Below, piece after piece: positions 1 to 64,000 of a DNA stretch of 64,000 bases. The position numbers were made by a program, and so were the translations under genes. The DNA is from Candidatus Gastranaerophilales bacterium (GTDB lineage: Bacteria; Cyanobacteriota; Vampirovibrionia; Gastranaerophilales; Gastranaerophilaceae). Below the pieces are notes generated by a model. That model saw only the letters and a program-made list of their open reading frames with translations, was not told where the DNA came from and searched no databases. The stretch lies in contig CALUVV010000001.1 in assembly GCA_944324305.1 (NCBI GenBank), positions 124,001 through 188,000 on the forward strand. The letters are read 5' to 3'. Positions within the stretch are counted from its first letter, which is position 1; every line of letters begins with the position of its first letter.

Positions 1-1438
1 ACGCTATCGCCACCGCTTGAATTGGCATTAGATGTATCGTAGGCAGGTATGATTTTACCCGATAAAGTTATGTAGAAGGGATAAACATCACTCCACAATT
101 GAGAATCGCCTTTGGAGCCGTCGATATCTACATAGACTGTGTAGCCGTAGGAATTAGTATTAGGTACACCGTCATATACTCCGCCCTGAGTATTATTAGA
201 TAACATAGAGATGGCACCTGCGTCGTTATGCATATTATAAATTCGCAAACCGTTACGAAGAGTAATATCAGGTGTTTTGCCGGAAAAGTCAGTTGTACCA
301 TCAGATATGACACTGCCGTTACATACATCACTGCCGCTCATGATATTCGCATAACGTTCAAACAATTTGCAGAAATTTTTACCCTTACGGGGTAAAGTAC
401 GGGGAGAAGGAATACATTTACATTGTTCCTCGCTCCATTCATAGGTATCATCACTGCAAGTGCGGTTTATTGCCGGATTTTGTGAAACAATGCCCGTTTC
501 ATCACTACATATATTGCAAGGGGATAAATCCGCTGGACAGTCGGTGACACAATTGCAAGAACTGTTTAAATGCTGCCCCGAAGGACAGGTTTTAGCCGTG
601 CCTGTTAACTTACATGTATGTTCGTCCCATACCTGACCGCAAGGTATTGTACTTGGTTTATTTGTACAGGCGGGACATTCCGACCAGCTATGAGCTTTAT
701 TACCATTCCAACAAGTTACATAACCTGGACAATTTGATTGGCTGACAGCAAAACTGCCATCCCAACAGGTGATTTTGGGCGGGCACGAACTAGGATTGGC
801 TGCTTGAGAACCGTCCCAACAGTCAGCCTTGGGACAAGACGAGGCATTACTTGCTACACTGCCGTCCCAGCAAGTTATTCCTACTTGTTTGCAAGTACAG
901 CTGTCATAATCCAGCCTGTATCCTGAAGAACAAGTCTTAGAGCATTTCAAAGTACAACAAGCAAAACAGCCGCTTCCTTCTTCATGACGATTTGCATCAC
1001 AAAGTCTCCCTCCTGATTCGTTACAAGTAGAACCTACAAGAGAGTGCCAAGGACTGCATCTTGCATAAGCAGGCTGCGACCACATATCTCTATAGAAACC
1101 AAGAATATTATCCTTTAAATTTTGGGCGGTAACAGGCTTTTTTATTCCCGCAATAACATCGTTAGAATTTAAAGCCTGCTTATATTCAGGGTCTTTAGGA
1201 TCCCAGTCTGCAAGCATCTCTGTAGAAATAGAACGTAATGTTGAATAAGCGTTGTAATAAGTGTATGATACTATATTGTCCAGCTTAGCTTTGGTTATAC
1301 CGATTGTTACAGCAACAATAACTGCAATAATTAACATTACTACAATTACTTCCGCTAAAGTATAGCCCGAAAGTCTTGATTTAAGGGCTTTTAGGCTGCC
1401 CCCCCCCCGACAGTATTAAATAAATTACTCTTCTTCAT
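1..1438 (-). CDS. P1: large Cys-rich prepilin-like protein, 3' end outside window, G10 run in leader
   Basis: A class III-like prepilin signal (GYTLAEVIV) is followed by a hydrophobic helix, a Cys-rich core with several CW(D/N)G units (for example TCWDGS) and a C-terminal region containing VDIDGSKGDSQLW. The C-terminus runs off the left edge. The start is ATG at 1438, preceded by an AAGGAG ribosome site and a TTGAAA-N16-TATAAT promoter. From that ATG, ten codons lead into a G10 run and the frame then stops at once (MKKSNLFNTVGGGAA*). The pilin frame opens only if the run is 8 or 11 long. The visible C-terminal half closely resembles P9 at 47035-49280, while the part just after the pilin helix differs. 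Probably an exported filament or surface subunit; function inferred from the signal only. Confidence 0.75.
1399..1408. repeat. C10 homopolymer run in P1 leader
   Basis: Ten C on the + strand (G10 in the coding strand), flanked by G on both sides. It is one base short of the length that would join the P1 start codon to the pilin frame. Confidence 0.95.
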
Positions 1439-1470
1439 ATTTTTAGCTCCTTAATTGTATCACATCTTTT

Positions 1471-1498
1471 ATTATAAATTATTTTTTTTATTTTTCAA
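1471..1498 (-). promoter_or_regulatory. P1 promoter
   Basis: Read on the minus strand: TTGAAA, 16 bases, TATAAT. It sits about 35 bases upstream of the P1 ribosome site and start codon and resembles the promoters of P4, P5, P9 and P11. Confidence 0.6.
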
Positions 1499-1519
1499 GT
1501 GTATTATTTATTCGGGTAG

Positions 1520-1547
1520 TTACAAAAAATAAATATTGTGATAGAAT
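1520..1547 (+). promoter_or_regulatory. Candidate promoter for the 1586 gene
   Basis: TTACAA, 16 bases, TAGAAT, placed about 40 bases upstream of the ATG at 1589. It is divergent from the P1 promoter. Confidence 0.4.
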
Positions 1548-1585
1548 ATTATTGTAAATAAATTTAAAATAAGAAGGGGATTTTT

Positions 1586-2080
1586 TTGATGAATAAAATC
1601 AAAGGTTTAATATTAATCTTAACATTAGTTTTAGGTATAAATGTATATGCAGCGGCTCCGGAAACTTTCACAATTGCAAATGCAGCAGCCGTTCAATCAC
1701 CTGCCGCAAAAGCTTATATTACTGTTAACCCTTTAGACGTTGTGGCAAGACCTAATTTTTATCTGAACAAAAACATTAAAATAAAAGCTAAATTTGATAA
1801 ATTTTCAACTTTAGGACTTGATTACAAACCTGCTATGAAAAGTTCGGAAAAATACATTTCCTTTTTAATCCAAAGACCTGACGTTACAGACCATAATATT
1901 CCGCTTTCCGAATTAAAAATCTTTCTTGACAGAACGGAAGCCGAAAAACATATAGATTTAAATTCAGGAGATATTGTTGAATTTACCGGAAAAGTATTTT
2001 CAAATGCACTGGGAGATCCCTGGATGGAAGTCGATAAGTTTACTGTTATCAGTGCAAAACCGAAAACCGATGCAAAGTAA
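1586..2080 (+). CDS. Exported hypothetical protein
   Basis: A 164-residue protein with a clear signal peptide: two Met, a Lys, a run of Leu/Ile/Val and an AYA-like cleavage region near residue 23. The mature part contains 'NPLDVVARPNFYLNKNIKIK' followed by alternating hydrophobic stretches and 'GDIVEFTGKVF', which has the feel of a small beta-barrel (OB-like) fold; this is inference from pattern only. Two adjacent ATG codons at 1586-1591 follow an AAGAAGGGG ribosome site. It lies 29 bases before the GH57 gene, so the two may be co-transcribed. No family is recognised with confidence. Confidence 0.7.
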   Translation: MMNKIKGLILILTLVLGINVYAAAPETFTIANAAAVQSPAAKAYITVNPLDVVARPNFYLNKNIKIKAKFDKFSTLGLDYKPAMKSSEKYISFLIQRPDVTDHNIPLSELKIFLDRTEAEKHIDLNSGDIVEFTGKVFSNALGDPWMEVDKFTVISAKPKTDAK

Positions 2081-2109
2081 TGTGTATTTATTATTAACGG
2101 AGTTAAGAG

Positions 2110-4608
2110 ATGAGCGATAAAAAAAACGAAGTATTTCTGACAATTCACGGACATTTCTACCAGCCGCCGAGAGAAAATCCTTGGCTGGAAGCTATTGAAC
2201 TGCAAGACAGTGCACTGCCTTTCCACGACTGGAACGAAAGAATAAATACAGAATGTTATAATCCAAATTCCGTTTCTAAAATTGTTGACAGCAGAAACAG
2301 AATTCTTGATGTCGTAAACAATTATGAACATATGAGTTATAACTTCGGTCCTACACTCCTTTCCTGGATGGAACAATTTGCTCCTCTGACTTACGAAAGA
2401 ATAATAAAAGCCGATATTGAAAGTATTCCCGAACACAACGGACACGGAAACGCTATTGCACAAGTTTACAATCACATAATAATGCCGCTTGCCAACGAAC
2501 AGGATAAGCAAACACAGGTAAAATGGGGTATCAGGGATTTCGAATACCGTTTCGGAAGAAAACCTGAAGGGATGTGGCTTGCAGAAACAGCTGTCGATGA
2601 CGATACATTAAGAGTTCTTGAAGAAAACGGCATAAAGTTCACAATACTTTCACCTTATCAGGCTGAAAAATTCAGAAAAAAAGGCGACAAAGAATGGACT
2701 GACGTAAGCTGGGGTAATATTGACCCTGCACGCTCATATAAATATAATATTAAGTCAGCACCCGGAAAATCTATTGATTTATTCTTTTATGACGGTGCAA
2801 TCTCACGTTCTGTTGCTTTTGACGAACTTTTAAAAGACGGTAACAAATTTATTAAACGTCTGAAAGAAGGTGTTTCTGAATGCAGAGATTATCCTCAGTT
2901 AATAAATATTGCAACAGACGGTGAAAGTTACGGACATCACACAAAATTCGGAGATATGGCACTCGCTTATGTTTTGAAGATTAAAGCAAAAGATGAAGGC
3001 TTTACAATAACCAATTACGCAGAATATTTAGAAAAGTACGAAAGCGGCTGCGAAGTTGAAATTAAACAGGCATCAAGCTGGAGCTGCTTCCATGGTGTCG
3101 GAAGATGGAAAGAAGACTGCGGATGTTCAACAGGCGGGCACCCCGGCTGGAACCAAAAATGGAGAAAACCTTTAAGAGATGCTCTTGACTATTTAAGAGA
3201 CGAATTTGCTTCGCTTTTTGAACAGGAAGGCGCAAAATATTTTGATAATGTCTGGGAAGTTCGTAATAAGTATATAGAAGTTATCCTTGACAGAAATGAA
3301 ATGAATGTAAAAAAATTCCAACAGGAAAACTTTAGACCTGATTTATCTGATGAAGATAAAGTTAAAGCTATGGAATTATTGGAAATTCAACGTCAGTCAC
3401 TTCTTATGTATACAAGCTGCGGCTGGTTTTTCTCTGAAATTTCAGGTATTGAAACCGTTCAAATTATGAAATACGCCGCGCGAGCCATGCAGCTTGCTTC
3501 AAGGTTTACAAGCAAAAACTTCGAAGAACATTTCTTAAATATACTTGCGGAAGCTAAAAGCAATATACCTGAACACGGAACCGGTAAAGATATCTTTGAA
3601 AGATTTGTAAAACCGTCTATTGTAACGACAAAACAAATCGCAAGTCTCTGGGCTTTATCATCTCTTTATCAGGACTTTGAAGACGAAGAAAGCGTTTATT
3701 GCTACACTATCAGAAAAGAAGCCTATAAAAAAGTTCAAAAAGGCTCATCAACTTTTGTTGTAGGGCATATTGAAATACAGTCAAAAATTACACTGCAAAA
3801 ATCAAATGTTATGTTTGCATTGATGCAATATGCAGGCGGGGATTTCCACTGCGCAATTAAGGAATACTCGGATGATGCCGAATTCAACAGAATTAAGACT
3901 AACCTTATAAAAACTTTCCTTATGAACCCGCTTACTGAAATTATTCGTTCACTTGATGAATATTTCGGAAAAGAATATTTCACATTAAAAGATATATTTA
4001 TTGAAGAAAGAAGAAAAATTCTTCAAATTCTTCTTAAAGGAAAGCTTGAAAAATTCTCCGAAACTTATCAGGAAATGTATGATGAAGGAAAAGGCTCAAT
4101 ATATCACCTACAGGGTTTAGGGTTAAAAATTCCCGACGAATTCAAAATTTCAGCGGCTTATGCACTAAGCCATAAGTTTAATGACATTGTTGTTCATTCC
4201 GGCGGCTTTGTGGAAGATGACTTAATTCAGCAGGCTTCGGATATAAATTATGAAGCTAAAAAAATAGATATTAAACTTGACAAAACACCTTCTAATAAAA
4301 TCTTCAGCAAAAAAATTCTTCAAAATATAAACAGGCTTGTACACAGTTTCGAAATTCAGCAGGCTGATGTTGTTCTTGAAATATTTGAAAGTATAAGAAA
4401 ATTAGAACTTCAAATTGATATTTCGGAAGCTCAAAATATTTATTTTGCTAAGATTTATCACAGAATTGGTGATATTTTAGAGGCAGGAACATTAAATAAA
4501 CGTTCATCCAACAAACGGTTTGTTGAAATGCTTCTGGATATCGGAGAAAACCTTAATATTAATACAGAATTTTACAGAAAAAAATTGGATAAATTACTAC
4601 TGCAGTAA
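2110..4608 (+). CDS. Glycoside hydrolase family 57 protein with DUF3536-type C-terminus
   Basis: An 832-residue cytoplasmic protein of the GH57 alpha-amylase/4-alpha-glucanotransferase superfamily. The N-terminal barrel starts with 'FLTIHGHFYQPPRENPW'. The family nucleophile position is Glu159 in 'GMWLAETAV', and the probable acid/base is Asp270 in 'ATDGESYGHH'. The long helical C-terminal half (about residues 300-830) matches the DUF3536 arrangement known from cyanobacterial homologues. Likely acts on alpha-1,4-glucans such as glycogen; the exact substrate cannot be read from sequence. ATG follows the ribosome site ACGGAG. No signal peptide. The upstream exported gene is 29 bases away. Confidence 0.85.
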   Translation: MSDKKNEVFLTIHGHFYQPPRENPWLEAIELQDSALPFHDWNERINTECYNPNSVSKIVDSRNRILDVVNNYEHMSYNFGPTLLSWMEQFAPLTYERIIKADIESIPEHNGHGNAIAQVYNHIIMPLANEQDKQTQVKWGIRDFEYRFGRKPEGMWLAETAVDDDTLRVLEENGIKFTILSPYQAEKFRKKGDKEWTDVSWGNIDPARSYKYNIKSAPGKSIDLFFYDGAISRSVAFDELLKDGNKFIKRLKEGVSECRDYPQLINIATDGESYGHHTKFGDMALAYVLKIKAKDEGFTITNYAEYLEKYESGCEVEIKQASSWSCFHGVGRWKEDCGCSTGGHPGWNQKWRKPLRDALDYLRDEFASLFEQEGAKYFDNVWEVRNKYIEVILDRNEMNVKKFQQENFRPDLSDEDKVKAMELLEIQRQSLLMYTSCGWFFSEISGIETVQIMKYAARAMQLASRFTSKNFEEHFLNILAEAKSNIPEHGTGKDIFERFVKPSIVTTKQIASLWALSSLYQDFEDEESVYCYTIRKEAYKKVQKGSSTFVVGHIEIQSKITLQKSNVMFALMQYAGGDFHCAIKEYSDDAEFNRIKTNLIKTFLMNPLTEIIRSLDEYFGKEYFTLKDIFIEERRKILQILLKGKLEKFSETYQEMYDEGKGSIYHLQGLGLKIPDEFKISAAYALSHKFNDIVVHSGGFVEDDLIQQASDINYEAKKIDIKLDKTPSNKIFSKKILQNINRLVHSFEIQQADVVLEIFESIRKLELQIDISEAQNIYFAKIYHRIGDILEAGTLNKRSSNKRFVEMLLDIGENLNINTEFYRKKLDKLLLQ

Positions 4609-4609
4609 G

Positions 4610-5215
4610 TTACCAGTCCTGTGAGCCGTATTTTTTATATGCATCAATATTCTTTTGGATTTTTTGTTCAACAGATAAGATTTTCTTTAAATTCTCAGGG
4701 TTTGTAGTTTTCTTTTTCAATAACTGCAATTCAATTAATTCTTCTTTCGAACGTCTTATTTTTTGCTTAATTTCTTCGCGCTGCCAGAAAAGCCATCCTT
4801 CAAAACCGCATCCGGGCGGCACAATTGACCATGGTGAGGACGGACAGTGTTTGCACAAAGTTAATCGTGTATCATAACGGGAGCATAAATTATCAGGCTG
4901 AAGATATTTACATCCGTAAAATGTTATTTCCTGCTCATTATAATTTCCGTCATCAGACAAACGCATTATAATATTATCTACAATAGAAGCATCAACTTTT
5001 CTTGCGGCTTCTATAGATTGATAAGGAACAAATAATGAAAGAAAATCCCGAGCACCTTTATCACCTTTTTCCGCCATTTCACATAATTCAGGATAAGGAA
5101 CGGAAGTTGTTACGACACGACAGCATTTACCACACATATGACACAAATGTTGAGGACGCTTTGCTAAAAAATTTTCTTCATAACTGCCCATATTTAAATT
5201 ATAGCTTTCATGCAA
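4610..5215 (-). CDS. YkgJ-type cysteine-cluster protein
   Basis: A 201-residue protein with N-terminal 'LCHMCGKCCRVV' and further cysteines in 'LCSRYDTRLTLCKHCPSSP' and 'PPGCGFEGW'. This is the pattern of the YkgJ/UPF0153 family, which is thought to bind zinc or an iron-sulfur cluster; the role is unknown. The C-terminal 60 residues are a charged, probably coiled helix. It is convergent with the GH57 gene, with one base between the stop codons. A second member of the family lies at 11939-12625. Confidence 0.75.
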   Translation of the reverse strand: MHESYNLNMGSYEENFLAKRPQHLCHMCGKCCRVVTTSVPYPELCEMAEKGDKGARDFLSLFVPYQSIEAARKVDASIVDNIIMRLSDDGNYNEQEITFYGCKYLQPDNLCSRYDTRLTLCKHCPSSPWSIVPPGCGFEGWLFWQREEIKQKIRRSKEELIELQLLKKKTTNPENLKKILSVEQKIQKNIDAYKKYGSQDW

Positions 5216-5309
5216 AAATATAAAAAATTATGTAACATTTCTTAAAAATAGAGCAATAATCATGTAAATTAATACTTTATTTATTTAAGTAGTAAAAGGG
5301 TAGTTTTTC

Positions 5310-6107
5310 ATGCAAAGTTCAGTAGGACAACAAAACATACAGCAGCCACAGGTTATACAGCAATGCAAATGCCAGCCGCAGCAGCAAAATGTTCAACAAC
5401 AGCAGCCTGCGCAGTATCAAACAGCACCTATGGTTCAGCAGCCTCAAAGTCAAAATGTACAGGTTCCTAACTATTCAGGCGTAAACATTCAGATATTTAA
5501 TCCGTCAGTCGCAACTCCGGGTTCTACAGCTCCTGTTTATAACGTAAATGCGCCAAATTACGGAACAAACCCTGTAAACGGCTGCTATCCTTCGGGTTAC
5601 TATACAAATAACTGGGGAAATAACGGACAGAATAATGTAAAAACATCTACAACAACAAATACAACAGAAAATAAAACTACCGAAAAGAAAACAGAAAAAC
5701 GTGAAATAGTTCAACTTACCGATGACTATATTAAAAACCTTGAAAATTATTTAAACAGTCAGGATAAAGAAGTAAGATTAATGGGCGGTAAGGAAGTTAT
5801 TGCACGTTTGGAAGAAGACCATTCGAGAAAAGACGATAAAGCGTTAAACGCATTAGTAAATAAAATGCTTCAAGATCCTTATACTCCGGTAAAAATTCTT
5901 GCGTTAAGCGCACTGGATTCAAGAGTTGTAACGGGTGATGATTACACTGTAGGTCTGTTAAAACAAATGCAAAATTCTTCATCGGGTTATGGTCAGGATG
6001 CAATGCAAGCAACCAACATCCTGCTGAAAATGTCAGGTAAAAAGGTCGAAAAAGAATTTGAAGTGAAAGATACAAAAAAATCAGAAAATAAAACCGAAAA
6101 AAAATAG
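5310..6107 (+). CDS. Gln-rich protein with HEAT-like repeat region
   Basis: A 265-residue protein. Residues 1-100 are low complexity, rich in Gln, Asn and Pro ('QQNVQQQQPAQYQ'). Residues 105-130 are a Thr/Lys/Glu linker. Residues 135-245 look like a few HEAT-type helical pairs ('LTDDYIKNLENYLNSQDKE', 'PYTPVKILALSALDSRV'). The C-terminus is Lys-rich. No signal peptide or membrane segment. ATG follows an AAAAGGG site. It is 7 bases upstream of the next gene, so they probably form an operon. Function unknown; possibly a scaffold. Confidence 0.65.
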   Translation: MQSSVGQQNIQQPQVIQQCKCQPQQQNVQQQQPAQYQTAPMVQQPQSQNVQVPNYSGVNIQIFNPSVATPGSTAPVYNVNAPNYGTNPVNGCYPSGYYTNNWGNNGQNNVKTSTTTNTTENKTTEKKTEKREIVQLTDDYIKNLENYLNSQDKEVRLMGGKEVIARLEEDHSRKDDKALNALVNKMLQDPYTPVKILALSALDSRVVTGDDYTVGLLKQMQNSSSGYGQDAMQATNILLKMSGKKVEKEFEVKDTKKSENKTEKK

Positions 6108-6114
6108 GTGAAAA

Positions 6115-6591
6115 ATGAGTATCAGTACAGCATTAACATCAGTTAAGAGCAATCTTACAAAATATATTGCAAAAGGCGTTGGAGCCGCAGCATTAGGCGT
6201 TGTAGCTTACGATGCTCATGTTGTCGGAAAACTTCAATCCGATGTTTACTCAAAAACAGGTGATGCAAACGCATGTATGGAAGCTTTCAACAATACTCAG
6301 TACCTTTCAAGCCCGAGTGTCACAACATCTAAGCTTAAACGAGGAGTTTTCAATTGGGAAGTTGAAAGTAATTTGCGTCATTTTATTAATTCAGGCATCG
6401 GCTATTTTAAAGGCTTCGGTTCTATGCTCGTAAACAGTGTTGTTCCGTTCGGTTTAGGCTTGGGGGCACTTTTAGGCAAGGGGAAATGGTCAAAAGGCTC
6501 TGCAATCGGTCTCGGGATATTCGGTGTCGTAAAATTATTTAAGGATGTTTTAGGCTTCGGACACTATAATGATTTAAACAGAAAGTTTTAA
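6115..6591 (+). CDS. Hypothetical protein with hydrophobic segments
   Basis: A 158-residue protein with a hydrophobic N-terminal patch ('GVGAAALGVVAYDAHVVG') and a Gly-rich hydrophobic C-terminal half ('VPFGLGLGALLGKGKW', 'AIGLGIFGVVKLF') that could form two membrane helices. No known family recognised. It follows the Gln-rich gene by 7 bases and is followed directly by a strong hairpin. Small proteins with hydrophobic ends are also encoded at 12731, 55464 and 62173 in this window. Confidence 0.6.
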   Translation: MSISTALTSVKSNLTKYIAKGVGAAALGVVAYDAHVVGKLQSDVYSKTGDANACMEAFNNTQYLSSPSVTTSKLKRGVFNWEVESNLRHFINSGIGYFKGFGSMLVNSVVPFGLGLGALLGKGKWSKGSAIGLGIFGVVKLFKDVLGFGHYNDLNRKF

Positions 6592-6618
6592 AACAAGCCT
6601 CTTTTTAGAGGCTTGTTT
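6591..6618. terminator. Bidirectional terminator between 6591 gene end and P2
   Basis: An 11-bp perfect stem (AAACAAGCCTC with its complement), six-base loop, and T/A tails on both sides. It serves two convergent genes. Confidence 0.85.
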
Positions 6619-6619
6619 C

Positions 6620-7308
6620 TTAATATGTCATTTCCCAGTTATCGTTTAAGATTTTTCCGAAACATCCTGCAGTTCCGTTACCGAAACAATCTTCTTCAAA
6701 ACGTGTTTCTCGTTCTTCTGTTGATAATGGCGCGGAAGTCCCCTGGTCATCAATTATTCCGTTATTGTACACAAATACAAAAAAACAATCACGTCCTAAA
6801 ATATTCGGACCTTTTAATCCGTTAACATCTATTGCAAAATAGACATTCAAATCACCGTTATTTGCGCCCTCTGTAAATGTTGTTCTTATAGATGCACCGT
6901 TTGCAAGTACAAATGCTTTATTTTGTCCGAAATTACCGCTTTCCCCATTTAATCTTTTGTACTCATCTGCAAAACATCCTGCCAAAGTGTCACATTCTTT
7001 AATTACTTTAAAATATGATCTTATAAAATCCTCTACGGCTGCTGAAGATGTTAATCCGGCTTCCTTTAAATTAACAGCATTTCTGTCTGTCTGATATTGC
7101 AAAAGAGCCTGCTGCATTTCATTATAAACTTTATGTAATTGGGTTACATAAGTTTTGCGCTGATGATTTTGCATTAAACTCGGAACGGTCATCGCAGATA
7201 CAACGCCGATTATACCTAAAGTGACCAATACCTCTGCAAGTGTAAACGCAGGAGCTGAGCCTAAAGTACGCCCCCCCCCCGCGTGGCAAAACTAAATAAT
7301 TTTTTCAT
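6620..7308 (-). CDS. P2: prepilin-like protein, G10 run in leader, frame closed as sequenced
   Basis: The start is ATG at 7308 with an AAAGGAG site; the leader reads MKKLFSFATRGGGVL* in the zero frame. With one more base in the run it reads through ATRGGGGRTL, then APAFTLAEVLVTLGIIGVVSA, giving 229 residues. The globular part has the family metal-loop-like motif 'DVNGLKGPNILGRDCF' and the shared C-terminal signature 'CFGKILNDNWEMTY'. The gene starts 24 bases after the trmD stop and so probably rides on the rimM-trmD transcript; it ends at a strong hairpin. Likely an exported pilin or pseudopilin; cleavage would fall between Ala and Phe rather than the usual Gly and Phe. Confidence 0.8.
7271..7280. 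repeat. C10 homopolymer run in P2 leader
   Basis: Ten C on the + strand between G bases. The distance from the ATG to the pilin codons leaves remainder 2 modulo 3, so one added base restores the frame. Confidence 0.95.
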
Positions 7309-7332
7309 AATTACTCCTTTCTTCATGTCATT

Positions 7333-8034
7333 TTAACATTTTTTTGAAAGATTTTCAATATAAGCAGAATAGAGATCAGGACGTTTTAATTTTGTGCGTT
7401 TTAAGCTTTCCTGATATCTGAATTCATTTATTTCCTTATGATTTCCGTTAAGAAGGACTTCCGGAACTTTAAGCCCCTTGTATTCACGCGGCTTGGTATA
7501 ATGCGGATATTCTATAAGTCCATTCGAAAAACTGTCCTCATCAGCCGATGCCATTTTACCGAGAGTACCTTCTATCTTGCGGCTTACGGCGTCTATAAGA
7601 CATAATGCGGGAAGTTCACCGCCTGTTAATACAAAATCACCTAATGAAATTTCTCTAGGTTTTATAATATCTCTTATACGCTCATCAAATCCTTCATAGT
7701 GCCCGCACAGCATTATAATCTGATTGAATTCGGCAAGCTCATTCACAACCGCGTCAGTCAGAGGTGAACCTTGAGGTGAAAGCATTATTGTAACAGAATT
7801 TTCTTGTTTTTTTATACTTTCATATGCGTCAACATAAGGCTGCGCCATTAAAACCATACCTGCACCGCCGCCGTATGGAGTATCGTCAACTTTTCTGTGT
7901 TTATCAAGCGTAAAATCACGCGGATTTACTGTATTAACCTTTAATATATCATTTTCAAGAGCACGTTTTAAGATACTGTAACCGCAATAATTTTCTATCA
8001 TTTCGGGGAATAGTGTAAGAACATCAAAAATCAT
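7333..8034 (-). CDS. trmD: tRNA (guanine-N1)-methyltransferase TrmD
   Basis: A 233-residue SPOUT methyltransferase that makes m1G37 in tRNA, preventing frameshifts. It starts 'MIFDVLTLFPEMIENYCGYS'. The trefoil-knot SAM-binding loops are visible as 'MLCGHYEGFDERI' and 'GDFVLTGGELPALCLIDAV', and 'RKVDDTPYGGGAGMVLM' is the family substrate loop. Length is normal. It overlaps the upstream rimM stop by 4 bases, indicating translational coupling. The prepilin gene P2 follows after 24 bases. Confidence 0.97.
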   Translation of the reverse strand: MIFDVLTLFPEMIENYCGYSILKRALENDILKVNTVNPRDFTLDKHRKVDDTPYGGGAGMVLMAQPYVDAYESIKKQENSVTIMLSPQGSPLTDAVVNELAEFNQIIMLCGHYEGFDERIRDIIKPREISLGDFVLTGGELPALCLIDAVSRKIEGTLGKMASADEDSFSNGLIEYPHYTKPREYKGLKVPEVLLNGNHKEINEFRYQESLKRTKLKRPDLYSAYIENLSKKC

Positions 8035-8543
8035 TCTATTAATCCCTCTATGTTATTAACAGTAATTTTTCTTTCCTTAATATCAACATCGGTCACAATA
8101 GCTTTAACAAAAGGAACAAGAACTATTTGCTTGGAGTTTGTTTTTACCGAAAGCAAATCATTTGCACCGTTATTTGAAACCCCGACCACAAATCCGAGTT
8201 TTTTACCGTTTTGGTCAAAAACCTCAAGGCTGACCAGTTCGTCAATCAAAAATTCATCTTCTTCCAGAGCTTCCCTGATAGTATTTTCCTCTACATAAAG
8301 AAAAGCTCCTTTATATTCCATCAGCTCATTTATTGAGTTAATTCCTTCAAATTTAACAAGAGCGATATTTTTGTGAAGCCTGATGCTTTTTATTTTTAAA
8401 GTTTTATACTCATGTTCGGACTTAACAAAAACTTCAGAAAGCGAACAGAAGAAATCAGCCTGATTTTTAGTAAATCCGACTTTTGCTTCACCCTGAATTC
8501 CATGAAAATTCAAAATTTTACCGACAGAAACAAATTTTGTCAT
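8031..8543 (-). CDS. rimM: Ribosome maturation factor RimM
   Basis: A 170-residue protein with the N-terminal RimM barrel ('SVGKILNFHGIQGEAKVGF') and a C-terminal PRC-barrel ('DELVSLEVFDQNGKKLGFVV', 'VPFVKAIVTDVDIKERKI'). It assists 16S rRNA processing and 30S head assembly by binding S19. It is coupled to trmD, as in most bacteria, but the gene upstream is a zinc-ribbon, Asn-rich protein rather than the common rpsP/KH pair. Confidence 0.95.
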   Translation of the reverse strand: MTKFVSVGKILNFHGIQGEAKVGFTKNQADFFCSLSEVFVKSEHEYKTLKIKSIRLHKNIALVKFEGINSINELMEYKGAFLYVEENTIREALEEDEFLIDELVSLEVFDQNGKKLGFVVGVSNNGANDLLSVKTNSKQIVLVPFVKAIVTDVDIKERKITVNNIEGLIE

Positions 8544-8548
8544 AGTTA

Positions 8549-9541
8549 TTATGCTTCCGGAGTTTCTTCAACTTTCTTAGGTTTTCTTCCTCTTTTAGGT
8601 TTAACAGGTTCTTCCGCAGGAGCCTCTGCTGCTATTTCTTCTGCTTTAGAAGCTTCTTCGCGCTGTTTTTTAAATTCTTCGGGCAAATCAGGTCTATCCT
8701 GATTCCATCTGTCTAATCCCATTTGTGAACGAATTAAGCCGATACCTACGTGAACTCTCCATTCATCCATTTTAAGCTGAGCCGCAATAATTTTATGGCA
8801 TCCTATAGGAGGAAGCGGAAGCAGCGGTTCATATAAATTTTTAATAGCAAAAAGCTGATCAGGAGAAATTGCTAATTTTCTTTTCGGGAAAGGCAATTTC
8901 GGAAGCATCATTTTTTGTCTCACAAGATTAATTCCGAAAAAGACTTTTCTTGGTTCCAAACCGATTTTTTCACCGATTACTTCATGGCAATCGGGATTTG
9001 GAAGCGGCAGCATAGCTTTATAAAGCTTTTCAATTAACTCTAATTGCTCCTTACTTACAAGCAGCTGCTTAGGTGCTTTTTTGGCAACCGGACGTTTGTT
9101 AAAATTATTTCTGTTATTTTGCGGGCGTCTGTTTTGGAAACCACCCTGATTATTATAGGGTCTTTGAGGTCTGTTATAGTTTCCGCCCTGTCTGTTGTAA
9201 TTGTTATTCGACCTGTTGTAACCGCCCTGTTGATTTCTGTTATTGTAATTATTTTGTCTGTTATAATTCTGGCGGTTATTATTATATTGTCTTTGAGGTC
9301 TGTTATATCTTGGTTCGGGGCTGCCGCCTGCACTATAAAAACGCGGAGGTTCATCCGTACCGCCTGCACTGTAGCCTTTTAACGGTTCTTCTGCAGGAGC
9401 GGTATCAGCCTTTGCATCGGAAGATGAAGAAGGCGAAACCATCATTTTTTTATCAGGATACAAGCAATCCGGACAAATAACTCTTTTGGGGTTTTTAGTT
9501 TCAAACTCACGACCACATTTGATACACTTGTTTACATACAT
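8549..9541 (-). CDS. Zinc-ribbon, Asn/Arg-rich protein with two tandem C-terminal repeats
   Basis: A 330-residue protein. Residues 4-28 form a CxxC...CxxC zinc ribbon ('CIKCGREFETKNPKRVICPDC'). Residues 80-150 are low complexity, rich in Asn, Arg, Gly, Gln and Tyr, like RNA-binding disordered tails. Residues 160-275 hold two copies of a roughly 55-residue unit: 'LPLPNPDCHEVIGEKIGLEP' and 'LPLPPIGCHKIIAAQLKMDE'. The C-terminus is Lys/Pro/Glu-rich with 'KPKRGRKPKK', an AT-hook-like motif. It is the first gene of an operon with rimM and trmD (5-base gap), which suggests a role at the ribosome or on RNA. Family not recognised. Confidence 0.75.
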   Translation of the reverse strand: MYVNKCIKCGREFETKNPKRVICPDCLYPDKKMMVSPSSSSDAKADTAPAEEPLKGYSAGGTDEPPRFYSAGGSPEPRYNRPQRQYNNNRQNYNRQNNYNNRNQQGGYNRSNNNYNRQGGNYNRPQRPYNNQGGFQNRRPQNNRNNFNKRPVAKKAPKQLLVSKEQLELIEKLYKAMLPLPNPDCHEVIGEKIGLEPRKVFFGINLVRQKMMLPKLPFPKRKLAISPDQLFAIKNLYEPLLPLPPIGCHKIIAAQLKMDEWRVHVGIGLIRSQMGLDRWNQDRPDLPEEFKKQREEASKAEEIAAEAPAEEPVKPKRGRKPKKVEETPEA

Positions 9542-9681
9542 AATAAAAGCCTCTTAATTAAAAAATAATAACGTAATTCCGGGTTAATAAAGAATTCTCC
9601 TCAGTCAAAAAAAATCGATTTCTAACTCTAGTTTAATATTGATATTATAACATGAATTAAAAATTTTTGCAACAGGTAAAA

Positions 9682-10119
9682 TTATTTTTCTACCCAAAGG
9701 GTTACAGGACCGTCATTTACAAGCTCAACATCCATCATTGCACGGAACTTGCCTGTCTGAACGGGAATATTATCTTCTTTTAAACATTTAATGAAATATT
9801 CATATAAGTCAACGGCTTTATCCGGATTGGCAGCTTTATCAAAAGAAGGTCTTGTCCCTTTTTTACAATCCCCGCACAGTGTAAACTGAGAAACTACAAG
9901 CATTTCACCTTTTACATCTTTAAGCGACAAATTCATTTTTTCATTTTCATCTTCAAAAATTCTTAAATTTATTACTTTTTGCGACAATTTTTCGGCATTT
10001 ACTTTTTCGTCGTCTTTTTCGACACCGAGAAAAACTAAAAGTCCCGAACTTATTGAAGAATAAAGTTTCCCTTCAATTGAAACAGATGCTCTTTTTACTC
10101 TTTGAATTAATGCTTTCAT
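9682..10119 (-). CDS. dtd: D-aminoacyl-tRNA deacylase
   Basis: A 145-residue Dtd that hydrolyses D-amino acids (and Gly mischarged on tRNA-Ala) from tRNA. The typical start 'MKALIQRVKRASVSIEGK' fixes ATG at 10119. The catalytic 'SQFTLCGDCKKGTRPSF' motif and the cross-subunit Gly-Pro motif near the C-terminus ('NDGPVTLWVEK') are both present. There is no clear Shine-Dalgarno site, and a TATATT box lies only about 10 bases upstream of the ATG, so the transcript may be nearly leaderless. Divergent from P3. Confidence 0.95.
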   Translation of the reverse strand: MKALIQRVKRASVSIEGKLYSSISSGLLVFLGVEKDDEKVNAEKLSQKVINLRIFEDENEKMNLSLKDVKGEMLVVSQFTLCGDCKKGTRPSFDKAANPDKAVDLYEYFIKCLKEDNIPVQTGKFRAMMDVELVNDGPVTLWVEK

Positions 10120-10147
10120 AAAATTAAAATATAATAAACACATTATA

Positions 10148-10176
10148 TTGACAAGAAATGAAAAATAGGAAATAAT
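10148..10176 (+). promoter_or_regulatory. P3 promoter
   Basis: TTGACA, 17 bases, AATAAT. It is followed by an A10 run and an AAAGGAG ribosome site before the ATG at 10198. Confidence 0.55.
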
Positions 10177-10197
10177 AAAAAAAAAAGGAGAGTAAAA

Positions 10198-10919
10198 ATG
10201 AGCACACAAAAAGCGTTTGAGATTGCCCCCCCCCCGCAAAGTCAAGTTATAATAAGGGTTTAAAAGGATTTACATTAGCGGAAGTATTAATTACACTGGG
10301 GATTATAGGAATTATTGCCGCTTTATCACTGCCTGTATTAATCCAAAATCATAAAAAAAATGTAGTTGAGACTAAACTAAAAACATTCTACACCATTATG
10401 AACCAGGCTTTACAAAAAAGTGAACTGGAATATGGCGATAAATCATTATGGAATGATGCGGGCGGGCATTTATGTTACGGCTGCGTGAAAGCTGACCCTC
10501 TTTTAACAGATGCACAATTTTTTGATAAATATCTCAGACCGAATTTAACGGTAATTGATTATAAAAGAACAGCACAACCCGGGATTTACGATTTTCCGTT
10601 AGATACTTATACTCTGAAGAACGGTTTGCAATTCGTAGTATATGACAGCGGCGCAAATTATTGGCTGTTTACCGATACAAAAACAGAAAAGGTCAAAGGA
10701 AAAAATGCATTTATGTTTGCATTTATTCCCAGAATTGAAGACGATTACAAATACCTCTGGATATTTCATGAAAATAAAGGAATAGAGCCTTTTGCATACG
10801 GTTTTACAGGTTCTTATGAATATAATATGAGCCTGTGCAAAAAAAATGCTGATAGCTGTACAAAAATTATACAAATAAACAATTGGAAAATTCCGGATGA
10901 TTACCCGATAAAATTCTGA
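10198..10919 (+). CDS. P3: prepilin-like protein, C10 run in leader, frame closed as sequenced
   Basis: The start is ATG at 10198 after AAAAGGAG. The zero frame reads MSTQKAFEIAPPPQSQV and then stops at the TAA of 'GGGTTTAA'. With 8 or 11 C the leader continues through AKSSYNKGLKG into FTLAEVLITLGIIGIIAAL, giving 240 residues at 11. Cleavage would be after Gly with Glu at +5, the classical site. The globular part resembles P11 ('FAFIP', 'YKYLW') and ends with the shared signature 'CTKIIQINNWKIPDDYP'; it lacks the DxNG loop. Here the coding strand carries C (Pro codons), unlike the minus-strand genes, which carry G (Gly codons). Confidence 0.8.
10226..10235. repeat. C10 homopolymer run in P3 leader
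   Basis: Ten C on the + strand, which is also the coding strand here, flanked by G on both sides. One base short of the in-frame length of 11. Confidence 0.95.
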
Positions 10920-11942
10920 TTAATTTTCCACTTTTCCCCTAAGCTGGCCGCAGGCTGCATCTATATCCGCACCGCGCTCTAAGCGAACAGTCACCTTTTT
11001 CCCTGACTGTTCGAGCAGAGATTTGAAACGCATTATCGAATTACCGGATGGTTTTTGATAATCGTTTTTCTCCGTAGGATTATACGGAATAAGATTTATA
11101 TTACATTTCAAATCCTGCAAATATGCAACAAGCTCTTTTGCACTTTGCAAAGTATCATTCAAATCTTTAATCAAAAGATATTCAATAGTAATTCTTCTGC
11201 CGGTTTTTGCAATATAATTTTTTAATGCTTTTTTCAATTCAGGCATAGGATATTTATCTTCAATCTGCATAAGCTGCTTACGGATTTGATGACTAGGCGC
11301 ATGAAGAGAAATTGCAAGTGTTGACTGCATGTCAACATCAGCAAGTTTTTCTATTCCGGGAATAATTCCGGATGTAGAAACTGTAAGACGCCTTGCTCCG
11401 ATTTGAAAGCTTTCGTTAAAAATCTCCATTGCTTTTAAGACATTATCAAGATTTAAAAGAGGTTCTCCCTGTCCCATAAAAACAATATTAGTAACTTTCA
11501 AACCTGTATCTCTCTGGATTGTCAAAACTTGTTCAATAATTTCTTTATAGGTAAGGTTTCTTATAAATCCGCGTTTTCCCGTAGCACAAAAAGAACAATT
11601 CACAGCGCAGCCAACCTGAGAACTTACACAGGCAGTCAGGTTTGCACGGTTGTCAAATCTCATCAAAACGGTTTCAACACACTCTCCGTCAGGATATTCC
11701 AGTAAATATTTTAATGTTCCGTCAGAACTTTCCTGTTTAACTTTAATCTTTGTATCCGACACAACAGCTGTTTGTTTCAGTTCTTCCCTGAATTTTACTG
11801 ACAAATCGGTCATTTCATCAATATTTTTTACCGACTTTAAATAAATCCAGTTGTGAATTTGTCTTGCCCTGAATTTTGACGCATGTAATTCATCGGTTAT
11901 TTTTTCTATTTCCTCAAGCGTAAGCCCTGATAATATTTTCAT
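10920..11942 (-). CDS. rlmN: 23S rRNA/tRNA adenine-C2 methyltransferase RlmN
   Basis: A 340-residue radical SAM enzyme that methylates A2503 of 23S rRNA and A37 of some tRNAs. The radical SAM cysteines are 'GCAVNCSFCATGKRGF' (CxxxCxxC, about residues 114-122). 'VFMGQGEPLLNLD' is the GEP motif, and the C-terminal catalytic Cys sits in 'GADIDAACGQLRG'. Length is normal. The start overlaps the upstream Cys-cluster gene by 4 bases, indicating translational coupling. Convergent with P3: the stop codons abut. Confidence 0.97.
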   Translation of the reverse strand: MKILSGLTLEEIEKITDELHASKFRARQIHNWIYLKSVKNIDEMTDLSVKFREELKQTAVVSDTKIKVKQESSDGTLKYLLEYPDGECVETVLMRFDNRANLTACVSSQVGCAVNCSFCATGKRGFIRNLTYKEIIEQVLTIQRDTGLKVTNIVFMGQGEPLLNLDNVLKAMEIFNESFQIGARRLTVSTSGIIPGIEKLADVDMQSTLAISLHAPSHQIRKQLMQIEDKYPMPELKKALKNYIAKTGRRITIEYLLIKDLNDTLQSAKELVAYLQDLKCNINLIPYNPTEKNDYQKPSGNSIMRFKSLLEQSGKKVTVRLERGADIDAACGQLRGKVEN

Positions 11943-12625
11943 GATAATTCCTTTTTATACGGTATTTTTTGTCTGTAATAGTCAATAATTTCCATCATTG
12001 AATGAAGCATAAGAGCAACAGGTTCAACTTCCTGACGCCATTCATAAAATCCGCAGCTTTCAGGCAGTATGCTCAAAGGGTTATCGGGAAAATCCCTGCA
12101 TATCTGCGGGCGGCTTTCATAATCCGAACAGCGTTTGCATTCATTCAGCTTAGGACAATGATAAAAATAAACTTTTTCATCAATAGTATCCGAAAGTAAT
12201 TTTAAGTATTCAGGATATACCTTTTCCGCTTCTTTATCTGATTTATACGGAATAAAAATGCTTGTAAACTGTGATGCAAACTTATCTCCGTTTTCGGCTT
12301 TAAGCTTTAATTCATCGGGTGAAAACTCAGAACAAGCTAAATTACAACAGGTTGCGCATCCTTTACAGTGAAAGTTATTGCGGTAAGCCAAAATCTCACG
12401 CCATTTTCTGTATATTTCGTGAGAAATATCATTTTCAAACATATCTAATACAGCAGCCTGCCAGCTTTCACCGGCTGAATTTTTGTCAAACGTATCAAAA
12501 ATATCTCCTTCCGCATCTGAAGGTTTTATTTCTTCCACACGGGAACGAATTACATCAACAGATTTAAGAAAAATCTCACGATACTTTTTTTTCATATTTT
12601 TTATAGTGCCCGCTAACTCAGTCAT
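11939..12625 (-). CDS. YkgJ-type cysteine-cluster protein
   Basis: A 228-residue protein with 'CKGCATCCNLACSEF' near the middle and later 'HCPKLNECKRCSDYESRPQI', 'CRDFPDNP' and 'PESCGFYEW'. This is the same family as the protein at 4610-5215, with eight or more conserved Cys that may hold zinc or an Fe-S cluster. The N-terminal 90 residues are helical. Coupled to rlmN by a 4-base overlap, which hints at a link to RNA modification or Fe-S delivery, but this is inference. Confidence 0.75.
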   Translation of the reverse strand: MTELAGTIKNMKKKYREIFLKSVDVIRSRVEEIKPSDAEGDIFDTFDKNSAGESWQAAVLDMFENDISHEIYRKWREILAYRNNFHCKGCATCCNLACSEFSPDELKLKAENGDKFASQFTSIFIPYKSDKEAEKVYPEYLKLLSDTIDEKVYFYHCPKLNECKRCSDYESRPQICRDFPDNPLSILPESCGFYEWRQEVEPVALMLHSMMEIIDYYRQKIPYKKELS

Positions 12626-12730
12626 ATTAGAATGATAGCACGAATTTTAAGGATTGTAAAAAGTTTTGAAAAAAATATAAAAAAAAATTATTTTTCAATT
12701 TAAAATGTATAGCAAAAAAAGGATTTGCAT

Positions 12731-13624
12731 ATGAAAATAGCTGCAGTTGGTTCATCGTTATCATTTAACGCGCAAAATAATCACTATAAACAAGAAATAC
12801 AGGAAAAGTCCGACACGACTTTGAAACTTGCTATAGGTACAGCAGTTGCGGGAGCAGGACTTCTTGCGGCATATTATCTTACAAGAAAACCGCCTAAACA
12901 AAACGGAACGGCAGCAGCAGGAACTGCATCTAAAAATACAGATTTAAAACCAAAAATTAACGAAATAAAAGATATAGTTGATAAAACAAGTAAAGAAGTT
13001 TTAGATAATCTTAATCCCGAAATTATAAATACAATAAATAAATTTAAAGTAAATGCCAAAGATTTCGGAGAACGCCTTATTACTTTGCTTGACAACGGTA
13101 AAGCAAAAGTTGAGTATTTCGGGAAAAAAGGCGGCAAAATCACAAAAAAACGGATTTACATCAACTCTGGCGGAGAACTTGGCGGTACAATAACCAACTA
13201 TAACGACGGCAAATCTTTAATAGAAAAATTTAACAGCACCCAAACCAGAAATGTTCATAAAAAAATATTTCTGAACAAAGACGGAAAAACATATAAGACA
13301 CAAACAGCGTCGACAATATTAAATACCTGTGCGGAAATTCCAACGGGTTATAAAACAACCGTTGAAATATCGGAAAACGGCAGACAGGTATTTGAAAGAA
13401 TAACCGACCTATCCCCGGATATGAAACCTTTACGAACAATATCAAACGGAAATACCATTGTTTACGGTTACAGTGCGGCAAAAAACGGCGTAGTAATCGG
13501 TCATGCTTTCTCCGATAAAGGTAAATATATACTTACATTTATAAATAACCCCAAATTCCGAAAAGAATTCGACAGCATCGAGAGTATTTATGCATGGTCA
13601 AAAGGCAATTTCAAAAGCAGATAA
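12731..13624 (+). CDS. Hypothetical protein with one membrane segment
   Basis: About 297 residues. ATG at 12731 is preferred over a TTG six bases earlier because it is the one correctly spaced from the AAAAAGGA site. The N-terminus 'MKIAAVGSSLSFNAQNNHYK' is followed by a transmembrane helix ('LAIGTAVAGAGLLAAYYL') and a Lys-rich helical region. The C-terminal 150 residues are probably beta-rich ('KKRIYINSGGELGGTITNYN', 'ISNGNTIVYGYSAAKNGVV'). No family recognised. The short N-terminal segment with a 'SFN'/'NFQ' motif recurs in the 55464 protein. Confidence 0.6.
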   Translation: MKIAAVGSSLSFNAQNNHYKQEIQEKSDTTLKLAIGTAVAGAGLLAAYYLTRKPPKQNGTAAAGTASKNTDLKPKINEIKDIVDKTSKEVLDNLNPEIINTINKFKVNAKDFGERLITLLDNGKAKVEYFGKKGGKITKKRIYINSGGELGGTITNYNDGKSLIEKFNSTQTRNVHKKIFLNKDGKTYKTQTASTILNTCAEIPTGYKTTVEISENGRQVFERITDLSPDMKPLRTISNGNTIVYGYSAAKNGVVIGHAFSDKGKYILTFINNPKFRKEFDSIESIYAWSKGNFKSR

Positions 13625-13635
13625 TCAATTTTTGC

Positions 13636-14640
13636 TTATGAAATATCCCATCTTCCGCATGTTCCGCCCCAACGCGCTATAATATTGCCTTTGATATCTT
13701 TAATTTTTTCAACATGCTGAATTTCCTGTTCGCCTTCAACAATAGTTATAACTTCACAGTTATTAGAGCAGCCCGTACAATCGCAGGTGATTGAGTGAAA
13801 ATGCATTTCACCTACCTGCCAGCCTTTAAATTTAGTTGCGGCTTCGGTATATTGATGGTTTTCCATTGCAAGTAAAGCAGCTCCAATCGCACCCATTGTT
13901 TGGTGATTATCAGGAACTACAACTTTATGTCCCAATGCTTCTTCAAACGCTTTTACCATACCTGAATTTGTAGCAACGCCTCCCTGAAATGAAAATACCG
14001 GAAGTAATTCTTTACCCAGTGCAAGGTTTGATAAATAATTTCTTACAAGAGCCTGACAAAGACCGTATAATAAATCTTCAACAGGATAACCTAATTGCTG
14101 TTTATGAATTAAATCACTTTCCGCAAATACGCCGCACCGACCTGCAATTCTGGCAGGGTTAGTCGATTTCAACGCTGTGGCCCCGAAATCCTGAATAGGG
14201 ACATTTAATCTATTTGCCTGCTGGTCAAGAAAGCTTCCGGTTCCCGCAGCACAAACTGTATTCATTGCAAAATCCGTTACAATACCGTCTCGAAGGATGA
14301 TAATTTTACTGTCCTGTCCGCCGATTTCCAGGATAGTTTGAACACCGGGAACATTTATGCTTGCAGCAACGGCATGAGCAGTAATTTCGTTTTTAATAAT
14401 ATCAGCCCCGACAAGAGCACCTGCAAGATTACGGCCTGACCCCGTAGTACCCACACCCATTACGTCATAATCCGTAATTCTTTTGGCATAAAGCTCATTT
14501 AAGCCTTTTTGAACAGCCATTACCGGCTTACCGGCCGTTCTTAACATGTAGCTGTCTACATATTTTCCTTTTTCATCTACAAGTGCAAGTTTTGTTGTTA
14601 CAGAACCGACGTCTATCCCTAAGTATACTGTTAAACTCAT
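13636..14640 (-). CDS. Acyl-CoA dehydratase activase (BadF/BadG/HgdC ATPase family)
   Basis: A 334-residue ASKHA-fold ATPase. It has phosphate loops 'YLGIDVGSVTTKLALVDEKG' and 'ILEIGGQDSKIII', the cluster-ligand cysteines in 'NTVCAAGTGSFLDQQA' and 'GRCGVFAESD', and the adenosine motif 'FQGGVATNSGMVKAF'. Family members use ATP to drive low-potential electrons into 2-hydroxyacyl-CoA dehydratases or benzoyl-CoA-type reductases, in strict anaerobes. An added Cys-rich tail ('CDCTGCSNNCEV') may hold another metal site. No dehydratase subunit is adjacent, so the partner is unknown. Confidence 0.85.
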   Translation of the reverse strand: MSLTVYLGIDVGSVTTKLALVDEKGKYVDSYMLRTAGKPVMAVQKGLNELYAKRITDYDVMGVGTTGSGRNLAGALVGADIIKNEITAHAVAASINVPGVQTILEIGGQDSKIIILRDGIVTDFAMNTVCAAGTGSFLDQQANRLNVPIQDFGATALKSTNPARIAGRCGVFAESDLIHKQQLGYPVEDLLYGLCQALVRNYLSNLALGKELLPVFSFQGGVATNSGMVKAFEEALGHKVVVPDNHQTMGAIGAALLAMENHQYTEAATKFKGWQVGEMHFHSITCDCTGCSNNCEVITIVEGEQEIQHVEKIKDIKGNIIARWGGTCGRWDIS

Positions 14641-14706
14641 ATCTTCCCTCTATTAATATTTCGATAACATTATATTAACACAAACAAAGAAAACTATCAT
14701 AAAATA

Positions 14707-15464
14707 TTAATAAAGTGCTTCCCAATAACCTTTAGACTTATCATCTGGATTTACATCCTGAATTGCATAATCATAACAGCCTCTGCCGTTATAATTTCCG
14801 TCATCTTTATTTTTTGAGCAAATTTTATTCCAACTGCCGGTTGTATATAAAAATATGTCATAACCATTTCTGTTTGGCCCCTTTTGAGGCCCGTTAGTAT
14901 CAAAAGTCAAAGTAACACCGTCATATTTTCCGTGGTAAAAAAAAGTAAGACTTGATATGACGGTTCCGTCTGATAAGTGATACAATGCAGCATAAGGAGT
15001 ATTAAAATATGTAATGCCGTAAAGATTTCCGTATAATTCTGAAGATTTTCCCGAATAATTCAAAACATATATTTTTTTATTATTCAAACTATACTGATCC
15101 AATTCAGTTATTTTGTTAAAACGTGATAAAAAGAATTCATTTATGTCTTGAAAATAAGATATATTATCAGAGTGACAAGAATATGTTTCTGTTTCCGGCA
15201 GATTACCGCAAATTGAGTTTAAATCTTTAAAGGTCCCGTATCCGAATTCATCAGCGGTAAGATTTAATGCATTTGCGATAATACTGGCGGAACGCTTAAA
15301 AGCTATTTCAAGTTGCTTTACTTTATATTTGTTAATCACATTCGGAAGTGTTAATGCAGATATAACACCGACTATGCCTAATGTTATTAGTACTTCCGCT
15401 AAGGTAAATGCAGGTTTAGGAGCTACAAAATTGCCCCCCCCCCGACATAACTAAATTTTTTCAT
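14707..15464 (-). CDS. P4: prepilin-like protein, G10 run in leader, frame closed as sequenced
   Basis: ATG at 15464 follows AAAGGGG; the zero frame gives MKKFSYVGGGAIL*. With 8 or 11 G it reads through GGNFVAPKPA into FTLAEVLITLGIVGVISAL, giving 252 residues at 11. The mature part has the motif 'DTNGPQKGPNRNGYDIF' and ends 'GYWEALY', a C-terminal type shared loosely with P10 ('QYWDCLP'). Its own promoter is present (15487-15515). It lies tail-to-head after P5 on the same strand. Probably an exported pilin-like subunit. Confidence 0.8.
15434..15443. repeat. C10 homopolymer run in P4 leader
   Basis: Ten C on the + strand flanked by G. One base short of the in-frame length of 11. Confidence 0.95.
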
Positions 15465-15486
15465 ACTTGCCCCTTTCTTTTTATTT

Positions 15487-15515
15487 ATTATAACAAAACA
15501 ACTTAGCTTTCGCAA
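15487..15515 (-). promoter_or_regulatory. P4 promoter
   Basis: On the minus strand: TTGCGA, 17 bases, TATAAT. The sequence around the -10 (TTGTTATAATAAATAAA, allowing a base or two) is shared with the P5 leader promoter. Confidence 0.55.
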
Positions 15516-15523
15516 GACTGGCA

Positions 15524-16252
15524 TTAATCTTTCGATTGACCTGCTGTATATTTTTCATAAATCGGATCTCCGCCGCCAAGTATATTCTTCAAGCTGTTCC
15601 AGCCGCTGCCTGACCAGCCGTGAAAAGATCCGTTTTGACGAATTTTTAATTGAAATACATCAGCACCGTATTGATTAGGCGCGGCAGTTCCGTTAGTATC
15701 AAAAGTTATTAATGCACACATGTACTCTGTCCATTCAAAAATTTCAGGCTTTCCCGAACTGTCAACAATAGTATTACCGTCAGAGTCATACTGAGGACCT
15801 GATGTAGTAAATTCACAAGAAGAGTACTGTCTGACAGCAATTATGGAAGAATCCTTCAGCACCAGGAAAGGATAACTTATTGTATCTGCTCTTGATGTAC
15901 TGCTTTCATCATACAAAGGATATGAATAAGTAATAGAATAACGTGATTTACTGCAACTATTAGAAGAAAGACAAACTTCAGCTCCGTCAAAATATTTTGC
16001 AAAAGCAGTTAAAACTTCATTAGATGTCTTAGAAGTATCAAACAAACCGGTAACGTCACCGGGACTTTCATTATCAGCCTGAAATCTCTGGATTGCCTGA
16101 CTTATTAATGAGTATGTTCTTTTCGCACGCGTTGCAAATTCTTTATTCTTATAATTAGCAATCAAATTTGGTAAAGTTAGTGCTGCAACTACACCGATTA
16201 TACCGAGCGTTATTAATACTTCAGCTAAAGTAAATCCGAAACTGTTTTTCAT
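15524..16252 (-). CDS. P5: prepilin-like protein with its own internal start
   Basis: A 242-residue protein from ATG at 16252 (GGAG site eight bases upstream). The N-terminus 'MKNSFG' is followed by FTLAEVLITLGIIGVVAAL and a globular part with 'DTNGTAAPNQYGADVFQLKI'. An upstream leader with its own ATG (16383), ribosome site and G10 run would fuse in frame to this gene if the run were 8 or 11 (286 residues). Unlike most family members, P5 can therefore be made without the run, from an internal promoter at 16289-16316. Confidence 0.85.
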   Translation of the reverse strand: MKNSFGFTLAEVLITLGIIGVVAALTLPNLIANYKNKEFATRAKRTYSLISQAIQRFQADNESPGDVTGLFDTSKTSNEVLTAFAKYFDGAEVCLSSNSCSKSRYSITYSYPLYDESSTSRADTISYPFLVLKDSSIIAVRQYSSCEFTTSGPQYDSDGNTIVDSSGKPEIFEWTEYMCALITFDTNGTAAPNQYGADVFQLKIRQNGSFHGWSGSGWNSLKNILGGGDPIYEKYTAGQSKD

Positions 16253-16270
16253 AAGTACTCCATTATAATT

Positions 16271-16287
16271 GTGACTATATACATCAC
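16271..16287. promoter_or_regulatory. Candidate operator at the P5 internal promoter
   Basis: GTGACTATATACATCAC, an imperfect palindrome with GTGA/TCAC arms, lies just downstream of the -10 box and so over the likely transcript start. It differs by one base from the element at 46744-46760 upstream of P8. Confidence 0.6.
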
Positions 16288-16288
16288 T

Positions 16289-16316
16289 ATTATAACAGAC
16301 TTTATTTTTTTTACAA
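16289..16316 (-). promoter_or_regulatory. P5 internal promoter
   Basis: On the minus strand: TTGTAA, 16 bases, TATAAT. The same boxes and spacing occur at 46762-46789 in front of P8. Confidence 0.65.
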
Positions 16317-16349
16317 TCCTCGGAATATAAAGGAAGAAGCTCTAAAACG

Positions 16350-16359
16350 CCCCCCCCCC
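16350..16359. repeat. C10 homopolymer run in P5 leader
   Basis: Ten C on the + strand flanked by G. One base short of joining the leader ATG to P5. Confidence 0.95.
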
Positions 16360-16405
16360 GACAGTGTTTAATAATTTTTTCATTTTTGCTCCTTTCTCTT
16401 TATTT

Positions 16406-16434
16406 ATTATAACAAGACAGTCCGACTTTTTCAA
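16406..16434 (-). promoter_or_regulatory. P5 leader promoter
   Basis: On the minus strand: TTGAAA, 17 bases, TATAAT. The -35 region lies inside the hairpin that ends the pyrophosphatase transcript. Confidence 0.55.
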
Positions 16435-16445
16435 GTCAGACTGTC
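16416..16445 (-). terminator. Terminator-like hairpin after the pyrophosphatase gene
   Basis: A 13-bp stem with one mismatch and a short loop, followed on the minus strand by a weak T stretch. It overlaps the P5 leader promoter. Confidence 0.5.
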
Positions 16446-16470
16446 TTTTATATGAGATATACTCATTTCC

Positions 16471-18894
16471 CTATTTATTTGAAGGAATTCTCATTGCGTA
16501 GAATGAACGGACAACGAACACCAACGCAATAATTAAGAATACCCAGCCTGCAATCGGTGCAATGTTTCTGAAAGCTTCAGAAATAGCAATTTCCATTGCA
16601 AGCAGCCCGAATAACGTTGTGAATTTAATAATCGGGTTCATAGCAACTGATGATGTATCTTTGAAAGGATCACCAACAGTATCGCCGACTACTGTTGCTT
16701 CATGAAGCGGAGTTCCTTTTTCCTGCAAATCCACTTCAACGATTTTCTTAGCGTTATCCCAGCATCCGCCTGCGTTTGCCATAAATACGGCCTGGAATAA
16801 ACCGAATACGGCAATTGCAATCAGGTAGCTTACGAAGAATGCTACAGGAGCAGAAGTCTTGCAGCTAGGTGCTGATAGACAAGCAAATGCAAGAGCAAAT
16901 GCAAACAAGGCGATAAAGATATTAATCATACCTTTCTGAGCATACTGTGTACAAATTTTTACAACTTCTTTTGAATTTGCAACGTTTGCACTTTTTGAAT
17001 TTGCATCATCAAGTTTAATGTTATCTTTAATATATTCGGTTGCAGAATATGCACCTGTTGTTACAGCCTGCATAGAAGCACCTGAGAACCAGTAGATAAC
17101 CGCACCGCCTGATAATAAACCAAGCAATGTGTATGGATTAAGCATATTCAAAATCATTTCCGGTTCGATGCCTAAAGTTGATTTGATTACCAAAATCAAT
17201 GAGAAAATCATTGTTGTAGCACCAACTACAGCCGTACCGATTAATACAGGTTTAGAAGTTGCTTTAAATGTATTTCCTGCACCGTCATTTTCTTCCAAAT
17301 ATTTTTTAGCATTTTCGAAATCAGGTTTGAAACCGTATTCTTTTTCGATTTCTTCACCGACGTTCGGAATATCTTCGATTAAAGATAATTCATAAACCGA
17401 TTGAGCGTTATCGGTAACAGGACCGTAAGAGTCAACCGCAATTGTTACAGGTCCCATACCCAAAAAGCCGAAAGCAACCAAACCGAATGCAAATACAGAC
17501 GGATAAATCATTACAGCTTCAGGTATATGAACAGATGCAACATATGCAAGTCCCATTAATAATACGATAACCATACCAATCCAGAATGCCGAGAAATTAC
17601 CTGCAACAATACCGGAAAGGATTGTTAAAGAAGCTCCGCCTTCTCTTGATGCGGTAACAACTTCTTCAGTATGTTTTGCTTTAGGAGAAGTAAATATTTT
17701 AGTAAATTCCGGAATTAATGCAGCTCCTAAAGTACCGCATGAAATGATTACTGAAAGAACTAACCATAATTTACCGCCCATATCTGCCAATAACCAGTGG
17801 CTTACGCCGAAAGTCATGGCAATTGAAAGTATTGAAGTTAACCAAACAAGGTTAGTTAACGGTTTTTCAAAGTCAAATTTTTGAGTTTTTGCTGCATAGA
17901 ACTTATCAACTACACCGTTAATCCAGTATGCAACAACTGAAGTAACAATCATTAAAAATCTCATAACGAAAATCCAGGTTAATAATTGAACCTGATTTTC
18001 AGGGCCTGCAACAGCCAGCAAGATGAATGAAACAAGAGCAACACCAGTTACACCGTAAGTTTCAAAACCGTCAGCCGTAGGACCAACAGAGTCGCCAGCG
18101 TTATCACCTGTACAATCGGCAATTACACCGGGGTTTCTCGGGTCATCTTCTTTAATACCGAATTGAATTTTCATCAAATCAGATCCGATATCAGCAATTT
18201 TGGTGAAGATACCGCCTGCTACACGAAGTGCAGAAGCGCCTAAAGATTCACCGATTGCAAAACCGATGAAACATGCACCTGCGATTTCACCCGGAACAAA
18301 TAACAAGATTGTAAGCATTAAAATAAGTTCAACTGATACAAGGCATACACCGATTGACATACCTGCTTTTAAAGGAATATTTAAAATATTTAAAGGATTT
18401 CCTTTTAAAGAAACAAAAGCAGTTCTGGCGTTAGCAAGCGTGTTCATTCTGATACCGAACCATGCAACGGCATAAGAACCTAAAATACCGATTACTGACC
18501 ATGCAAGAATAATTAATACATGGCTTAACGGCATGTGCTGCAAGTATCCGAAGTAAAAAGCGATACACAGACCGATTAATACTTCAAGAACAAGCAAAAA
18601 TTTACCTTGCTGAATAAGGTAAGTTTTACATGTTTCAAAAATTGTGTTGCCAACTTCAGCCATAGCTGAATGAACATCCAATTTTTTAATTCTAAAGAAT
18701 TCGATAAATCCGAATATCAAACCCACAAAAGAAATTACAATACCGATAAGCAATAAATTAAAACTTGCCGGACTTGCGTCTTTGATATTAGGAACAACCA
18801 AATCAGCTTCGCTTGCAAGAGCAGGCGAAACAGCCGTTAACAAAGCTGCGAACATCGCAAACAATGCCTTCGGTGAAGTTAATTTTTTAATCAT
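16471..18894 (-). CDS. hppA: Membrane-bound ion-pumping pyrophosphatase
   Basis: An 807-residue integral membrane protein with an N-terminal signal-like helix and about 16 membrane segments. It couples PPi hydrolysis to H+ or Na+ transport. The substrate loop is visible in 'KEDDPRNPGVIADCTGDNAG' followed by DSVGPTADGFE, and a second in 'VDSYGPVTDNAQSVYELS'. A third cytoplasmic acidic/Asn motif is near 'NAGGCWDNAKKIVE'. The position that decides K+ dependence reads GNTFKA, where K+-independent enzymes carry Lys (GNTTKA-type), suggesting K+ independence; the transported ion is not decided. Monocistronic, ended by the hairpin at 16416. Confidence 0.95.
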   Translation of the reverse strand: MIKKLTSPKALFAMFAALLTAVSPALASEADLVVPNIKDASPASFNLLLIGIVISFVGLIFGFIEFFRIKKLDVHSAMAEVGNTIFETCKTYLIQQGKFLLVLEVLIGLCIAFYFGYLQHMPLSHVLIILAWSVIGILGSYAVAWFGIRMNTLANARTAFVSLKGNPLNILNIPLKAGMSIGVCLVSVELILMLTILLFVPGEIAGACFIGFAIGESLGASALRVAGGIFTKIADIGSDLMKIQFGIKEDDPRNPGVIADCTGDNAGDSVGPTADGFETYGVTGVALVSFILLAVAGPENQVQLLTWIFVMRFLMIVTSVVAYWINGVVDKFYAAKTQKFDFEKPLTNLVWLTSILSIAMTFGVSHWLLADMGGKLWLVLSVIISCGTLGAALIPEFTKIFTSPKAKHTEEVVTASREGGASLTILSGIVAGNFSAFWIGMVIVLLMGLAYVASVHIPEAVMIYPSVFAFGLVAFGFLGMGPVTIAVDSYGPVTDNAQSVYELSLIEDIPNVGEEIEKEYGFKPDFENAKKYLEENDGAGNTFKATSKPVLIGTAVVGATTMIFSLILVIKSTLGIEPEMILNMLNPYTLLGLLSGGAVIYWFSGASMQAVTTGAYSATEYIKDNIKLDDANSKSANVANSKEVVKICTQYAQKGMINIFIALFAFALAFACLSAPSCKTSAPVAFFVSYLIAIAVFGLFQAVFMANAGGCWDNAKKIVEVDLQEKGTPLHEATVVGDTVGDPFKDTSSVAMNPIIKFTTLFGLLAMEIAISEAFRNIAPIAGWVFLIIALVFVVRSFYAMRIPSNK

Positions 18895-19012
18895 AAGTTC
18901 TCCTTCACTAATTATAAGTTGTCTCTACTACTACTAAACTTGTAAAATTATTATAAACTAAATTAAAATATTAAACAATACTGTAAAGCAAAATCATCTA
19001 TTTAGGTTAAAG

Positions 19013-19240
19013 TCAAATTTTAATATTTATATCAACAAGTTCGGCGAGTTCTATTTCCAAAAAATCAGCAAGATGTTTTAAATATGTAAGTGTAACATTG
19101 GTCATTCCCCGCTCTACTTTGCTGTAATAGCTTTTATCTATATTTACGGCATTAACGAGGTCATCCTGTGAATACCCTCTGATAGTCCTTAACACTTTTA
19201 TCTTATGACCAATTTTCTTTAAAAATTCATTATCATCCAT
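19013..19240 (-). CDS. XRE-family helix-turn-helix regulator
   Basis: A 75-residue single-domain Cro/CI-type repressor. The HTH is in 'IRGYSQDDLVNAVNIDKSYY' with recognition helix 'DKSYYSKVERGMTNV'. It is divergent from prepilin gene P6, with a perfect 16-bp palindrome and a consensus promoter in the gap. By position it is the best candidate to control P6 and itself; this is inference. Confidence 0.88.
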   Translation of the reverse strand: MDDNEFLKKIGHKIKVLRTIRGYSQDDLVNAVNIDKSYYSKVERGMTNVTLTYLKHLADFLEIELAELVDINIKI

Positions 19241-19258
19241 TTTGTTATTTTAGAGGAG

Positions 19259-19287
19259 TTGACATATTCAATTCAATAGCTTATACT
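19259..19287 (+). promoter_or_regulatory. P6 promoter
   Basis: TTGACA, 17 bases, TATACT: close to the sigma70 consensus, upstream of P6. Confidence 0.7.
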
Positions 19288-19296
19288 CTAATTAAA

Positions 19297-19312
19297 TTTG
19301 TTTATAAACAAA
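19297..19312. promoter_or_regulatory. Palindromic operator candidate
   Basis: TTTGTTTATAAACAAA is a perfect 16-bp palindrome just downstream of the P6 -10 box, over the likely transcript start. It lies between P6 and the divergent XRE gene. Confidence 0.6.
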
Positions 19313-19356
19313 TAAAACAAGTATATAAAAATATATTTATAGGAGATAGACAAAGA

Positions 19357-20001
19357 ATGAATAATCAGAAAGGTTTCACTCTGGCGGAAGTTTTGATAAC
19401 ACTTGGAATTATCGGGGTTGTTGCAGCGTTAACTCTTCCTGCACTTATACAGAACCACAAAAAATCCGAAACAACAGCAAGATTAAAAAAATTTTACAGC
19501 ATCATGGCACAGGCTGTATTAATGTCTGAAAACGACAACGGACCTGTTGAGGATTGGGAGAAAGATGAAGGAACGACTAAAGATGAAGAAACAGGGCTTT
19601 ATCCTGACAGCGATTATGAAAGTTCGGAAAAATACTTCAACAAATATATCAAGAATTATCTGAAATATTTAAAAACCGAAAAAGATGAAAAGACAAATTT
19701 ATTTAAAGTTTTATTGACTGACGGAAGTTCCGTTAAATTCCGTAACGGAGCCTGCATGGATTTAATTTTTGATATTAACGGTGATAAAAAACCAAATGAA
19801 GAGGGACGTGATCAATATCGTTTTTTAATCTGTAAAAAGTCAGAAAGTGATACTAACCGTAGTTTCAGCGCATATATCAGATCGAACGCAAAAAGCAGGG
19901 CGCAAAGGCTTAATTACTGTAAAAGTACACCTATATATTGCAGCGGCTTACTTGAATATGACAATTGGGAAATCAAAAAAGACTATCCTCACAGGTTATA
20001 A
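19357..20001 (+). CDS. P6: prepilin-like protein without a homopolymer run
   Basis: A 214-residue protein with a short leader 'MNNQKG', classical cleavage after Gly, and FTLAEVLITLGIIGVVAAL. It carries the 'DINGDKKPNEEGRDQYRF' motif and ends with the family signature 'CSGLLEYDNWEIKKDYP'. It is the only one of eleven family members with neither a C/G run nor a long leader, and the only one next to a dedicated regulator and palindrome. This suggests that its control is by repression rather than by slippage. ATG at 19357 follows TAGGAG. Confidence 0.9.
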   Translation: MNNQKGFTLAEVLITLGIIGVVAALTLPALIQNHKKSETTARLKKFYSIMAQAVLMSENDNGPVEDWEKDEGTTKDEETGLYPDSDYESSEKYFNKYIKNYLKYLKTEKDEKTNLFKVLLTDGSSVKFRNGACMDLIFDINGDKKPNEEGRDQYRFLICKKSESDTNRSFSAYIRSNAKSRAQRLNYCKSTPIYCSGLLEYDNWEIKKDYPHRL

Positions 20002-20880
20002 TCAGTATAAATAGACATCTTCCAACAATTTTATTTCAAACTCGCTTCCTGCAGGAATGGAAATTCTTCCGCCTTTATACCAGATTGCAAAAAGCGGAGA
20101 ACCGGCAAAGTTTACGGCATAAACTAATATTCCCGTAATTGTCGGGATAGGAGATATTAATATTCCCACCGGATTGTCAGCAAGTTTTCTCGAAGTTCTT
20201 CTTGTTTTTTTATAGAAATTTTCGCCTTTGTCAATTTGTTTTGCAACGCCTTTCCAGTAAGCGCGTTTACCTTTAATATTATTAAAGAAAATCTTTTTTA
20301 AATTAGCTTTTGTAATTTTTGCATGAACACTTCTTGTTTGTCCGTTGAAAGTCATACTATCAACCATTAGAACAATTAATCCGCCGTTTCCCGTAAATTG
20401 AGGCATATGAGAATTTTTAACCACGGCTGTAAATCTTGTACCTTCCGTAATAGTAACGTATCTTTGCGTAACAGGTTTTACAGATGTAAAAGAAACTCTC
20501 GCACCTTCTTTTAAATAGTCAGATATAACGGAATTAGACTTAACCCTGAATTTTGTACCTTTTTTAATTCTGATAGCGGTTGATTTATCGTATTTGAAAT
20601 CATTTTGAAACTTTTTAACACCGATTTGGGGTTTTGCATCAGGAGTAACAGGCAATGACTTAGGCGGGGTTTGAGGTGCAGGCATATTTTTCGGAGAAGT
20701 ATTTTGCGAAGGTGCCGTTTTAGGTAAAGACGGCAAAGACTGCTCCAATTTTGACGGGTCATAAGTTCTTCTTATTTCATCATCAACAGATGTGTCCAAA
20801 TCCAGAGCAAAAGCAGGCATTGCACAAATTAAAAGTGCAATCGCCGAAGATATGCTTTTTTGCAAAAATGTATATTTCAT
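20002..20880 (-). CDS. Exported hypothetical protein, Pro-rich N-terminus
   Basis: A 292-residue protein with a signal peptide ('SSAIALLICAMPAFA', cleavage near residue 25). Residues 45-85 are Pro/Ser-rich with repeats of 'PAPQTPPKSLP'. The remainder is beta-rich with two similar units ('IRIKKGTKFRVKSNSVISDY' and 'TITEGTRFTAVVKNS') and ends in a hydrophobic stretch ('IPTITGILVYAVNF'). No family recognised; likely periplasmic or outer-membrane associated. It abuts the P6 stop and lies 1 base after the GltD-type gene, so it may be co-transcribed with it. Confidence 0.65.
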   Translation of the reverse strand: MKYTFLQKSISSAIALLICAMPAFALDLDTSVDDEIRRTYDPSKLEQSLPSLPKTAPSQNTSPKNMPAPQTPPKSLPVTPDAKPQIGVKKFQNDFKYDKSTAIRIKKGTKFRVKSNSVISDYLKEGARVSFTSVKPVTQRYVTITEGTRFTAVVKNSHMPQFTGNGGLIVLMVDSMTFNGQTRSVHAKITKANLKKIFFNNIKGKRAYWKGVAKQIDKGENFYKKTRRTSRKLADNPVGILISPIPTITGILVYAVNFAGSPLFAIWYKGGRISIPAGSEFEIKLLEDVYLY

Positions 20881-20881
20881 A

Positions 20882-22252
20882 CTATTTTAACATTTCATTA
20901 ATAGCTTTTGCAGCCTTTTTGCCCGCTCCCATGGCATTGATTGCATTGGATTCACCGACAGGTGCAACGTCACCGCCCGCATATAATGTTGGAATATTGG
21001 TGCATCTTGTATCACAATCAACGGTAATATAACCGCGTTTATCAGTAATAATTTCCAGCCCTTCGTTTTGGGCAGAACGCTGAATTATAGGATTAGGCCC
21101 CGTTCCAAGTGCAACAATTACAGTATCCAATTCTACGGTTTCAAATTTTCCTGTCGGAACAGGTTTGCAGCGGCCGCTTTCATCGGGTTCGCCAAGCTCC
21201 ATAACTTCCAGCTCTACTGCTTTAACATAACCGTCTTCTCCGATAATTTCTTTCGGGGCATACAAGAACTTAAACACAATTCCTTCTTCTTTTGCGTGTC
21301 TGATTTCTTCCAAACGCGCCGGAAGTTCTTTTTCTGTTCTTCTGTAAATAATATAAACTTCTTCAAAACCAACGCGAACAGCAGTTCTTGCAGCATCCAT
21401 AGCAACGTTGCCTCCGCCGAATATAGCTGCTTTTTTACCTACCCTTAAAGGTGTCGGGCTGTCGGGCTGACCTGCATGCATAAGATTTACACGGGTTAAA
21501 AATTCGTTTGCTGAGAACACACCGTTTAAATTTTCACCGGGCACATGAAGCATTTTGGGAAGCCCTGCCCCAGAGCAAATAAATATTGCGTCAAATCCAT
21601 CTTCTTTTAACTGTTTCAATGTAATTGATTTCCCGACAATAACGTTAGTATGAAATTTAACTCCCATTGATTTCAGGTTTTCAATTTCTCTGTCCAAAAC
21701 AACACGCGGTAATCTGAAAGGCGGAATACCGTATCTTAAAACACCGCCTAATTCGTGTAATGCTTCAAATACCTCTACTTCATGACCTTCTTTTCGCAAA
21801 TCGCAAGCGGCAGTCATGCCTGCACATCCTGAGCCTACAACCGCAACTTTTTTACCTGAAGGTTTAATTTCCGGCATTTCAGCTTTTGTATTATCTCCGA
21901 CATATCTTTCAAGAGCTCCGATTGCAACGGGCTCGCCTTTTATACCCAGAATACAATTGCCTTCGCATTGTCTTTCCTGAGGGCAAACTCTTCCGCATAC
22001 GGAAGGAAGCATACTGGTCCGGCGGATAATTTCTCCCGCTTTATTCAAATCTCCGTCTTTAATTGCTTTTATAAATTCAGGTATCTGGATATTAACAGGA
22101 CACCCTTGAACACATTTAGGATTTTTACAGTGTAAACATCTTGAAGCTTCAAGTTTTACCTGTTCTTCCGTCAAGTTGCTTTCTACGGGTTCAAAATTAC
22201 GGCGTCTTTCGTTTTTATCTTGTTCTTTTACGCGTTGTCTTTCTATTTTCAT
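20882..22252 (-). CDS. gltA: GltD-type NAD(P)H-dependent oxidoreductase (glutamate synthase small subunit-like)
   Basis: A 456-residue flavoprotein. The N-terminal two [4Fe-4S] motif is in 'CLHCKNPKCVQGCPVNIQIP' and 'CGRVCPQERQCEGNCI'. The FAD Rossmann motif is 'VAVVGSGCAGMTAACDLRKE' and the NADPH motif is 'KKAAIFGGGNVAMDAARTAV'. The closest known type is the single-gene 'GltA/SudA/NfnB-like' small subunit. No large glutamate synthase subunit or NfnA is adjacent, so true glutamate synthase activity is not shown; it may work as ferredoxin:NADP oxidoreductase or with a distant partner. Confidence 0.9.
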   Translation of the reverse strand: MKIERQRVKEQDKNERRRNFEPVESNLTEEQVKLEASRCLHCKNPKCVQGCPVNIQIPEFIKAIKDGDLNKAGEIIRRTSMLPSVCGRVCPQERQCEGNCILGIKGEPVAIGALERYVGDNTKAEMPEIKPSGKKVAVVGSGCAGMTAACDLRKEGHEVEVFEALHELGGVLRYGIPPFRLPRVVLDREIENLKSMGVKFHTNVIVGKSITLKQLKEDGFDAIFICSGAGLPKMLHVPGENLNGVFSANEFLTRVNLMHAGQPDSPTPLRVGKKAAIFGGGNVAMDAARTAVRVGFEEVYIIYRRTEKELPARLEEIRHAKEEGIVFKFLYAPKEIIGEDGYVKAVELEVMELGEPDESGRCKPVPTGKFETVELDTVIVALGTGPNPIIQRSAQNEGLEIITDKRGYITVDCDTRCTNIPTLYAGGDVAPVGESNAINAMGAGKKAAKAINEMLK

Positions 22253-22370
22253 TTCTATATTATCCCTTCTTATACTTACAATTTTACTTTCAAAAAATCT
22301 TTAATGCAAGAAAATCAAAAAAAGTTAATAAATCATTGTAATTCAGGCGTTCTTATCTTTAAATATTATT

Positions 22371-24737
22371 ATGAATATTATAGAAAAAAGCCGAAAATCT
22401 CTCGAATTTGATAAAATAGCCGAAAAACTTTCAAACTTTGCCAAAACAAGGCAAAGCAAAGAAATTTGTCTTAAAACAGTACCGTTTAATGATATTGTTA
22501 AAATTAAAAATGAGCTTAAATGCACGGCAGAAGCAAAATTTATTCTTGATATGCCGAATGATATTCCGATAGAGTTTGTTGCAGATATCGGACAAATTCA
22601 AAAAAATATAGGTTCGGCTTACCTTACGGAAGAAGAACTTATTGATGCTGCAAAAACATTGAGAACATCAAGGCTTGTTAAAAAGTTTTTATCAGAAAAT
22701 CTCCCTGTTGATGCAATTATCCGAATTGCTTCTCAAAGTTTGATTGTTGATAAGGAGCTTGAAGAAAAAATCTTTTCGACATTCGATGAAAATTTGAATA
22801 TCAGACAGGATGCAACGCCGGAACTTAAAGGGCTTTATGCGGCTTTACGCGATAATGAAAAAAATCTGAAAAATACCGTAAGCTCGCTATTGAATTCTGC
22901 GGATTTTTCAAAACACTTACAGGAAAACATTTACACAACCCGTGATGACAGAATTGTTTTTCAGGTAATGGCATCATCCAAAAGTAAAGTCCCCGGAATT
23001 GTTCATGATGTATCAGCCACAAACAAAACTTTTTACATTGAACCCGAACAGATTGTTCCCTTAAATAATAAAATAAGAGAAATTAAATCAAATATTCATT
23101 CCGAAATGGTAAGGATACTTGCAGGTTTAACATCTCTTGTGAAAGATGAAATAAAGGAACTTGTTTCATCCGAACAAATTCTGGCAACCATTGACTACCA
23201 TTTTGCAAAAGCCCGTTATGCCGTAAAAATTCAGGCTGTCGAACCTGAAATTGTAACTCATAAATTTATCGAAATCGAAAATATGAAACACCCTTTGCTT
23301 ATCGGTAATGTGGAAAATGTTGTTACTAATAATTTCGAAATCGGAAAAGACTATAAATCCGTAATAATAACAGGGTCTAATACAGGCGGTAAGACAGTTA
23401 CCATAAAAACAATCGGATTATTTGTGCTTATGGCAAAAGCCGGAATGTTTCTTCCCTGTACTGCCGCAAAAATTTATCCGTTTGAAGATGTTTTTGCCGA
23501 TATAGGCGATGATCAGAGTATTTTACAAAATCTTTCGACATTCTCATCACATATGACAAATATTATTGAGATTATAAATCAAAGCAATGAAAAGTCTTTT
23601 GTATTGCTTGATGAAATTTGTGCGGGAACTGACCCTGTGGAAGGAGCGGTTCTTGCTCAGGTAATCCTCGAAAAACTTGCACAGAAAAATGTATTATCAA
23701 CCGTAACCACACATTACGGAGAATTAAAAGCCCTTGAATATCTTAACCCGTATTTCAAAAACGCGTCTGTTGAATTTAACACGGAAACTTTACGTCCGAC
23801 TTATAAACTGCTGATAGGTATTCCCGGATTAAGCAATGCAATATCTATTGCCGCAAATTTAGGACTTGAACAGGCTCTGGTTAACAAAGCAAAAAATATT
23901 GTTGTATCTACTAAAGACCCTTCAATACTTGTTGTGGAAAAATTGCAGGAAACTCAAGCCAAGCTTGCGCAAAACCTTGAAGAAGCCGAAAACTTAAAAG
24001 AAACTTCCGCAAATCTTAAAACAGAATACGAACATTCACTTGCCGAAGTAAAAAAAGATAAAAAGAAAACAGTTAAAATAATAAAAGACAAATTCGACCG
24101 CGAGATGCTTGACGCAAAGGCAGAAATAAAAGAAATTCTCGATGAATTACGACGCGAAAAATCAGAAAAGATTGCGCGCCGCTCATACGCAAGACTTGCC
24201 CAAACAGAACAAAAGTTCAGAGGCAAACTTTCAGAATTTGACGAAAAACAGCAGTACAAAGAAATTAACTGGAGCAATGTAAAAACAGGCGATAAATTAA
24301 TTCTTAAAGAACTTCATCAGCCTGTAACAATTCTCGCACTTCCCGACAAAAACAACTATATAATGGTTCAGATGGGGAATTTTAAAACAAAAATAAAATG
24401 CGACAAACTCGCGCCTTATGATGCTGCATTTGAAAAGAAAGAAAACGTATACAGACCAAGTTCCTTCGAAAAATTCGAACTTAGAAAAACAAGTATTTCA
24501 AATACTCTCGATCTTAGAGGATATAAAGTTGAAGATGCACTTGACAGTCTGGAATTCTATCTTGATAAAGCAAGCCTTGCAAACCTTGCATGTGTAACAG
24601 TTATTCACGGACACGGTACAGGAGCTTTAAAATCAGCCGTAAGAGATTTTCTGTCAACATCGCCGTACGTTGCAAAATTCAGACCCGGCGAAGATAATGA
24701 AGGCGGCGACGGGGTCAGCATAGTTGATATAAACTGA
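22371..24737 (+). CDS. mutS2: MutS2 endonuclease/ATPase
   Basis: A 788-residue MutS family protein. The clamp/lever helices fill the N-terminal 300 residues. Walker A is 'ITGSNTGGKTVTIKT' (about 335), and Walker B is 'FVLLDEICAGTDP' (about 411). A long coiled coil follows (520-620), then a C-terminal Smr nuclease domain ('LDLRGYKVEDALDSLEFYLD', 'VIHGHGTGALKSAV'). MutS2 proteins act on recombination intermediates and stalled or collided ribosomes. No strong ribosome site precedes the ATG at 22371, so the message may be weakly initiated or leaderless. Confidence 0.96.
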   Translation: MNIIEKSRKSLEFDKIAEKLSNFAKTRQSKEICLKTVPFNDIVKIKNELKCTAEAKFILDMPNDIPIEFVADIGQIQKNIGSAYLTEEELIDAAKTLRTSRLVKKFLSENLPVDAIIRIASQSLIVDKELEEKIFSTFDENLNIRQDATPELKGLYAALRDNEKNLKNTVSSLLNSADFSKHLQENIYTTRDDRIVFQVMASSKSKVPGIVHDVSATNKTFYIEPEQIVPLNNKIREIKSNIHSEMVRILAGLTSLVKDEIKELVSSEQILATIDYHFAKARYAVKIQAVEPEIVTHKFIEIENMKHPLLIGNVENVVTNNFEIGKDYKSVIITGSNTGGKTVTIKTIGLFVLMAKAGMFLPCTAAKIYPFEDVFADIGDDQSILQNLSTFSSHMTNIIEIINQSNEKSFVLLDEICAGTDPVEGAVLAQVILEKLAQKNVLSTVTTHYGELKALEYLNPYFKNASVEFNTETLRPTYKLLIGIPGLSNAISIAANLGLEQALVNKAKNIVVSTKDPSILVVEKLQETQAKLAQNLEEAENLKETSANLKTEYEHSLAEVKKDKKKTVKIIKDKFDREMLDAKAEIKEILDELRREKSEKIARRSYARLAQTEQKFRGKLSEFDEKQQYKEINWSNVKTGDKLILKELHQPVTILALPDKNNYIMVQMGNFKTKIKCDKLAPYDAAFEKKENVYRPSSFEKFELRKTSISNTLDLRGYKVEDALDSLEFYLDKASLANLACVTVIHGHGTGALKSAVRDFLSTSPYVAKFRPGEDNEGGDGVSIVDIN

Positions 24738-24772
24738 AAAAGTGATATAATAATCCCGTAAAGGAGAGAATT

Positions 24773-25936
24773 ATGTCATTAGAAAATATCAGAAAAGAGT
24801 ACGAACTCATTGATTTATTCTGCAATCTCGCAGAAGTACCGTCACCATCTATGCACGAAGAAAAAGTTGCACAATGGATTAAGGAATACTGTGACAAAAA
24901 CGGAATAAATTGCAAATTTGACGATTTTAAAAATGTAATAATAAATATACCTGCAACGGACAGCACGAAAGAACCTTTAATGCTTTCCGCACATATGGAT
25001 GTAATCGGAGATGACAGCCCCGTTAAAACTTATCTGGATGAAAACGGCAATATTCACGCTGAAGGAAGAACCCTCGGAGGTGACGATAAAGCAGGAGTAG
25101 CAAATGCTCTGCTTTTTGCAAAAGAACTTGCAAAATCAGATATGAAACACGGCGGTTTGGAAGTTATGTTTACCCGTGATGAAGAAAACGGTCTGTCAGG
25201 CATAAGAAATGCAAACCTTAAAAATTTTAAATCAAAATATGTTCTTGTGCTGGACAGCGATACTCTGGGACAATGCGAAGTTTCGGGAGCAAGCTATACT
25301 CTGGCAAAAATTAAGGTTCACAGTTTTAAAGGCGGGCATTCCGGAATTGACATAGGTGACAAAACACGTGCCAATGCCGCAAAGCTTATTGCAGATTTAA
25401 TATCAGCTCTTCCTCAAGGAGTTTTTTACGAAGAAGAAGGTACAGTTATAACATCCTGCAACATCGGCGGAATTTCCGCAGGTAATATAAATGTTACCAA
25501 CATTATTAACACAGATGCGGAAGTAAGTTATTCCATAAGAAGTTCAAGCAGAAAAAAAGAAGAAGAATTAAAACTTCAAATGGCTTTGACTGTTGATAAA
25601 TTTAACGAACACCACAAAAATCTTGCAGATGCGGTAATTGAGTTTGAAGAACATTTACCGCCGTTTGAAAAAGTTGACGATGACTATATTCCGATATTAT
25701 TTGAAGCAGCTGCCAAAAAAGTTGGTGTAGAACCTCATATAACATCATTCCATGCAGGTGCGGAAACTCATATTTATGCAAATGAAATAAATGCGAATGA
25801 TGAAAAATTTGTTCCGTACCTTGTCGGCCTTGCAACCGTTTGTAATATGCATTCAATAAATGAATATTTGGATTACAAGTCACTGTTAAAAGGACATGAA
25901 GTTTTAAAAGAACTTTTTAAAGCTTACAATTTATAG
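24773..25936 (+). CDS. M20 family aminopeptidase (PepT-like)
   Basis: A 387-residue zinc metallopeptidase. Metal ligands are visible in 'LSAHMDVIG', 'LGGDDKAGVANAL', 'RDEENGLSG', 'VLDSDTLG' and the C-terminal 'FHAGAETHIYA'. A dimerisation lid domain starts near 'VHSFKGGHSGIDIGDK'. The best match is tripeptide aminopeptidase T-like enzymes. ATG at 24773 follows AAAGGAGAG. It is 35 bases after mutS2 and is closed by a strong hairpin. Confidence 0.88.
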   Translation: MSLENIRKEYELIDLFCNLAEVPSPSMHEEKVAQWIKEYCDKNGINCKFDDFKNVIINIPATDSTKEPLMLSAHMDVIGDDSPVKTYLDENGNIHAEGRTLGGDDKAGVANALLFAKELAKSDMKHGGLEVMFTRDEENGLSGIRNANLKNFKSKYVLVLDSDTLGQCEVSGASYTLAKIKVHSFKGGHSGIDIGDKTRANAAKLIADLISALPQGVFYEEEGTVITSCNIGGISAGNINVTNIINTDAEVSYSIRSSSRKKEEELKLQMALTVDKFNEHHKNLADAVIEFEEHLPPFEKVDDDYIPILFEAAAKKVGVEPHITSFHAGAETHIYANEINANDEKFVPYLVGLATVCNMHSINEYLDYKSLLKGHEVLKELFKAYNL

Positions 25937-25970
25937 AAATAAATCCCGCTTATAAAAGCGGGATTTATTT
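25937..25970. terminator. Bidirectional terminator
   Basis: A 14-bp perfect stem (AAATAAATCCCGCT) with a six-base loop, between convergent genes. Confidence 0.85.
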
Positions 25971-27874
25971 TATGAAAATGCTTTAAATGATCTTTCAACG
26001 TTTTTATCAATTACACTTTTAACAGAGTCGTATTCCGTTTGAAGAGCGGAGTGCTCGGAATCCAGTTTTTTCAAATCCTGATCGAATTTTTTATCCTGAT
26101 TTTCAATTTCAGTTAATGCATTTTTATACTTAACTTCTGCTGCTGCAATTTTAACTTCATCTTCCTGAGATTTAAAGTCACTTGCATTTGTATAAATAAT
26201 TGCTTTCCAATCATACGTACCAATTTCGGGGTATTTTTCGGAACCGTTTTCGTTGTATGATGCCTGTTCCATAGTCAAAATACCGTGTTCCAATGCAAAT
26301 TGAAGCCATTCTGAATTGTTTATTAAATTTTCTTCCAATTCTTTATAATTGTTATTATTTTTGGTACCGTCAGCGTTTTCAGCACCTCCGCCCATTCTGT
26401 AGTAAAGGTTAACATACCACTGATAACGTGCATCGTTTTCATCTGGAATGGTCTTATCAGGTATATTTTCCAAATCTTCGACATATTGGGCTTTTAAATC
26501 TCCGACTTGTTTTAACCATCTGCCTATTTCACTCTGCCAATCCGCAATAGCTTCATAGTACTCTTCCGTTACACGGTTAAGAGTTGTAATCATATCTGTC
26601 TGGAAGTTTTGAAGATATACCTTTAATTCTTCGTAAGTATAGTTAGTACCATCAGCTTTTTTCATATCTTCATCCCTATAGTGCTCAACAACATAATAAA
26701 GATCGATAATTTTTTCTTTAAATGTTTTTTGAACCATTTGTCCGGATGAATCTATTTTATAATTACTCAATAATTTATCAACATCAGCCGAATCTGCTGT
26801 AATCGTCGGGCCTGTAGCCGGAGCAAGAACATCAGGTTGTCCGTCCCCGTCTTCATCTTTACATAAATATTCTGAAACAGGAGCCATTGAAGCTGTTAAC
26901 CCGTTACTATTAATTGCAGAACCATTAATTTCACCTTTGGTATCAATTGTACCACGTCCAAGCGTTGTAGTGTAGGTATTTCCCCAGCTACTATCAACAT
27001 CACCGCTGCTATTAACATCTGATGATTGTAAATCTAACAAGTGTGCTAATACGTGAATATAACATCCTGAAGAACCATTCATTGCATTCTTGTAACAAGG
27101 TTTTGATGCTAAATCAAAATCTTGAGCTAATTGCGTTCCTTCATCAGAGCGATAATCATCCTTATTTGGGAAAGCTACATCAGGAGGGTCTAATAACTCA
27201 TTGACATAGGCGCCAAAAGAACCGCCCATAGTTGCGTAGTCTTTAAGTGAATTATTACCGGTTACCTGTGCTTTCCAATTATTTACAGTATCTGCTACCA
27301 TTTGAGCGTCAGCATCTGTGACATCAGTAGGATCTTTTGATACGATATTTTGCAAATTTGCAATATCAGTATCGGTCATCGCAGAAAAATAATCATCCCA
27401 TTGACTTGGATTTGTTTCATCATACAATGTTTCATATACATATGTGCCGTCATCATTTGTGGTCGTACCGTAAATACCTTTTAATGCTTCGGGGTATTCG
27501 GGGTTCTCAACTTCGGGGATACCGTAGCTATATAAAAATTCAGCCAAACTGTTTGAAGCCTCGTATTTTTTGATATCAGAACCGTTCAACATTATCTGGC
27601 CTGCAGAATTTACAAGTGAATATTGATTTTTCAATTCTCCATAACTTAAAAGAGAATTTGCGGTCAATTCTTGATAGCTCAAATTACCATTACCATCATA
27701 ACTGCCATACATTAATTGTGTTGAATTTAAAGCGTCCATGTACTCTTGGCTGGCTTCTGTTGATTTATCAGCCAGACGCAATTTGGAATTTGTTATGGTT
27801 TGTGAGCGAAGTTCATTATCGGTCAATCTTGCCGTAATGCTAAGTAATCTCGCTTGTCCTGCTGCCATTCCCAT
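25970..27874 (-). CDS. Large hypothetical protein with conserved short N-terminal motif
   Basis: A 634-residue protein without a signal peptide. The N-terminus 'GMAAGQARLLSITARLTDNE' followed by 'TNSKLRLADKSTEASQEY' recalls the amphipathic start of flagellar hook or type III-exported proteins, but there is no other support. The middle is Asp/Asn/Ser-rich ('SSDVNSSGDVDSSWGNT') and a stretch near residue 345 is Ca-loop-like ('DEDGDGQPD'). The C-terminal 120 residues are coiled coil. Start ATG is preceded by AAGGAATC. Possibly a secreted or surface protein; function unknown. Confidence 0.6.
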   Translation of the reverse strand: MGMAAGQARLLSITARLTDNELRSQTITNSKLRLADKSTEASQEYMDALNSTQLMYGSYDGNGNLSYQELTANSLLSYGELKNQYSLVNSAGQIMLNGSDIKKYEASNSLAEFLYSYGIPEVENPEYPEALKGIYGTTTNDDGTYVYETLYDETNPSQWDDYFSAMTDTDIANLQNIVSKDPTDVTDADAQMVADTVNNWKAQVTGNNSLKDYATMGGSFGAYVNELLDPPDVAFPNKDDYRSDEGTQLAQDFDLASKPCYKNAMNGSSGCYIHVLAHLLDLQSSDVNSSGDVDSSWGNTYTTTLGRGTIDTKGEINGSAINSNGLTASMAPVSEYLCKDEDGDGQPDVLAPATGPTITADSADVDKLLSNYKIDSSGQMVQKTFKEKIIDLYYVVEHYRDEDMKKADGTNYTYEELKVYLQNFQTDMITTLNRVTEEYYEAIADWQSEIGRWLKQVGDLKAQYVEDLENIPDKTIPDENDARYQWYVNLYYRMGGGAENADGTKNNNNYKELEENLINNSEWLQFALEHGILTMEQASYNENGSEKYPEIGTYDWKAIIYTNASDFKSQEDEVKIAAAEVKYKNALTEIENQDKKFDQDLKKLDSEHSALQTEYDSVKSVIDKNVERSFKAFS

Positions 27875-27963
27875 TTTGGTACATGATTCCTTTCTGAGTA
27901 GTATTACGACAAATCAGAGTAATTTCTTTAGAAAAATTTTTTATATTGTTAACAAAAAGTTAC

Positions 27964-27996
27964 AAAAAAAGAACCGGTCTGAGCGGTTCTTTTTTT
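27964..27996 (-). terminator. Terminator of the transglycosylase gene
   Basis: A 13-bp stem (AAAAAAAGAACCG) with a seven-base loop and a T-run on either strand. It lies just past the stop at 28021. Confidence 0.8.
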
Positions 27997-28020
27997 TAAT
28001 CTTTTTTATTTCCCCTAAAA

Positions 28021-28662
28021 CTATATAGCAACCGTAAGTGTTTCCAGCTTCAATTCTATCGGTTTTTCTTCCAGTACTTCCACTTGAAGGTCTTTTGGAT
28101 CCACAACATTTGCGGCAGGCTTATGAACAGTTGCTTTAGGAGTTACCGCTTTTGGTTTTTGAGCGGTGTATACCCCTTGTCTTGCCTTTATAACGGCAGG
28201 ATCGGGATTAGCTTTTTGTCTGTTTACATCTGACATGATTTTGCTTACGAAACGTCTTGTTTCACCATACGGGGGAACTGCATTATATTTTTTTACATTT
28301 CCCGGTCCCGCATTGTAAGCGGCAAGTGCCAATTCTACAGAGCCGAACATATTATACATTTTTTTATAATATGTAATCCCTGCTTTAATGTTCTCATTTA
28401 ACAAATAAGGGTTATAACCCATTCTTCTTGCTGTTGAAGGCATAAGCTGGAATACGCCGACAGCACCGTGTGCACTTCGTGCTTCATGGCGGAAACCTGA
28501 TTCGGTACGCGCAATACTAAGCGCAATTGCAGGATCCACCCCCATTTCAATAGCATGTTTTACTATTGTGGCTTTTACAGAGTTAACGTCAGCTGCCTGA
28601 CACTGTGCATGGTTTAATAACATACACATCAGTGTAAAAGTTAACAGTAACAATTTTTTCAA
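28021..28662 (-). CDS. Lytic transglycosylase (SLT domain)
   Basis: About 213 residues from a TTG start at 28662. TTG is chosen because AGAGGA sits at proper spacing before it and the protein then begins with a signal peptide ('LKKLLLLTFTLMCMLLNHAQ'). The SLT fold shows catalytic Glu in 'IARTESGFRHEARS', then 'GAVGVFQLMPSTARRMGY' and 'ALAAYNAGPGNVKKY'. It cleaves peptidoglycan to 1,6-anhydromuramic products, in the periplasm. The C-terminal 60 residues are Ala/Pro/Lys-rich and probably disordered. Confidence 0.9.
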   Translation of the reverse strand: MKKLLLLTFTLMCMLLNHAQCQAADVNSVKATIVKHAIEMGVDPAIALSIARTESGFRHEARSAHGAVGVFQLMPSTARRMGYNPYLLNENIKAGITYYKKMYNMFGSVELALAAYNAGPGNVKKYNAVPPYGETRRFVSKIMSDVNRQKANPDPAVIKARQGVYTAQKPKAVTPKATVHKPAANVVDPKDLQVEVLEEKPIELKLETLTVAI

Positions 28663-28962
28663 AATGTAATCCTCTAAGTTGTAAATTGAAATCCTTAAAA
28701 ATTTCCTAACGATTTGTTTCTTCAACGAAATCAAAAACTTTTAAGAATGATTATATAAACAATATATTACAAAAAAATAAAATTTCAACCCCCGTAAACA
28801 AAAACATAAAACCCAACAATGGCTCAAGGCTTGATATAGCAGCTTTTAAAGTGTATTTCAAACAATTGTAAAGACCGGAATTTTTATCATATTTTCAGAG
28901 TAAATTTTTCATTTTTATGGTAAAATTTAAACAGCGATTATGAAAAAGAGAGGATAAAATTT

Positions 28963-29766
28963 ATGGAAAAGAAAAAATTAGCAGATATCGGCGTATTCGG
29001 CGGTTCGGGTTTTTACAAATTTTTGGATAACATTGAAGAAGTAAGAGTGGAAACTCCTTACGGGATGCCGAGCGACAGCTTATTTATCGGAAATGTCGGA
29101 GAGCATAAAGTTGCTTTTATGCCCAGACATGGAAGAAACCATACTATTTTGCCTCACTTAATTAATTACAGAGCTAACGTTTGGGCTATGAAATCAGTCG
29201 GCTGCGAAAGAGTAATTTCACCCTGCGCCGCAGGAAGTTTGCAAAAACACGTAAAACCCGGTGATTTTGTTGTTTGTGATCAGTTTGTTGACTGGACTGA
29301 CGGAAGAAAAACAACTTTCTTTGAAGGTCCTGTTGTTACTCACCCGTCTGCTGCAGAAACTTACTGCCCCGAACTTAGAGAACTTGCAATTAAAACAGGT
29401 AAAGAATTAGGTATTACGATACATGAACAGGGTACGGTCGTTGTAATTAACGGACCGAGATTTTCTACAAAAGCGGAATCCAAATTCTTTACAAATCAGG
29501 GCTGGGAAGTAATTAATATGACTGCATTCCCCGAAGCTTACCTTGTAAAAGAAATGGATATGTGCCCGTTGAATATTTCTTTAATAACCGACTACGATGC
29601 AGGTTTGGTCGGAGATGTTCCGCCTGTTTCACACCACGAAGTTATTCAGGTATTTAATTCTAACGTATCTAACCTTAAAAATCTGCTCTTTAAGATGATT
29701 GAAAATATCCCTTCTCAAAGAGATAATTGTTCTTGTGCGGATACTAAAAAAAGCTCTCAATTATAA
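28963..29766 (+). CDS. mtnP: S-methyl-5'-thioadenosine phosphorylase
   Basis: A 267-residue PNP-family phosphorylase. It has 'IGVFGGSGFYKFLD' (phosphate loop), 'MPRHGRNHTILPHLINYRAN', 'VVINGPRFSTKAESKFFTNQ', 'INMTAFPEAYL' and 'ITDYDAG', where Asp favours 6-aminopurine substrates. It converts MTA to adenine and methylthioribose-1-phosphate, salvaging polyamine or SAM by-products. It starts after GAGAGG. It is 8 bases before the YggT gene and likely in one operon with it. Confidence 0.93.
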   Translation: MEKKKLADIGVFGGSGFYKFLDNIEEVRVETPYGMPSDSLFIGNVGEHKVAFMPRHGRNHTILPHLINYRANVWAMKSVGCERVISPCAAGSLQKHVKPGDFVVCDQFVDWTDGRKTTFFEGPVVTHPSAAETYCPELRELAIKTGKELGITIHEQGTVVVINGPRFSTKAESKFFTNQGWEVINMTAFPEAYLVKEMDMCPLNISLITDYDAGLVGDVPPVSHHEVIQVFNSNVSNLKNLLFKMIENIPSQRDNCSCADTKKSSQL

Positions 29767-29774
29767 GGTGAATT

Positions 29775-30044
29775 ATGGTAAATAATTTAATATTTGTTGT
29801 AAACAGTTTTTTCCAAATATATTTCTGGTTAATACTTTTAAGATGCCTTTTAAGCTTTGTGCCGAGTATTGACTGGTATAAACAGCCGTTTGAAGCTTTA
29901 AGAGATGTAACCGACTTATATTTGAATATCTTCAGAAGAATAATTCCTCCTGTCGGCGGCTTGGATTTTTCTCCGATTGTTGCCGTTATAGCACTGCAAA
30001 TATTGAATTATCTCATAATTTTTGTACTGCTTATGTTTAGATAA
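29775..30044 (+). CDS. YggT family membrane protein
   Basis: An 89-residue protein with two hydrophobic segments (residues 5-25 and 65-88) flanking an amphipathic region ('DVTDLYLNIFRRIIPPVGGL'). This is the pattern of the YggT/Ycf19 family, linked to membrane protein distribution, cell division or osmotic stress in cyanobacteria and other bacteria. ATG follows AAGGTG. Confidence 0.85.
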   Translation: MVNNLIFVVNSFFQIYFWLILLRCLLSFVPSIDWYKQPFEALRDVTDLYLNIFRRIIPPVGGLDFSPIVAVIALQILNYLIIFVLLMFR

Positions 30045-30045
30045 C

Positions 30046-30073
30046 TTGTAAAAAAATCTTTTTAATATATAAT
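30046..30073 (+). promoter_or_regulatory. trkA promoter, nearly leaderless
   Basis: TTGTAA, 16 bases, TATAAT. The -10 box ends nine bases before the trkA ATG and no ribosome site lies between. Confidence 0.6.
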
Positions 30074-30082
30074 TCGCATGTT

Positions 30083-31423
30083 ATGAAAATAGTAATTTAT
30101 GGTGCAACGGAAATCGGCGGCCTTCTGGCAACAGAATTTTTTGAAGACCACGATATAACAATAATTGACAAAGAAGAAAACAGAACAGATGAATTTAACA
30201 AGCTAGACATAAGTTTTGTACAGGGGAACGCTTCTAACATAGATGTTTTAAAGAATGCGGATATAAAAAATGCTGATATTTTTATTGCCTGTACAGGCGT
30301 CGATGAGGCAAATATTGTTGCCTGTCTTTCAGCTAAAAAATTCGGAGGCGTCAGGACAATTTGTTTTGTAAGCAGAGAAGAATACAAAAAAACATTAAAT
30401 TTTGAAAAAAACAGCGAGAACTTTTGTGACTTCTTTATTGACTATATAATCTGGCCTGAAGAACTTTTAACGCAGGAAATTTTCCGCATCGTAACAGTAG
30501 CTCACGCCCTTGATGTTGAAAACTTTGCCGACGGAAGAGCCAGACTTTTGGAATATAAAGTAAAATCGCATCTTCCTATTGTCGGGAAAAAAGTTAAAGA
30601 CTGCGGATTTACAAAAGACACGTTAATGGTTGGTCTTACAAGGGACTGCCAGCTTTTTATACCGAACGGAGAAACAGAAATTAAAGACGGCGACAAGCTT
30701 ATCTTTATGGGCACATCGCATTCTCTTGATATTCTTGCGGGAACATTTTTCCACGAAAAAGAAATCGTTAAATCAGTAGCAATCATAGGCGGCGGAAATG
30801 TCGGAATGATGCTTGCAAAAACTCTTGAAAAACTTAAAATAAAAATTAAAATTATTGAAAAGGATTACGAAAGATGCCAGCTTTTGGCGGAAGAATTATC
30901 CCACACTCTTGTAATTAACGGCGACGGGACAAATTTAAAACTTCTTGATGAAGAAGAAATCGGCGCGGCTGATGTTGTTATAAGCGTTACCAATAACGAT
31001 GAGAGAAACCTTTTATGCTCGCTGCTTGTAAAACAGCTCGGAGTTAAACGCGTAATTGCAAGAGTTGCAAAAGTTTTAAACATACCCTTGTTTGAAAAAG
31101 TCGGCATTGACGTTGCAATTTCACCTAAAAATTCCGCAATTAACGAAGTAAAAAATGACCTTTTGGAAAACGATGTCGACATTCTTGCAACTGTTGAGCA
31201 GGGGCAGGGAGAAGTTATGGAAATTAAAGTTCTTCCGGAATTTGACAATAAAAAAATTATGGATTTAAAATTCCCTGCACGCGCAATTATAGGTGTAATC
31301 TTAAGAAAGAACAACGTTATAATCCCCAAAGGCGACACAACAATAAATACCGATGATATATTAATTATCTTTACAACTGCCGATAATGCGGCGGAAATTA
31401 AAGAGTTTTTTAAGGTAAAATAA
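30083..31423 (+). CDS. trkA: Trk potassium uptake NAD-binding regulator TrkA
   Basis: A 446-residue peripheral protein with two RCK halves. Each half has a Rossmann NAD site ('VIYGATEIGGLLATEFF' at residue 3 and 'VAIIGGGNVGMMLAKTLEK' near 231) and a TrkA-C lobe. It gates the TrkH channel by nucleotide binding. trkH follows after 1 base. The mRNA may be almost leaderless (see promoter). Confidence 0.96.
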   Translation: MKIVIYGATEIGGLLATEFFEDHDITIIDKEENRTDEFNKLDISFVQGNASNIDVLKNADIKNADIFIACTGVDEANIVACLSAKKFGGVRTICFVSREEYKKTLNFEKNSENFCDFFIDYIIWPEELLTQEIFRIVTVAHALDVENFADGRARLLEYKVKSHLPIVGKKVKDCGFTKDTLMVGLTRDCQLFIPNGETEIKDGDKLIFMGTSHSLDILAGTFFHEKEIVKSVAIIGGGNVGMMLAKTLEKLKIKIKIIEKDYERCQLLAEELSHTLVINGDGTNLKLLDEEEIGAADVVISVTNNDERNLLCSLLVKQLGVKRVIARVAKVLNIPLFEKVGIDVAISPKNSAINEVKNDLLENDVDILATVEQGQGEVMEIKVLPEFDNKKIMDLKFPARAIIGVILRKNNVIIPKGDTTINTDDILIIFTTADNAAEIKEFFKVK

Positions 31424-31424
31424 T

Positions 31425-32894
31425 ATGCGTTTAAATTATCTTGCAAATGCAATAGGATTAACAATGATATATATAGGGCTTGTGACCTTAACTCCGATTA
31501 TCGCGGCTTTATACTATCATGACTTTAATTCGATACTGCCTTTTTTAACGGCAGGCTTCATTTCTGCAGGATTAGGCTACATTTTCAGAAAAGCTGTGCC
31601 AAATTCAACAACGCTTGAAAATTTAAATGATATTAAAAAAGCTGAAGCATTATTTATTGTTGCGGTTTCGTGGATAATATTCGGAGTAGTTGCGGGAATA
31701 CCTTATTTATTTTACGGGATATCACCGCTTGATGCATTGTTTGAATCCGTTTCGGGGATTACTACAACGGGAGCGACAATTCTGACACACTTTAATTACC
31801 CGCAGGCCTTTTTTTTCTGGCGTTCATTAACCCAGTGGCTCGGCGGTTTGGGAATTATAGTATTGTTTATTGCGATTTTGCCGCAATTTGCCGTTGCAGG
31901 CCGCCAGATGTTTTTTGCGGAAGCCCCGGGACCCACGGAAGATAAAATTACTCCGCGAATAAGAAATACAGCTTCTGCACTGTGGGGAGTTTATGCAGGA
32001 TTGACAATTTTACAGATTATACTCCTAATGGCAGGCGGAATGCATGGTTTCGATGCAGTATGCAACTCGTTATCAACCCTTGCGGCAGGCGGTTTTTCTC
32101 CAAACCCCGAAAGCTTGATGGGATATCATTCAAATTATCTTACGTGGGTTACATTAATATTTATGTTTCTTGCAGGTGCCAGCTTTAACGTACAGTATAG
32201 AGCATTAGTTCAAAAAAATCCTATGGTTCTTTTCAAAAACGAAGAATTTAAACTTTATTTTTCCCTTGTAATGCTTATGGCCGTATTAATTACGATTTCG
32301 CTGATAATAAACACTCACAGCACAGTATTTCAGGGGTTTACGAATGCACTGTATCAGGTTATAAGTATTACAACTTCAACTGGCAGCGCAAGTGTTGATT
32401 TTATAAAATGGGATTACACATCAAAACTTTTACTGTTTATGGTAATGTTTATGGGCTCCTGTGCGGGATCTGCGGGCGGCGGTATAAAAATGATGCGCTG
32501 GCTGATTGTTTACAGGTCAATGAAAAGCGAACTTCTCAGAATACTTCATCCGAATGCAATAGTTAATATAAAAGTGGATAATAAAACGGTTCCTGCGGAA
32601 GTTTCAAGACAAATCGTAGTTTACGTATTCTATTATTTTGTAATATTCGGAGTAACATCGTTAATAATATCAATTGTCGAGCAAAACAGTGCAATAGGCT
32701 TAAGCAGCAGTATAACGGCACTAGGCAACGTCGGCCCCGGATTTGCGAAACTGACGGGCCCAATGGCAAACTTTGACTGCCTGCATGACAGTTCAAAAGC
32801 CTTAATGGTATTTAATATGCTTGTGGGACGCTTGGAATTAATCCCGTTTCTCGTAATGTTACAGAAAGATTTTTGGACACTGAAAGATAATTGA
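31425..32894 (+). CDS. trkH: Trk potassium channel subunit TrkH
   Basis: A 489-residue membrane protein with four pore repeats. The pore loops are visible as 'SVSGITTTGATIL', 'NSLSTLAAGGFSPN', 'ISITTSTGSASVDF' and 'ITALGNVGPGF', each with the filter Gly. It takes up K+ across the inner membrane with TrkA. It is directly coupled to trkA. Confidence 0.96.
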   Translation: MRLNYLANAIGLTMIYIGLVTLTPIIAALYYHDFNSILPFLTAGFISAGLGYIFRKAVPNSTTLENLNDIKKAEALFIVAVSWIIFGVVAGIPYLFYGISPLDALFESVSGITTTGATILTHFNYPQAFFFWRSLTQWLGGLGIIVLFIAILPQFAVAGRQMFFAEAPGPTEDKITPRIRNTASALWGVYAGLTILQIILLMAGGMHGFDAVCNSLSTLAAGGFSPNPESLMGYHSNYLTWVTLIFMFLAGASFNVQYRALVQKNPMVLFKNEEFKLYFSLVMLMAVLITISLIINTHSTVFQGFTNALYQVISITTSTGSASVDFIKWDYTSKLLLFMVMFMGSCAGSAGGGIKMMRWLIVYRSMKSELLRILHPNAIVNIKVDNKTVPAEVSRQIVVYVFYYFVIFGVTSLIISIVEQNSAIGLSSSITALGNVGPGFAKLTGPMANFDCLHDSSKALMVFNMLVGRLELIPFLVMLQKDFWTLKDN

Positions 32895-32912
32895 AGCGTG
32901 CCTTTGCTATCT

Positions 32913-33131
32913 TTAAAGCTCAATTAAATCTTCAAATTTAACTTTGAGAGCGCGAAGAATTTTCAACAGAGTGGAAACCTGTATATCTACCTGTCCTTTT
33001 TCAATTTTCCCCAAATGTTGGAATGACGGCATATCAGCCATTTCAGCAAATTTTTCCTGTGATAAATGTCGTTTTAGACGTTCCAGTCTGATTGCTTCAC
33101 CCATCTTTTTTAAATCTTCATTTTTCTTCAT
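32913..33131 (-). CDS. XRE-family helix-turn-helix regulator
   Basis: A 72-residue single-domain HTH ('KRHLSQEKFAEMADMPSFQH', 'LGKIEKGQVDIQVSTLLKIL'). It is divergent from the small gene at 33233, with an AT-rich gap containing related copies of a TAGTATAA-like motif. It probably controls itself and that gene. It is a different protein from the XRE gene at 19013. Confidence 0.85.
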   Translation of the reverse strand: MKKNEDLKKMGEAIRLERLKRHLSQEKFAEMADMPSFQHLGKIEKGQVDIQVSTLLKILRALKVKFEDLIEL

Positions 33132-33232
33132 ATATTAATACTACACTATTGATTAAATAAATTCTAAATAGTATAACATGTATTATTAGTATTATAACAC
33201 TAATTTTTAAATAAATTATAGGAGAAATTGAT
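33132..33232. promoter_or_regulatory. AT-rich divergent control region
   Basis: A 101-base gap between the XRE gene and the 33233 gene. It holds several related copies of AGTATAACA/AGTATTATAACAC and their inverse (TACTACACT), which could be operator half-sites. Boxes are not assigned with certainty. Confidence 0.35.
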
Positions 33233-33487
33233 ATGACTACCCAATTTGATGCTATCTTACAAAAATTTGCGGAATTAGAATGTCAGGTTATTGATGTTGA
33301 ACATCTTACAAAAACTTTGAAAAATTCATTTGATATTAGCAATATGGAAACTGAAAACTGCTACTATCTCGAAAGTATTATCAGAATTCTCAGAAAGAAA
33401 ACAAACTGTCTCAAACAAAAAACAACCAGCTTAAACGAAAAATTAAACAGGCTCAATGACAAAAATTTCAACTCCATAAATGATTGA
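33233..33487 (+). CDS. Small coiled-coil hypothetical protein
   Basis: An 84-residue, largely helical and charged protein with coiled-coil tendency ('LKQKTTSLNEKLNRLNDK'). No signal or membrane segment. ATG follows TAGGAGAAA. It is divergent from an XRE regulator. It could be an antitoxin-like or regulator partner, but nothing in the sequence shows this. Confidence 0.55.
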   Translation: MTTQFDAILQKFAELECQVIDVEHLTKTLKNSFDISNMETENCYYLESIIRILRKKTNCLKQKTTSLNEKLNRLNDKNFNSIND

Positions 33488-33542
33488 AATGAACAAAAAA
33501 CATGTTTTAATCGTTACTATATTGTAACGAGGATTTTTAAGC

Positions 33543-34988
33543 TTGAAATTCAATATAAAAATTTTAGCCGTAACAATTTGTTTATGCTGCACAATGTCGG
33601 CATCATTTGCAATTGAGCAGATGAGCGTTGAAAAAAATGCTGTTTTAAATATTAAAGACTGTATTACAATAGCTCTTCAAAACAGCCCGAAAATCAAAAA
33701 AGCACGTTACAATTACAGACTTGCAAGGGGTAATCTCGGGATTGCAAAATCCGAATACTTTCCGACTCTCGGCGTCGGGACGGGTTATAATATTACCGAC
33801 AACAGAAATAACAGACGCTCTACTAATTCAAATATTTATTCCGCAGAAGCAAGTATAAATCAGCTTCTTTTTAACTTCGGCAAAACAAACGCAAATATAA
33901 AAATGTATAATTTCGACAGGGTTGCGGCTCTTTACGAATTTGAAGATATGGTTCTCGAAACGATTTTTGGCGTAAAAACAAATTACTACGGAGTTTTAGC
34001 GGCAAAAGCAACTCTTGACGTAAACAGGGCAAACGTTCAGATTAACGAAAGAAACTATCAGCGTACAAAAGCTTATTTTGAAGAAGGAATTAAATCAAAA
34101 ATCGACCTTGTGAACGCGGAAGTTTATTTAAGCGATTCAAAAGTTACGCTTGTGGAATCCGAAAAGGCATACAAAAATGCGCTTGTGCAGCTTAACAATT
34201 CAATGTACATAGCATTTGCGCCCGAATATGAAATCGAAAATACTGAAACATTTAATTTTCAAAACAATTATGCACCCGTAAATCTTGAAAAAATTGACGA
34301 AAAAAAGGATTTAAGCACACCGCCGAAAGATGTCAGCAATGCATTTTTAACCTCTCAGGTGGAAAAAATTAACGTACTGGATAATTACAAATTCAAGCCC
34401 TTTCCTTACACTTTTGATGAATCTGTTAATCTTGCTTACAAAAACAGACCTGATTTAAAAGCTTACGATGCGACTTTAAAAGCAATGCAAGAATCCCTGA
34501 AATACACAAAACGCGAATATCTCCCTGAAATTTCCGCCTCAGCAGGCTACGGCTACCGCGACCAGTACAACACAAATTCTTTTAATGTAGGAATTAATCT
34601 GTCAAGCTCAGTTAACATAAAAGGGCAAAAACACAAAATAGACAATGCAAAAATACAGGTTGACCTTGCTCAAAATGAGATTAATCAGGCTAAACAGGAT
34701 ATCTACTTTGAAGTTCAAAATTTATATATAAATATGGTACAATTGGAAAAGCAAATCCCGCTTCTTGCCGTAAAAGTCAAGCAGACATTAGAAAACTTCG
34801 AACTTGCAGATGGCAGATATGCCGTAGGTCTGGGGGATTACATAGAACTTCAGGATGCTAAAGTTAATTATAATAACGCACAGGTTTCTTACGTTCAGAC
34901 AGTATACAACTACAATGTCGCAAGAGCAAACCTTGAAAGAGCAATCGCTTTACAGCAGGAAGTTACAACATCAATCGAGGACAAGTAA
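33543..34988 (+). CDS. TolC-family outer membrane efflux protein
   Basis: A 481-residue protein from a TTG start (CGAGGA site nine bases upstream), with a signal peptide ('ILAVTICLCCTMSASFA'). It has two OEP repeats ('LNIKDCITIALQNSPKIKKA' and 'FDESVNLAYKNRPDLKAYDA'), each with long helices; 'ADGRYAVGLGDYIELQDAKV' is typical. It forms the outer-membrane channel of a tripartite pump. It is the first gene of a four-gene operon, and its stop overlaps the adaptor's ATG. Confidence 0.9.
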   Translation: MKFNIKILAVTICLCCTMSASFAIEQMSVEKNAVLNIKDCITIALQNSPKIKKARYNYRLARGNLGIAKSEYFPTLGVGTGYNITDNRNNRRSTNSNIYSAEASINQLLFNFGKTNANIKMYNFDRVAALYEFEDMVLETIFGVKTNYYGVLAAKATLDVNRANVQINERNYQRTKAYFEEGIKSKIDLVNAEVYLSDSKVTLVESEKAYKNALVQLNNSMYIAFAPEYEIENTETFNFQNNYAPVNLEKIDEKKDLSTPPKDVSNAFLTSQVEKINVLDNYKFKPFPYTFDESVNLAYKNRPDLKAYDATLKAMQESLKYTKREYLPEISASAGYGYRDQYNTNSFNVGINLSSSVNIKGQKHKIDNAKIQVDLAQNEINQAKQDIYFEVQNLYINMVQLEKQIPLLAVKVKQTLENFELADGRYAVGLGDYIELQDAKVNYNNAQVSYVQTVYNYNVARANLERAIALQQEVTTSIEDK

Positions 34989-36157
34989 TGTTAAATCTTA
35001 AAAATTTACAAAAAAAATACATATATTCGACAGCCGCCGTTATTATTGTGATTATAATCGGTGTAATAGGATTTGCAGGCAGCAAACAGGTAAAATATAA
35101 TACTAAGACGCTTAAACGCTGCACAATTACCGAAGTCGTTGAAGCATCGGGCACAATTAATCCCGTTAATACAGTAAGCGTAGGTTCAACAGTTTCAGGC
35201 CTTATTAAAGAAATTTATGTTGACTATAATGATGTTGTGAAAAAAGGACAAATTCTTGCACAAATTGACCCTGCAAACTTTGAAGCAACAGTTCAGCAAA
35301 ATCAGGCGCAAATTAACAATGCCAGGGCAAATCTCGCAAAATTACAGGCTATCGCAAATTACGACCAAAAACAATACGTAAGATATAAAAATCTTTATGC
35401 AAAAAATTTTGTTGCCAAAAGCGAATTAGATGAAAAATTAAGCACCTACCAGTCAGATATTGCTCAAATAAACGCTGCTAAAGCACAGATTAACCAGTAT
35501 CAGGCATCTTTAAAAACAGCATTGACAAATTTGGGCTACACAAAAATTATAGCACCCGTTGACGGCACTGTTATTTCACGTGAAATTGACCTTGGTTCTC
35601 CTGTTGCCGCAAGCTTTCAGGCTCCGGAACTGTTTACGATTGCGCAGGATTTGACAAAAATGCAAATTGAAGTAAGCGTCTCCGAAGCCGATATCGGAAA
35701 AGTTGAAGAAGGTCAGGACGTAACCTATACACTTGACGGCTATCCCGACAGCACATTTAAAGGAAAAGTTACACAGGTAAGACTTTCCCCGACCACAGAA
35801 TCAAACGTCGTAACTTACACCGTAATCGTTGATGTTAACAACGAAGATTTAAAACTTAAACCCGGAATGACAGCAAACGTTTCGATAATTACCGATAAAA
35901 GCGAAGATGTTCTTTGCGTTCCGAATATGGCTTTAAAATTTACACCTGACATAAACGGACCCAAATATAAAAATCAGGGTATTTGGATTTTGGAAAAAAA
36001 TAAACCTAAACGTATAGAAATCGAAACAGGCGCAAACAACGATACATCAACCGAAATTATATCGGATGCCTTGAATGAGGGCGCTCAGGTAATTATGTCA
36101 ATCAAAGGAAAAAATTCTAAAAAGAACAGCGGCAGACCGCCGATGCCAAGGTTATAG
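34988..36157 (+). CDS. MacA-type periplasmic adaptor subunit
   Basis: A 389-residue membrane fusion protein. It has an N-terminal membrane helix ('AAVIIVIIIGVIGFAG'), a biotinyl-lipoyl-like domain ('VSGLIKEIYVDYNDVVKKGQ'), a helical hairpin (residues 100-180), the barrel ('KMQIEVSVSEADIGKVEEGQ') and a C-terminal beta domain. It bridges the MacB-type transporter and TolC. It overlaps the tolC-like stop by one base. Confidence 0.9.
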   Translation: MLNLKNLQKKYIYSTAAVIIVIIIGVIGFAGSKQVKYNTKTLKRCTITEVVEASGTINPVNTVSVGSTVSGLIKEIYVDYNDVVKKGQILAQIDPANFEATVQQNQAQINNARANLAKLQAIANYDQKQYVRYKNLYAKNFVAKSELDEKLSTYQSDIAQINAAKAQINQYQASLKTALTNLGYTKIIAPVDGTVISREIDLGSPVAASFQAPELFTIAQDLTKMQIEVSVSEADIGKVEEGQDVTYTLDGYPDSTFKGKVTQVRLSPTTESNVVTYTVIVDVNNEDLKLKPGMTANVSIITDKSEDVLCVPNMALKFTPDINGPKYKNQGIWILEKNKPKRIEIETGANNDTSTEIISDALNEGAQVIMSIKGKNSKKNSGRPPMPRL

Positions 36158-36159
36158 AA

Positions 36160-36864
36160 ATGAGCTTAATAGAAGTAAAAAATGCAATAAAAACTTACCA
36201 AACAGGAGAGGACAGCTTCAATGCCCTTAATTGTGTTTCGCTTTCAATAGAGCAGGGAGAATTTGTTGCTATTATGGGAGCATCGGGTTCAGGGAAATCA
36301 ACTTTTATGAATATGCTCGGAACACTTGATAAACCCAACTCGGGAACCTATTACCTCGACGGAATTGATATGCTTTCTCTTGACACTGATAACCTTGCAA
36401 TGGTAAGAAATGAAAAAATGGGGTTTGTTTTTCAAGGCTTTAACCTTATTTCAAGAACAACTGCTCTTGAAAATGTAGAACTTCCTATGATTTATAAAGG
36501 AATTCCCGAAGAAGAAAGGGTTGTCAGGGCAAAAGAAGCGCTTAAAATCGTAGGGCTTGAACAAAGAGAAGACCACATGCCAAACCAGATGTCAGGCGGT
36601 CAGCAGCAAAGAGTTGCAATTGCGCGTGCAATTGTAAACGACCCGCCCTTAATACTTGCAGACGAACCGACAGGTAATCTTGATACAAAAACAAGTATAG
36701 AAGTTATGGAGTTTTTTGTTAATCTGAATAAAAACATGGGCAAAACAATTGTCCTTGTAACGCATGAACCTGACATCGCACAATACTGCAAAAGAGTAGT
36801 GAGGTTTAAAGACGGAAACATAATCTCAGATGAAATAAATGCAAATACCACAATTCCATATTAA
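36160..36864 (+). CDS. MacB-type ABC transporter ATPase
   Basis: A 234-residue nucleotide-binding protein of the LolD/MacB family. It has Walker A 'MGASGSGKSTFMN', signature 'MSGGQQQRVAIARAIVN' and Walker B 'LILADEPTGNLD'. It powers the permease encoded just downstream. In E. coli MacB, ATPase and permease are one polypeptide; here they are split. Start ATG is 2 bases after the adaptor stop. Confidence 0.94.
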   Translation: MSLIEVKNAIKTYQTGEDSFNALNCVSLSIEQGEFVAIMGASGSGKSTFMNMLGTLDKPNSGTYYLDGIDMLSLDTDNLAMVRNEKMGFVFQGFNLISRTTALENVELPMIYKGIPEEERVVRAKEALKIVGLEQREDHMPNQMSGGQQQRVAIARAIVNDPPLILADEPTGNLDTKTSIEVMEFFVNLNKNMGKTIVLVTHEPDIAQYCKRVVRFKDGNIISDEINANTTIPY

Positions 36865-36875
36865 AAAGGATTAAA

Positions 36876-38102
36876 ATGATAGATTTTAAATCAACAGTAA
36901 AAATGGCGATAGTATCGCTTAAAATAAATAAAATGCGCTCAATGCTCACAAGCTTAGGTATAATCATCGGCGTAAGCGCGGTAATTATAATGCTTGCAGT
37001 CGGAACAGGCGCGAGCGAAAAAGTAAAAAAAGATATGGAATCAATGGGCAGCAATCTGCTTACCATCCGCTCGGCATCCGCAAAATCAGGCGGGGTAAGA
37101 ATGGGAATGGGAACACGCCCCACATTAACCCTTAAAGATGCTCAAGCAATTGAAAAAAATGCAAGAGGAGTAGCGGCTGTTTCTTCTGTAAGCACAGAAT
37201 CCAAACAGCTTACCTACGGAAACCAGAACTGGGCAACTACAGTTTACGGCATAAATCCCGCATATTTTTATATAAAAAATTATGAAGTTGATTTCGGCAG
37301 AGGTTTTACCCCCGAAGATATTAAAAACTCCGCCAAAGTTACAGTAATAGGCTCAACAGTAGCATCGGAATTATTCGGGGATTTAGACCCTATAGGAAGA
37401 ATTATGAGAGTAGGCGGAATTCCGTTTAAAGTTATCGGAACTTTAAAATCAAAAGGAAGTATGGGACCTATGGATCAGGATGACTTAATTTTCATACCTA
37501 TTACTACGGCACAGAAAAAAGTTTTCGGAACTGACTTTCCGGGCACTGTTTCGATGATTGTCGTAAAAGGTTCCGATCCCGATGATGTTTCGCTTGCCGA
37601 ACAGGATATTGAAGAACTGCTTATTGCACGGCACAGAATAGGAAAAAATCAGGAAAATGATTTTGAAATAAGAAATTCAGCCGAATTTCAGGAAAAAATG
37701 AAATCAACCGTTCAGACATTTGCAATCCTTCTTGCCTCAATCGCTTCAGTATCACTTCTTGTGGGCGGCATAGGGATTATGAACATCATGCTTGTATCTG
37801 TTACGGAACGTACAAAAGAAATAGGTATAAGAATGGCAATAGGCGCTAAACCTTCCGATATCAGAGTTCAATTCTTAATCGAATCTTTTCTGTTATCAAT
37901 AATCGGCGGACTTATCGGTGTTGCCGTCGGAATTATCGGTGCACAAGCCGTTCAATTATCAGGAGTGATGAACGTTTCAATATCATTATTTTCCGTTATT
38001 TTGTCGCTCGGATTTTCAGGGGCAATAGGAGTTTTATTCGGCTATTACCCCGCCTACAAAGCATCGCTTTTAAACCCGATTGATGCACTCAGATATGAAT
38101 AA
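36876..38102 (+). CDS. MacB-type ABC transporter permease
   Basis: A 408-residue protein with an N-terminal membrane helix ('MLTSLGIIIGVSAVIIMLAV'), a large periplasmic MacB-PCD domain (residues 60-280) and three C-terminal helices of the FtsX fold ('SLLVGGIGIMNIMLVSVTER', 'KEIGIRMAIGAKPSDI'). Mechanotransmission-type exporter for peptides, macrolide-like compounds or lipoproteins; the substrate is not readable. It is the last gene of the operon and abuts the P7 stop. Confidence 0.92.
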   Translation: MIDFKSTVKMAIVSLKINKMRSMLTSLGIIIGVSAVIIMLAVGTGASEKVKKDMESMGSNLLTIRSASAKSGGVRMGMGTRPTLTLKDAQAIEKNARGVAAVSSVSTESKQLTYGNQNWATTVYGINPAYFYIKNYEVDFGRGFTPEDIKNSAKVTVIGSTVASELFGDLDPIGRIMRVGGIPFKVIGTLKSKGSMGPMDQDDLIFIPITTAQKKVFGTDFPGTVSMIVVKGSDPDDVSLAEQDIEELLIARHRIGKNQENDFEIRNSAEFQEKMKSTVQTFAILLASIASVSLLVGGIGIMNIMLVSVTERTKEIGIRMAIGAKPSDIRVQFLIESFLLSIIGGLIGVAVGIIGAQAVQLSGVMNVSISLFSVILSLGFSGAIGVLFGYYPAYKASLLNPIDALRYE

Positions 38103-38926
38103 TTAATACATCTTTTTAAAGTAGTCAGGATCACTTAAAGCTTTTGCCGCACAGGCTATACCGTTCAGCCTGTCATTAGAATTTTTTGAACAGTATTTAT
38201 CCGTATCTGTATATGTAGTTCCTTCTGCTCCCATAGGTAATAGCTTTCCTTCAGACGTAATTTCAAATGTAAACAAATCTCTGCCGAAAACATTCGGCTT
38301 CTTGTTCATACCGTTAACGTCTACAGATATAAATAAGCGCGGGACAGATGAACTCGGATTTTCAATCATAATTAATGTTCCGTCTGACAATAAAATTTGA
38401 CCGTCATCAAAAAAATCTGTTTTTACAGTTTGTGAAAGGCTGTACGTTTTATAATTTTTATATGCCTTAACTGCAGAACTTTCGTTATCGCCATCTTCAT
38501 GTTCTCCGGATATTATTCCGCTGTTTGAATCGGTTTTAAGAGCTTTGAAGTATTTGCGATATGTAACGGAAAAAGTTTTAGGAGGGTAATCTTGCGGCAA
38601 AATATCGGTGCCTATATCCGTTTTCATAAATTCAAGCGCCTGAGAAATTTCAGAATACCCCTTATTTAATGCAGATTGTAACTCTCTGTTTTGAGTGCTG
38701 TTAATCAATGAGGGCATTGTCATTGCGGCTGCTATGCCAATAATACCCAGTGTTATCAAAACTTCCGCCAGAGTAAATCCCTTTTGATGGTTAGCTGCTA
38801 AACTTCCTTGCAGCTTACCGCTTAGAGGACGCCCCCCCCCCGAGATGCTACGCAGGTAGACACGTCAACACAAAAGTTGTGAAACTTTTGATGTAATGGC
38901 ATCTGTTTTGTTTCATTTGTTGTCAT
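38103..38926 (-). CDS. P7: prepilin-like protein with long leader, G10 run, frame closed as sequenced
   Basis: ATG at 38926 follows AGAAAGGAG. The 28-codon leader begins MTTNETKQMPLHQKFHNF and resembles P8's. It enters the G10 run and stops (SRGGGVL*). With 8 or 11 G it reads on through RPLSGKLQGSLAANHQKG into FTLAEVLITLGIIGIAAAM, giving 274 residues at 11. The globular part carries 'DVNGMNKKPNVFGRDLFTFE' and ends 'PDYFKKMY'. The leader also encodes a perfect 8-bp hairpin. It is convergent with the efflux operon. Confidence 0.8.
38832..38841. repeat. C10 homopolymer run in P7 leader
   Basis: Ten C on the + strand, flanked by G. One base short of the in-frame length of 11. Confidence 0.95.
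38871..38890 (-). other. P7 leader hairpin
   Basis: CAAAAGTT, loop GTGA, AACTTTTG: a perfect 8-bp stem inside the leader coding region. The P8 copy has the same loop and a compensating base-pair change. Confidence 0.6.
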
Positions 38927-38942
38927 AATTGCTCCTTTCTCT

Positions 38943-38970
38943 ACAATATTTATAATTTAGCAAATTTCAA
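38943..38970 (-). promoter_or_regulatory. P7 promoter candidate
   Basis: On the minus strand: TTGAAA, 16 bases, TATTGT. It abuts the end of aroE. Confidence 0.4.
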
Positions 38971-38971
38971 T

Positions 38972-40147
38972 CTATAAAGCTTCAAGTGCGGCTATTTTCA
39001 TATCTTTAAAATCAGGCTTTTTGTTAAACCAGATTTCCTGTGCAGCTACTGCCTGATAAATCAACATATCAAGACCTGTTATTGTTCTTAATCCTAACTT
39101 TTCAGCAGCTTTAATCAAAACAGTCTTTTTAGGATTATAAATAACATCATAAACAACGGCATCACGGTTTAAAGTTTCAAGTGCGCGCGGTTCAACAGGC
39201 ATCATATCGCCTGCTTTACCAAGCATCCCTATAGGGGTTGTATTTACAAGCATTGAATATTCTCCGAGATTTCTTATGTTCTCAATCTGGTATACATTAA
39301 AATTAATTGACGGGAATTTCCGTCTTACATAATTCATCAACTCTATCGAATTAGGGATATTGCGTGTAAAAAACGCGATTTCTTCAACTCCGCATTCTGT
39401 TAAAGCTACGCAAGCCGCATGCGCTGCACCGCCTGTCCCGAGAATTCCGACTTTTTTGCCTCTTAAATCTATGTCTGACGGAATTGCTCTTCTAAAACCG
39501 ATAACATCCGTATTATAAGCCTTTAATGACTTATCCGCATCAATATATACAGTATTCACAGCTCGCGCTAAATCCGCATAATTATCAACTTCATTAACAA
39601 ACAATGAAACAGGCAGTTTCAAAGGAATTGTTACATTAAAACCTTTATAACCGTTTGTCTTAAGCCATTTTATTCTGTCAACAAGGCTATCGGGCGGGGT
39701 TTCCAGAATATCATATGTCGCATTTATACCTAAACTTTTAAAACCTGCCTCATGTATAACTTTTGAAAGAGAATGCCCGAGAGGATAACCGATAAGACCG
39801 AACTTATTTTCACGTGTATCTTTAATTTCAGGTTTTACGGGCTGACTAATCGGACTGCTCTTATAATTTGAAGTTTGCTGCATTTTAGAAGGTCCGAAAA
39901 CATACGATGGAACTTCTGTTTTTACGGTTTCAGGCTGCATTCCGTTAAAAGATTGCCGGGCAGGGACAGAACTCTGCTCCGAAGCAAGCTGTTCCTGAAT
40001 AGTCCGCTGGACATACTGAGGTTCATTCTGAACAGGCTGCGTTTCCTTAACCGGTGAAGATGCTCCCTGAGCATTTAACTCTTCAACGGAAATTCCTAAC
40101 TTTTTAGCTTTTTTTGCCAGATAACGTTCATAAAGCTCCTGATTCAT
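38972..40147 (-). CDS. aroE: Shikimate dehydrogenase with N-terminal extension
   Basis: A 391-residue protein. The C-terminal 280 residues are AroE: 'FGLIGYPLGHSLSKVIHEAG', substrate Lys in 'GFNVTIPLK', the NADP loop 'VGILGTGGAAHAACVALTEC', and 'DVIYNPKKTVL'. It reduces 3-dehydroshikimate to shikimate. The first 110 residues are an unusual extension rich in Gln, Pro and Ser ('PVQNEPQYVQRTIQEQLASE'). ATG 40147 lies inside the end of topA with AGGAG upstream, so translation is coupled; a GTG two codons earlier is less likely. Confidence 0.92.
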   Translation of the reverse strand: MNQELYERYLAKKAKKLGISVEELNAQGASSPVKETQPVQNEPQYVQRTIQEQLASEQSSVPARQSFNGMQPETVKTEVPSYVFGPSKMQQTSNYKSSPISQPVKPEIKDTRENKFGLIGYPLGHSLSKVIHEAGFKSLGINATYDILETPPDSLVDRIKWLKTNGYKGFNVTIPLKLPVSLFVNEVDNYADLARAVNTVYIDADKSLKAYNTDVIGFRRAIPSDIDLRGKKVGILGTGGAAHAACVALTECGVEEIAFFTRNIPNSIELMNYVRRKFPSINFNVYQIENIRNLGEYSMLVNTTPIGMLGKAGDMMPVEPRALETLNRDAVVYDVIYNPKKTVLIKAAEKLGLRTITGLDMLIYQAVAAQEIWFNKKPDFKDMKIAALEAL

Positions 40148-42467
40148 GAGCACTTTCTCCTGTTACTTCTTTCTTATAACGGCATTTCATGTTTGAACAT
40201 GTTATTACATCGCCTTTTTTCAAAACTTTTTTCACAAGCAGCGAACCGCATTCGGGACAGGTTTCGCCCGTAGGCTCGTTCCATAGAGTGAAATCACAGT
40301 CGGGATATTTATCACAGCCGTAAAATATTGTTCCCCGCTTTGATTTTCTCTCAACAATCATACCTTCGCCGCATTTCGGACATTTAACACCGGTTGACTT
40401 GCGGTATGGTTTTCTGTGCTTGCAGGTCTCATTTGTGCATTCCATGTATTTGCCGTAGGGACCTGTTTTAAATATCATATCAGACCCGCATTTTTCACAT
40501 TTTTCTTCGCAAACTTCAGGTTCATTAGACTGTTCCTGAAGGCTTTCTTCTGATAAAGCATTTAAAGACATCATTGTCTTGCATTCGGGATAACCTGAAC
40601 AGCCAAGGAATTGCGAGCCGTTTTTACCCATTCTTAAAACCATGGGGTTGCCGCAGTTAGGACATTTTATTTTACTTTCTATTCTTACGCGCTCGCCTGT
40701 TTGAAGTGCTTTATTAACTTCTTCGATAAACGGGGTGTAAAATTCCTGTAATACATCGTTCCAGATTGCTTTCTTTTCGGCAATTTTATCAAGTTTTGTT
40801 TCCATGCCGGCGGTAAACTTATAATCCATAATATCTGCAAACTGGGCGACAAGCTGTTTGGAAACAGTTCTACCGAGAAGGGTCGGATGAAGTGCTTTAT
40901 CTCTCTTTTCAACGTATTTTCTGGTTTGGATAACCGTAATAATAGTTGCATAAGTTGACGGACGTCCGATGCCGTATTCTTCCAGAGCTTTAACCAGAGA
41001 GGCTTCATTATATCTCGGAGGCGGCTGTGTAAAGTGCTGTTTTGGTTCGACTTTAAGACATTTAACTTTATCTCCTTCGTTCAAGTCAGGAATTTTTGCT
41101 TCCGCTTCTTGTTCTTCTTCATCGGCGTCGTTATAAACTTTCAAGAACCCGTCAAAAGTAACCTTGCTTGTACCGGCTTTAAGTGTATAATCTCCTGCTG
41201 TAATTTCAACCGTTTTATTAGCAATATCTGCAGGTGTCATTTGAGAGGACATGAATTTATCCCAGATAAGTTTATATAGTTTAAACTGGTCATTATCAAG
41301 GTATTTTTTAATGCTTTCGGGTGTTCTTTCAGGATATGAAGGTCTGATTGCTTCGTGAGCGTCCTGAACATTCTGCTTGCCTTTAACATAACTGTTTGGC
41401 TTTTCGGGATAATATTTTTCTCCGTAGTTTGTAAGAATATAATCTTTTGCCATGGACTGCGCATCATCGGAAACTCTTACGCTGTCGGTTCTCATATATG
41501 TAATCAAACCTACCGGAGTTCCGTCAATTTCAATACCTTCATAAAGTTTTTGCGCAACCTGCATTGTTTTTTGAACTCCGAAGCCGAGCTTTGAACTTGC
41601 TGCTCTTTGCATTGTTGATGTTATAAAAGGTGCAGTGGGTTTGCGTTTTGTATTTTTCTTAGTAACCTTTGTAACATCAAAATCAGATGGATAAGAGGTT
41701 AGAAAGTCTACAATCTTTTGCGCTTCTTCTTTATTTTTGATAGTTTTTTCGACTGCTTTGCCTTTAATCTTTGAAAGTTCTGCTTCAAAGGTTTTTCCGT
41801 CTTTATCAAGATTTGCATGAATTGACCAGTATTCCTGCGGGATGAATGCTTCGATTTCTTCTTCTCTTTCGCAAATCATACGGAGTGCAACCGATTGCAC
41901 GCGACCTGCAGACAGGTTTCTGTTACCGATTTGTTTCCAAAGAACAGGACTTAATTTATACCCTACAAGTTTATCGAGAATTTGTCTTGTCTGCTGCGCC
42001 TGAACCATGTCCATATCAATTCCTCGGGGGTTATCAACGGAATATTTTACGGCTTTCGGCGTAATCTCGTTAAACACAATCCTCAAAATCTTTTCATCAG
42101 GCACTTTAAGAATTTGTCTTACATGCCATGCAATAGCTTCTCCTTCACGGTCAGGGTCGGATGCAAGATAGATTTTATCAAATTTTTTGGCTAAGTCGTT
42201 TAATTTTTTTACAACTGCCTGTTTACCGGGAATTATTTCAAATTTGGGCTCAAAATTATTATTAATATCAAAACCCAGATTTTCCGTTGAAGGATCTTTG
42301 GTCGGCAAATTTCTTACATGGCCGAAACTTGCTTCAATCTGATAACTGTCACCCAGAATTTTGCGAATAGTTTTAGATTTTGCCGGCGACTCAACTATTA
42401 CTAATGATTTCTCTTTTTTAGACGTCTGTTTTTTGGAAATATTTGCGGTTTCTTCTGTCTTTGCCAT
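40128..42467 (-). CDS. topA: DNA topoisomerase I
   Basis: A 779-residue type IA enzyme relaxing negative supercoils. It has the TOPRIM motif 'LVIVESPAKSKTIRKIL' with 'ASDPDREGEAIAWH', and active Tyr in 'GLITYMRTDSVRVSDD' (about residue 326). Four C-terminal zinc ribbons follow, starting near residue 605 ('CPNCGNPMVLRMGKNG', 'CEKCGSDMIFKTGPYG', 'CPKCGEGMIVERKSKRG', 'CPECGSLLVKKVLKKG'). It overlaps aroE by 20 bases and lies 32 bases after dprA. Confidence 0.97.
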   Translation of the reverse strand: MAKTEETANISKKQTSKKEKSLVIVESPAKSKTIRKILGDSYQIEASFGHVRNLPTKDPSTENLGFDINNNFEPKFEIIPGKQAVVKKLNDLAKKFDKIYLASDPDREGEAIAWHVRQILKVPDEKILRIVFNEITPKAVKYSVDNPRGIDMDMVQAQQTRQILDKLVGYKLSPVLWKQIGNRNLSAGRVQSVALRMICEREEEIEAFIPQEYWSIHANLDKDGKTFEAELSKIKGKAVEKTIKNKEEAQKIVDFLTSYPSDFDVTKVTKKNTKRKPTAPFITSTMQRAASSKLGFGVQKTMQVAQKLYEGIEIDGTPVGLITYMRTDSVRVSDDAQSMAKDYILTNYGEKYYPEKPNSYVKGKQNVQDAHEAIRPSYPERTPESIKKYLDNDQFKLYKLIWDKFMSSQMTPADIANKTVEITAGDYTLKAGTSKVTFDGFLKVYNDADEEEQEAEAKIPDLNEGDKVKCLKVEPKQHFTQPPPRYNEASLVKALEEYGIGRPSTYATIITVIQTRKYVEKRDKALHPTLLGRTVSKQLVAQFADIMDYKFTAGMETKLDKIAEKKAIWNDVLQEFYTPFIEEVNKALQTGERVRIESKIKCPNCGNPMVLRMGKNGSQFLGCSGYPECKTMMSLNALSEESLQEQSNEPEVCEEKCEKCGSDMIFKTGPYGKYMECTNETCKHRKPYRKSTGVKCPKCGEGMIVERKSKRGTIFYGCDKYPDCDFTLWNEPTGETCPECGSLLVKKVLKKGDVITCSNMKCRYKKEVTGESAHESGAL

Positions 42468-42499
42468 TATTTATACCACCTCTCCCATAACTACCCTAT

Positions 42500-43603
42500 T
42501 TATTTCGAGTAATTTACAGAAGCAACTCTCATATATCTGTCCCCATCGACTTGTTTAATTATCCCTTTAAGCTCCATCGTTGTCAAGTACATCAATAAAT
42601 TATCTATACTCAATTTTGTAAACGCCTGAAGCTCATCCACACACTTTTCTTCAATCTCCAGAGCTTCATAGATTAATTTCTCATCCTTGCTTAAATCAGG
42701 GAAATCAAACAAATTCTGCTGTTCAACTTTAACTTCCCAGCCGAGAGTTTCAAGAACATCATCAGCGCAGGTTACAAGTGTCGCACCGCTTTTTAGTAAT
42801 TTATAAATACCCTGAGTATTCGGATTTGTAATAAGCCCCGGAATACACATTAACTCTCTTCCCTGTTCAAGCGTAAGATTAGACGTAATAAGAGCTCCGC
42901 TTTTTAATGAGGCTTCCGCCACCAGAGTTCCGTATGATAAACCTGAAACTATTCTGTTTCTTTGAGGAAAGCGGAATTTCAAGGGTTCAAATGTCGGATA
43001 ATATTCCGTTATGACAGCTCCGTTTCCTTCTTCTATTTTTTTATACAAATCCTTGTTTGCTGCAGGATAGGTATAATCAAAACCGCTTGCAATTACGCCG
43101 ATTGTTTTTAAATTATTTTCAAGAGCCGCAACATGCGCGGTCGTATCAATTCCCGAAGCAAGTCCCGACACAATGCAAATATCAGTGCCGCCAAGCTCGC
43201 TTATAATCTTTTTAAGAGCATCTTTTGCATAAGTTGTGGCTTTTCTTGAACCTACAACGGCAAGTGTTTTTTCAAGATTACAGCAGGATAAATCTCCTTT
43301 ATAATAAATAACCGAAGGTGGATTATCTATGTTTCTCAACATTTGCGGATATTTTTCATCGTCAAAAGTAAGATATCTGACACCACGCTTTTCAACTTCT
43401 TGCACTGCTTTTTCTATATCAACCTTATCGCGCAGGCGAAGAAAATTTTCGGCTCTTTTTACACTTAAACCGTCTATTGAAGACAAATCATTTGCGTTAA
43501 ATGCGGTTTCAATATCTCCAAAATAGTTGTACAGCCTTTGAATAAAAGAGCTGTCTATCTCCTCTATTGATGAAAAAGCTATCCAGTATTTACTTTTCGT
43601 CAT
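42500..43603 (-). CDS. dprA: DNA processing protein DprA
   Basis: A 367-residue protein with an N-terminal SAM/HhH-like region, then the Rossmann-like DprA core: 'LAVVGSRKATTYAKDALKKI', 'CIVSGLASGIDTTAHVAA' and 'RFPQRNRIVSGLSYGTLV'. A C-terminal winged-helix domain is near residue 305. It loads RecA on incoming single-stranded DNA in transformation. Its presence near pilin-like genes fits, but does not prove, competence. It overlaps the TPR gene by 14 bases. Confidence 0.95.
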   Translation of the reverse strand: MTKSKYWIAFSSIEEIDSSFIQRLYNYFGDIETAFNANDLSSIDGLSVKRAENFLRLRDKVDIEKAVQEVEKRGVRYLTFDDEKYPQMLRNIDNPPSVIYYKGDLSCCNLEKTLAVVGSRKATTYAKDALKKIISELGGTDICIVSGLASGIDTTAHVAALENNLKTIGVIASGFDYTYPAANKDLYKKIEEGNGAVITEYYPTFEPLKFRFPQRNRIVSGLSYGTLVAEASLKSGALITSNLTLEQGRELMCIPGLITNPNTQGIYKLLKSGATLVTCADDVLETLGWEVKVEQQNLFDFPDLSKDEKLIYEALEIEEKCVDELQAFTKLSIDNLLMYLTTMELKGIIKQVDGDRYMRVASVNYSK

Positions 43604-44375
43604 TTTGTTTTTTCTTAATTCTTTCTGTTAACTCTCTGATTTTTGCGGCTTCTTCTTTGGGAATATCAAGATTTATGTAGTCTTCAAAATACTCAACCGC
43701 ATCGTCATAATCTCCTCTTGCAAGAAACAGAATACCTGCCTTCTTATAAGCGGGAGAAAAAGCATCATTATGCGCAATAGCTTTTAAGAAATTTGAAAGA
43801 GCTTTGTCAATTTCGTCATTTGCCTCGTAAGCTTCGCCCAAATAATAATAAATCCAGGGATTTTCTGATTTATATGTAAGAACGTTTTCAAAATTCTCGA
43901 TTGCGCTTGCATAGTTTCCAAGCTCAAAATGAACCCTGCCCAAATCATAATATACATCATAATTATCAGGCTGTTTTTCCAAAATATTTTCAAGTTCGTC
44001 AATTGCCAGATCAAGTCTTGCATCTTCCATATAAAATCTTGCAAGATAGTGGCGCAAAACAAGGTTTTCCGGAAGTTCGCAAATACCTGTTGTTAAAAGT
44101 CCTATGCCGTTTCCCATATCTTTTCTGCGGTAATATATATCGGCAAGGTTAATATAAACCTGTGCCAACTTAGGATTTAGCTCCTGCGCTTTAAGGTAAT
44201 TCTTTTCCGCTTTATCAAAATCGTTTAGATTTGCATAGCAAAGAGCAATGTTATTATAAAGTTCCGCATTATCCTGACAGGTTTCCAGAACCGAACTGAA
44301 AATATCAATTGCTTTTTGATATTCACCTTTATTATAATAATCTAATGCATTATCAACTTTTTCTTTTTCACTCAT
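43590..44375 (-). CDS. Tetratricopeptide repeat protein
   Basis: A 261-residue protein with about seven consecutive TPR units of 34 residues ('ALDYYNKGEYQKAIDIFSSV', 'AELYNNIALCYANLNDFDKA', 'PWIYYYLGEAYEANDEIDKA'). No signal peptide. It is a scaffold for protein contacts; the partner is unknown. It sits between the OstA-like gene (2-base gap) and dprA (overlap) in a single compact run. Confidence 0.88.
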   Translation of the reverse strand: MSEKEKVDNALDYYNKGEYQKAIDIFSSVLETCQDNAELYNNIALCYANLNDFDKAEKNYLKAQELNPKLAQVYINLADIYYRRKDMGNGIGLLTTGICELPENLVLRHYLARFYMEDARLDLAIDELENILEKQPDNYDVYYDLGRVHFELGNYASAIENFENVLTYKSENPWIYYYLGEAYEANDEIDKALSNFLKAIAHNDAFSPAYKKAGILFLARGDYDDAVEYFEDYINLDIPKEEAAKIRELTERIKKKQNDEK

Positions 44376-44377
44376 GA

Positions 44378-45364
44378 TTATAATCCTAAACCTATTCCGC
44401 CGTTTTCTTTTTCACCGTTGTCGCCCGAGCCGATATTTTTAATTACTGTTCTTGTATTGCCGTCAGCATGGAAGTCTTTCGGTTTCATGGTCATTTTAAT
44501 CTTATCAGCATAAATTGTTCTTACACCCTGCGTAATACTCGAACGTCCCGTAAAATAAGCTTCATTCGGCTTACCTTCTTTATTCGGGTATAAAGTAAGT
44601 TTCGGTCCTTCCGCATAATAATCCTGATACCATACACGTACATTACCTGATGCATAGAAGATATTTTTATCCTGAACATATTCCTGACGGTTTGATTTAA
44701 GAACAAGTTTTGTACCGTCCTCCATCATTGCATTTGAGGTAGTATTTCCTGTCGCGGTAAGAACCTTTGTCCCTGCATTATAATAAAATCTGTCCGCGAA
44801 CGAATCGTTGCTTTGTTGTTTAATTCTTGCATTGCCGATAAGCTCAATATCCTTTAAATCACCGTTTTTATCGGTTTTAACTTTTGCTTTATCAGAAAAC
44901 GTTTCCAAATCTTTATATAGTATAGTAACAGCTCCGTCAGCGGTCATAATTCCGGTTTTTGTATCATATTCCTGCTCATCCGCATTTATAACTACAATAG
45001 GAGTTTTGCCGTCAAAAACAATTGATTGTGTGTCTCCCTGAGCTTTGACAACTTTAGTAATTAAAGACATCTTTAAAATATTTGCTTTAACTTCACGTTT
45101 TTTATTCTTTTTAATCTCATAAGCATAAGGTTTGTCGTAGAAAGTTGCCGTATCAAGTTTTTGATTTTCATCCATGCTTACATCTGCAGATTCTCCGACA
45201 ACTTTTAAATCGTCAACAGAAACTTTCACATCTCCTTCAAATTTAAGTCTGTTTTCCTGTTCGTTGTAACTCTGAGTTTTAGATTCAATGACAAGATCAG
45301 AAGCTTGAACAATCAGTCCGGCCGTAAATAAAGTTATTATTAAAGTTAATACTAATTTTTTCAC
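44378..45364 (-). CDS. LptA/OstA-like periplasmic lipopolysaccharide transport protein
   Basis: A 328-residue protein with a signal peptide ('LVLTLIITLFTAGLIVQA'). It has repeated OstA/LptA beta-jellyroll units: 'SYNEQENRLKFEGDVKVSVD', 'YDTKTGIMTADGAVTILY', 'NAGTKVLTATGNTTSNAM' and 'YVQDKNIFYASGNVRVWYQD'. It is longer than E. coli LptA (185) and probably has about two jellyrolls. It is likely to bridge LPS-like lipid from LptC to the outer membrane. Its start overlaps lptC by 4 bases. Confidence 0.85.
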   Translation of the reverse strand: MKKLVLTLIITLFTAGLIVQASDLVIESKTQSYNEQENRLKFEGDVKVSVDDLKVVGESADVSMDENQKLDTATFYDKPYAYEIKKNKKREVKANILKMSLITKVVKAQGDTQSIVFDGKTPIVVINADEQEYDTKTGIMTADGAVTILYKDLETFSDKAKVKTDKNGDLKDIELIGNARIKQQSNDSFADRFYYNAGTKVLTATGNTTSNAMMEDGTKLVLKSNRQEYVQDKNIFYASGNVRVWYQDYYAEGPKLTLYPNKEGKPNEAYFTGRSSITQGVRTIYADKIKMTMKPKDFHADGNTRTVIKNIGSGDNGEKENGGIGLGL

Positions 45365-45963
45365 TTAATCTCCTTATCGCTGTAAACTTTGGAAACAGTG
45401 TTTCCGATAATTTTAAACTTTTCGTAATCAGGGCTTATTTCAACTTTTTTTGCAGTTGATAAAAGGTCGCTTTTTCTTGTAATTCTGACATTGCCTTCTG
45501 CAATAATCGGTATATCTTTTCCTGACCATACAAGCCTGTTAGCCCTGAGCGTAGTTAAATCTTTTAATACAATAAAAGTATCATCATACAATATGATTTG
45601 TTCTTTTTTTTCATTGTAAGTGCCTTTAGAAGACTCAAAGCTCATTGAAACTTCGTTATTGTCATCGTAAAAATTCCCGACAACATTATTAAGCATGGCT
45701 ACGCCGTTTTTACTGTCATAATTACCTGTTTCACCATAAATTTCCCAATATTTTTTTTCATCCTTTGTTTCAGTAAGAATAATACCGTTAATCAAGGCTT
45801 CCTGTCTATCCTGATCAGTTTGAAGCTGGCTTCTGTTAAAGTTATGTGTAATAACTCCGGCAGAAATAAATGCCCAGGCTAAAAGACCGACAATGGCAGC
45901 AAAAGCTCCCGCATAAGCTTTTTGTTTTCTTGTTAAATTCTGTAGTCTGCTCTTAAAGTCCAT
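45361..45963 (-). CDS. lptC: LptC-like LPS export protein
   Basis: A 200-residue protein with an N-terminal membrane helix ('AYAGAFAAIVGLLAWAFISA', residues 17-36) and a beta-jellyroll of the LptC type ('SFESSKGTYNEKKEQIILYD', 'RANRLVWSGKDIPIIAEGNV'). It is the inner-membrane partner passing lipid to the OstA-like protein. It is the first gene of the run lptC-ostA-TPR-dprA-topA-aroE. lptB is not in this window. Confidence 0.85.
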   Translation of the reverse strand: MDFKSRLQNLTRKQKAYAGAFAAIVGLLAWAFISAGVITHNFNRSQLQTDQDRQEALINGIILTETKDEKKYWEIYGETGNYDSKNGVAMLNNVVGNFYDDNNEVSMSFESSKGTYNEKKEQIILYDDTFIVLKDLTTLRANRLVWSGKDIPIIAEGNVRITRKSDLLSTAKKVEISPDYEKFKIIGNTVSKVYSDKEIK

Positions 45964-46020
45964 ATTTAAAATATTAACATGAAAAAGTTTTATAAAGTAA
46001 AAAGTTTAACTTATATGAAT

Positions 46021-46722
46021 TTACCACGGATAGTCGTCCTTGAACTCCCACCCGTCTTGCATCAGTTTGGCGGTACACAAATGTACTAATTTATGCTTAG
46101 TGCAATCTTCAATCAGATTATAACCTGAAGGGATAATACCGGCTTTATGAAAGTTCTTTATTTGCCCGTCTAAAACATACAAATTTAAGTTTTTCGACGT
46201 AGGACGCATTATTATAAAAAACGTATGAATATCTTTACCTTTTGCATTAGGTTTTTTAAAACCGTTTACATCTACAATTAACCCCGTCAGGTAATACCCG
46301 TCGTCGTCGTCCGAGGAAACTTTTTTAGGGAACACAAGTTCACCACTAGCTAATAAAAAACAACCACTTCTTGCTACATTAAAAGAAGTCATAAGATGCA
46401 ACCCTGTTTCATATCCGTAATCAGTGCAGTTATTGCGTAAAATCTCATCATCTACACTGGAAATTCCTTTTAATTCAGGAAAAATATATTTTTCAAATAC
46501 AGTAGCACTGTAATTATTATTACCTTCCCAATTTGCAGCCTCACCATTGTGAAGTTCTGCTGATATATATGCTTGACTTAACAGAGAATAAAACCTTTTT
46601 GTCTGTACTGCTAAAACTTTTTTTTGATGATTTGCCAAAACAGCGGGCATAGTCAAAGCAGCCACTATACCAATTATACCCAAAGTAATCAAAATTTCTG
46701 ATAAAGTAAATGCTTTTTTCAC
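46021..46722 (-). CDS. P8: prepilin-like protein with internal GTG start and in-frame long leader
   Basis: A 233-residue form from GTG at 46722 (AGGGG site): 'VKKA' then FTLSEILITLGIIGIVAAL. It carries 'DVNGFKKPNAKGKDIHTFFI' and ends 'CTAKLMQDGWEFKDDYPW'. Upstream, a leader with ATG at 46914 runs through an 8-base G run in the same frame with no stop, so a 297-residue form is also open. It is the only run in this window that is in frame, and the only one not 10 long. An internal promoter with palindrome lies between. Confidence 0.85.
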   Translation of the reverse strand: MKKAFTLSEILITLGIIGIVAALTMPAVLANHQKKVLAVQTKRFYSLLSQAYISAELHNGEAANWEGNNNYSATVFEKYIFPELKGISSVDDEILRNNCTDYGYETGLHLMTSFNVARSGCFLLASGELVFPKKVSSDDDDGYYLTGLIVDVNGFKKPNAKGKDIHTFFIIMRPTSKNLNLYVLDGQIKNFHKAGIIPSGYNLIEDCTKHKLVHLCTAKLMQDGWEFKDDYPW

Positions 46723-46743
46723 TAATAATCCCCTGCCATATTT

Positions 46744-46760
46744 GTGAATATATACATCAC
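46744..46760. promoter_or_regulatory. Candidate operator at the P8 internal promoter
   Basis: GTGAATATATACATCAC, one base different from the element at 16271-16287, in the same place relative to the -10 box. Confidence 0.6.
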
Positions 46761-46761
46761 C

Positions 46762-46789
46762 ATTATAACAGAGTTTAGAAATTTTACAA
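46762..46789 (-). promoter_or_regulatory. P8 internal promoter
   Basis: On the minus strand: TTGTAA, 16 bases, TATAAT, followed by the palindrome and then the GTG start. Confidence 0.65.
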
Positions 46790-46822
46790 TACTTATGAAA
46801 TAAAGACAGGAGCCTTAAACTG

Positions 46823-46830
46823 CCCCCCCC
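46823..46830. repeat. C8 homopolymer run in P8 leader
   Basis: Eight C on the + strand flanked by G. The reading frame is open through it. Confidence 0.95.
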
Positions 46831-46858
46831 GAACAATACGCGCGTAGACACATCTGCA

Positions 46859-46878
46859 CAAAAATTGTGAAATTTTTG
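46859..46878 (-). other. P8 leader hairpin
   Basis: CAAAAATT, loop GTGA, AATTTTTG. It has the same loop as the P7 hairpin, with one base pair changed on both sides (G-C to A-T). Confidence 0.6.
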
Positions 46879-46933
46879 CCTTAATGGCATCTTTTTTGTT
46901 TCTTTAGTTTTCATATTTGCTCCTTTCTGTTTT

Positions 46934-46962
46934 ACTATAACAAATATTTTGACCATTGTAAA
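46934..46962 (-). promoter_or_regulatory. P8 leader promoter
   Basis: On the minus strand: TTTACA, 17 bases, TATAGT, upstream of the leader ATG. Confidence 0.5.
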
Positions 46963-46970
46963 GGAAAAGA

Positions 46971-46988
46971 CGCCGAATAACTTCGGCG
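46971..46988 (-). terminator. Terminator of P9
   Basis: CGCCGAA stem with a four-base loop, followed on the minus strand by CTTTTCC. Confidence 0.65.
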
Positions 46989-47034
46989 CTGCATCTAACT
47001 CATTAATTTATTGTGATACTATTGAACAATGGAG

Positions 47035-49280
47035 TTAGAAGAAAAATTTCATAGGCTGTATCTGCTTGACACGGCACATGGAATTATAATTTGTGGTACA
47101 TTCATCTGCCTTAGTAAATGGAGTGCCATTTTTGCAATAAGGAGTTGCGTCACCGACATAACCTGCGATACAAGCGCCTTCTTTAAATGGGACACTTTTT
47201 GCAAGCCATTTGATACTGCGTTTCCCGCTTGCATAATTCTCATTCTCGACACTTACCTGTAAGTGACGTACACTATCGCCGCCGCTTTGTTCAGGGTTAG
47301 ATGTGTCATATGCAGGTATAATTTTACCAGATAACGTGATGTAGAAGGGATAAACATCGCTCCATAATTGAGAATCGCCTTTTGACCCGTCAATATCTAC
47401 ATAGACTGTATAGCCGTAAGAATTGGTATTTGGGACACCGTCATAAACGCCGCCTTGAGTATTATTGGCTAACATAGAGATAGCACCTGCATCGCTATGC
47501 ATATTATAAATACGCAAGCCGTTTCGTAATGTGATATCTGGAGACTTATTTGAAAAGTCAGTTGTACCATTGGAGATTACACTCCCGTTGCAGACATCGC
47601 TGCCACTCATGATATTGGCATGACGTTCAAATAATTTACAGAAATTCATACCCTTGCGGGGTAAAGTTCTAGGAGAAGGGATACACTTACATTGTTCCTC
47701 ACTCCATTCATAGGTCTCATCGCTGCAAGTGCGGTTGATTGCCGGATTTTGAGAAACCACACCTGTTTCATTACTGCAGATATTACACGGTGATATATCA
47801 GTCGGACAATCATTAACACATCCGCATGAACTGTTTAAATGCTGACCCGAAGGACAAGTTTTAGCGCTGCCTGTACAAGTTTTGTCATCCCAGCTCGCAG
47901 GACAAGCCGGTTTATTGGGACAAGAGGGACATTCCGACCAATTATGCGCTTTATTGCCGTTCCAACAGGTAACATAACCCGGACAGGAAGAGGTACTGTC
48001 GGCCTTTGAACCGTCCCAGCAAGTTACTTGTTTTTTTATACATTCACAACTGCTTGTGTTTAACTCGTAACCTTCCGAACAGCTCTTTGTACAAGCCGGA
48101 CACTCAGATTGACTGTGGACGACACTGCCGTCCCAGCATGTTACTTTATCAGGACAATTCCAATAATATTCTGTGCGTGTGCCGTCCCAACAATCTGTAT
48201 AACACGTACAAGTATTAGGATCTAATTTTTGCTCTGATATATAACATTTTTTGGTACATGTGTTTCCACCGCTGTTTCCGCCGCTTGAACCTCCCGAACT
48301 TCCGCCGCTGCTGCCGCCAGAATTACCTCCGCTGCTGCCGCCTTCCGTGGCAATCTTATGGCAAACTCCTGCCGGCAATCCATAGTCACTGTCATATGCC
48401 AGCCACTCATAACCATCCTGACATTCAATAACATTCTTGCACATATTACCTTCTATCAAAGTGGAACTTATTATATTAGCATGCTGAACAGTTGTATTTT
48501 TAGGCATAAAATCATAAAGTATTTCATTACCGTTACAGGTAGCATCAAATATACCCGTAAACGGTCCGCAGCACTTCCCGCCTTTGCAGCCGGATGAGTT
48601 GCGTTCCATTGTTGTACAATCATACACACAACCAATACTTACACTGAATGCCGCATAGGTAGTATGCCCTTTGTATGTACCAGGACATTTATCATAGCCG
48701 GTATGAATATCTGCAATAATGTCACTACAGGTTTTAGTTTTCGGGTCATACGAAAAATTCGCATTCTTTTCAAACCTGCTTGATGATATTTGTGCATCAA
48801 TATATTTTCCTCCAGAAGCACACCCGTAAACAGTTAGTCTGTCTCCCGCTTTAGCTCTATTAGGCTGAAACCGAAGAGCAAGCGGTGTATGAGATAAAAT
48901 TATTGAAAAAAATCTATAATCATTAGGCGCATTAAATGCAAATAAATTTTTATTATTTAATGCCTGCTTATACTCAGGATCTTGAGGGTCCCAATCGGCT
49001 AGCATTTCGGTCGATATCTTTCGTAAAGTGGAATAAGCATTGTAATAGGTATAAGATACAATGTTATCTAACTTCGCCTTGGTTATACCGATTGTTACAG
49101 CAACAATAACTGCAATAATTAACATTACCACAATTACTTCTGCTAAAGTATACCCCAAGAACCCCGGTGTCGGAGCTTTTAGGTCGCCCCCCCCCCGACA
49201 CTGCGTGCGTAGACACCACTAAACAAGCTTTGAAAAACTTGATTGAACATGGCATCTGTTTTTTTTGCCAATCTTTTCAT
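47035..49280 (-). CDS. P9: large Cys-rich prepilin-like protein, G10 run in leader, frame closed as sequenced
   Basis: ATG at 49280 (AAGGAG) starts a 28-codon leader (MKRLAKKTDAMFNQVFQS...) that enters the G10 run and stops (SVGGGAT*). With 8 or 11 G it continues through LKAPTPGFLG into YTLAEVIVVMLIIAVIVAV, giving 748 residues at 11. After the pilin helix come a variable Cys-containing region, a Gly/Ser linker (about residue 310 of the full form), four CW(D/N)G units with paired Cys ('TCWDGSVVHSQSECPAC'), and a C-terminal domain with 'VDIDGSKGDSQLW'. It looks like a pilin-anchored surface adhesin. Close paralogue of P1. Confidence 0.82.
49187..49196. repeat. C10 homopolymer run in P9 leader
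   Basis: Ten C on the + strand flanked by G. The ATG at 49280 and the pilin codons differ by one base in register. Confidence 0.95.
49224..49241 (-). other. P9 leader hairpin, imperfect
   Basis: CAAGCTTT pairs with AAAACTTG with one wobble pair, at the place of the P7 and P8 hairpins. Confidence 0.4.
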
Positions 49281-49312
49281 AAATTGCTCCTTGTGCTCTA
49301 TAGTACTTTTTT

Positions 49313-49341
49313 AGTATAACATATTTTTTTATTTGTTTCAA
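49313..49341 (-). promoter_or_regulatory. P9 promoter
   Basis: On the minus strand: TTGAAA, 17 bases, TATACT. Confidence 0.55.
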
Positions 49342-49431
49342 TAAATAACTTAATATTTTAAACAATTTTGCTTGGTTTGTTTTATAATTCATTATTATAG
49401 GGATAGACTTGAAAGGGAAAAGAGGTTTTTT

Positions 49432-50325
49432 ATGGCATTAAGATACGATGCAGGTGAAGTTATAACCGCAATGGTTACTCCGTTTAATTCTAAAAGAGAA
49501 ATAGATTATAACAAAGCCGAAGAACTTGCCAAATACTTAATCACTCATGGCAGCGATACTCTTTTGGTTGCAGGAACAACAGGTGAAGGTCCGACTTTAA
49601 CCCATGAAGAAGAATTTGAATTGTTAAGTACTATAAAAAGAGCTGTTGCAAATAAAGCAAAAGTTATAATGAATGCCGGTTCCAACTGTACGGATACTGC
49701 CGTAATGGCAGCTAAATGGGCGCAAAAAGAAGGAGTTGATGCTGTGCTTTCAGTCGTGCCGTATTATAACAAGCCTTCGCAAAAAGGCATGATTGAACAT
49801 TTTTCAGCAGTTGCCGAAAGTGTTGATATCCCTGTTATTATTTACAATATTCCGGGAAGAACAGGGGTTAACATGCTTCCTGAAACAGTTGCGACCCTTG
49901 CAGAAAAATATCAAAATATAGCTGCTATTAAACAAAGTTATCCTGATATGGATATGATTACGGAAATGAGATTGTGCTGTCCCGAAGATTTCACTATCTA
50001 TTCGGGCGATGACAGCTTAACGCTGCCGATGATGTCACTCGGGGCAAGAGGTGTTATTTCCGTAGCTTCACATATATTCGGTTCGGAAATTAAGTCTATG
50101 ATAAGAAATTACAAAACAGGCGAATTTTTAGCTGCCGTTAATATGCACAAAAAACTTTATCCTGTTTTCAAAAAACTTTTTATGGCTCCAAATCCTGTTC
50201 CCGTTAAGGCGGCACTCGCTCATAAAGGCATTATTGAAGATTTTGTAAGAAAACCGCTTGTTGAACTTACATCCATAGAAAAAACAGATTTATTTATGGT
50301 AATTGATGAAGTTAAGAACGATTAG
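49432..50325 (+). CDS. dapA: 4-hydroxy-tetrahydrodipicolinate synthase
   Basis: A 297-residue class I aldolase of lysine/diaminopimelate synthesis, condensing pyruvate with aspartate semialdehyde. It has 'LVAGTTGEGPTLTHEEEFEL', 'YNIPGRTGVNMLPE' with the Tyr of the triad, and Schiff-base Lys in 'NIAAIKQSYPDMDM'. ATG at 49432 is chosen because AAAGAGG precedes it and the protein then starts at the family position; 20 in-frame codons upstream are not needed. Confidence 0.94.
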   Translation: MALRYDAGEVITAMVTPFNSKREIDYNKAEELAKYLITHGSDTLLVAGTTGEGPTLTHEEEFELLSTIKRAVANKAKVIMNAGSNCTDTAVMAAKWAQKEGVDAVLSVVPYYNKPSQKGMIEHFSAVAESVDIPVIIYNIPGRTGVNMLPETVATLAEKYQNIAAIKQSYPDMDMITEMRLCCPEDFTIYSGDDSLTLPMMSLGARGVISVASHIFGSEIKSMIRNYKTGEFLAAVNMHKKLYPVFKKLFMAPNPVPVKAALAHKGIIEDFVRKPLVELTSIEKTDLFMVIDEVKND

Positions 50326-50403
50326 CCTAATCAGACTATAAAAAATTCATTATAATTAATATAATAATAAAAAATAATAAATATTATAAAAGAGGTAAAA
50401 AAA

Positions 50404-51711
50404 GTGAAAAACAAAATTTTAATGTTCTGGTTTATAGTGATAGTAGTTATTGTTTCAATAGCTCTTATCTGCGTTAAACCAACAAAATTAGGGTTAGACC
50501 TTGTCGGCGGTTCAAGATTAATCCTTGAAGCGGAAACAACCGACAACATAGCAAAAATTACACCTGATGTTATGAACAGACTTCAATTTGCAATTGAGCA
50601 GCGTGTTAATAAGCTTGGAGTTGCAGAAACTGTAGTGCAGCAGGTCGGTGAAAAAAGATTATTAATTGAAATTCCAAACGTAACAGATTTGAAAGAAGCT
50701 AAAGCTTTTATCGGCGAAACTGCACAATTGGAATTTAAAAAGGAAGGAAAAGCCGCTGACGGGTCTCCTATATGGGTATCAACAGGCTTAACAGGACAGG
50801 ATTTGGCTAAATCAACTTTAAGCACGGATGCTACAGGGCAATGGGTTGTATCGCTTGAATTTAATGCTGCGGGAGCTAAAAAATTCGCAGATTTAACAAA
50901 GGCTTTGGTCGGCCAGCAGATGGCTATATTCTTTGACGGAGAACTTCAATCCGCACCGAGAGTTAACGAAGCTATTTACGGCGGGAAAGCTCAAATTTCA
51001 GGCGGTGACAGCGGATTTGCATATGATGAAGCAGAAAGAATGGTTAACCTTTTAAACGCGGGGGCATTGCCTGTTCCGGCTAAAATTGTAGAAGAAAATA
51101 CAGTAGGACCTACACTCGGAGCTGACAGTATTGCAAAATCAAAAAAAGCAGGAATTATAGGTTTATCTGCCGTTATGATATTTATGATAGCATTCTACCA
51201 TGTTCCGGGCTTGATTGCAGATATTGCGCTGGTAATTTACAGTTTAATTTTGTTTGCATTATTCAAAACTATTCCTGTAACATTAACACTTGCAGGTATA
51301 GCGGGCTTTATCCTTTCAATAGGTATGGCTGTTGATGCTAATATTCTTATTTTTGAAAGAACAAAAGAAGAATTAAGAGCCGGAAGAAACTTATTTACAG
51401 CTATTAATTCAGGTTTTGACAGAGCATTTACAAGTATTTTTGACTCAAATATGACAACAATTATAACCTGTACAATTCTTTACCTTTTAGGTACAAGTGT
51501 TGTTAAAGGTTTTGCTTTAACACTTGCACTCGGTGTTATTGTTTCTATGTTCAGTGCAATTACTGTTACTAAAAACTTCATGCACTTAATATTCGGAACA
51601 GGAGAACTTAAACATCCTGCATTATTCGGTTTAAGAAAAGACGAAATCGGACAGAGTTATGAAGCAACCGAAACCAAACGTGAAAAAGCTCGTTTCGGAA
51701 TTTTAGATTAA
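50404..51711 (+). CDS. secD: Protein translocase subunit SecD
   Basis: A 435-residue RND-type membrane protein. It has an N-terminal helix, then 'GLDLVGGSRLILEAE', a periplasmic P1 domain, 'GEAERMVNLLNAGALP'-like segment ('DEAERMVNLLNAGALPVPAK'), then five C-terminal helices with 'ILSIGMAVDANILIFERTKE'. It uses the proton gradient to pull exported proteins. It is 43 bases before secF. Length is in the short bacterial range. Confidence 0.95.
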   Translation: MKNKILMFWFIVIVVIVSIALICVKPTKLGLDLVGGSRLILEAETTDNIAKITPDVMNRLQFAIEQRVNKLGVAETVVQQVGEKRLLIEIPNVTDLKEAKAFIGETAQLEFKKEGKAADGSPIWVSTGLTGQDLAKSTLSTDATGQWVVSLEFNAAGAKKFADLTKALVGQQMAIFFDGELQSAPRVNEAIYGGKAQISGGDSGFAYDEAERMVNLLNAGALPVPAKIVEENTVGPTLGADSIAKSKKAGIIGLSAVMIFMIAFYHVPGLIADIALVIYSLILFALFKTIPVTLTLAGIAGFILSIGMAVDANILIFERTKEELRAGRNLFTAINSGFDRAFTSIFDSNMTTIITCTILYLLGTSVVKGFALTLALGVIVSMFSAITVTKNFMHLIFGTGELKHPALFGLRKDEIGQSYEATETKREKARFGILD

Positions 51712-51754
51712 TAAAACATGGAACGAAATAAATTATAAGAAAGGCAATATAAAA

Positions 51755-52723
51755 ATGATAAATACAGGAAAGAAACACTTGGTTCATATCGTAAAATACA
51801 GATGGTGGTGGATGCTTTTAACGACTGTACTTCTTGTACCGGGAATAATTGCAATGATTTATTCATCTGTAACTTACGCTAATCATGCACCGATGAAAGT
51901 CGGTATTGATTACACGGGCGGTACAATTTTGCAGTACGGACTTGAACAGAAACTCGGAAACAGCGATGTTGCAAAAACACGCGAAACTTTGGAAAAAGCA
52001 GGAATTGAAAATCCTTACATACAGATTTTGAATGTAAACAATGACCAGCAAAAAAATACTAAATCAAATATTAACTCTATTATTTCAATAAGAACAAAAT
52101 TTATTGACAAAGGTTCAACAGATCAGGATAAAATAACAGAGCAGTTAAAAACAGAATATACAAATCCTGAATTGATTTCAGTAAGTTCCGTCGGACCTAC
52201 AATGGGTAAAGAGTTATTTAAAAACTCGCTTATTGCGGTAACTCTTGCATTTTTAGGAATTGTTGCATATCTGTCATTCAGGTTCAGATTTGATTATGCA
52301 TTAGCCGCAATTTTGGGCGTACTGCACGACGTAATATTTGTATGTGGTATGTTTTCAATATTAGGGCTTGTTTATAACGTTCAGATTGACGGTTTGTTCA
52401 TTACCGCAATATTAACCGTTATCGGCTTCTCTGTTCACGACACAATAGTTGTATTTGACAGAATAAGAGAAAATTTAAGATATTACTCTAAGAAAATGTC
52501 ATTCGGTGAAATTGTTGATGCTTCTGTAAATCAGACATTAACAAGAAGTATCAATACGTCATTAACAACATTAATCACGTTATTGGCATTATACTTCTTC
52601 GGCGGCGTAACAACAAGAGATTTCGTTCTTGCAATGATACTCGGTATTGCAATCGGTACTTATTCAAGTATCTTCTTCTGTTCAATGCTGGTTGACTTCT
52701 GGAACGATAAGCGTACCGCTTAA
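51755..52723 (+). CDS. secF: Protein translocase subunit SecF
   Basis: A 322-residue partner of SecD. It has 'VGIDYTGGTILQYGLEQKLG', six helices, and the motif 'IGFSVHDTIVVFDRIREN' in the fourth helix region. It ends in a strong terminator. ATG follows AGAAAGG. Confidence 0.95.
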   Translation: MINTGKKHLVHIVKYRWWWMLLTTVLLVPGIIAMIYSSVTYANHAPMKVGIDYTGGTILQYGLEQKLGNSDVAKTRETLEKAGIENPYIQILNVNNDQQKNTKSNINSIISIRTKFIDKGSTDQDKITEQLKTEYTNPELISVSSVGPTMGKELFKNSLIAVTLAFLGIVAYLSFRFRFDYALAAILGVLHDVIFVCGMFSILGLVYNVQIDGLFITAILTVIGFSVHDTIVVFDRIRENLRYYSKKMSFGEIVDASVNQTLTRSINTSLTTLITLLALYFFGGVTTRDFVLAMILGIAIGTYSSIFFCSMLVDFWNDKRTA

Positions 52724-52740
52724 TCGATAAACTTTACTAA

Positions 52741-52770
52741 AAAAGACCTCTTTAATAAAAGAGGTCTTTT
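52741..52770. terminator. Terminator after secF
   Basis: A 13-bp stem AAAAGACCTCTTT, four-base loop, T-run. It also serves the convergent pdxA-type gene. Confidence 0.85.
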
Positions 52771-52774
52771 TATA

Positions 52775-53662
52775 TTATAAAACTTCTTTAATAGCAGATA
52801 TCATGCCTGTTTCATCTGCAATATTTTTGCCCGCAATATCGAATGCAGTTCCATGCCCCGGCGATGTTCTTATTATATCAAGCCCTATTGTCATGTTTAC
52901 TGTTCTATCACCTGCAGCTGTTTTAATAGGGATTAATCCCTGATCATGGTAATTTGCAATACAGCAGTCATAGTTCATTGCTTTTATAAACAGAGTATCG
53001 GCAGGAAGCGGGTTTGTAATATTTACGCCTTTTTTGCGAAGTTCTGCAACAGCAGGTATAAGAATATCAATTTCTTCGCGTCCTAAAATTCCGTCTTCTC
53101 CTGCATGCGGGTTAAAACCGCAAAGAGCAAATTTAGGGTCGGAAATACCAAAATGTTTTACAAAGAAGTTTTTTAAATTAAGAATTTTTTCTATAACCAT
53201 ATCTTTTGTAATAACAATATCTTTTAACGCAACATGCCTTGTCAGAAGCAAAACTCTGAATTTACCCGCAACAAAAAGCATTTCAGCTAACTGGTTATCA
53301 TGTGCAAGGAATTTCTGAAGAATTTCTGTTTGACCGTTAAATTTGTGTCCTGCAAGATGCAAAGCGTTTTTCGCAACAGGTGCAGTCACAATAGCTTTTG
53401 CGCCTATTTCACAGGCTTTCTTGAGTGAAAGAAATGAGAATTCGCCCGCTTCTTTGGTAATCCTTCCGGGTTCAACATCCGCATTATAAGGAATTTCCAC
53501 AATTTCATACTCTCTGTTGAGTTTACCGTAGAAATCAAGAATTTTTTTATTTGAAATTAAAAGTATATTTTCACACGGCACGTCAAGTTTGTTCAGAGCT
53601 TTAATAGTAATTTCTGCCCCTATACCGTTCGGATCTCCGGTTGTTATTGCAATCTTACGCAT
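52775..53662 (-). CDS. PdxA-family dehydrogenase, probably 4-phospho-D-threonate type (PdxA2)
   Basis: A 295-residue NAD-dependent beta-decarboxylating dehydrogenase. It has 'ITTGDPNGIGAEITIKAL', 'LHLAGHKFNGQTEIL', 'ALCGFNPHAGEDG' and metal His in 'IANYHDQGLIPIK'. ATG 53662 is the family start. Classical PdxA oxidises 4-phosphohydroxy-L-threonine for vitamin B6. Here it overlaps a DUF1537 four-carbon acid sugar kinase, the known pairing for PdxA2, which oxidises 4-phosphorylated threonate or erythronate. The B6 role cannot be excluded. Confidence 0.85.
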   Translation of the reverse strand: MRKIAITTGDPNGIGAEITIKALNKLDVPCENILLISNKKILDFYGKLNREYEIVEIPYNADVEPGRITKEAGEFSFLSLKKACEIGAKAIVTAPVAKNALHLAGHKFNGQTEILQKFLAHDNQLAEMLFVAGKFRVLLLTRHVALKDIVITKDMVIEKILNLKNFFVKHFGISDPKFALCGFNPHAGEDGILGREEIDILIPAVAELRKKGVNITNPLPADTLFIKAMNYDCCIANYHDQGLIPIKTAAGDRTVNMTIGLDIIRTSPGHGTAFDIAGKNIADETGMISAIKEVL

Positions 53663-54977
53663 CTTGCAGACCGCCGTGAGTTTCAAAATATCTCAAAATA
53701 TCTATTAAAGTATTTGCATTTCCGAGGTTGCCTGATTTTGTAACTATCCATTGCGCATTATGATCAAGCGTCAATGCAATTGCAGGTGCAACTTCGTCGA
53801 TCAGCTGAAGCTGGTATGCCCCGATAGCACTGCAGCACTTATAAGAAGTTTCACCGCCGAGAGTTATAAGAATAGCTTCTTTTTTAGCGAGAACACGCCT
53901 TGTTAATTCCGCAAGAAAATCCGTAATAACTGTTGCAAGGTTTGCCTTTGTCAATTCTGCATTCAACGAATCTTCGGAAAATCCGTCAAACTCTTTAATT
54001 AAATTTGATGTATGAACTACAACAGTATTATCAAAACGAAGATTAGAAACAACCCTGTCAACAAGTTCTTCCTTTACGCCTTCCAAAACAGTCTTTAAAT
54101 CAAGTCTGATTGAAAGTATATCATCGTATTCATCACAGTTTTCAAGCTTTTCGATTTGGTTCGCCGTAATTTGTGTTGCGCTTCCCGAAATTATTAGTTT
54201 CGGCAGTCTGGGGAAAGTTTTTATAATATGTTCGCTGTCCAAATCAGCAAACCAGTATTCGCTTAAAGCCTGGGCAAAAGCAGCCGTTCCGGCAGGAAGA
54301 ATTTTATAATCACATTTTTTTATTGCAAGTGCAACCTGTTCAATATCAACAGTAGAGACAGCATCCGTAATTATAAGTTTTTTCCCTTCGTTCACAAGTT
54401 CGTTAATTCTTTGCAAAACAGGTCCTGCACCCTTCATAACGGTTTTAAGCTCTATTTGTCCTATAAGATTTTGATATTCGGGTAAAATCTGTGATTTTAA
54501 CAAAGTCGGTAAATGCGATTCAAAAATAGGAGAATGCGGATCCCTTGCCATTTCTGTTCTTTCAATCGGAATACCTCTTAAAAGATGATATCCGCCCACG
54601 GTTGTTCTTGTCTCTGCGGGAAAAGCAGGAAGAACAATTGCAGCATCATAGTTTAATGCCGCTAAAATCCCCAGAACTTCTACAGCTATATTGCCTCTTA
54701 CGGTTGAGTCAATCTTTTTATAAAAATAATCGGGATTTAATTTTTCCTCAAGCATTTTTGAAGCTTTTAAAACCTTTTCATAGGCAGCTTCAGGCTCAAC
54801 ATTTCTTGATTCCGTGGATATCGCCCAAGTCTGGGTGTTTTTAATATTTAACGGTTCAATCTCATCAGACAGTAAAATCTGTGTGTTTGCACCTTTTAAA
54901 TGAAACTGTAAAGCAGTATCATTTGCACCGGTTAAATCATCTGCAATTATACCGACAATATTAGAATTAATTATCAT
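53655..54977 (-). CDS. Four-carbon acid sugar kinase (DUF1537 family)
   Basis: A 440-residue kinase with N-terminal 'VGIIADDLTGANDTALQFHL', the substrate-binding start of the DUF1537/OtnK-DtnK fold, and C-terminal nucleotide-binding 'ILITLGGETSYKCCSAIGAY'. Characterised members phosphorylate D-threonate or D-erythronate at C4. It overlaps the PdxA-type gene by 8 bases and the ssb gene by 4. No aldolase or transporter of the pathway is adjacent. Confidence 0.85.
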   Translation of the reverse strand: MIINSNIVGIIADDLTGANDTALQFHLKGANTQILLSDEIEPLNIKNTQTWAISTESRNVEPEAAYEKVLKASKMLEEKLNPDYFYKKIDSTVRGNIAVEVLGILAALNYDAAIVLPAFPAETRTTVGGYHLLRGIPIERTEMARDPHSPIFESHLPTLLKSQILPEYQNLIGQIELKTVMKGAGPVLQRINELVNEGKKLIITDAVSTVDIEQVALAIKKCDYKILPAGTAAFAQALSEYWFADLDSEHIIKTFPRLPKLIISGSATQITANQIEKLENCDEYDDILSIRLDLKTVLEGVKEELVDRVVSNLRFDNTVVVHTSNLIKEFDGFSEDSLNAELTKANLATVITDFLAELTRRVLAKKEAILITLGGETSYKCCSAIGAYQLQLIDEVAPAIALTLDHNAQWIVTKSGNLGNANTLIDILRYFETHGGLQDA

Positions 54978-55315
54978 ATCTGGTCTTGCTCAATATCTCT
55001 TTTAGAACCCAATAATCTTATACTGCTCGCAATAATAAGAAAATTTTCTCTTTCGTTGCCTGTAGCTTTGTCAGTCCATTTATTCTGGCCTATTCTGCCG
55101 TCAACAGCAACCTGAACACCTTTTTTTACATATTCACCTGCAAATTCAGCAAGTTTATCCCATACATCGATATTAAACCAATCGGCAACTTCCGATTTTG
55201 TTTTCGGATCCCAACGGTTAACGGCAATAGAAAAATTAGCCTTTACTTTACCTGATTCAAAATATTTAATTTCGGCATCACGTCCTACTCTGCCTACTAA
55301 AACTGCTGTGTTCAT
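54974..55315 (-). CDS. ssb: Single-stranded DNA-binding protein, short form
   Basis: A 113-residue OB-fold SSB: 'MNTAVLVGRVGRDAEIKYFE', 'KANFSIAVNRWDPKTKSEVA', 'DVWDKLAEFAGEYVKKGVQV'. It lacks the acidic C-terminal DDDIPF-like tip, ending 'KRDIEQDQI', so it may be a secondary SSB rather than the main replication SSB. It is coupled to the kinase gene by a 4-base overlap, an unusual neighbour. Confidence 0.9.
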   Translation of the reverse strand: MNTAVLVGRVGRDAEIKYFESGKVKANFSIAVNRWDPKTKSEVADWFNIDVWDKLAEFAGEYVKKGVQVAVDGRIGQNKWTDKATGNERENFLIIASSIRLLGSKRDIEQDQI

Positions 55316-55463
55316 AAATATAACCTCTTTCTTTAATAATGATATTCTACAACAAAAACCTTCATGCCTGCAAAATATCTGTAACTTTTTGTAACATCAA
55401 CGGCATAATACTAACAATAAATATCTTTACGAGGTTTAATAAAAAAGAAAAAGGAAAAATCTT

Positions 55464-56306
55464 ATGCAGGTAAATTTTCAGGACAACCGAACTCAAAATA
55501 ATATTATGGCGGCATCGGCTGCTATATGCGCCGGAACGGCAGGAGCTATAACAGGCTCGGCATGTGCTCCCAGTGCGGCAAAAAATATGGAAGAACTGTT
55601 AAATTCAAGTACGGATGTATTTTGTAAAACTATAGATAATATGCAGAATACCAAATCTCTTGATAATTTTTCAAAATCCTGGGCGCTGATTCCGGCAAAA
55701 GGCGTTACGGACTCTGTTGAAATAAGACTGAATAATGCTTTCCCCGGAGATAAAATTTCTGTCAAAGATTTTAAACAACAGCTTGCAAAGCAAGAAAAAG
55801 ATATTAAAAATGCCGGTGAAAAAATTAATAATTTTATAGACAGTATTGCAAAGAAAAACGGTCAGAATATGTCTTTGGAAGAATACTTTAAAGAAATAGT
55901 CAAAAAGGACATTTTACCTGAAAATTTAGTTAACATAGCAAAAGAAAACATTATTAACATTATAGGTGAAGACGGTTACAAAGCACCAAATCCTATTAAT
56001 GATGCAACTATTGATATGTTCAAATCATCCAGAGATATTGCAATTAACATTACAAATCAGGAAATCACACTTTATAAAAACCTTCTAAAAGTTGAAAAGA
56101 ACGGCATTTTACATAAAAAAGATATGGTTGAAGCCGCCAAAAAAGATATTAAACCTATAATTGACAATATATTAAACAATGTATCATTTGAGTCGATTAA
56201 AAAATTCGTGCCGCAAACGGGAAAAACAAAATGGGCTTTAATTACAGGCGGTGTATCCGCAGTAATTGCTGCAGCAGGAGTTAAACTTTTCGGAAATAAA
56301 AATTAG
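55464..56306 (+). CDS. Hypothetical protein with hydrophobic ends
   Basis: A 280-residue, mostly helical, Lys/Asn-rich protein. The N-terminus 'MQVNFQDNRTQNNIMAAS' is followed by a small-residue hydrophobic stretch ('AAICAGTAGAITGSA'), and the C-terminus ends in a membrane-like helix ('ALITGGVSAVIAAAGVKLF'). It shares style with the proteins at 12731 and 62173 but no clear alignment. Family not recognised. A gene for prepilin P10 follows directly. Confidence 0.6.
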   Translation: MQVNFQDNRTQNNIMAASAAICAGTAGAITGSACAPSAAKNMEELLNSSTDVFCKTIDNMQNTKSLDNFSKSWALIPAKGVTDSVEIRLNNAFPGDKISVKDFKQQLAKQEKDIKNAGEKINNFIDSIAKKNGQNMSLEEYFKEIVKKDILPENLVNIAKENIINIIGEDGYKAPNPINDATIDMFKSSRDIAINITNQEITLYKNLLKVEKNGILHKKDMVEAAKKDIKPIIDNILNNVSFESIKKFVPQTGKTKWALITGGVSAVIAAAGVKLFGNKN

Positions 56307-56314
56307 TTCAAATC

Positions 56315-56343
56315 TTGACACCTTCTTAAAAAATAACTATAAT
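56315..56343 (+). promoter_or_regulatory. P10 promoter
   Basis: TTGACA, 17 bases, TATAAT: an exact sigma70 consensus in both boxes and spacing. Confidence 0.75.
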
Positions 56344-56368
56344 ATTACCGATAAAAAGGAGGTCTTAA

Positions 56369-57111
56369 ATGTTGTTTAAAGAAGCTTTAAAAGTGCCCCC
56401 CCCCCGCGAAACACAGACGGCTCAAGGGCGTTCACTTTAGCGGAAGTTTTGGTCACTCTTGGGATTATAGGAGTTGTTGCGGCTATGACAATGCCGTCAC
56501 TGATAAATAATCAGCGGAAAGCGGTATTATCTTCTCAGTTTAAAAAGCAATATAATGTATTGTCACAGGCACTTGATTTGTGGAAGCAGGAAACAGGCGT
56601 TATCGGGCTTTACAAAATGTACGCAACTTATAACGGTACCGAATACGTAAATTCTGAAAGTTTTATAACACAGTACATGGAAAAGCTTAAAACTGTCGGT
56701 ACAATGGAGTACAAAAAAGGTCCGTATAACTTAAATAAAACAAAAAATATGAATGTCGAAGGTAGAACATGTACCCCGAATACACTGCTCCCTGACGGTT
56801 CTTCAATGTGCGTCAGAATTTGGTCAAGCATGATTACGATTACAACCGATATTAACGGTCCCAATAAAAATCCTAATGCTTGGGGATATGACATTTTTAC
56901 TTTTGTTATAGATGAATCCACGGAACAGTTACGGGGAATGAAACCCACAAAAGCAGCACCCGACCCTAATGCAGAATATCCGGAAGGAGACGGGCTACCT
57001 TGTTCATTTAAAATTCAAAGTGCAGGTAACGGCCTGGGATGTGCGTACTACGCTGTTACAAACACTTGTCCTGATGATGAAAAAAAACAATATTGGGATT
57101 GCCTGCCCTAA
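56369..57111 (+). CDS. P10: prepilin-like protein, C10 run in leader, frame closed as sequenced
   Basis: A perfect promoter and AAAAGGAGG ribosome site lead to ATG at 56369. The zero frame reads MLFKEALKVPPPRETQTAQG and soon stops. With 8 or 11 C it reads PPRNTDGSRA into FTLAEVLVTLGIIGVVAAM, giving 247 residues at 11. It carries 'DINGPNKNPNAWGYDIFTFV' and ends 'YWDCLP'. The leader is nearly the same as P11's. Such strong expression signals in front of a closed frame argue against simple decay. Confidence 0.82.
56396..56405. repeat. C10 homopolymer run in P10 leader
   Basis: Ten C on the + strand, which is the coding strand, flanked by G. One base short of the in-frame length of 11. Confidence 0.95.
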
Positions 57112-57220
57112 AAACTTGTAATTGTTATTTGTTGGTAGTATAAAGTTGATTGTAGTCAGTTAGGGGGATCCACCCCATTATTGGTCTTTCGAATGTTATC
57201 GTTGACCGGAAAGGATAGAA
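57112..57220 (+). promoter_or_regulatory. thrS 5' region
   Basis: A 109-base gap with a short G/C-rich hairpin (GGGG-GATCCA-CCCC around 57164-57176) and a GGAAAGGA ribosome site. It could be a leader that controls thrS; no T-box signature was found. Confidence 0.3.
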
Positions 57221-59026
57221 ATGGAAAAAAACGAATCAACTTTAAGTGTTTTAAGACACTCAACATCGCACATTATGGCACAAGCTGTTCAAAAGCTGTT
57301 TCCGTCGGCAAAGTTAGCTATCGGACCTGCTGTTGAAAACGGCTTTTATTACGACTTTGATTTAACAGACGGCCATGCATTTACGCAAGATGACCTTGTT
57401 AAAATTGAAGAAGAAATGAAAAATATTGTTAAACAAAATCTTTCATTTGAAAAATACGTAATACCTGATGTTGACAAGCAAATTGCAGAATTTAAAGCTG
57501 AAGGCGAGATTTACAAAGCAGAACTTCTTGAAGAACACAGAAACGACAATCCGACTTTGTACCTGACAAAAGATAAAGACGGTAATGTTTTATTTAACGA
57601 CCTTTGTGCAGGTCCTCACCTTCCGAATACTTCATATATTAAAGCAAACGCTTTTAAATTATTAAAGGTTGCAGGTGCCTACTGGAGAGGCAACGCCAAA
57701 AATAAAATGCTTCAAAGAATTTATGCAACTGCTTTCTGGACAAAAGAAGATTTAGCGGATTATCTGCACTTCCTGGAAGAAGCAGAAAAACGCGACCACA
57801 GAAAAATCGGTGCAAAACTTGACCTGTTCTCAACAAGAGATGAATTAGGCGGCGGTCTTGTATTATGGCATCCGAATTTGGCTGTTGTAAGAGAAGAAAT
57901 TGAAAACTACTGGAGAACCGAGCACAGAAAACGCGGTTATGTAATCGTGAACACTCCTCACATAGCAAAATCTAAGTTGTGGGAAATTTCTGGACACGCA
58001 GACCATTACCGTGAAAATATGTTCTTTATCCAAAAAGACGAAGACAGCGACGAACAGTTTATTTTGAAACCGATGAACTGCCCGTTCCATATTTTAATCT
58101 ATCAGGCAAACAGATATTCATACCGCTCATTGCCTTTAAGAATGGCTGAACTCGGAACCGTTTACAGAAAAGAAAAATCAGGAGCTTTATCAGGCTTAAC
58201 ACGTGTACAGGGCTTCACACAGGATGATGCACACATATTCTGTACACCTGAACAATTAGTGGATGAAATCAACGAAATCATTGATTTTGTAGCCGATACA
58301 ATGGAAATTTTCAATATGAAATTTGAAGTTGAATTATCTACACGCCCCGAAAGCTATGTAGGTGAAATCGAAAACTGGAACAGAGCTGAAGCAGGCTTAA
58401 AAGAAGCTATGGACAGACGCGGAATGAAATATGATATCAATGAAGGCGACGGAGCTTTTTACGGTCCAAAAATTGATTTTAAAGTTAAAGACGCAATCGG
58501 AAGAACATGGCAGTGTGCTACAATTCAGCTTGATTTTAACCTTCCTGAAAGATTTGATATCAAATATCAGGACAAAGACGGTTCCATGAAAACACCTGTT
58601 ATGCTTCACCGCGTAATCTTCGGTTCAATGGAACGCTTCCATGGTATCTTAATTGAACATTATGCGGGTGCGTTCCCAACCTGGCTTGCTCCGACACAGG
58701 TGGCAATTGTGCCGATTTCAAATGAAAAACACATTGATTTCGCGGAAAAAGTTTACAAAAAAATGCGCGCGGCAGGAATTAGAGTTAACCTTGACGACCG
58801 CTCAGAAAGCATGAACTACAAAATAAGAGAAAGCTTACAGGATAAGAAAATTCCTTACGTTTGCGTAATCGGTGATAAAGAAATAGAAGCAAACTCCGTT
58901 GCCGTAAGAGCACGCGGAATTGGGCAGGTCGGAACAATGAATGTTGACGAATTCATCTCGAAAGTTGAAGAAGAAATCAAAGCAAGAAGTTCCGAATCAT
59001 TTGCAAAGTCAATGGTAAATGCATAA
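57221..59026 (+). CDS. thrS: Threonyl-tRNA synthetase lacking the TGS domain
   Basis: A 601-residue class II synthetase. It begins directly at the editing domain ('SVLRHSTSHIMAQAVQKLFP', HxxxH) instead of the usual 60-residue TGS domain. Further motifs are 'DLCAGPHLPNTSYIK', motif 1/2 'MAELGTVYRKEKSGALSG' with 'LTRVQGFTQDDAHIF', zinc ligand Cys in 'KPMNCPFHILIY' and motif 3 'PVMLHRVIFGSMERF'. The anticodon domain runs from about residue 505. ATG at 57221 follows GGAAAGGA, so the short form is likely real. It ends at a strong terminator. Confidence 0.95.
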   Translation: MEKNESTLSVLRHSTSHIMAQAVQKLFPSAKLAIGPAVENGFYYDFDLTDGHAFTQDDLVKIEEEMKNIVKQNLSFEKYVIPDVDKQIAEFKAEGEIYKAELLEEHRNDNPTLYLTKDKDGNVLFNDLCAGPHLPNTSYIKANAFKLLKVAGAYWRGNAKNKMLQRIYATAFWTKEDLADYLHFLEEAEKRDHRKIGAKLDLFSTRDELGGGLVLWHPNLAVVREEIENYWRTEHRKRGYVIVNTPHIAKSKLWEISGHADHYRENMFFIQKDEDSDEQFILKPMNCPFHILIYQANRYSYRSLPLRMAELGTVYRKEKSGALSGLTRVQGFTQDDAHIFCTPEQLVDEINEIIDFVADTMEIFNMKFEVELSTRPESYVGEIENWNRAEAGLKEAMDRRGMKYDINEGDGAFYGPKIDFKVKDAIGRTWQCATIQLDFNLPERFDIKYQDKDGSMKTPVMLHRVIFGSMERFHGILIEHYAGAFPTWLAPTQVAIVPISNEKHIDFAEKVYKKMRAAGIRVNLDDRSESMNYKIRESLQDKKIPYVCVIGDKEIEANSVAVRARGIGQVGTMNVDEFISKVEEEIKARSSESFAKSMVNA

Positions 59027-59034
59027 AAATCAAA

Positions 59035-59066
59035 ATAAAAAGCGGGTTTTAAAACCCGCTTTTTTG
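59035..59066. terminator. Terminator after thrS
   Basis: AGCGGGTTTTAAAACCCGCT, a perfect 20-base palindrome with a T-run. It serves thrS and the convergent flavodiiron gene. Confidence 0.85.
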
Positions 59067-59069
59067 TAT

Positions 59070-60257
59070 CTATACCAAACCGATTGACTTATGTTTTTCA
59101 TAAATACTTTCGGCCATCACATCAAGTTTTTTCAAATCTTCTTCGGTCGGTTTACCCTTAACCTGTAACGGTTCGATAACATCAAGCTTCAATGGTGCAA
59201 GAATTTGAGCAATCAAGTCAAATAATTTACCGCCCCAGCCGTATGAACCGACAAGTGATGCAAATTTAGCTTTCGGTCTTAAAACTGCTGCAAGGTATGC
59301 AACGTTAACTGCCATAGGGTGTGGGCCTGCAAGAACCATTGAAGTACCCATAACTATAGTCGCGGCATCAACCAGTGCCATTGCTAAATCGCCTAAATCA
59401 TCATCAACAATATCAAATTTGAATGTTTGAATACCTTTTTCGTTTAATCTGTCAGAAAGATAATCAATCATTTCTTTTGTACTTTCATACATAGAAACGT
59501 AAGGCATTACAACAAGATTTTTCGGAGTATCAGCAGTCCAATCAGCATACAAGTCCAGAATAAAATCAGGTCTGGTATAAACAGGACCGTGGCTCGGTAA
59601 AACCATATCAACATTCATATCTTTAATCATTTGAGTATATTTTTTACACATCATTCTGAAAGGCATCATAATTTCAGCGTAATAACGTTTTGCACTGTGT
59701 TCAAGTTCTTTGCTTTCCTGAGCAAAAACATCAGAGAAAGTATAGTGTGCGCCTAGGAAATCACAGGTACAAATAACATTATCCTCTTTAATGTATGTAA
59801 ACATTGTATCAGGCCAGTGAACTCCCGGGGCAAATATAAATTTAAGAGTTTTATCACCCAATGAAACTTCTTCACCGTCGGCAATTACTCTGATTTTATC
59901 TTCAGAAACATGAAGCATTGATTTAATATTCTCAGCACATTTCGGGTTAGTCAAAACAATTGCATTAGGGTATTTTTCAAGAAGGGCGGGAATAGATCCC
60001 GAATGATCTTGTTCTCCGTGATTGGCAATAATATAGTCAACTTTTCCTACCTGATTTTCAACAAGTCTTTTAATATATTCTTTGGTTTTCGGCGGGTACA
60101 TTGTATCTATTATTGCGGTTTTCTCAGAACCTTTCACAAGATAAGAATTATAGCTTGTGCCGTGTTCAAGAGGAATTAATTCGTCAAAAATTCTTCTGTC
60201 ACAGTCATTCAATCCGCAATAAAAAATATTGTTTTTAATTTCCTGAAATTTCATCAA
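59070..60257 (-). CDS. Flavodiiron protein (oxygen/NO reductase, FprA type)
   Basis: A 395-residue protein. The N-terminal metallo-beta-lactamase domain holds the diiron site ('IIANHGEQDHSGSIPALLEK' with HxExDH, plus 'APGVHWPDTMF' and 'LPSHGPVYTRP'). The C-terminal flavodoxin domain binds FMN ('VVMPYVSMYESTKEMIDYLS'). It reduces O2 to water or NO to N2O with electrons from rubredoxin. The neighbouring rubrerythrins and rubredoxin fit this role. Confidence 0.95.
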   Translation of the reverse strand: MMKFQEIKNNIFYCGLNDCDRRIFDELIPLEHGTSYNSYLVKGSEKTAIIDTMYPPKTKEYIKRLVENQVGKVDYIIANHGEQDHSGSIPALLEKYPNAIVLTNPKCAENIKSMLHVSEDKIRVIADGEEVSLGDKTLKFIFAPGVHWPDTMFTYIKEDNVICTCDFLGAHYTFSDVFAQESKELEHSAKRYYAEIMMPFRMMCKKYTQMIKDMNVDMVLPSHGPVYTRPDFILDLYADWTADTPKNLVVMPYVSMYESTKEMIDYLSDRLNEKGIQTFKFDIVDDDLGDLAMALVDAATIVMGTSMVLAGPHPMAVNVAYLAAVLRPKAKFASLVGSYGWGGKLFDLIAQILAPLKLDVIEPLQVKGKPTEEDLKKLDVMAESIYEKHKSIGLV

Positions 60258-60271
60258 TTTATTCTCCTTTA

Positions 60272-60814
60272 CTATTTATTTGGCTGTTTATAAAAAAATA
60301 CTTCTTCTTTCAAGCATAACGGGCAATACTCAGGTTCGTCCTTCTGAACGAACACGGCACCGCAGGTGCTGCATACCCAGTTATAAGTCCCGTCATTGTT
60401 TGCCTCGGCTTTATCTTCAAGTTTTATGATTAGTTTTTTCAATCTGTCATAGTGAATTTTTTCAATATTTTCTATATTTTCCAGAAGTCCGGCAATATGA
60501 TCAAGACCTTCTTCTTTTGCCTTTTTTGCAAAAGCTTCATACATACCTTCTATTTCGTCTTTTTCCTGACTAAGAGCTGTTCGTATGCAGTCAATAAAAT
60601 TAGGTAAATTTCCGCTGTCGCTTTTAAACCATTTATACCACAATTTTGAATGTTCTTTTTCATGTTTTGCAAATCTTTCCAAAAGATGTTTCACATCTTC
60701 ATAACCTTGTTTTTCTGCAATCAATGCATAGATATCATATTCCATGCGTCTCTTTGCGGTAATCTCAAAAGCTTTCTGTAAATTCTTTTCAGTTTCGGTT
60801 CCCTTAAGTTCCAA
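60272..60814 (-). CDS. Rubrerythrin-like protein
   Basis: A 180-residue protein with a ferritin-like four-helix domain ('AKRRMEYDIYALIAEKQGYE', 'RFAKHEKEHSKLWYKWF') and a C-terminal rubredoxin-like knuckle ('WVCSTCGAVFVQ', 'YCPLCLKEEV'). Compared with the 60893 protein, the first metal-ligand helix has 'FEITAKRRMEY' instead of '[11 protein letters not shown]', so one diiron Glu appears replaced and activity may differ. It is 14 bases before the flavodiiron gene. Confidence 0.85.
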   Translation of the reverse strand: MELKGTETEKNLQKAFEITAKRRMEYDIYALIAEKQGYEDVKHLLERFAKHEKEHSKLWYKWFKSDSGNLPNFIDCIRTALSQEKDEIEGMYEAFAKKAKEEGLDHIAGLLENIENIEKIHYDRLKKLIIKLEDKAEANNDGTYNWVCSTCGAVFVQKDEPEYCPLCLKEEVFFYKQPNK

Positions 60815-60859
60815 TGCTTTTTCCTCTTATTTATACACATAAATATTTTAGCATAAATA

Positions 60860-60888
60860 AAAAGGCTTTGCTATAAACAAAGCCTTTT
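60860..60888 (-). terminator. Terminator between the two rubrerythrin genes
   Basis: AAAAGGCTTTG stem with a seven-base loop and an A/T tail. Confidence 0.7.
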
Positions 60889-60892
60889 AGAA

Positions 60893-61435
60893 TTAGTAAT
60901 TTTTTGCTTTCATAAAGAAGTATGCCTGAGGATGTTTGCATACAGGACATATTTGCGGGGCTTTTTCTCCTTCAAATACATGACCGCAGTTAGCACATTC
61001 CCAAACAACCTTTTCAGTTTTTTCAAATACAGTATTATTTTTAACAGCTGCAAGGAGAGCTCTGTAGCGTTCTTCATGTTCTTTTTCAATTTTACCAACG
61101 AGCTCGAACAATGCCGCCAGTGTATCAAAACCTTCTTCTTTAGCTTCTTTTGCAAAAGTTGCGTACATGTCGGTCCATTCATAATTTTCACCTTCTGCCG
61201 CATCTTCAAGGTTTTTTAGGGTTTCAGGAATTTTATCTCCATACAGAACCTTAAACCAAATTTTGGCATGTTCTTTTTCATTATTTGCAGTTTCTTCAAA
61301 TATTTTACTGATCTGAACAAAGCCTTCTTTTTTTGCCTGAGAAGCATAATAAGTATACTTATTTCTGGCTTGGGATTCACCGGCAAAAGCAGTCCACAAA
61401 TTCTGTTCAGTTTTTGTTCCTTTCAAATCAGGCAT
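60893..61435 (-). CDS. rbr: Rubrerythrin
   Basis: A 180-residue peroxidase reducing H2O2 in anaerobes. Diiron ligands are in '[20 protein letters not shown]', '[16 protein letters not shown]' and '[15 protein letters not shown]'. The C-terminal [Fe(SCys)4] centre is in '[20 protein letters not shown]'. It takes electrons from the rubredoxin encoded 45 bases upstream. Confidence 0.95.
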
Positions 61436-61480
61436 AACACTTCCTTTCTACACTTAACCTTCACTTATAAAGGGGTCTCG

Positions 61481-61618
61481 TTATTGTTTTTCAAACATAT
61501 CTTTGCCGACACCGCAGAGAGGGCAAACATAATCATCTGCTAAATCTTCAAATTTAACACCGTCATTTTCTTCCGGATCGTAAACATATCCGCATACTGT
61601 ACATACATACTTGTCCAT
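61481..61618 (-). CDS. Rubredoxin
   Basis: A 45-residue electron carrier with two CxxCG knuckles ('[20 protein letters not shown]' and '[16 protein letters not shown]'). ATG at 61618 is chosen because AAAGGAG precedes it and the protein then matches family start and length; a longer frame from 61681 would overlap no domain. It feeds rubrerythrin and the flavodiiron protein. Confidence 0.94.
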
Positions 61619-61655
61619 AATTTTCTCCTTTTCTTTTGCGGCAAAAACCGCGTCT

Positions 61656-62048
61656 CTAGTTACTTTCTTTAATTTTTTCAAGGCAATCTCTGCATATTCC
61701 GTTAAATATTATATCATGTTTTTTTATAATAAAGCCTGTTTCTTCTTCGGCTTTCCTGACAATATCCGGTGCAACATCAGAGCTTACATCAAAAACTCTT
61801 TTACATTCATCACATATAAAATGGTAATGTTCATGTGTATTATGATCGTAGTGCGACGGTGCTTCCAAACCGTCAATCTTTTTTATAACTCCGTTATCGG
61901 CAAGCTGATTTAAATTTCTGTATAAAGTGGCTAAACTGATGTTAGGAGCTTTTGCTTTTAAAATAGCATAAAGATATTCCGCTGTCGGATGGACAACATT
62001 TGCTTGTAAAGTTTCAAGTATAATTTCTCTTTGTCTTGAATAATTCAT
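61656..62048 (-). CDS. Fur/PerR-family repressor
   Basis: A 130-residue protein. The winged helix is in '[20 protein letters not shown]' and '[20 protein letters not shown]'. A metal site lies in '[20 protein letters not shown]', and the structural zinc pairs are CDEC and CRDC. The order with rubredoxin and rubrerythrin suggests peroxide sensing (PerR). ATG 62048 has GGAG upstream. A Fur-type box lies just upstream, so autoregulation is likely. Confidence 0.92.
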
Positions 62049-62064
62049 AATTCTCCGCAAAAAG

Positions 62065-62079
62065 TAATAATAATTCTCA
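62065..62079 (-). promoter_or_regulatory. Fur/PerR box
   Basis: On the minus strand TGAGAATTATTATTA, a 7-1-7 palindrome matching the Fur-type consensus in 12 of 14 arm positions, 17 bases upstream of the repressor ATG. Confidence 0.7.
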
Positions 62080-62172
62080 TTTTAAATAATTTTTTATCTT
62101 TTGTCAACATGCTTGCTTAATATAAATATATATTTAAGGCAATTTTTATATATGTTCTGTTTTAATTGGGGT

Positions 62173-62445
62173 ATGGAGAACTGTGCAGGTGTAAATCAGA
62201 ATATGAAAAATCCTCAATTAAATGTGGGGGTTCTCACTCCTCCGGACAGCTTTAACAAGCCTGTTCTATATTCGCATGTTCAAGCCTCTAAAGATTTTGG
62301 ACGCATAAATCAAGATATTTATACCTCAATGAAAAACAGTGAAACAATTGAAAAACATAAAACGCCAAAATCCGTTTTTGCAGCATTAGGAATTGGATTA
62401 TTAGCTGTTTGTTACCCGCTTCTGAAGAGGATTATTAAACATTAA
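62173..62445 (+). CDS. Small hypothetical protein with C-terminal membrane helix
   Basis: About 90 residues from ATG at 62173 (a TTGGGG site lies just upstream; an ATG at 62152 is possible). The N-terminal part is polar, and the C-terminus has 'SVFAALGIGLLAVCYPLLKR', a likely tail anchor. No family recognised. It precedes P11, just as a similar protein precedes P10. Confidence 0.5.
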   Translation: MENCAGVNQNMKNPQLNVGVLTPPDSFNKPVLYSHVQASKDFGRINQDIYTSMKNSETIEKHKTPKSVFAALGIGLLAVCYPLLKRIIKH

Positions 62446-62451
62446 AAACTA

Positions 62452-62480
62452 TTGAAAAAATTACAAACATAATATATAAT
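62452..62480 (+). promoter_or_regulatory. P11 promoter
   Basis: TTGAAA, 17 bases, TATAAT. Confidence 0.65.
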
Positions 62481-62501
62481 AAGTTAAAAGGAGGATGAAA
62501 A

Positions 62502-63229
62502 ATGTTTATTAGAGAAGCTTTAAGACTGCCCCCCCCCCGCAAAACACAGACGTCTCAAGGGCGTTCACTTTAGCGGAAGTTCTGGTTACTCTGGGGATTA
62601 TAGGAGTTGTTGCAGCATTAACACTGCCGAATTTAATTGCCGATTACAGAAATAATGTTGTTGAAACCAGACTTAAAAAATTTTATTCGCTTATGAATCA
62701 GGCAATTTTACAATCTATTGTTGATAACGGAGAAGTGGAAAGCTGGAGTTATTTTAATGATGATATGACAGATGAAGACGGCGATAAAGTTAATCAGGCT
62801 GATAAAAACGATGCATCGTTTCAACGCTATCTTGCGCCGTATCTGAAAGTTATTGACAAAAAAGAAGCAAAAGACGCTAACGGTAAAAAAATCTTTATTT
62901 ATTTCTTATCGGACGGAAGCGCATTTTCTTTTGCCCAGCATGAAAATCGGGACATACTGTTTTACCCTAAAAATCCTGAAAAATGTCTAAAAAAACAAGA
63001 TTACGCAGGAAGCTGCGCTTTTGCATTTGAGTTTTATCCGATAAGTAATTCTAAAGATTGGAAATATTTATACGGCAAGGGAATGGAGCCTGCTCTTTAT
63101 CAATGGGACGGAGATGAAAAAACTCTTTATAATAAATGTAAATCCGGAAGCGGAGGATATTGTACCGCGATTATACAAAGAAACGGCTGGAAAGTCCCGA
63201 AAGATTACCCCGGAAGAATAAGCTTTTAA
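62502..63229 (+). CDS. P11: prepilin-like protein, C10 run in leader, frame closed as sequenced
   Basis: ATG at 62502 follows AAAAGGAGG. The zero frame reads MFIREALRLPPPRKTQTSQG and soon stops. With 8 or 11 C it reads PPQNTDVSRA into FTLAEVLVTLGIIGVVAAL, giving 242 residues at 11. The globular part resembles P3 ('CAFAFEFYPISN') and ends 'CTAIIQRNGWKVPKDYPGR'. An ATG eight bases earlier is out of frame and stops at once, so it is not the start. The leader is nearly the same as P10's, while the bodies differ. Confidence 0.82.
62529..62538. repeat. C10 homopolymer run in P11 leader
   Basis: Ten C on the + strand, which is the coding strand, flanked by G. One base short of the in-frame length of 11. 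Confidence 0.95.
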
Positions 63230-63265
63230 CCCTTTAAAAAAATATACAGGTTTACTATATTAAAA

Positions 63266-63301
63266 TTTAGTGTATCATGTTTAATATAGTTTAGTGTATC
63301 A
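63266..63301. repeat. Two direct repeats upstream of the M16 peptidase
   Basis: TTTAGTGTATCA occurs at 63266-63277 and 63290-63301, 24 bases apart, both preceded by TTAA/ATAT-type sequence. Possible tandem operator sites, or overlapping promoter boxes. Confidence 0.5.
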
Positions 63302-63318
63302 GAAGATAAGGGGAGAAG

Positions 63319-64000
63319 ATGAAAAAACTTATTGTTTTATTAATAACCGTATTTTTCGCAAATATTGTAAATGCGGCAGATTTTAACGTATATAAGCTGG
63401 ACAACGGTCAAACTGTCGTAATTCAGGAAGTTAAAACAAACCCTATAGTAACAATAGACACCTGGATTAAAACGGGTTCGATAAATGAAAACGCTCAAAA
63501 TAACGGAGTGTCGCATTTTTTAGAGCACTTGTTTTTCAAAGGGTCAACAAATCATGGACCGGGAGAATTTGATAAAATTCTGGAAACCAAAGGAGCTATT
63601 ACTAATGCCGCTACAAGCAAAGATTTTACACATTATTACGTGACAATACCTTCAAAAGACTTTGACCTTGCGCTTGAAATGCATTCAGATATGCTGTTAC
63701 ATCCTCTAATCCCGAGAAAAGAACTTGAGAAAGAACGGAAAGTCGTAATCGAAGAAATAATGAAAGATGCAAATTCACCGAATACACTTGTTTACGACAA
63801 TCTGGTAAATATGCTTTATACAAATCACCCTTACAAAAGAAAAGTCATCGGCAAAGCTGACATTATAAGTACAATTCAAAGAGAACAAATACTTGATTAC
63901 TACAATAAATACTATAACCCGTCAAATATGGTTACGGTAATCGTCGGGGATGTAGATGCGGCATCCGCGATTGAAAAGGTGAAGTTTGATTTTAACGGAG
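63319..64000 (+). CDS. M16-family zinc peptidase, 3' end outside window
   Basis: The first 227 residues are visible. A signal peptide ('LIVLLITVFFANIVNA') is followed by the inverted zinc motif HxxEH in 'GVSHFLEHLFFKGS' and the later Glu region 'KERKVVIEEIMKDANSPNT'. It is a periplasmic or outer-membrane processing peptidase of the insulinase/PqqL-like type. ATG 63319 follows AAGGGGAG. Tandem direct repeats lie upstream. The C-terminal half is not in the window. Confidence 0.9.
   Translation, partial: MKKLIVLLITVFFANIVNAADFNVYKLDNGQTVVIQEVKTNPIVTIDTWIKTGSINENAQNNGVSHFLEHLFFKGSTNHGPGEFDKILETKGAITNAATSKDFTHYYVTIPSKDFDLALEMHSDMLLHPLIPRKELEKERKVVIEEIMKDANSPNTLVYDNLVNMLYTNHPYKRKVIGKADIISTIQREQILDYYNKYYNPSNMVTVIVGDVDAASAIEKVKFDFNG

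Follow-up and report, generated by a model that had tools for sequence, protein, structure and literature searches.

Phase variation driven by repeats has been described chiefly in host-adapted pathogens. The opa-type families of Neisseria, for instance, comprise about 11 dispersed complete genes, each switched by a repeat in its leader region and recombining with the others. In the poly-G contingency genes of Campylobacter, Helicobacter and Neisseria, a run of about ten G or C lies near the 5′ end of surface-related genes, glycosyltransferases among them, and the frame that it sets turns the gene ON or OFF (PMC6321876, PMC8224891). Campylobacter poly-G tracts are subject to a restoring bias, with insertions favored at G8-9 and deletions at G10-11 (PMC8224891). 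Gonococcal pilE/pilS combines a conserved pilin N-terminus with a variable downstream part, exchange between copies, and a G-rich element near the gene (PMC3547852), while KOPS, AIMS and Chi are strand-biased polar motifs, G-rich on the leading strand (PMC5993296). The pili of Melainabacteria/Gastranaerophilales are mentioned in general terms only (PMC5877343), and our literature search, which was not exhaustive, found no report of G tracts or pilin phase variation in these groups, which is weak evidence of novelty.

Here we examine a Candidatus Gastranaerophilales genome (2.2 Mb, 16 contigs) starting from a 64,000-nucleotide stretch, C1:124001-188000, referred to as the window. The genome is closely related to Candidatus Gastranaerophilales MAGs from the gut; one of their records bears the label Fusobacterium sp. 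CAG:439. Judging from sequence, the genome probably holds a default-OFF, slippage-switched repertoire of pilins with recombining cores, a two-layer form of surface variation of which we infer both the switching and the expression.

P1, P9 and their family

A first-pass annotation of the window singled out two genes, P1 and P9, as a pair of Cys-rich, pilin-anchored proteins. Both are real and homologous proteins of this kind (Table 1). The Gly/Ser linker ascribed to P9 is present, and the spacing of the CW(D/N)G units differs between the two; their number, also said to differ, is the same, four in each. Window position 1438 is the first base of a P1 ATG that is not in the pilin frame, and ten G's separate that ATG and the pilin frame. 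This run, on which the first-pass annotation is silent, is the feature that matters most here.

Like type IV pilin-like proteins, P1 has a prepilin cleavage motif and an N-terminal helix. It scores 16.5 bits against TIGR02532 (cut-off 16.3) and, against PF07963, 25.0 bits in a frame search (cut-off 21.2) and 20.4 bits, below the cut-off, in another search. The structure model of P1 is poor (mean pLDDT 50), and Foldseek gave no match for it at E 0.001 or better. Compared with the globular domain of short pilins, the C-terminal domain of the family has only a weak DxNGxKG...DxFxF stretch in common (hhalign E 0.005, probability 7%).

The family layout consists of the GYTLAE motif and helix (64 aa, nearly invariant), a variable core containing CW(D/N)G units, and a conserved C-terminal domain, about 215 aa long, whose last residues are KFFF. 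About 13-16 dispersed copies are found in this genome, several of them cut by contig ends: breaks fall inside P1-family genes at C6:1, C7:1, C11:1, the C4 end and the C13 end, where further copies are half seen. The copies uncut by contig ends are complete genes. No silent-cassette/expression-site arrangement was seen, every family copy whose start is present having its own SD-ATG. A start at a TTG before KAPKS, with the G run serving as Shine-Dalgarno, was considered and rejected: the codon there is CTA, an in-frame start is absent in most copies, and the pattern AGGAGGGGG..TTG does not occur in the genome. The tract was also considered as part of a virus or plasmid, and this too was rejected: P1 had no match in plasmids, and one specific DNA pattern had none in viral contigs.

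Table 1. Features of P1 and P9 and the G tracts of the window (window coordinates unless a contig is given; state as assembled).
Feature	Position	Strand	State or remark
P1 gene	1-1438, running past the window start to about C1:123766	-	closed (register 2)
P1 leader ATG	1436-1438	-	
P1 G10, putative switch tract	1399-1408	-	
P1 prepilin motif GYTLAE	from 1367	-	
P1 helix	to ~1173	-	
P1 variable core	~1173-836	-	followed by the rest of the Cys region
P1 core cassette	836-1173	-	basis: blastn block ends; replaced in the syntenic gene of two other species
P1 conserved C-terminal domain	from 407 downwards	-	
P9 gene	47035-49280	-	closed (register 2)
P9 leader ATG	49278-49280	-	
P9 G10, putative switch tract	49187-49196	-	
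P9 prepilin motif	from 49155	-	
P9 helix	to ~48960	-	
P9 core and Gly/Ser linker	48262-48345 (linker)	-	
P9 C-terminal domain	47676-47035	-	
G10, leader of pilin 6620-7228 (-)	7271-7280	-	closed
G10 (C10 in sense), leader of plus-strand pilin ending 10919	10226-10235	-	closed
G10, leader of pilin 14707-15339 (-)	15434-15443	-	closed
G10, leader of pilin 15524-16252 (-)	16350-16359	-	closed; gene also has its own ATG adjoining the prepilin motif
G10, leader of pilin 38103-38759 (-)	38832-38841	-	closed
G8, leader of pilin 46021-46956 (-)	46823-46830	-	sole open-register tract in the window
G10 (C10 in sense), leader of plus-strand pilin ending 57111	56396-56405	-	closed
G10 (C10 in sense), leader of plus-strand pilin ending 63229	62529-62538	-	closed

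Number, length and distribution of the tracts

Genome-wide there are 179 G runs of eight or more, of which 3 have length 8, none length 9, 169 length 10, and 7 length 11 or more. Runs of at least ten thus number 176, against 0.13 expected from composition; as in contingency genes, homopolymers early in the reading frame are far more frequent than chance would allow. Ten tracts fall in the window, nine G10 and one G8. All of them are minus-strand runs at pilin genes, and three of these genes are themselves on the plus strand; G or C runs of 6, 7 or 9 are absent from the window. Among the P1-family copies with the 5′ end present, all except the C12 copy and the C4-end copy have exactly ten G's between SD-ATG and prepilin motif.

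Within the genus, G10 runs occur in 22 of 23 other genomes (3 to 126 each). Outside it, 15 genomes from the rest of the order have 0-3. One genome of the genus, G002, has mostly longer runs. The idea that it represents a species with a longer fixed length was dropped, as the tracts read there range from 9 to 15 and are not at pilins. These runs (L164-L166) look like ordinary variable contingency tracts and are mostly followed by CA or CG.

On C1-C3, a tract lies within 400 bp of 50 of the 79 listed N_methyl pilins; the other 29, for example the gene at window 19357-20001, have none and are perhaps a constitutive set. At least 150 genes with a prepilin motif are present in the genome. DUF6613, a Pfam entry with no function assigned, is matched by four of the nine short pilins of the window and may be a pilin domain. 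The two pilin leaders at C3:162873 and C3:163739 (L153), identical around the tract and 866 bp apart, are a recent tandem copy.

Reading frame at the tracts

In all, 111 tracts were read in context, comprising every tract of C1-C3, the listed tracts of C4, and part of those on C6, C7, C11 and C13. Two C6 tracts of 11 were chosen for their length, so the sample slightly over-counts 11. Leaders of pilin ORFs, each with an SD-ATG, account for 84 of the 111. In 82 of these, subtracting the tract from the ATG-to-pilin distance leaves 1 mod 3, with 17 different leader lengths and 19 different spacer lengths represented. The probability of such a shared offset is 1e-36 on all tracts and 5e-14 on the 35 distinct combinations, the latter being the fairer figure because related genes are not independent. 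With the tract set to 9, 10 or 11, a leader ORF of at least 150 aa exists in 0, 2 and 82 of the 84, respectively. As in contingency genes, then, tract length decides whether the gene is open, and 82 of the 84 pilins are closed at ten and open at eleven. As assembled, 78 are closed and six open (one G8, four G11, one G10), and five of the six pilin tracts of a length other than ten are open. Another in-frame start is absent in 54 of 77 closed pilins. The sampled tracts of genomes G001, G004 and G007 have the same register. Orthologous tracts of G000 and the relative G004 differ by one (10/11, 10/9 and 11/10), some odd G004 lengths lying beside N's and possibly reflecting assembly errors.

Non-pilin genes with a tract are mostly in frame at ten: 14 of 17 by our own tally, versus 1 of 78 pilins (Fisher p 5e-13). 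The carriers include family-2 glycosyltransferases, a PMT-type transferase, a matrixin-like protease and an mTERF-domain protein, among others. The last of these, at C2:81969 (L138:4022-4987), is a bacterial mTERF-domain protein (PF02536, E 3e-10) with its G10 at residue 16. Two G10 tracts, at residues 130 and 518, lie in a 523-aa open frame (L160; C4:176842 and C4:178008), the second altering what lies downstream. At C3:96744 (L151), two open frames on opposite strands share a single tract close to their 5′ ends; one encodes a histidine kinase and is in frame at 10, and the other, of 356 aa, is open at 11.

Strand polarity and rival readings of the tract

In this genome, tracts are on the minus strand in 47 of 47 cases on C1 and 19 of 19 on C2, and C3 has a single flip, 17 plus then 7 minus. 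The contigs of G007 show 7 minus then 5 plus (C1), 29 plus then 1 minus (C2) and minus throughout (C3, 25/25), and C11 of G019 shows 14 plus then 4 minus. GC skew in G007 changes sign at 300-320 kb on C1 and at about 620-640 kb on C2, both within the tract flip intervals; in the genome studied here, it matches the tract strand in most, not all, stretches. Since tract flips track GC-skew flips, it is the G-rich strand, presumably the leading one, that carries the G run whatever the gene direction, and G10 tracts thereby share the leading-strand bias of AIMS/KOPS-type motifs. As a locator of the flips, dnaA was tried and set aside, as it does not mark them. Nearly all tracts have a C before and a C after, mostly with T at -2 and A or G at +2, in non-pilin genes also, and many have AGCT 9-15 nt on. 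Polarity and conserved flanks together indicate a constraint at the DNA level, and neither is predicted by plain slippage.

The main rival to a slippage-switched, default-OFF repertoire is programmed frameshifting on n=10. Ten would then be the functional length: RNA-polymerase slippage on the run, or a programmed -1 ribosomal frameshift, would restore the missing base in some of the products, and all these pilins would be made at low level with no switching of the DNA. The intact pilin ORFs are in keeping with such a mechanism, as is a uniform length of ten with an offset of exactly one base, retained in other species of the genus. We nonetheless consider it unlikely. The run is G in 69 pilin mRNAs and C in 15, with the register unchanged, and a few pilins stand at 8 or 11 in the open frame. 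Nor does frameshifting predict that tract orientation goes with the replication strand rather than the gene, or that many non-pilin genes are in frame at 10.

It is also conceivable, though very unlikely, that G10 is mainly a recombination-initiating or chromosome-orienting DNA element (compare gonococcal pilE G4 and KOPS/AIMS) and its frame effect a by-product. A neutral by-product would not yield one offset in 82 of 84 pilins, and tracts of which 84 in 111 sit in pilin leaders are not spread as KOPS are. A single run of ten G's also lacks the four G-runs of pilE G4 (PMC3547852), and the core breakpoints described below fall at the helix end, more than 200 bp from the tract. What speaks for an element is the complete strand polarity matching GC skew, the fixed length, the C on both sides at nearly all sites including those in unrelated genes, the frequent downstream AGCT, and the gene conversion that does occur in the P1/P9 family.

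Homopolymers are error-prone, and G004 has N's and duplicated ends at tracts. Even so, an assembly artefact, with true tracts of 11 and all pilins ordinary open genes, is hardly credible when non-pilin genes are in frame at 10 within the same assembly, some tracts of that assembly read 8 or 11, and tracts of 10 with the same offset recur in independent assemblies of other species.

Mosaicism and exchange of cores

Identity between P1 and P9 is far from uniform along their length. The pilin helix (64 aligned residues) is 97% identical in amino acids and 84% in nucleotides, the core 40% and 50% over alignable columns, the section after the core (83 columns) 81% and 79%, and the C-terminal domain (213 columns) 92% and 83%. 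The first-pass description of like ends around a different core is thus borne out, and even divergence, the pattern it had named as incompatible with a mosaic origin, was not found. Values of dS for the pair are 1.34 in the helix, 1.12 in the middle and 1.16 in the C-domain; because dS is 1.1-1.3, the likeness of the ends is attributable to purifying selection on amino acids and not to recent copying. The proposal of gene conversion or antigenic variation is supported as regards mosaicism and cassette exchange, and is not supported as regards recent conversion between P1 and P9 themselves.

Other pairs in this genome bear marks of exchange. Between C1_79 and C7_113, 93 consecutive nt are identical, and dS is 0.30 in the middle section versus 1.96 in the C-domain; between C1_376 and C7_35, the core contains an identical stretch of 147 nt. 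These runs sit inside otherwise diverged pairs, so the P1/P9 family does recombine. Together with the core replacement and the concerted C-domains described next, they amount to gene conversion between copies, as in pilE/pilS, on a between-species timescale.

When the P1 locus was compared across species, as had been advised, its core proved to be exchanged between syntenic flanks. In L048, from species G007, a collinear block of 5.2 kb matches the P1 locus at 81%, taking in leader, G10 and helix and ending at window ~1173. Collinearity restarts at ~836 for 3.1 kb at 79.5%, beyond the gene end; between these blocks, 338 nt of P1 face 689 nt of L048 that are not alignable as a block. L049, from the MAG of another species, is collinear to the same helix end (80.6% over 5.26 kb), and its core at the P1 locus is P9-type, with 55% amino-acid identity to P9 over 413 residues and an alignment score of 1041 versus 433 to P1. 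In G007, a P9-type core sits elsewhere, without flanking similarity to the P9 locus. C-domain identity is 92% between P1 and P9 and 94% between G007 paralogs, versus 75% between P1 and its syntenic counterpart; paralogs beat syntenic orthologs, and the C-domains have therefore evolved in concert inside each genome. Exchange of cores is not constant, because the closely related orthologous pair L038/L051 (87.5% over 4.4 kb) has retained the same core. These alignments show exchange of P1/P9-family cores as cassettes at the level of comparisons between species. Least credible of all is the reading of P1 and P9 as plain diverged duplicates without recombination, which suits a dS of 1.1-1.3 in all alignable conserved parts of the pair and does not suit the abrupt core change between syntenic flanks, the closer C-domains of paralogs, or the long identical runs.

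Proposed mechanism

Under the default-OFF, slippage-switched repertoire that we favor, each leader has a ribosome-binding site and ATG, followed by ten leading-strand G's and then the prepilin frame. With a tract of ten, translation would end after about 15 codons; with eleven or eight, the leader would read into the full pilin, and only at these lengths would the protein be expressed. Slipped-strand errors at the tract, arising within the population, would turn single genes ON or OFF around ten as the stable modal length, and a cell would express only a few of its many tract-bearing pilins at once. Cys-rich cores would move between P1/P9-family loci by homologous recombination, for which the conserved helix and the C-terminal domain would serve as arms. 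Anchoring or assembly would fall to the pilin N-terminus, and the core, putatively displayed at the surface, would be the exposed, varying part of the protein.

A modal length can be explained by the restoring length bias of poly-G tracts. What sits less easily with a plain contingency reading is the uniformity of the lengths, 169 of 179 being ten and none nine; those of Campylobacter (53% nine, 26% ten; PMC6321876) are looser. The tightness of tract length, and pilin frames set such that the modal length is OFF, are what is unusual here. Loss of mismatch repair was examined as a cause and is not the explanation, because MutS is intact: nothing interrupts its 905 codons, and the TAG that had been flagged is the stop at the end of the gene. 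A more far-reaching account, which we regard as distinctly unlikely, would make the tract a defined, oriented DNA element (YC-G10-CR, often with AGCT 9-15 bases on), kept at ten G's by a dedicated activity coupled to replication. By stepping single genes to eleven and back, this activity would maintain a counted, default-OFF surface repertoire made up of a large pilin superfamily and some glycosyltransferase and other genes.

Significance and comparison with known systems

A non-photosynthetic gut cyanobacterial lineage would, on this account, carry more frame-switch tracts than any Campylobacter strain in the cited survey. The default-OFF repertoire would explain, in a directly testable way, how a bacterium living in the gut might vary its surface, and it raises the question of what keeps 169 tracts on one replication strand at a length of exactly ten. 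There is also a consequence for annotation: standard gene callers will misplace the starts of tract-bearing pilins or call them frameshifted.

The tracts resemble those of poly-G contingency genes in run length, 5′ position, surface-related targets including glycosyltransferases, and control by frame, and a restoring length bias is known in those systems. Unlike Campylobacter, with 5-81 phase-variable genes per strain (PMC6321876, PMC8224891), this genome has 179 tracts, 94% of them at exactly ten. Also unlike the contingency genes, more than 80 belong to a single superfamily and nearly all of these are OFF at the most common length; the tracts have strict replication-strand polarity and conserved flanking bases. 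The P1/P9 family shares with pilE/pilS its conserved N-terminus, variable downstream part, inter-copy exchange and nearby G-rich element, but has neither a single expression site nor silent truncated copies, each copy with its start present having its own SD-ATG; and whereas the pilE G4 comprises four G-runs upstream of the promoter (PMC3547852), here one run of ten lies inside the leader. The opa-type families of Neisseria are similar in their dispersed complete genes, individual leader-repeat switches and recombination between copies; they differ in having about 11 genes, against more than 80 here, where the repeat is a homopolymer of fixed length. Finally, the tract is like KOPS, AIMS and Chi in being a G-rich motif on the leading strand, and unlike them in lying mainly in pilin leaders, where it sets the reading frame.

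Follow-up and report, generated by a model that had tools for sequence, protein, structure and literature searches.

An eight-base G run places leader and pilin in one frame at the P8 locus of a Gastranaerophilales genome with a large, strand-fixed G10 repertoire

Does a run of eight G between a short leader and a pilin gene mark that pilin, here called P8, as a copy that is switched on? The question arises from the window, i.e., the whole 64-kb stretch of DNA that was analysed, which holds ten G/C runs of at least seven bases, nine of them 10 long and that of P8 8 long. Chance was rejected as their origin, the window having 28 overlapping G8 matches against 0.27 expected per shuffled window. 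The sequence confirms the original prediction that the frame of ATG 46914 continues through G8 into the pilin for 297 residues with no stop, and this fused frame contains the peptide VLFGGGSLRLL. That P8 has the only run not 10 long is true of the window; the 735 kb read from the genome contain six G11 runs as well. The locus is laid out as follows.

46970 to 46989, minus strand: terminator-like hairpin before the P8 unit (pattern match)
46934 to 46962, minus strand: promoter-like TTTACA-17-TATAGT before the leader (pattern match only)
46920 to 46926, minus strand: Shine-Dalgarno-like AAAGGAG before the leader (read in the sequence)
46831 to 46914, minus strand: P8 leader of 84 nt, start ATG 46914 (read in the sequence)
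46830 to 46823, minus strand: G8 run, length 8, C on both sides
46723 to 46822, minus strand: spacer of 100 nt from run to GTG, open in the pilin frame only
46762 to 46789, minus strand: internal promoter-like TTGTAA-16-TATAAT in the spacer (pattern match), common to the pilin subclass of P8
46744 to 46760, minus strand: palindrome-like GTGATGTATATATTCAC 3' of the internal -10 (read in the sequence), a possible operator candidate
46021 to 46722, minus strand: P8 prepilin from GTG 46722 (MKKAFTLSEILITLG), 233 aa, TIGR02532
46021 to 46914, minus strand: fused leader-GGG-pilin frame, 297 aa, open through to the stop ending at 46021
44378 to 45963: lptC together with an LptA-like gene, immediately downstream of P8

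The promoter-like pattern was found 4 times against 1.9 expected and the terminator-like pattern 2 times against 0.2 expected in shuffles; a search for Rfam elements in the 64-kb window gave 0 matches at the gathering threshold. The N-terminus of the P8 prepilin passes the TIGR02532 cut-off (23.2 bits, cut-off 16.3) and falls just below that of Pfam N_methyl (20.3 bits, cut-off 21.2), and past the N-terminus Pfam gave DUF6613 only below its cut-off. The predicted structure, a low-confidence model (mean pLDDT 61.5), has a long N-terminal helix at 71-123, and a PDB fold search with this model gave no match at E 0.001. Of the downstream genes, lptC begins 57 nt from the pilin and scores above its cut-off, while the LptA-like gene is just below its own (71.5 bits, cut-off 71.7). 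In two relatives from the genus (L154 and L156), the place of P8 beside lptC and the LptA-like gene is taken by a different pilin with a G10 run.

The other nine runs of the window are all G10 on the same strand.

1399 to 1408, minus strand: G10 run before a GYTLAE-type protein
7271 to 7280, minus strand: G10 run in the leader of a further pilin, off frame by one base
10226 to 10235, minus strand: G10 run, equal to C10 for a plus-strand pilin gene
15434 to 15443, minus strand: G10 run in the leader of a further pilin, off frame by one base
16350 to 16359, minus strand: G10 run of a pilin of the internal-promoter subclass of P8
38832 to 38841, minus strand: G10 run with the leader module type of P8
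49187 to 49196, minus strand: G10 run before a 707-aa Cys-rich GYTLAE protein
56396 to 56405, minus strand: G10 run, equal to C10 for a plus-strand pilin gene
62529 to 62538, minus strand: G10 run, equal to C10 for a plus-strand pilin gene

The 707-aa protein (47035-49158) has a prepilin-like start, GYTLAE, and Gly-Ser repeats, and its relatives lie at other loci.

The source genome comprises 2.2 Mb in 16 contigs, from which 80 stretches (735 kb), picked around pilin matches and G runs, were read. They contain 163 pilin-like N-termini, 125 of which have a run of at least 8 within 260 nt upstream, and 150 G/C runs of at least seven, i.e., 143 G10, six G11 and the single G8 of P8. The whole genome has 164 C-G10-CV sites, about 14 of which fall outside the stretches read. 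The frame rule, observed across the repertoire, was assessed on the 117 of the 150 runs with an accepted pilin motif and an upstream ATG, the 33 without the motif being left out: all 112 ten-base runs miss the frame by one base, always the same one, and all five runs of other lengths (four G11 and P8) are in frame. In a wider set of 131 runs with an SD-ATG leader, 121 of 124 G10 runs give the longest frame with one base more. The predicted rule that 8 or 11 bases join leader and pilin is thus strongly upheld within the motif set, with two pilin-type breaks outside it, at C6:9369 (10, in frame) and C6:150286 (G11, out of frame), both with altered bases after the run. Where CAG:439, the nearest genome, has both a leader and a pilin at a run, 46 of 51 join at 8/11. 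In other genomes the rule holds at 16/17 (G10) and 6/6 (G9) of the loci taken one per genome and at 14/16 of a set fetched for G11 (13/15 G11 and one G10), all these checks, those in CAG:439 included, covering only runs with leader and pilin and using script-assigned starts, which may be wrong. At G000:C13:25429 (L118) an interrupted run, CGTGGGAGGGGC, precedes an in-frame pilin, perhaps a locked-ON copy.

We regard P8, with confidence somewhat better than even, as an apparent ON copy in a large default-OFF, phase-variable pilin repertoire switched by run length. An SD-ATG leader would be joined to the pilin via a G (or C) run; with length 10 the pilin lies out of frame by a single base, lengths 8 and 11 bring the two together, and the G8 of P8 would be a recent length change that set leader and pilin in one frame. 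It is because G8 brings the two into one frame that the allele appears ON. The P8 pilin could possibly also be made from the internal GTG, whatever the run length.

A change of length is directly observed. The P8 locus of CAG:439 (FR900465.1, whose label "Fusobacterium sp." is probably a misnomer) has G10 in place of the G8 found here, within 250-nt flanks that are 99.2 and 99.6% identical. With G10 at the same locus of this relative, the predicted ON allele is a fair reading, in which the translation of the leader, the slippage origin of G8 and the reversibility of the change are the steps that we infer. In 44 same-locus pairs between the two genomes, counted from both-side matches only (36 of the 80 CAG:439 runs, lacking a two-side match, are left out), 31 are 10/10 and 13 differ. 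The four G11 runs here with a match are 10 in CAG:439, and where G10 runs here differ, CAG:439 has 11 at four, 9 at three and 8 at one. Several CAG:439 runs have left and right sides that match different loci of this genome, as if leaders and pilin bodies had been swapped at or near the run; the pilin N-termini are too alike for the exchange breakpoint to be placed.

Since the lengths are consensus values from draft assemblies, a sequencing or assembly artefact might in principle set all runs to 10. We give this hardly any credence: ten is the modal length in the majority of the 33 separate genomes, G002 and G034 nevertheless having lengths of 8-16 and 9-12, and an artefact would not orient runs by chromosome arm. 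On the arm orientation and the G002 and G034 lengths, it was ruled out as the main cause.

Whether the leader is translated bears directly on what G8 does. The original prediction that P8 demonstrates translation through a Gly run overreached, as an open frame is not translation and P8 also possesses a promoter-like site of its own within the spacer, together with a possible SD (AGGGG) and GTG 46722. Two observations favour leader translation: long spacers stay open in the pilin frame only (see below), and the 28-nt leaders change most at the third codon position (410/2934, 596/2608 and 1020/2608 for the three positions), whereas the 84-nt leaders of the P8 type show no codon-position signal (141, 141 and 143 of 594 each). 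The 84/85-nt leader module is common to 19 runs including P8 and is used in two reading frames, the 85-nt leaders reading the same DNA in another frame than the 84-nt type; with no codon signal and two frames in use, it therefore seems that in this type the frame is kept rather than the peptide. Small inverted repeats, CACAA..TTGTG and CTACGCACGTAG, lie within the module (e.g., window 46914-46831 and 38842-38926), and a stretch similar to the module occurs antisense in some C-sense pilin genes.

Because P8 and its subclass have a TATAAT-type site and a start of their own, the pilin may arise without the leader, and the run could then be irrelevant to P8, the pilin being made from the internal promoter and GTG 46722 and G8 being a neutral deletion. 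The promoter-like TTGTAA-16-TATAAT of P8 with its possible SD and GTG start would suit this, as would the similar promoter-like sites of other subclass members, most of which have an ATG start. We nevertheless find it rather unlikely. The 112 nt from the P8 run to FTLSE hold 5, 0 and 3 stops in the three frames, with 0 in the pilin frame, and all 18 of 18 spacers of at least 80 nt are open in that frame only, the chance by shuffling of its being open lying at 0.012-0.098 for each. Moreover, the lone P8 value other than 10 is an in-frame one, as are 4/4 G11 pilins, although a single neutral event would be expected to give an in-frame length in only one case out of two or three. The subclass itself (window 46822-46723, 16349-16235 and others) carries TTGTAA..TATAAT plus a GTGA..TCAC palindrome in the stretch that separates run and pilin, which from the sequence may be a repressor-controlled promoter.

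The constant offset admits another reading of the G10 copies. A run of ten can act as a slippery site, and programmed -1 ribosomal frameshifting (or RNA polymerase slippage) at G10/C10 could yield every pilin at a low level, with P8 as a constitutive mutant. The identical -1 offset in 112/112 runs, alike in G and C sense, and the fixed length are as expected of programmed frameshifting; conservation according to the need for a shift is not what we see. Of 26 runs examined beyond the main pilin set, 15 or more join at 7/10, among them those of a glycosyltransferase and a metalloprotease-like gene. Length 10 is thus in frame in these ordinary genes and out of frame in pilins; the ordinary genes need no shift and the length is still 10. 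Length 9 is as frequent as 11, 13 of the 44 orthologous pairs differ in length, and strand polarity is not implied by frameshifting, which we hold to be improbable.

Run-length switching leaves part of the pattern unaccounted for. Against plain slippage, 95% of the runs are exactly 10, a narrower spread than at usual slippage loci, and the OFF state alone does not select 10, because length 9, likewise OFF, is found about as seldom as 11. All 150 of 150 G runs lie on one strand per chromosome arm regardless of gene direction, with a single side change, in contig C3, and the sign of the GC skew agrees with the G-run strand in 11/11 contigs of single polarity. In three well-assembled relatives, 138 sites form long blocks, and each large contig changes side once. 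The GC skew and the block structure point to a link between the G runs and replication, which we propose although dnaA does not lie at the side change; as a mark of the switch point, dnaA was dropped, being near none in G007, G026 or G019. The flanks are likewise fixed: C precedes each run, and C plus A or G follows. The 33 runs that lack the motif show the same flanks, and some of these runs belong to divergent pilin-type genes. A fixed run length combined with perfect chromosomal orientation is unusual, and simple slippage does not explain the strand, length and flanks of the runs. A G10 that is default OFF and an exact 10 on one strand thus need a second cause.

The ordinary genes show how the runs replace native sequence. 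Across the run, ten glycosyltransferase loci can be aligned gap-free: four have G10, one has nine of the ten G and five have native sequence; the bases replaced by G are mostly A or C, not only T. In 30 loci of the metalloprotease-like gene, two have G10 and 28 native sequence in the same columns. An inserted mobile element was discarded as the source of G10, the orthologs being gap-free at both sites checked. As a pattern, length 10 and strand are set at the DNA level, apart from gene and frame, a layer that the original prediction missed.

One candidate mechanism is a mutation bias. The leading strand is where GnT hotspots operate, T behind a G tract being changed to G (PMC12344412), and such a bias could make and orient the runs, with 10 as a balance of growth and contraction. 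In its favour we count substitution without indels at the two sites and the C, not T, that follows the runs. The glycosyltransferase, where mostly A or C was replaced, speaks against it. The intermediates that the bias would predict are almost absent: G5 runs have no strand bias (62 vs 68), G6 runs number 2/1 by strand, G7 none, G8 one and G9 none, and C-N10-CR sites with seven, eight or nine G are rare (8/7, 1/1 and 1/0) against 139/0 with ten. Neither the sharp 10 nor the C before the run would follow from it, and we accord it little chance. A selected motif, or a run templated on the exposed lagging-strand template, would fit better.

We hypothesize, tentatively and as a possibility that we doubt more than we trust, that the clade actively writes and repairs a fixed C-G10-CR at some 165 sites per genome, on the leading strand only (lagging-strand template). 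At the fork, ssDNA templating or gene conversion could do this; alternatively, selection could act on a motif that a replication-linked protein reads. The pilins would be framed such that the restored length is OFF, and P8 would have escaped to 8; the whole might act as a genome-wide default-OFF reset derived from slippage tracts like those of G002.

Several known systems share parts of this pattern. Poly-G contingency loci of Campylobacter, Neisseria and Helicobacter likewise have a G run in the 5' coding region, a frame set by length modulo 3, lengths that differ between close relatives and many surface genes. P8 resembles a slippage locus in its 5' homopolymer in a surface gene, its length difference between relatives and its frame set by length; the repertoire departs from one in its narrow length spread, with 143/150 at 10, in its strand, which follows the chromosome arm and not the gene, in the fixed C and CR flanks and in runs that are also in frame in ordinary genes. 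Antigenic variation at Neisseria pilE/pilS involves a large repertoire of pilins, of which few are presumed to be active; in contrast, the copies described here have their own SD, start and leader, and the candidate switch is run length, not gene conversion alone. Chi and KOPS are G-rich chromosome motifs oriented with replication, and orientation by chromosome arm is found here too, with about 165 copies mostly in pilin leaders and without exception in the runs read; the likeness is one of sequence pattern. For comparison, the C. jejuni colony peaks in PMC4965091 are G8 257, G9 214, G10 431, G11 77 and G12 9, i.e., 431/988 at G10, a far broader distribution than here. The reversible homopolymeric 5' off-switches of PMC2831843 share the 5' position and the frameshift logic; in the parts of that paper available to us they are mainly poly(A)/poly(T), and a strand rule or fixed length was not seen there. 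The GnT hotspots of PMC12344412 share G tracts, the leading strand and substitution with our runs, and differ in that the accessible part gives no fixed length and in that the predicted intermediates are absent here. In the open-access literature, a search for phase variation or pilins in Melainabacteria and Gastranaerophilales found none on G runs, and one for poly-G tracts, strand and phase variation jointly found none on such runs. For a termite-gut relative, pilA and pilus genes are mentioned in the part seen of PMC5877343, and nothing on G runs was found in it.

If the preferred reading of P8 as an ON copy is true, a common gut lineage, uncultured or else little studied, has a pilin repertoire that ranks among the largest to share an off-setting, and a single genome read would tell the likely ON pilin copies. 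The strand rule, the sharp length and the missing intermediates point to a process at the fork beyond ordinary slippage.

The distribution of CG10CR is confined to the genus in our sample, with at least one site in 27 of 33 genus genomes in the per-genome table (the overall tally being 29/58 with a match) and 0/25 genomes outside it. Genus run lengths of 10, 9 and 11 number 1402, 69 and 84. In the selected stretches, G002, which belongs to the genus but is divergent, shows 28 runs with lengths of 8-16, and both orientations occur on one of its contigs; G034, from another genus, has 9 runs of 9-12 in the stretches selected from it. As G002 has ordinary tracts within the same genus, it opens the fork process to genetics by comparison. 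Another Gastranaerophilales genome (L150, CALUPW010000003.1) has G15 and G11 at positions resembling those of leader runs, and a pilin follows the G15. At G000:C2:316166 (L071), and similarly at L123, L137 and L148, a G10 kept in several genomes lies between a gene ending in SDDVDDLF and a putatively MotB/ZorB-like gene.
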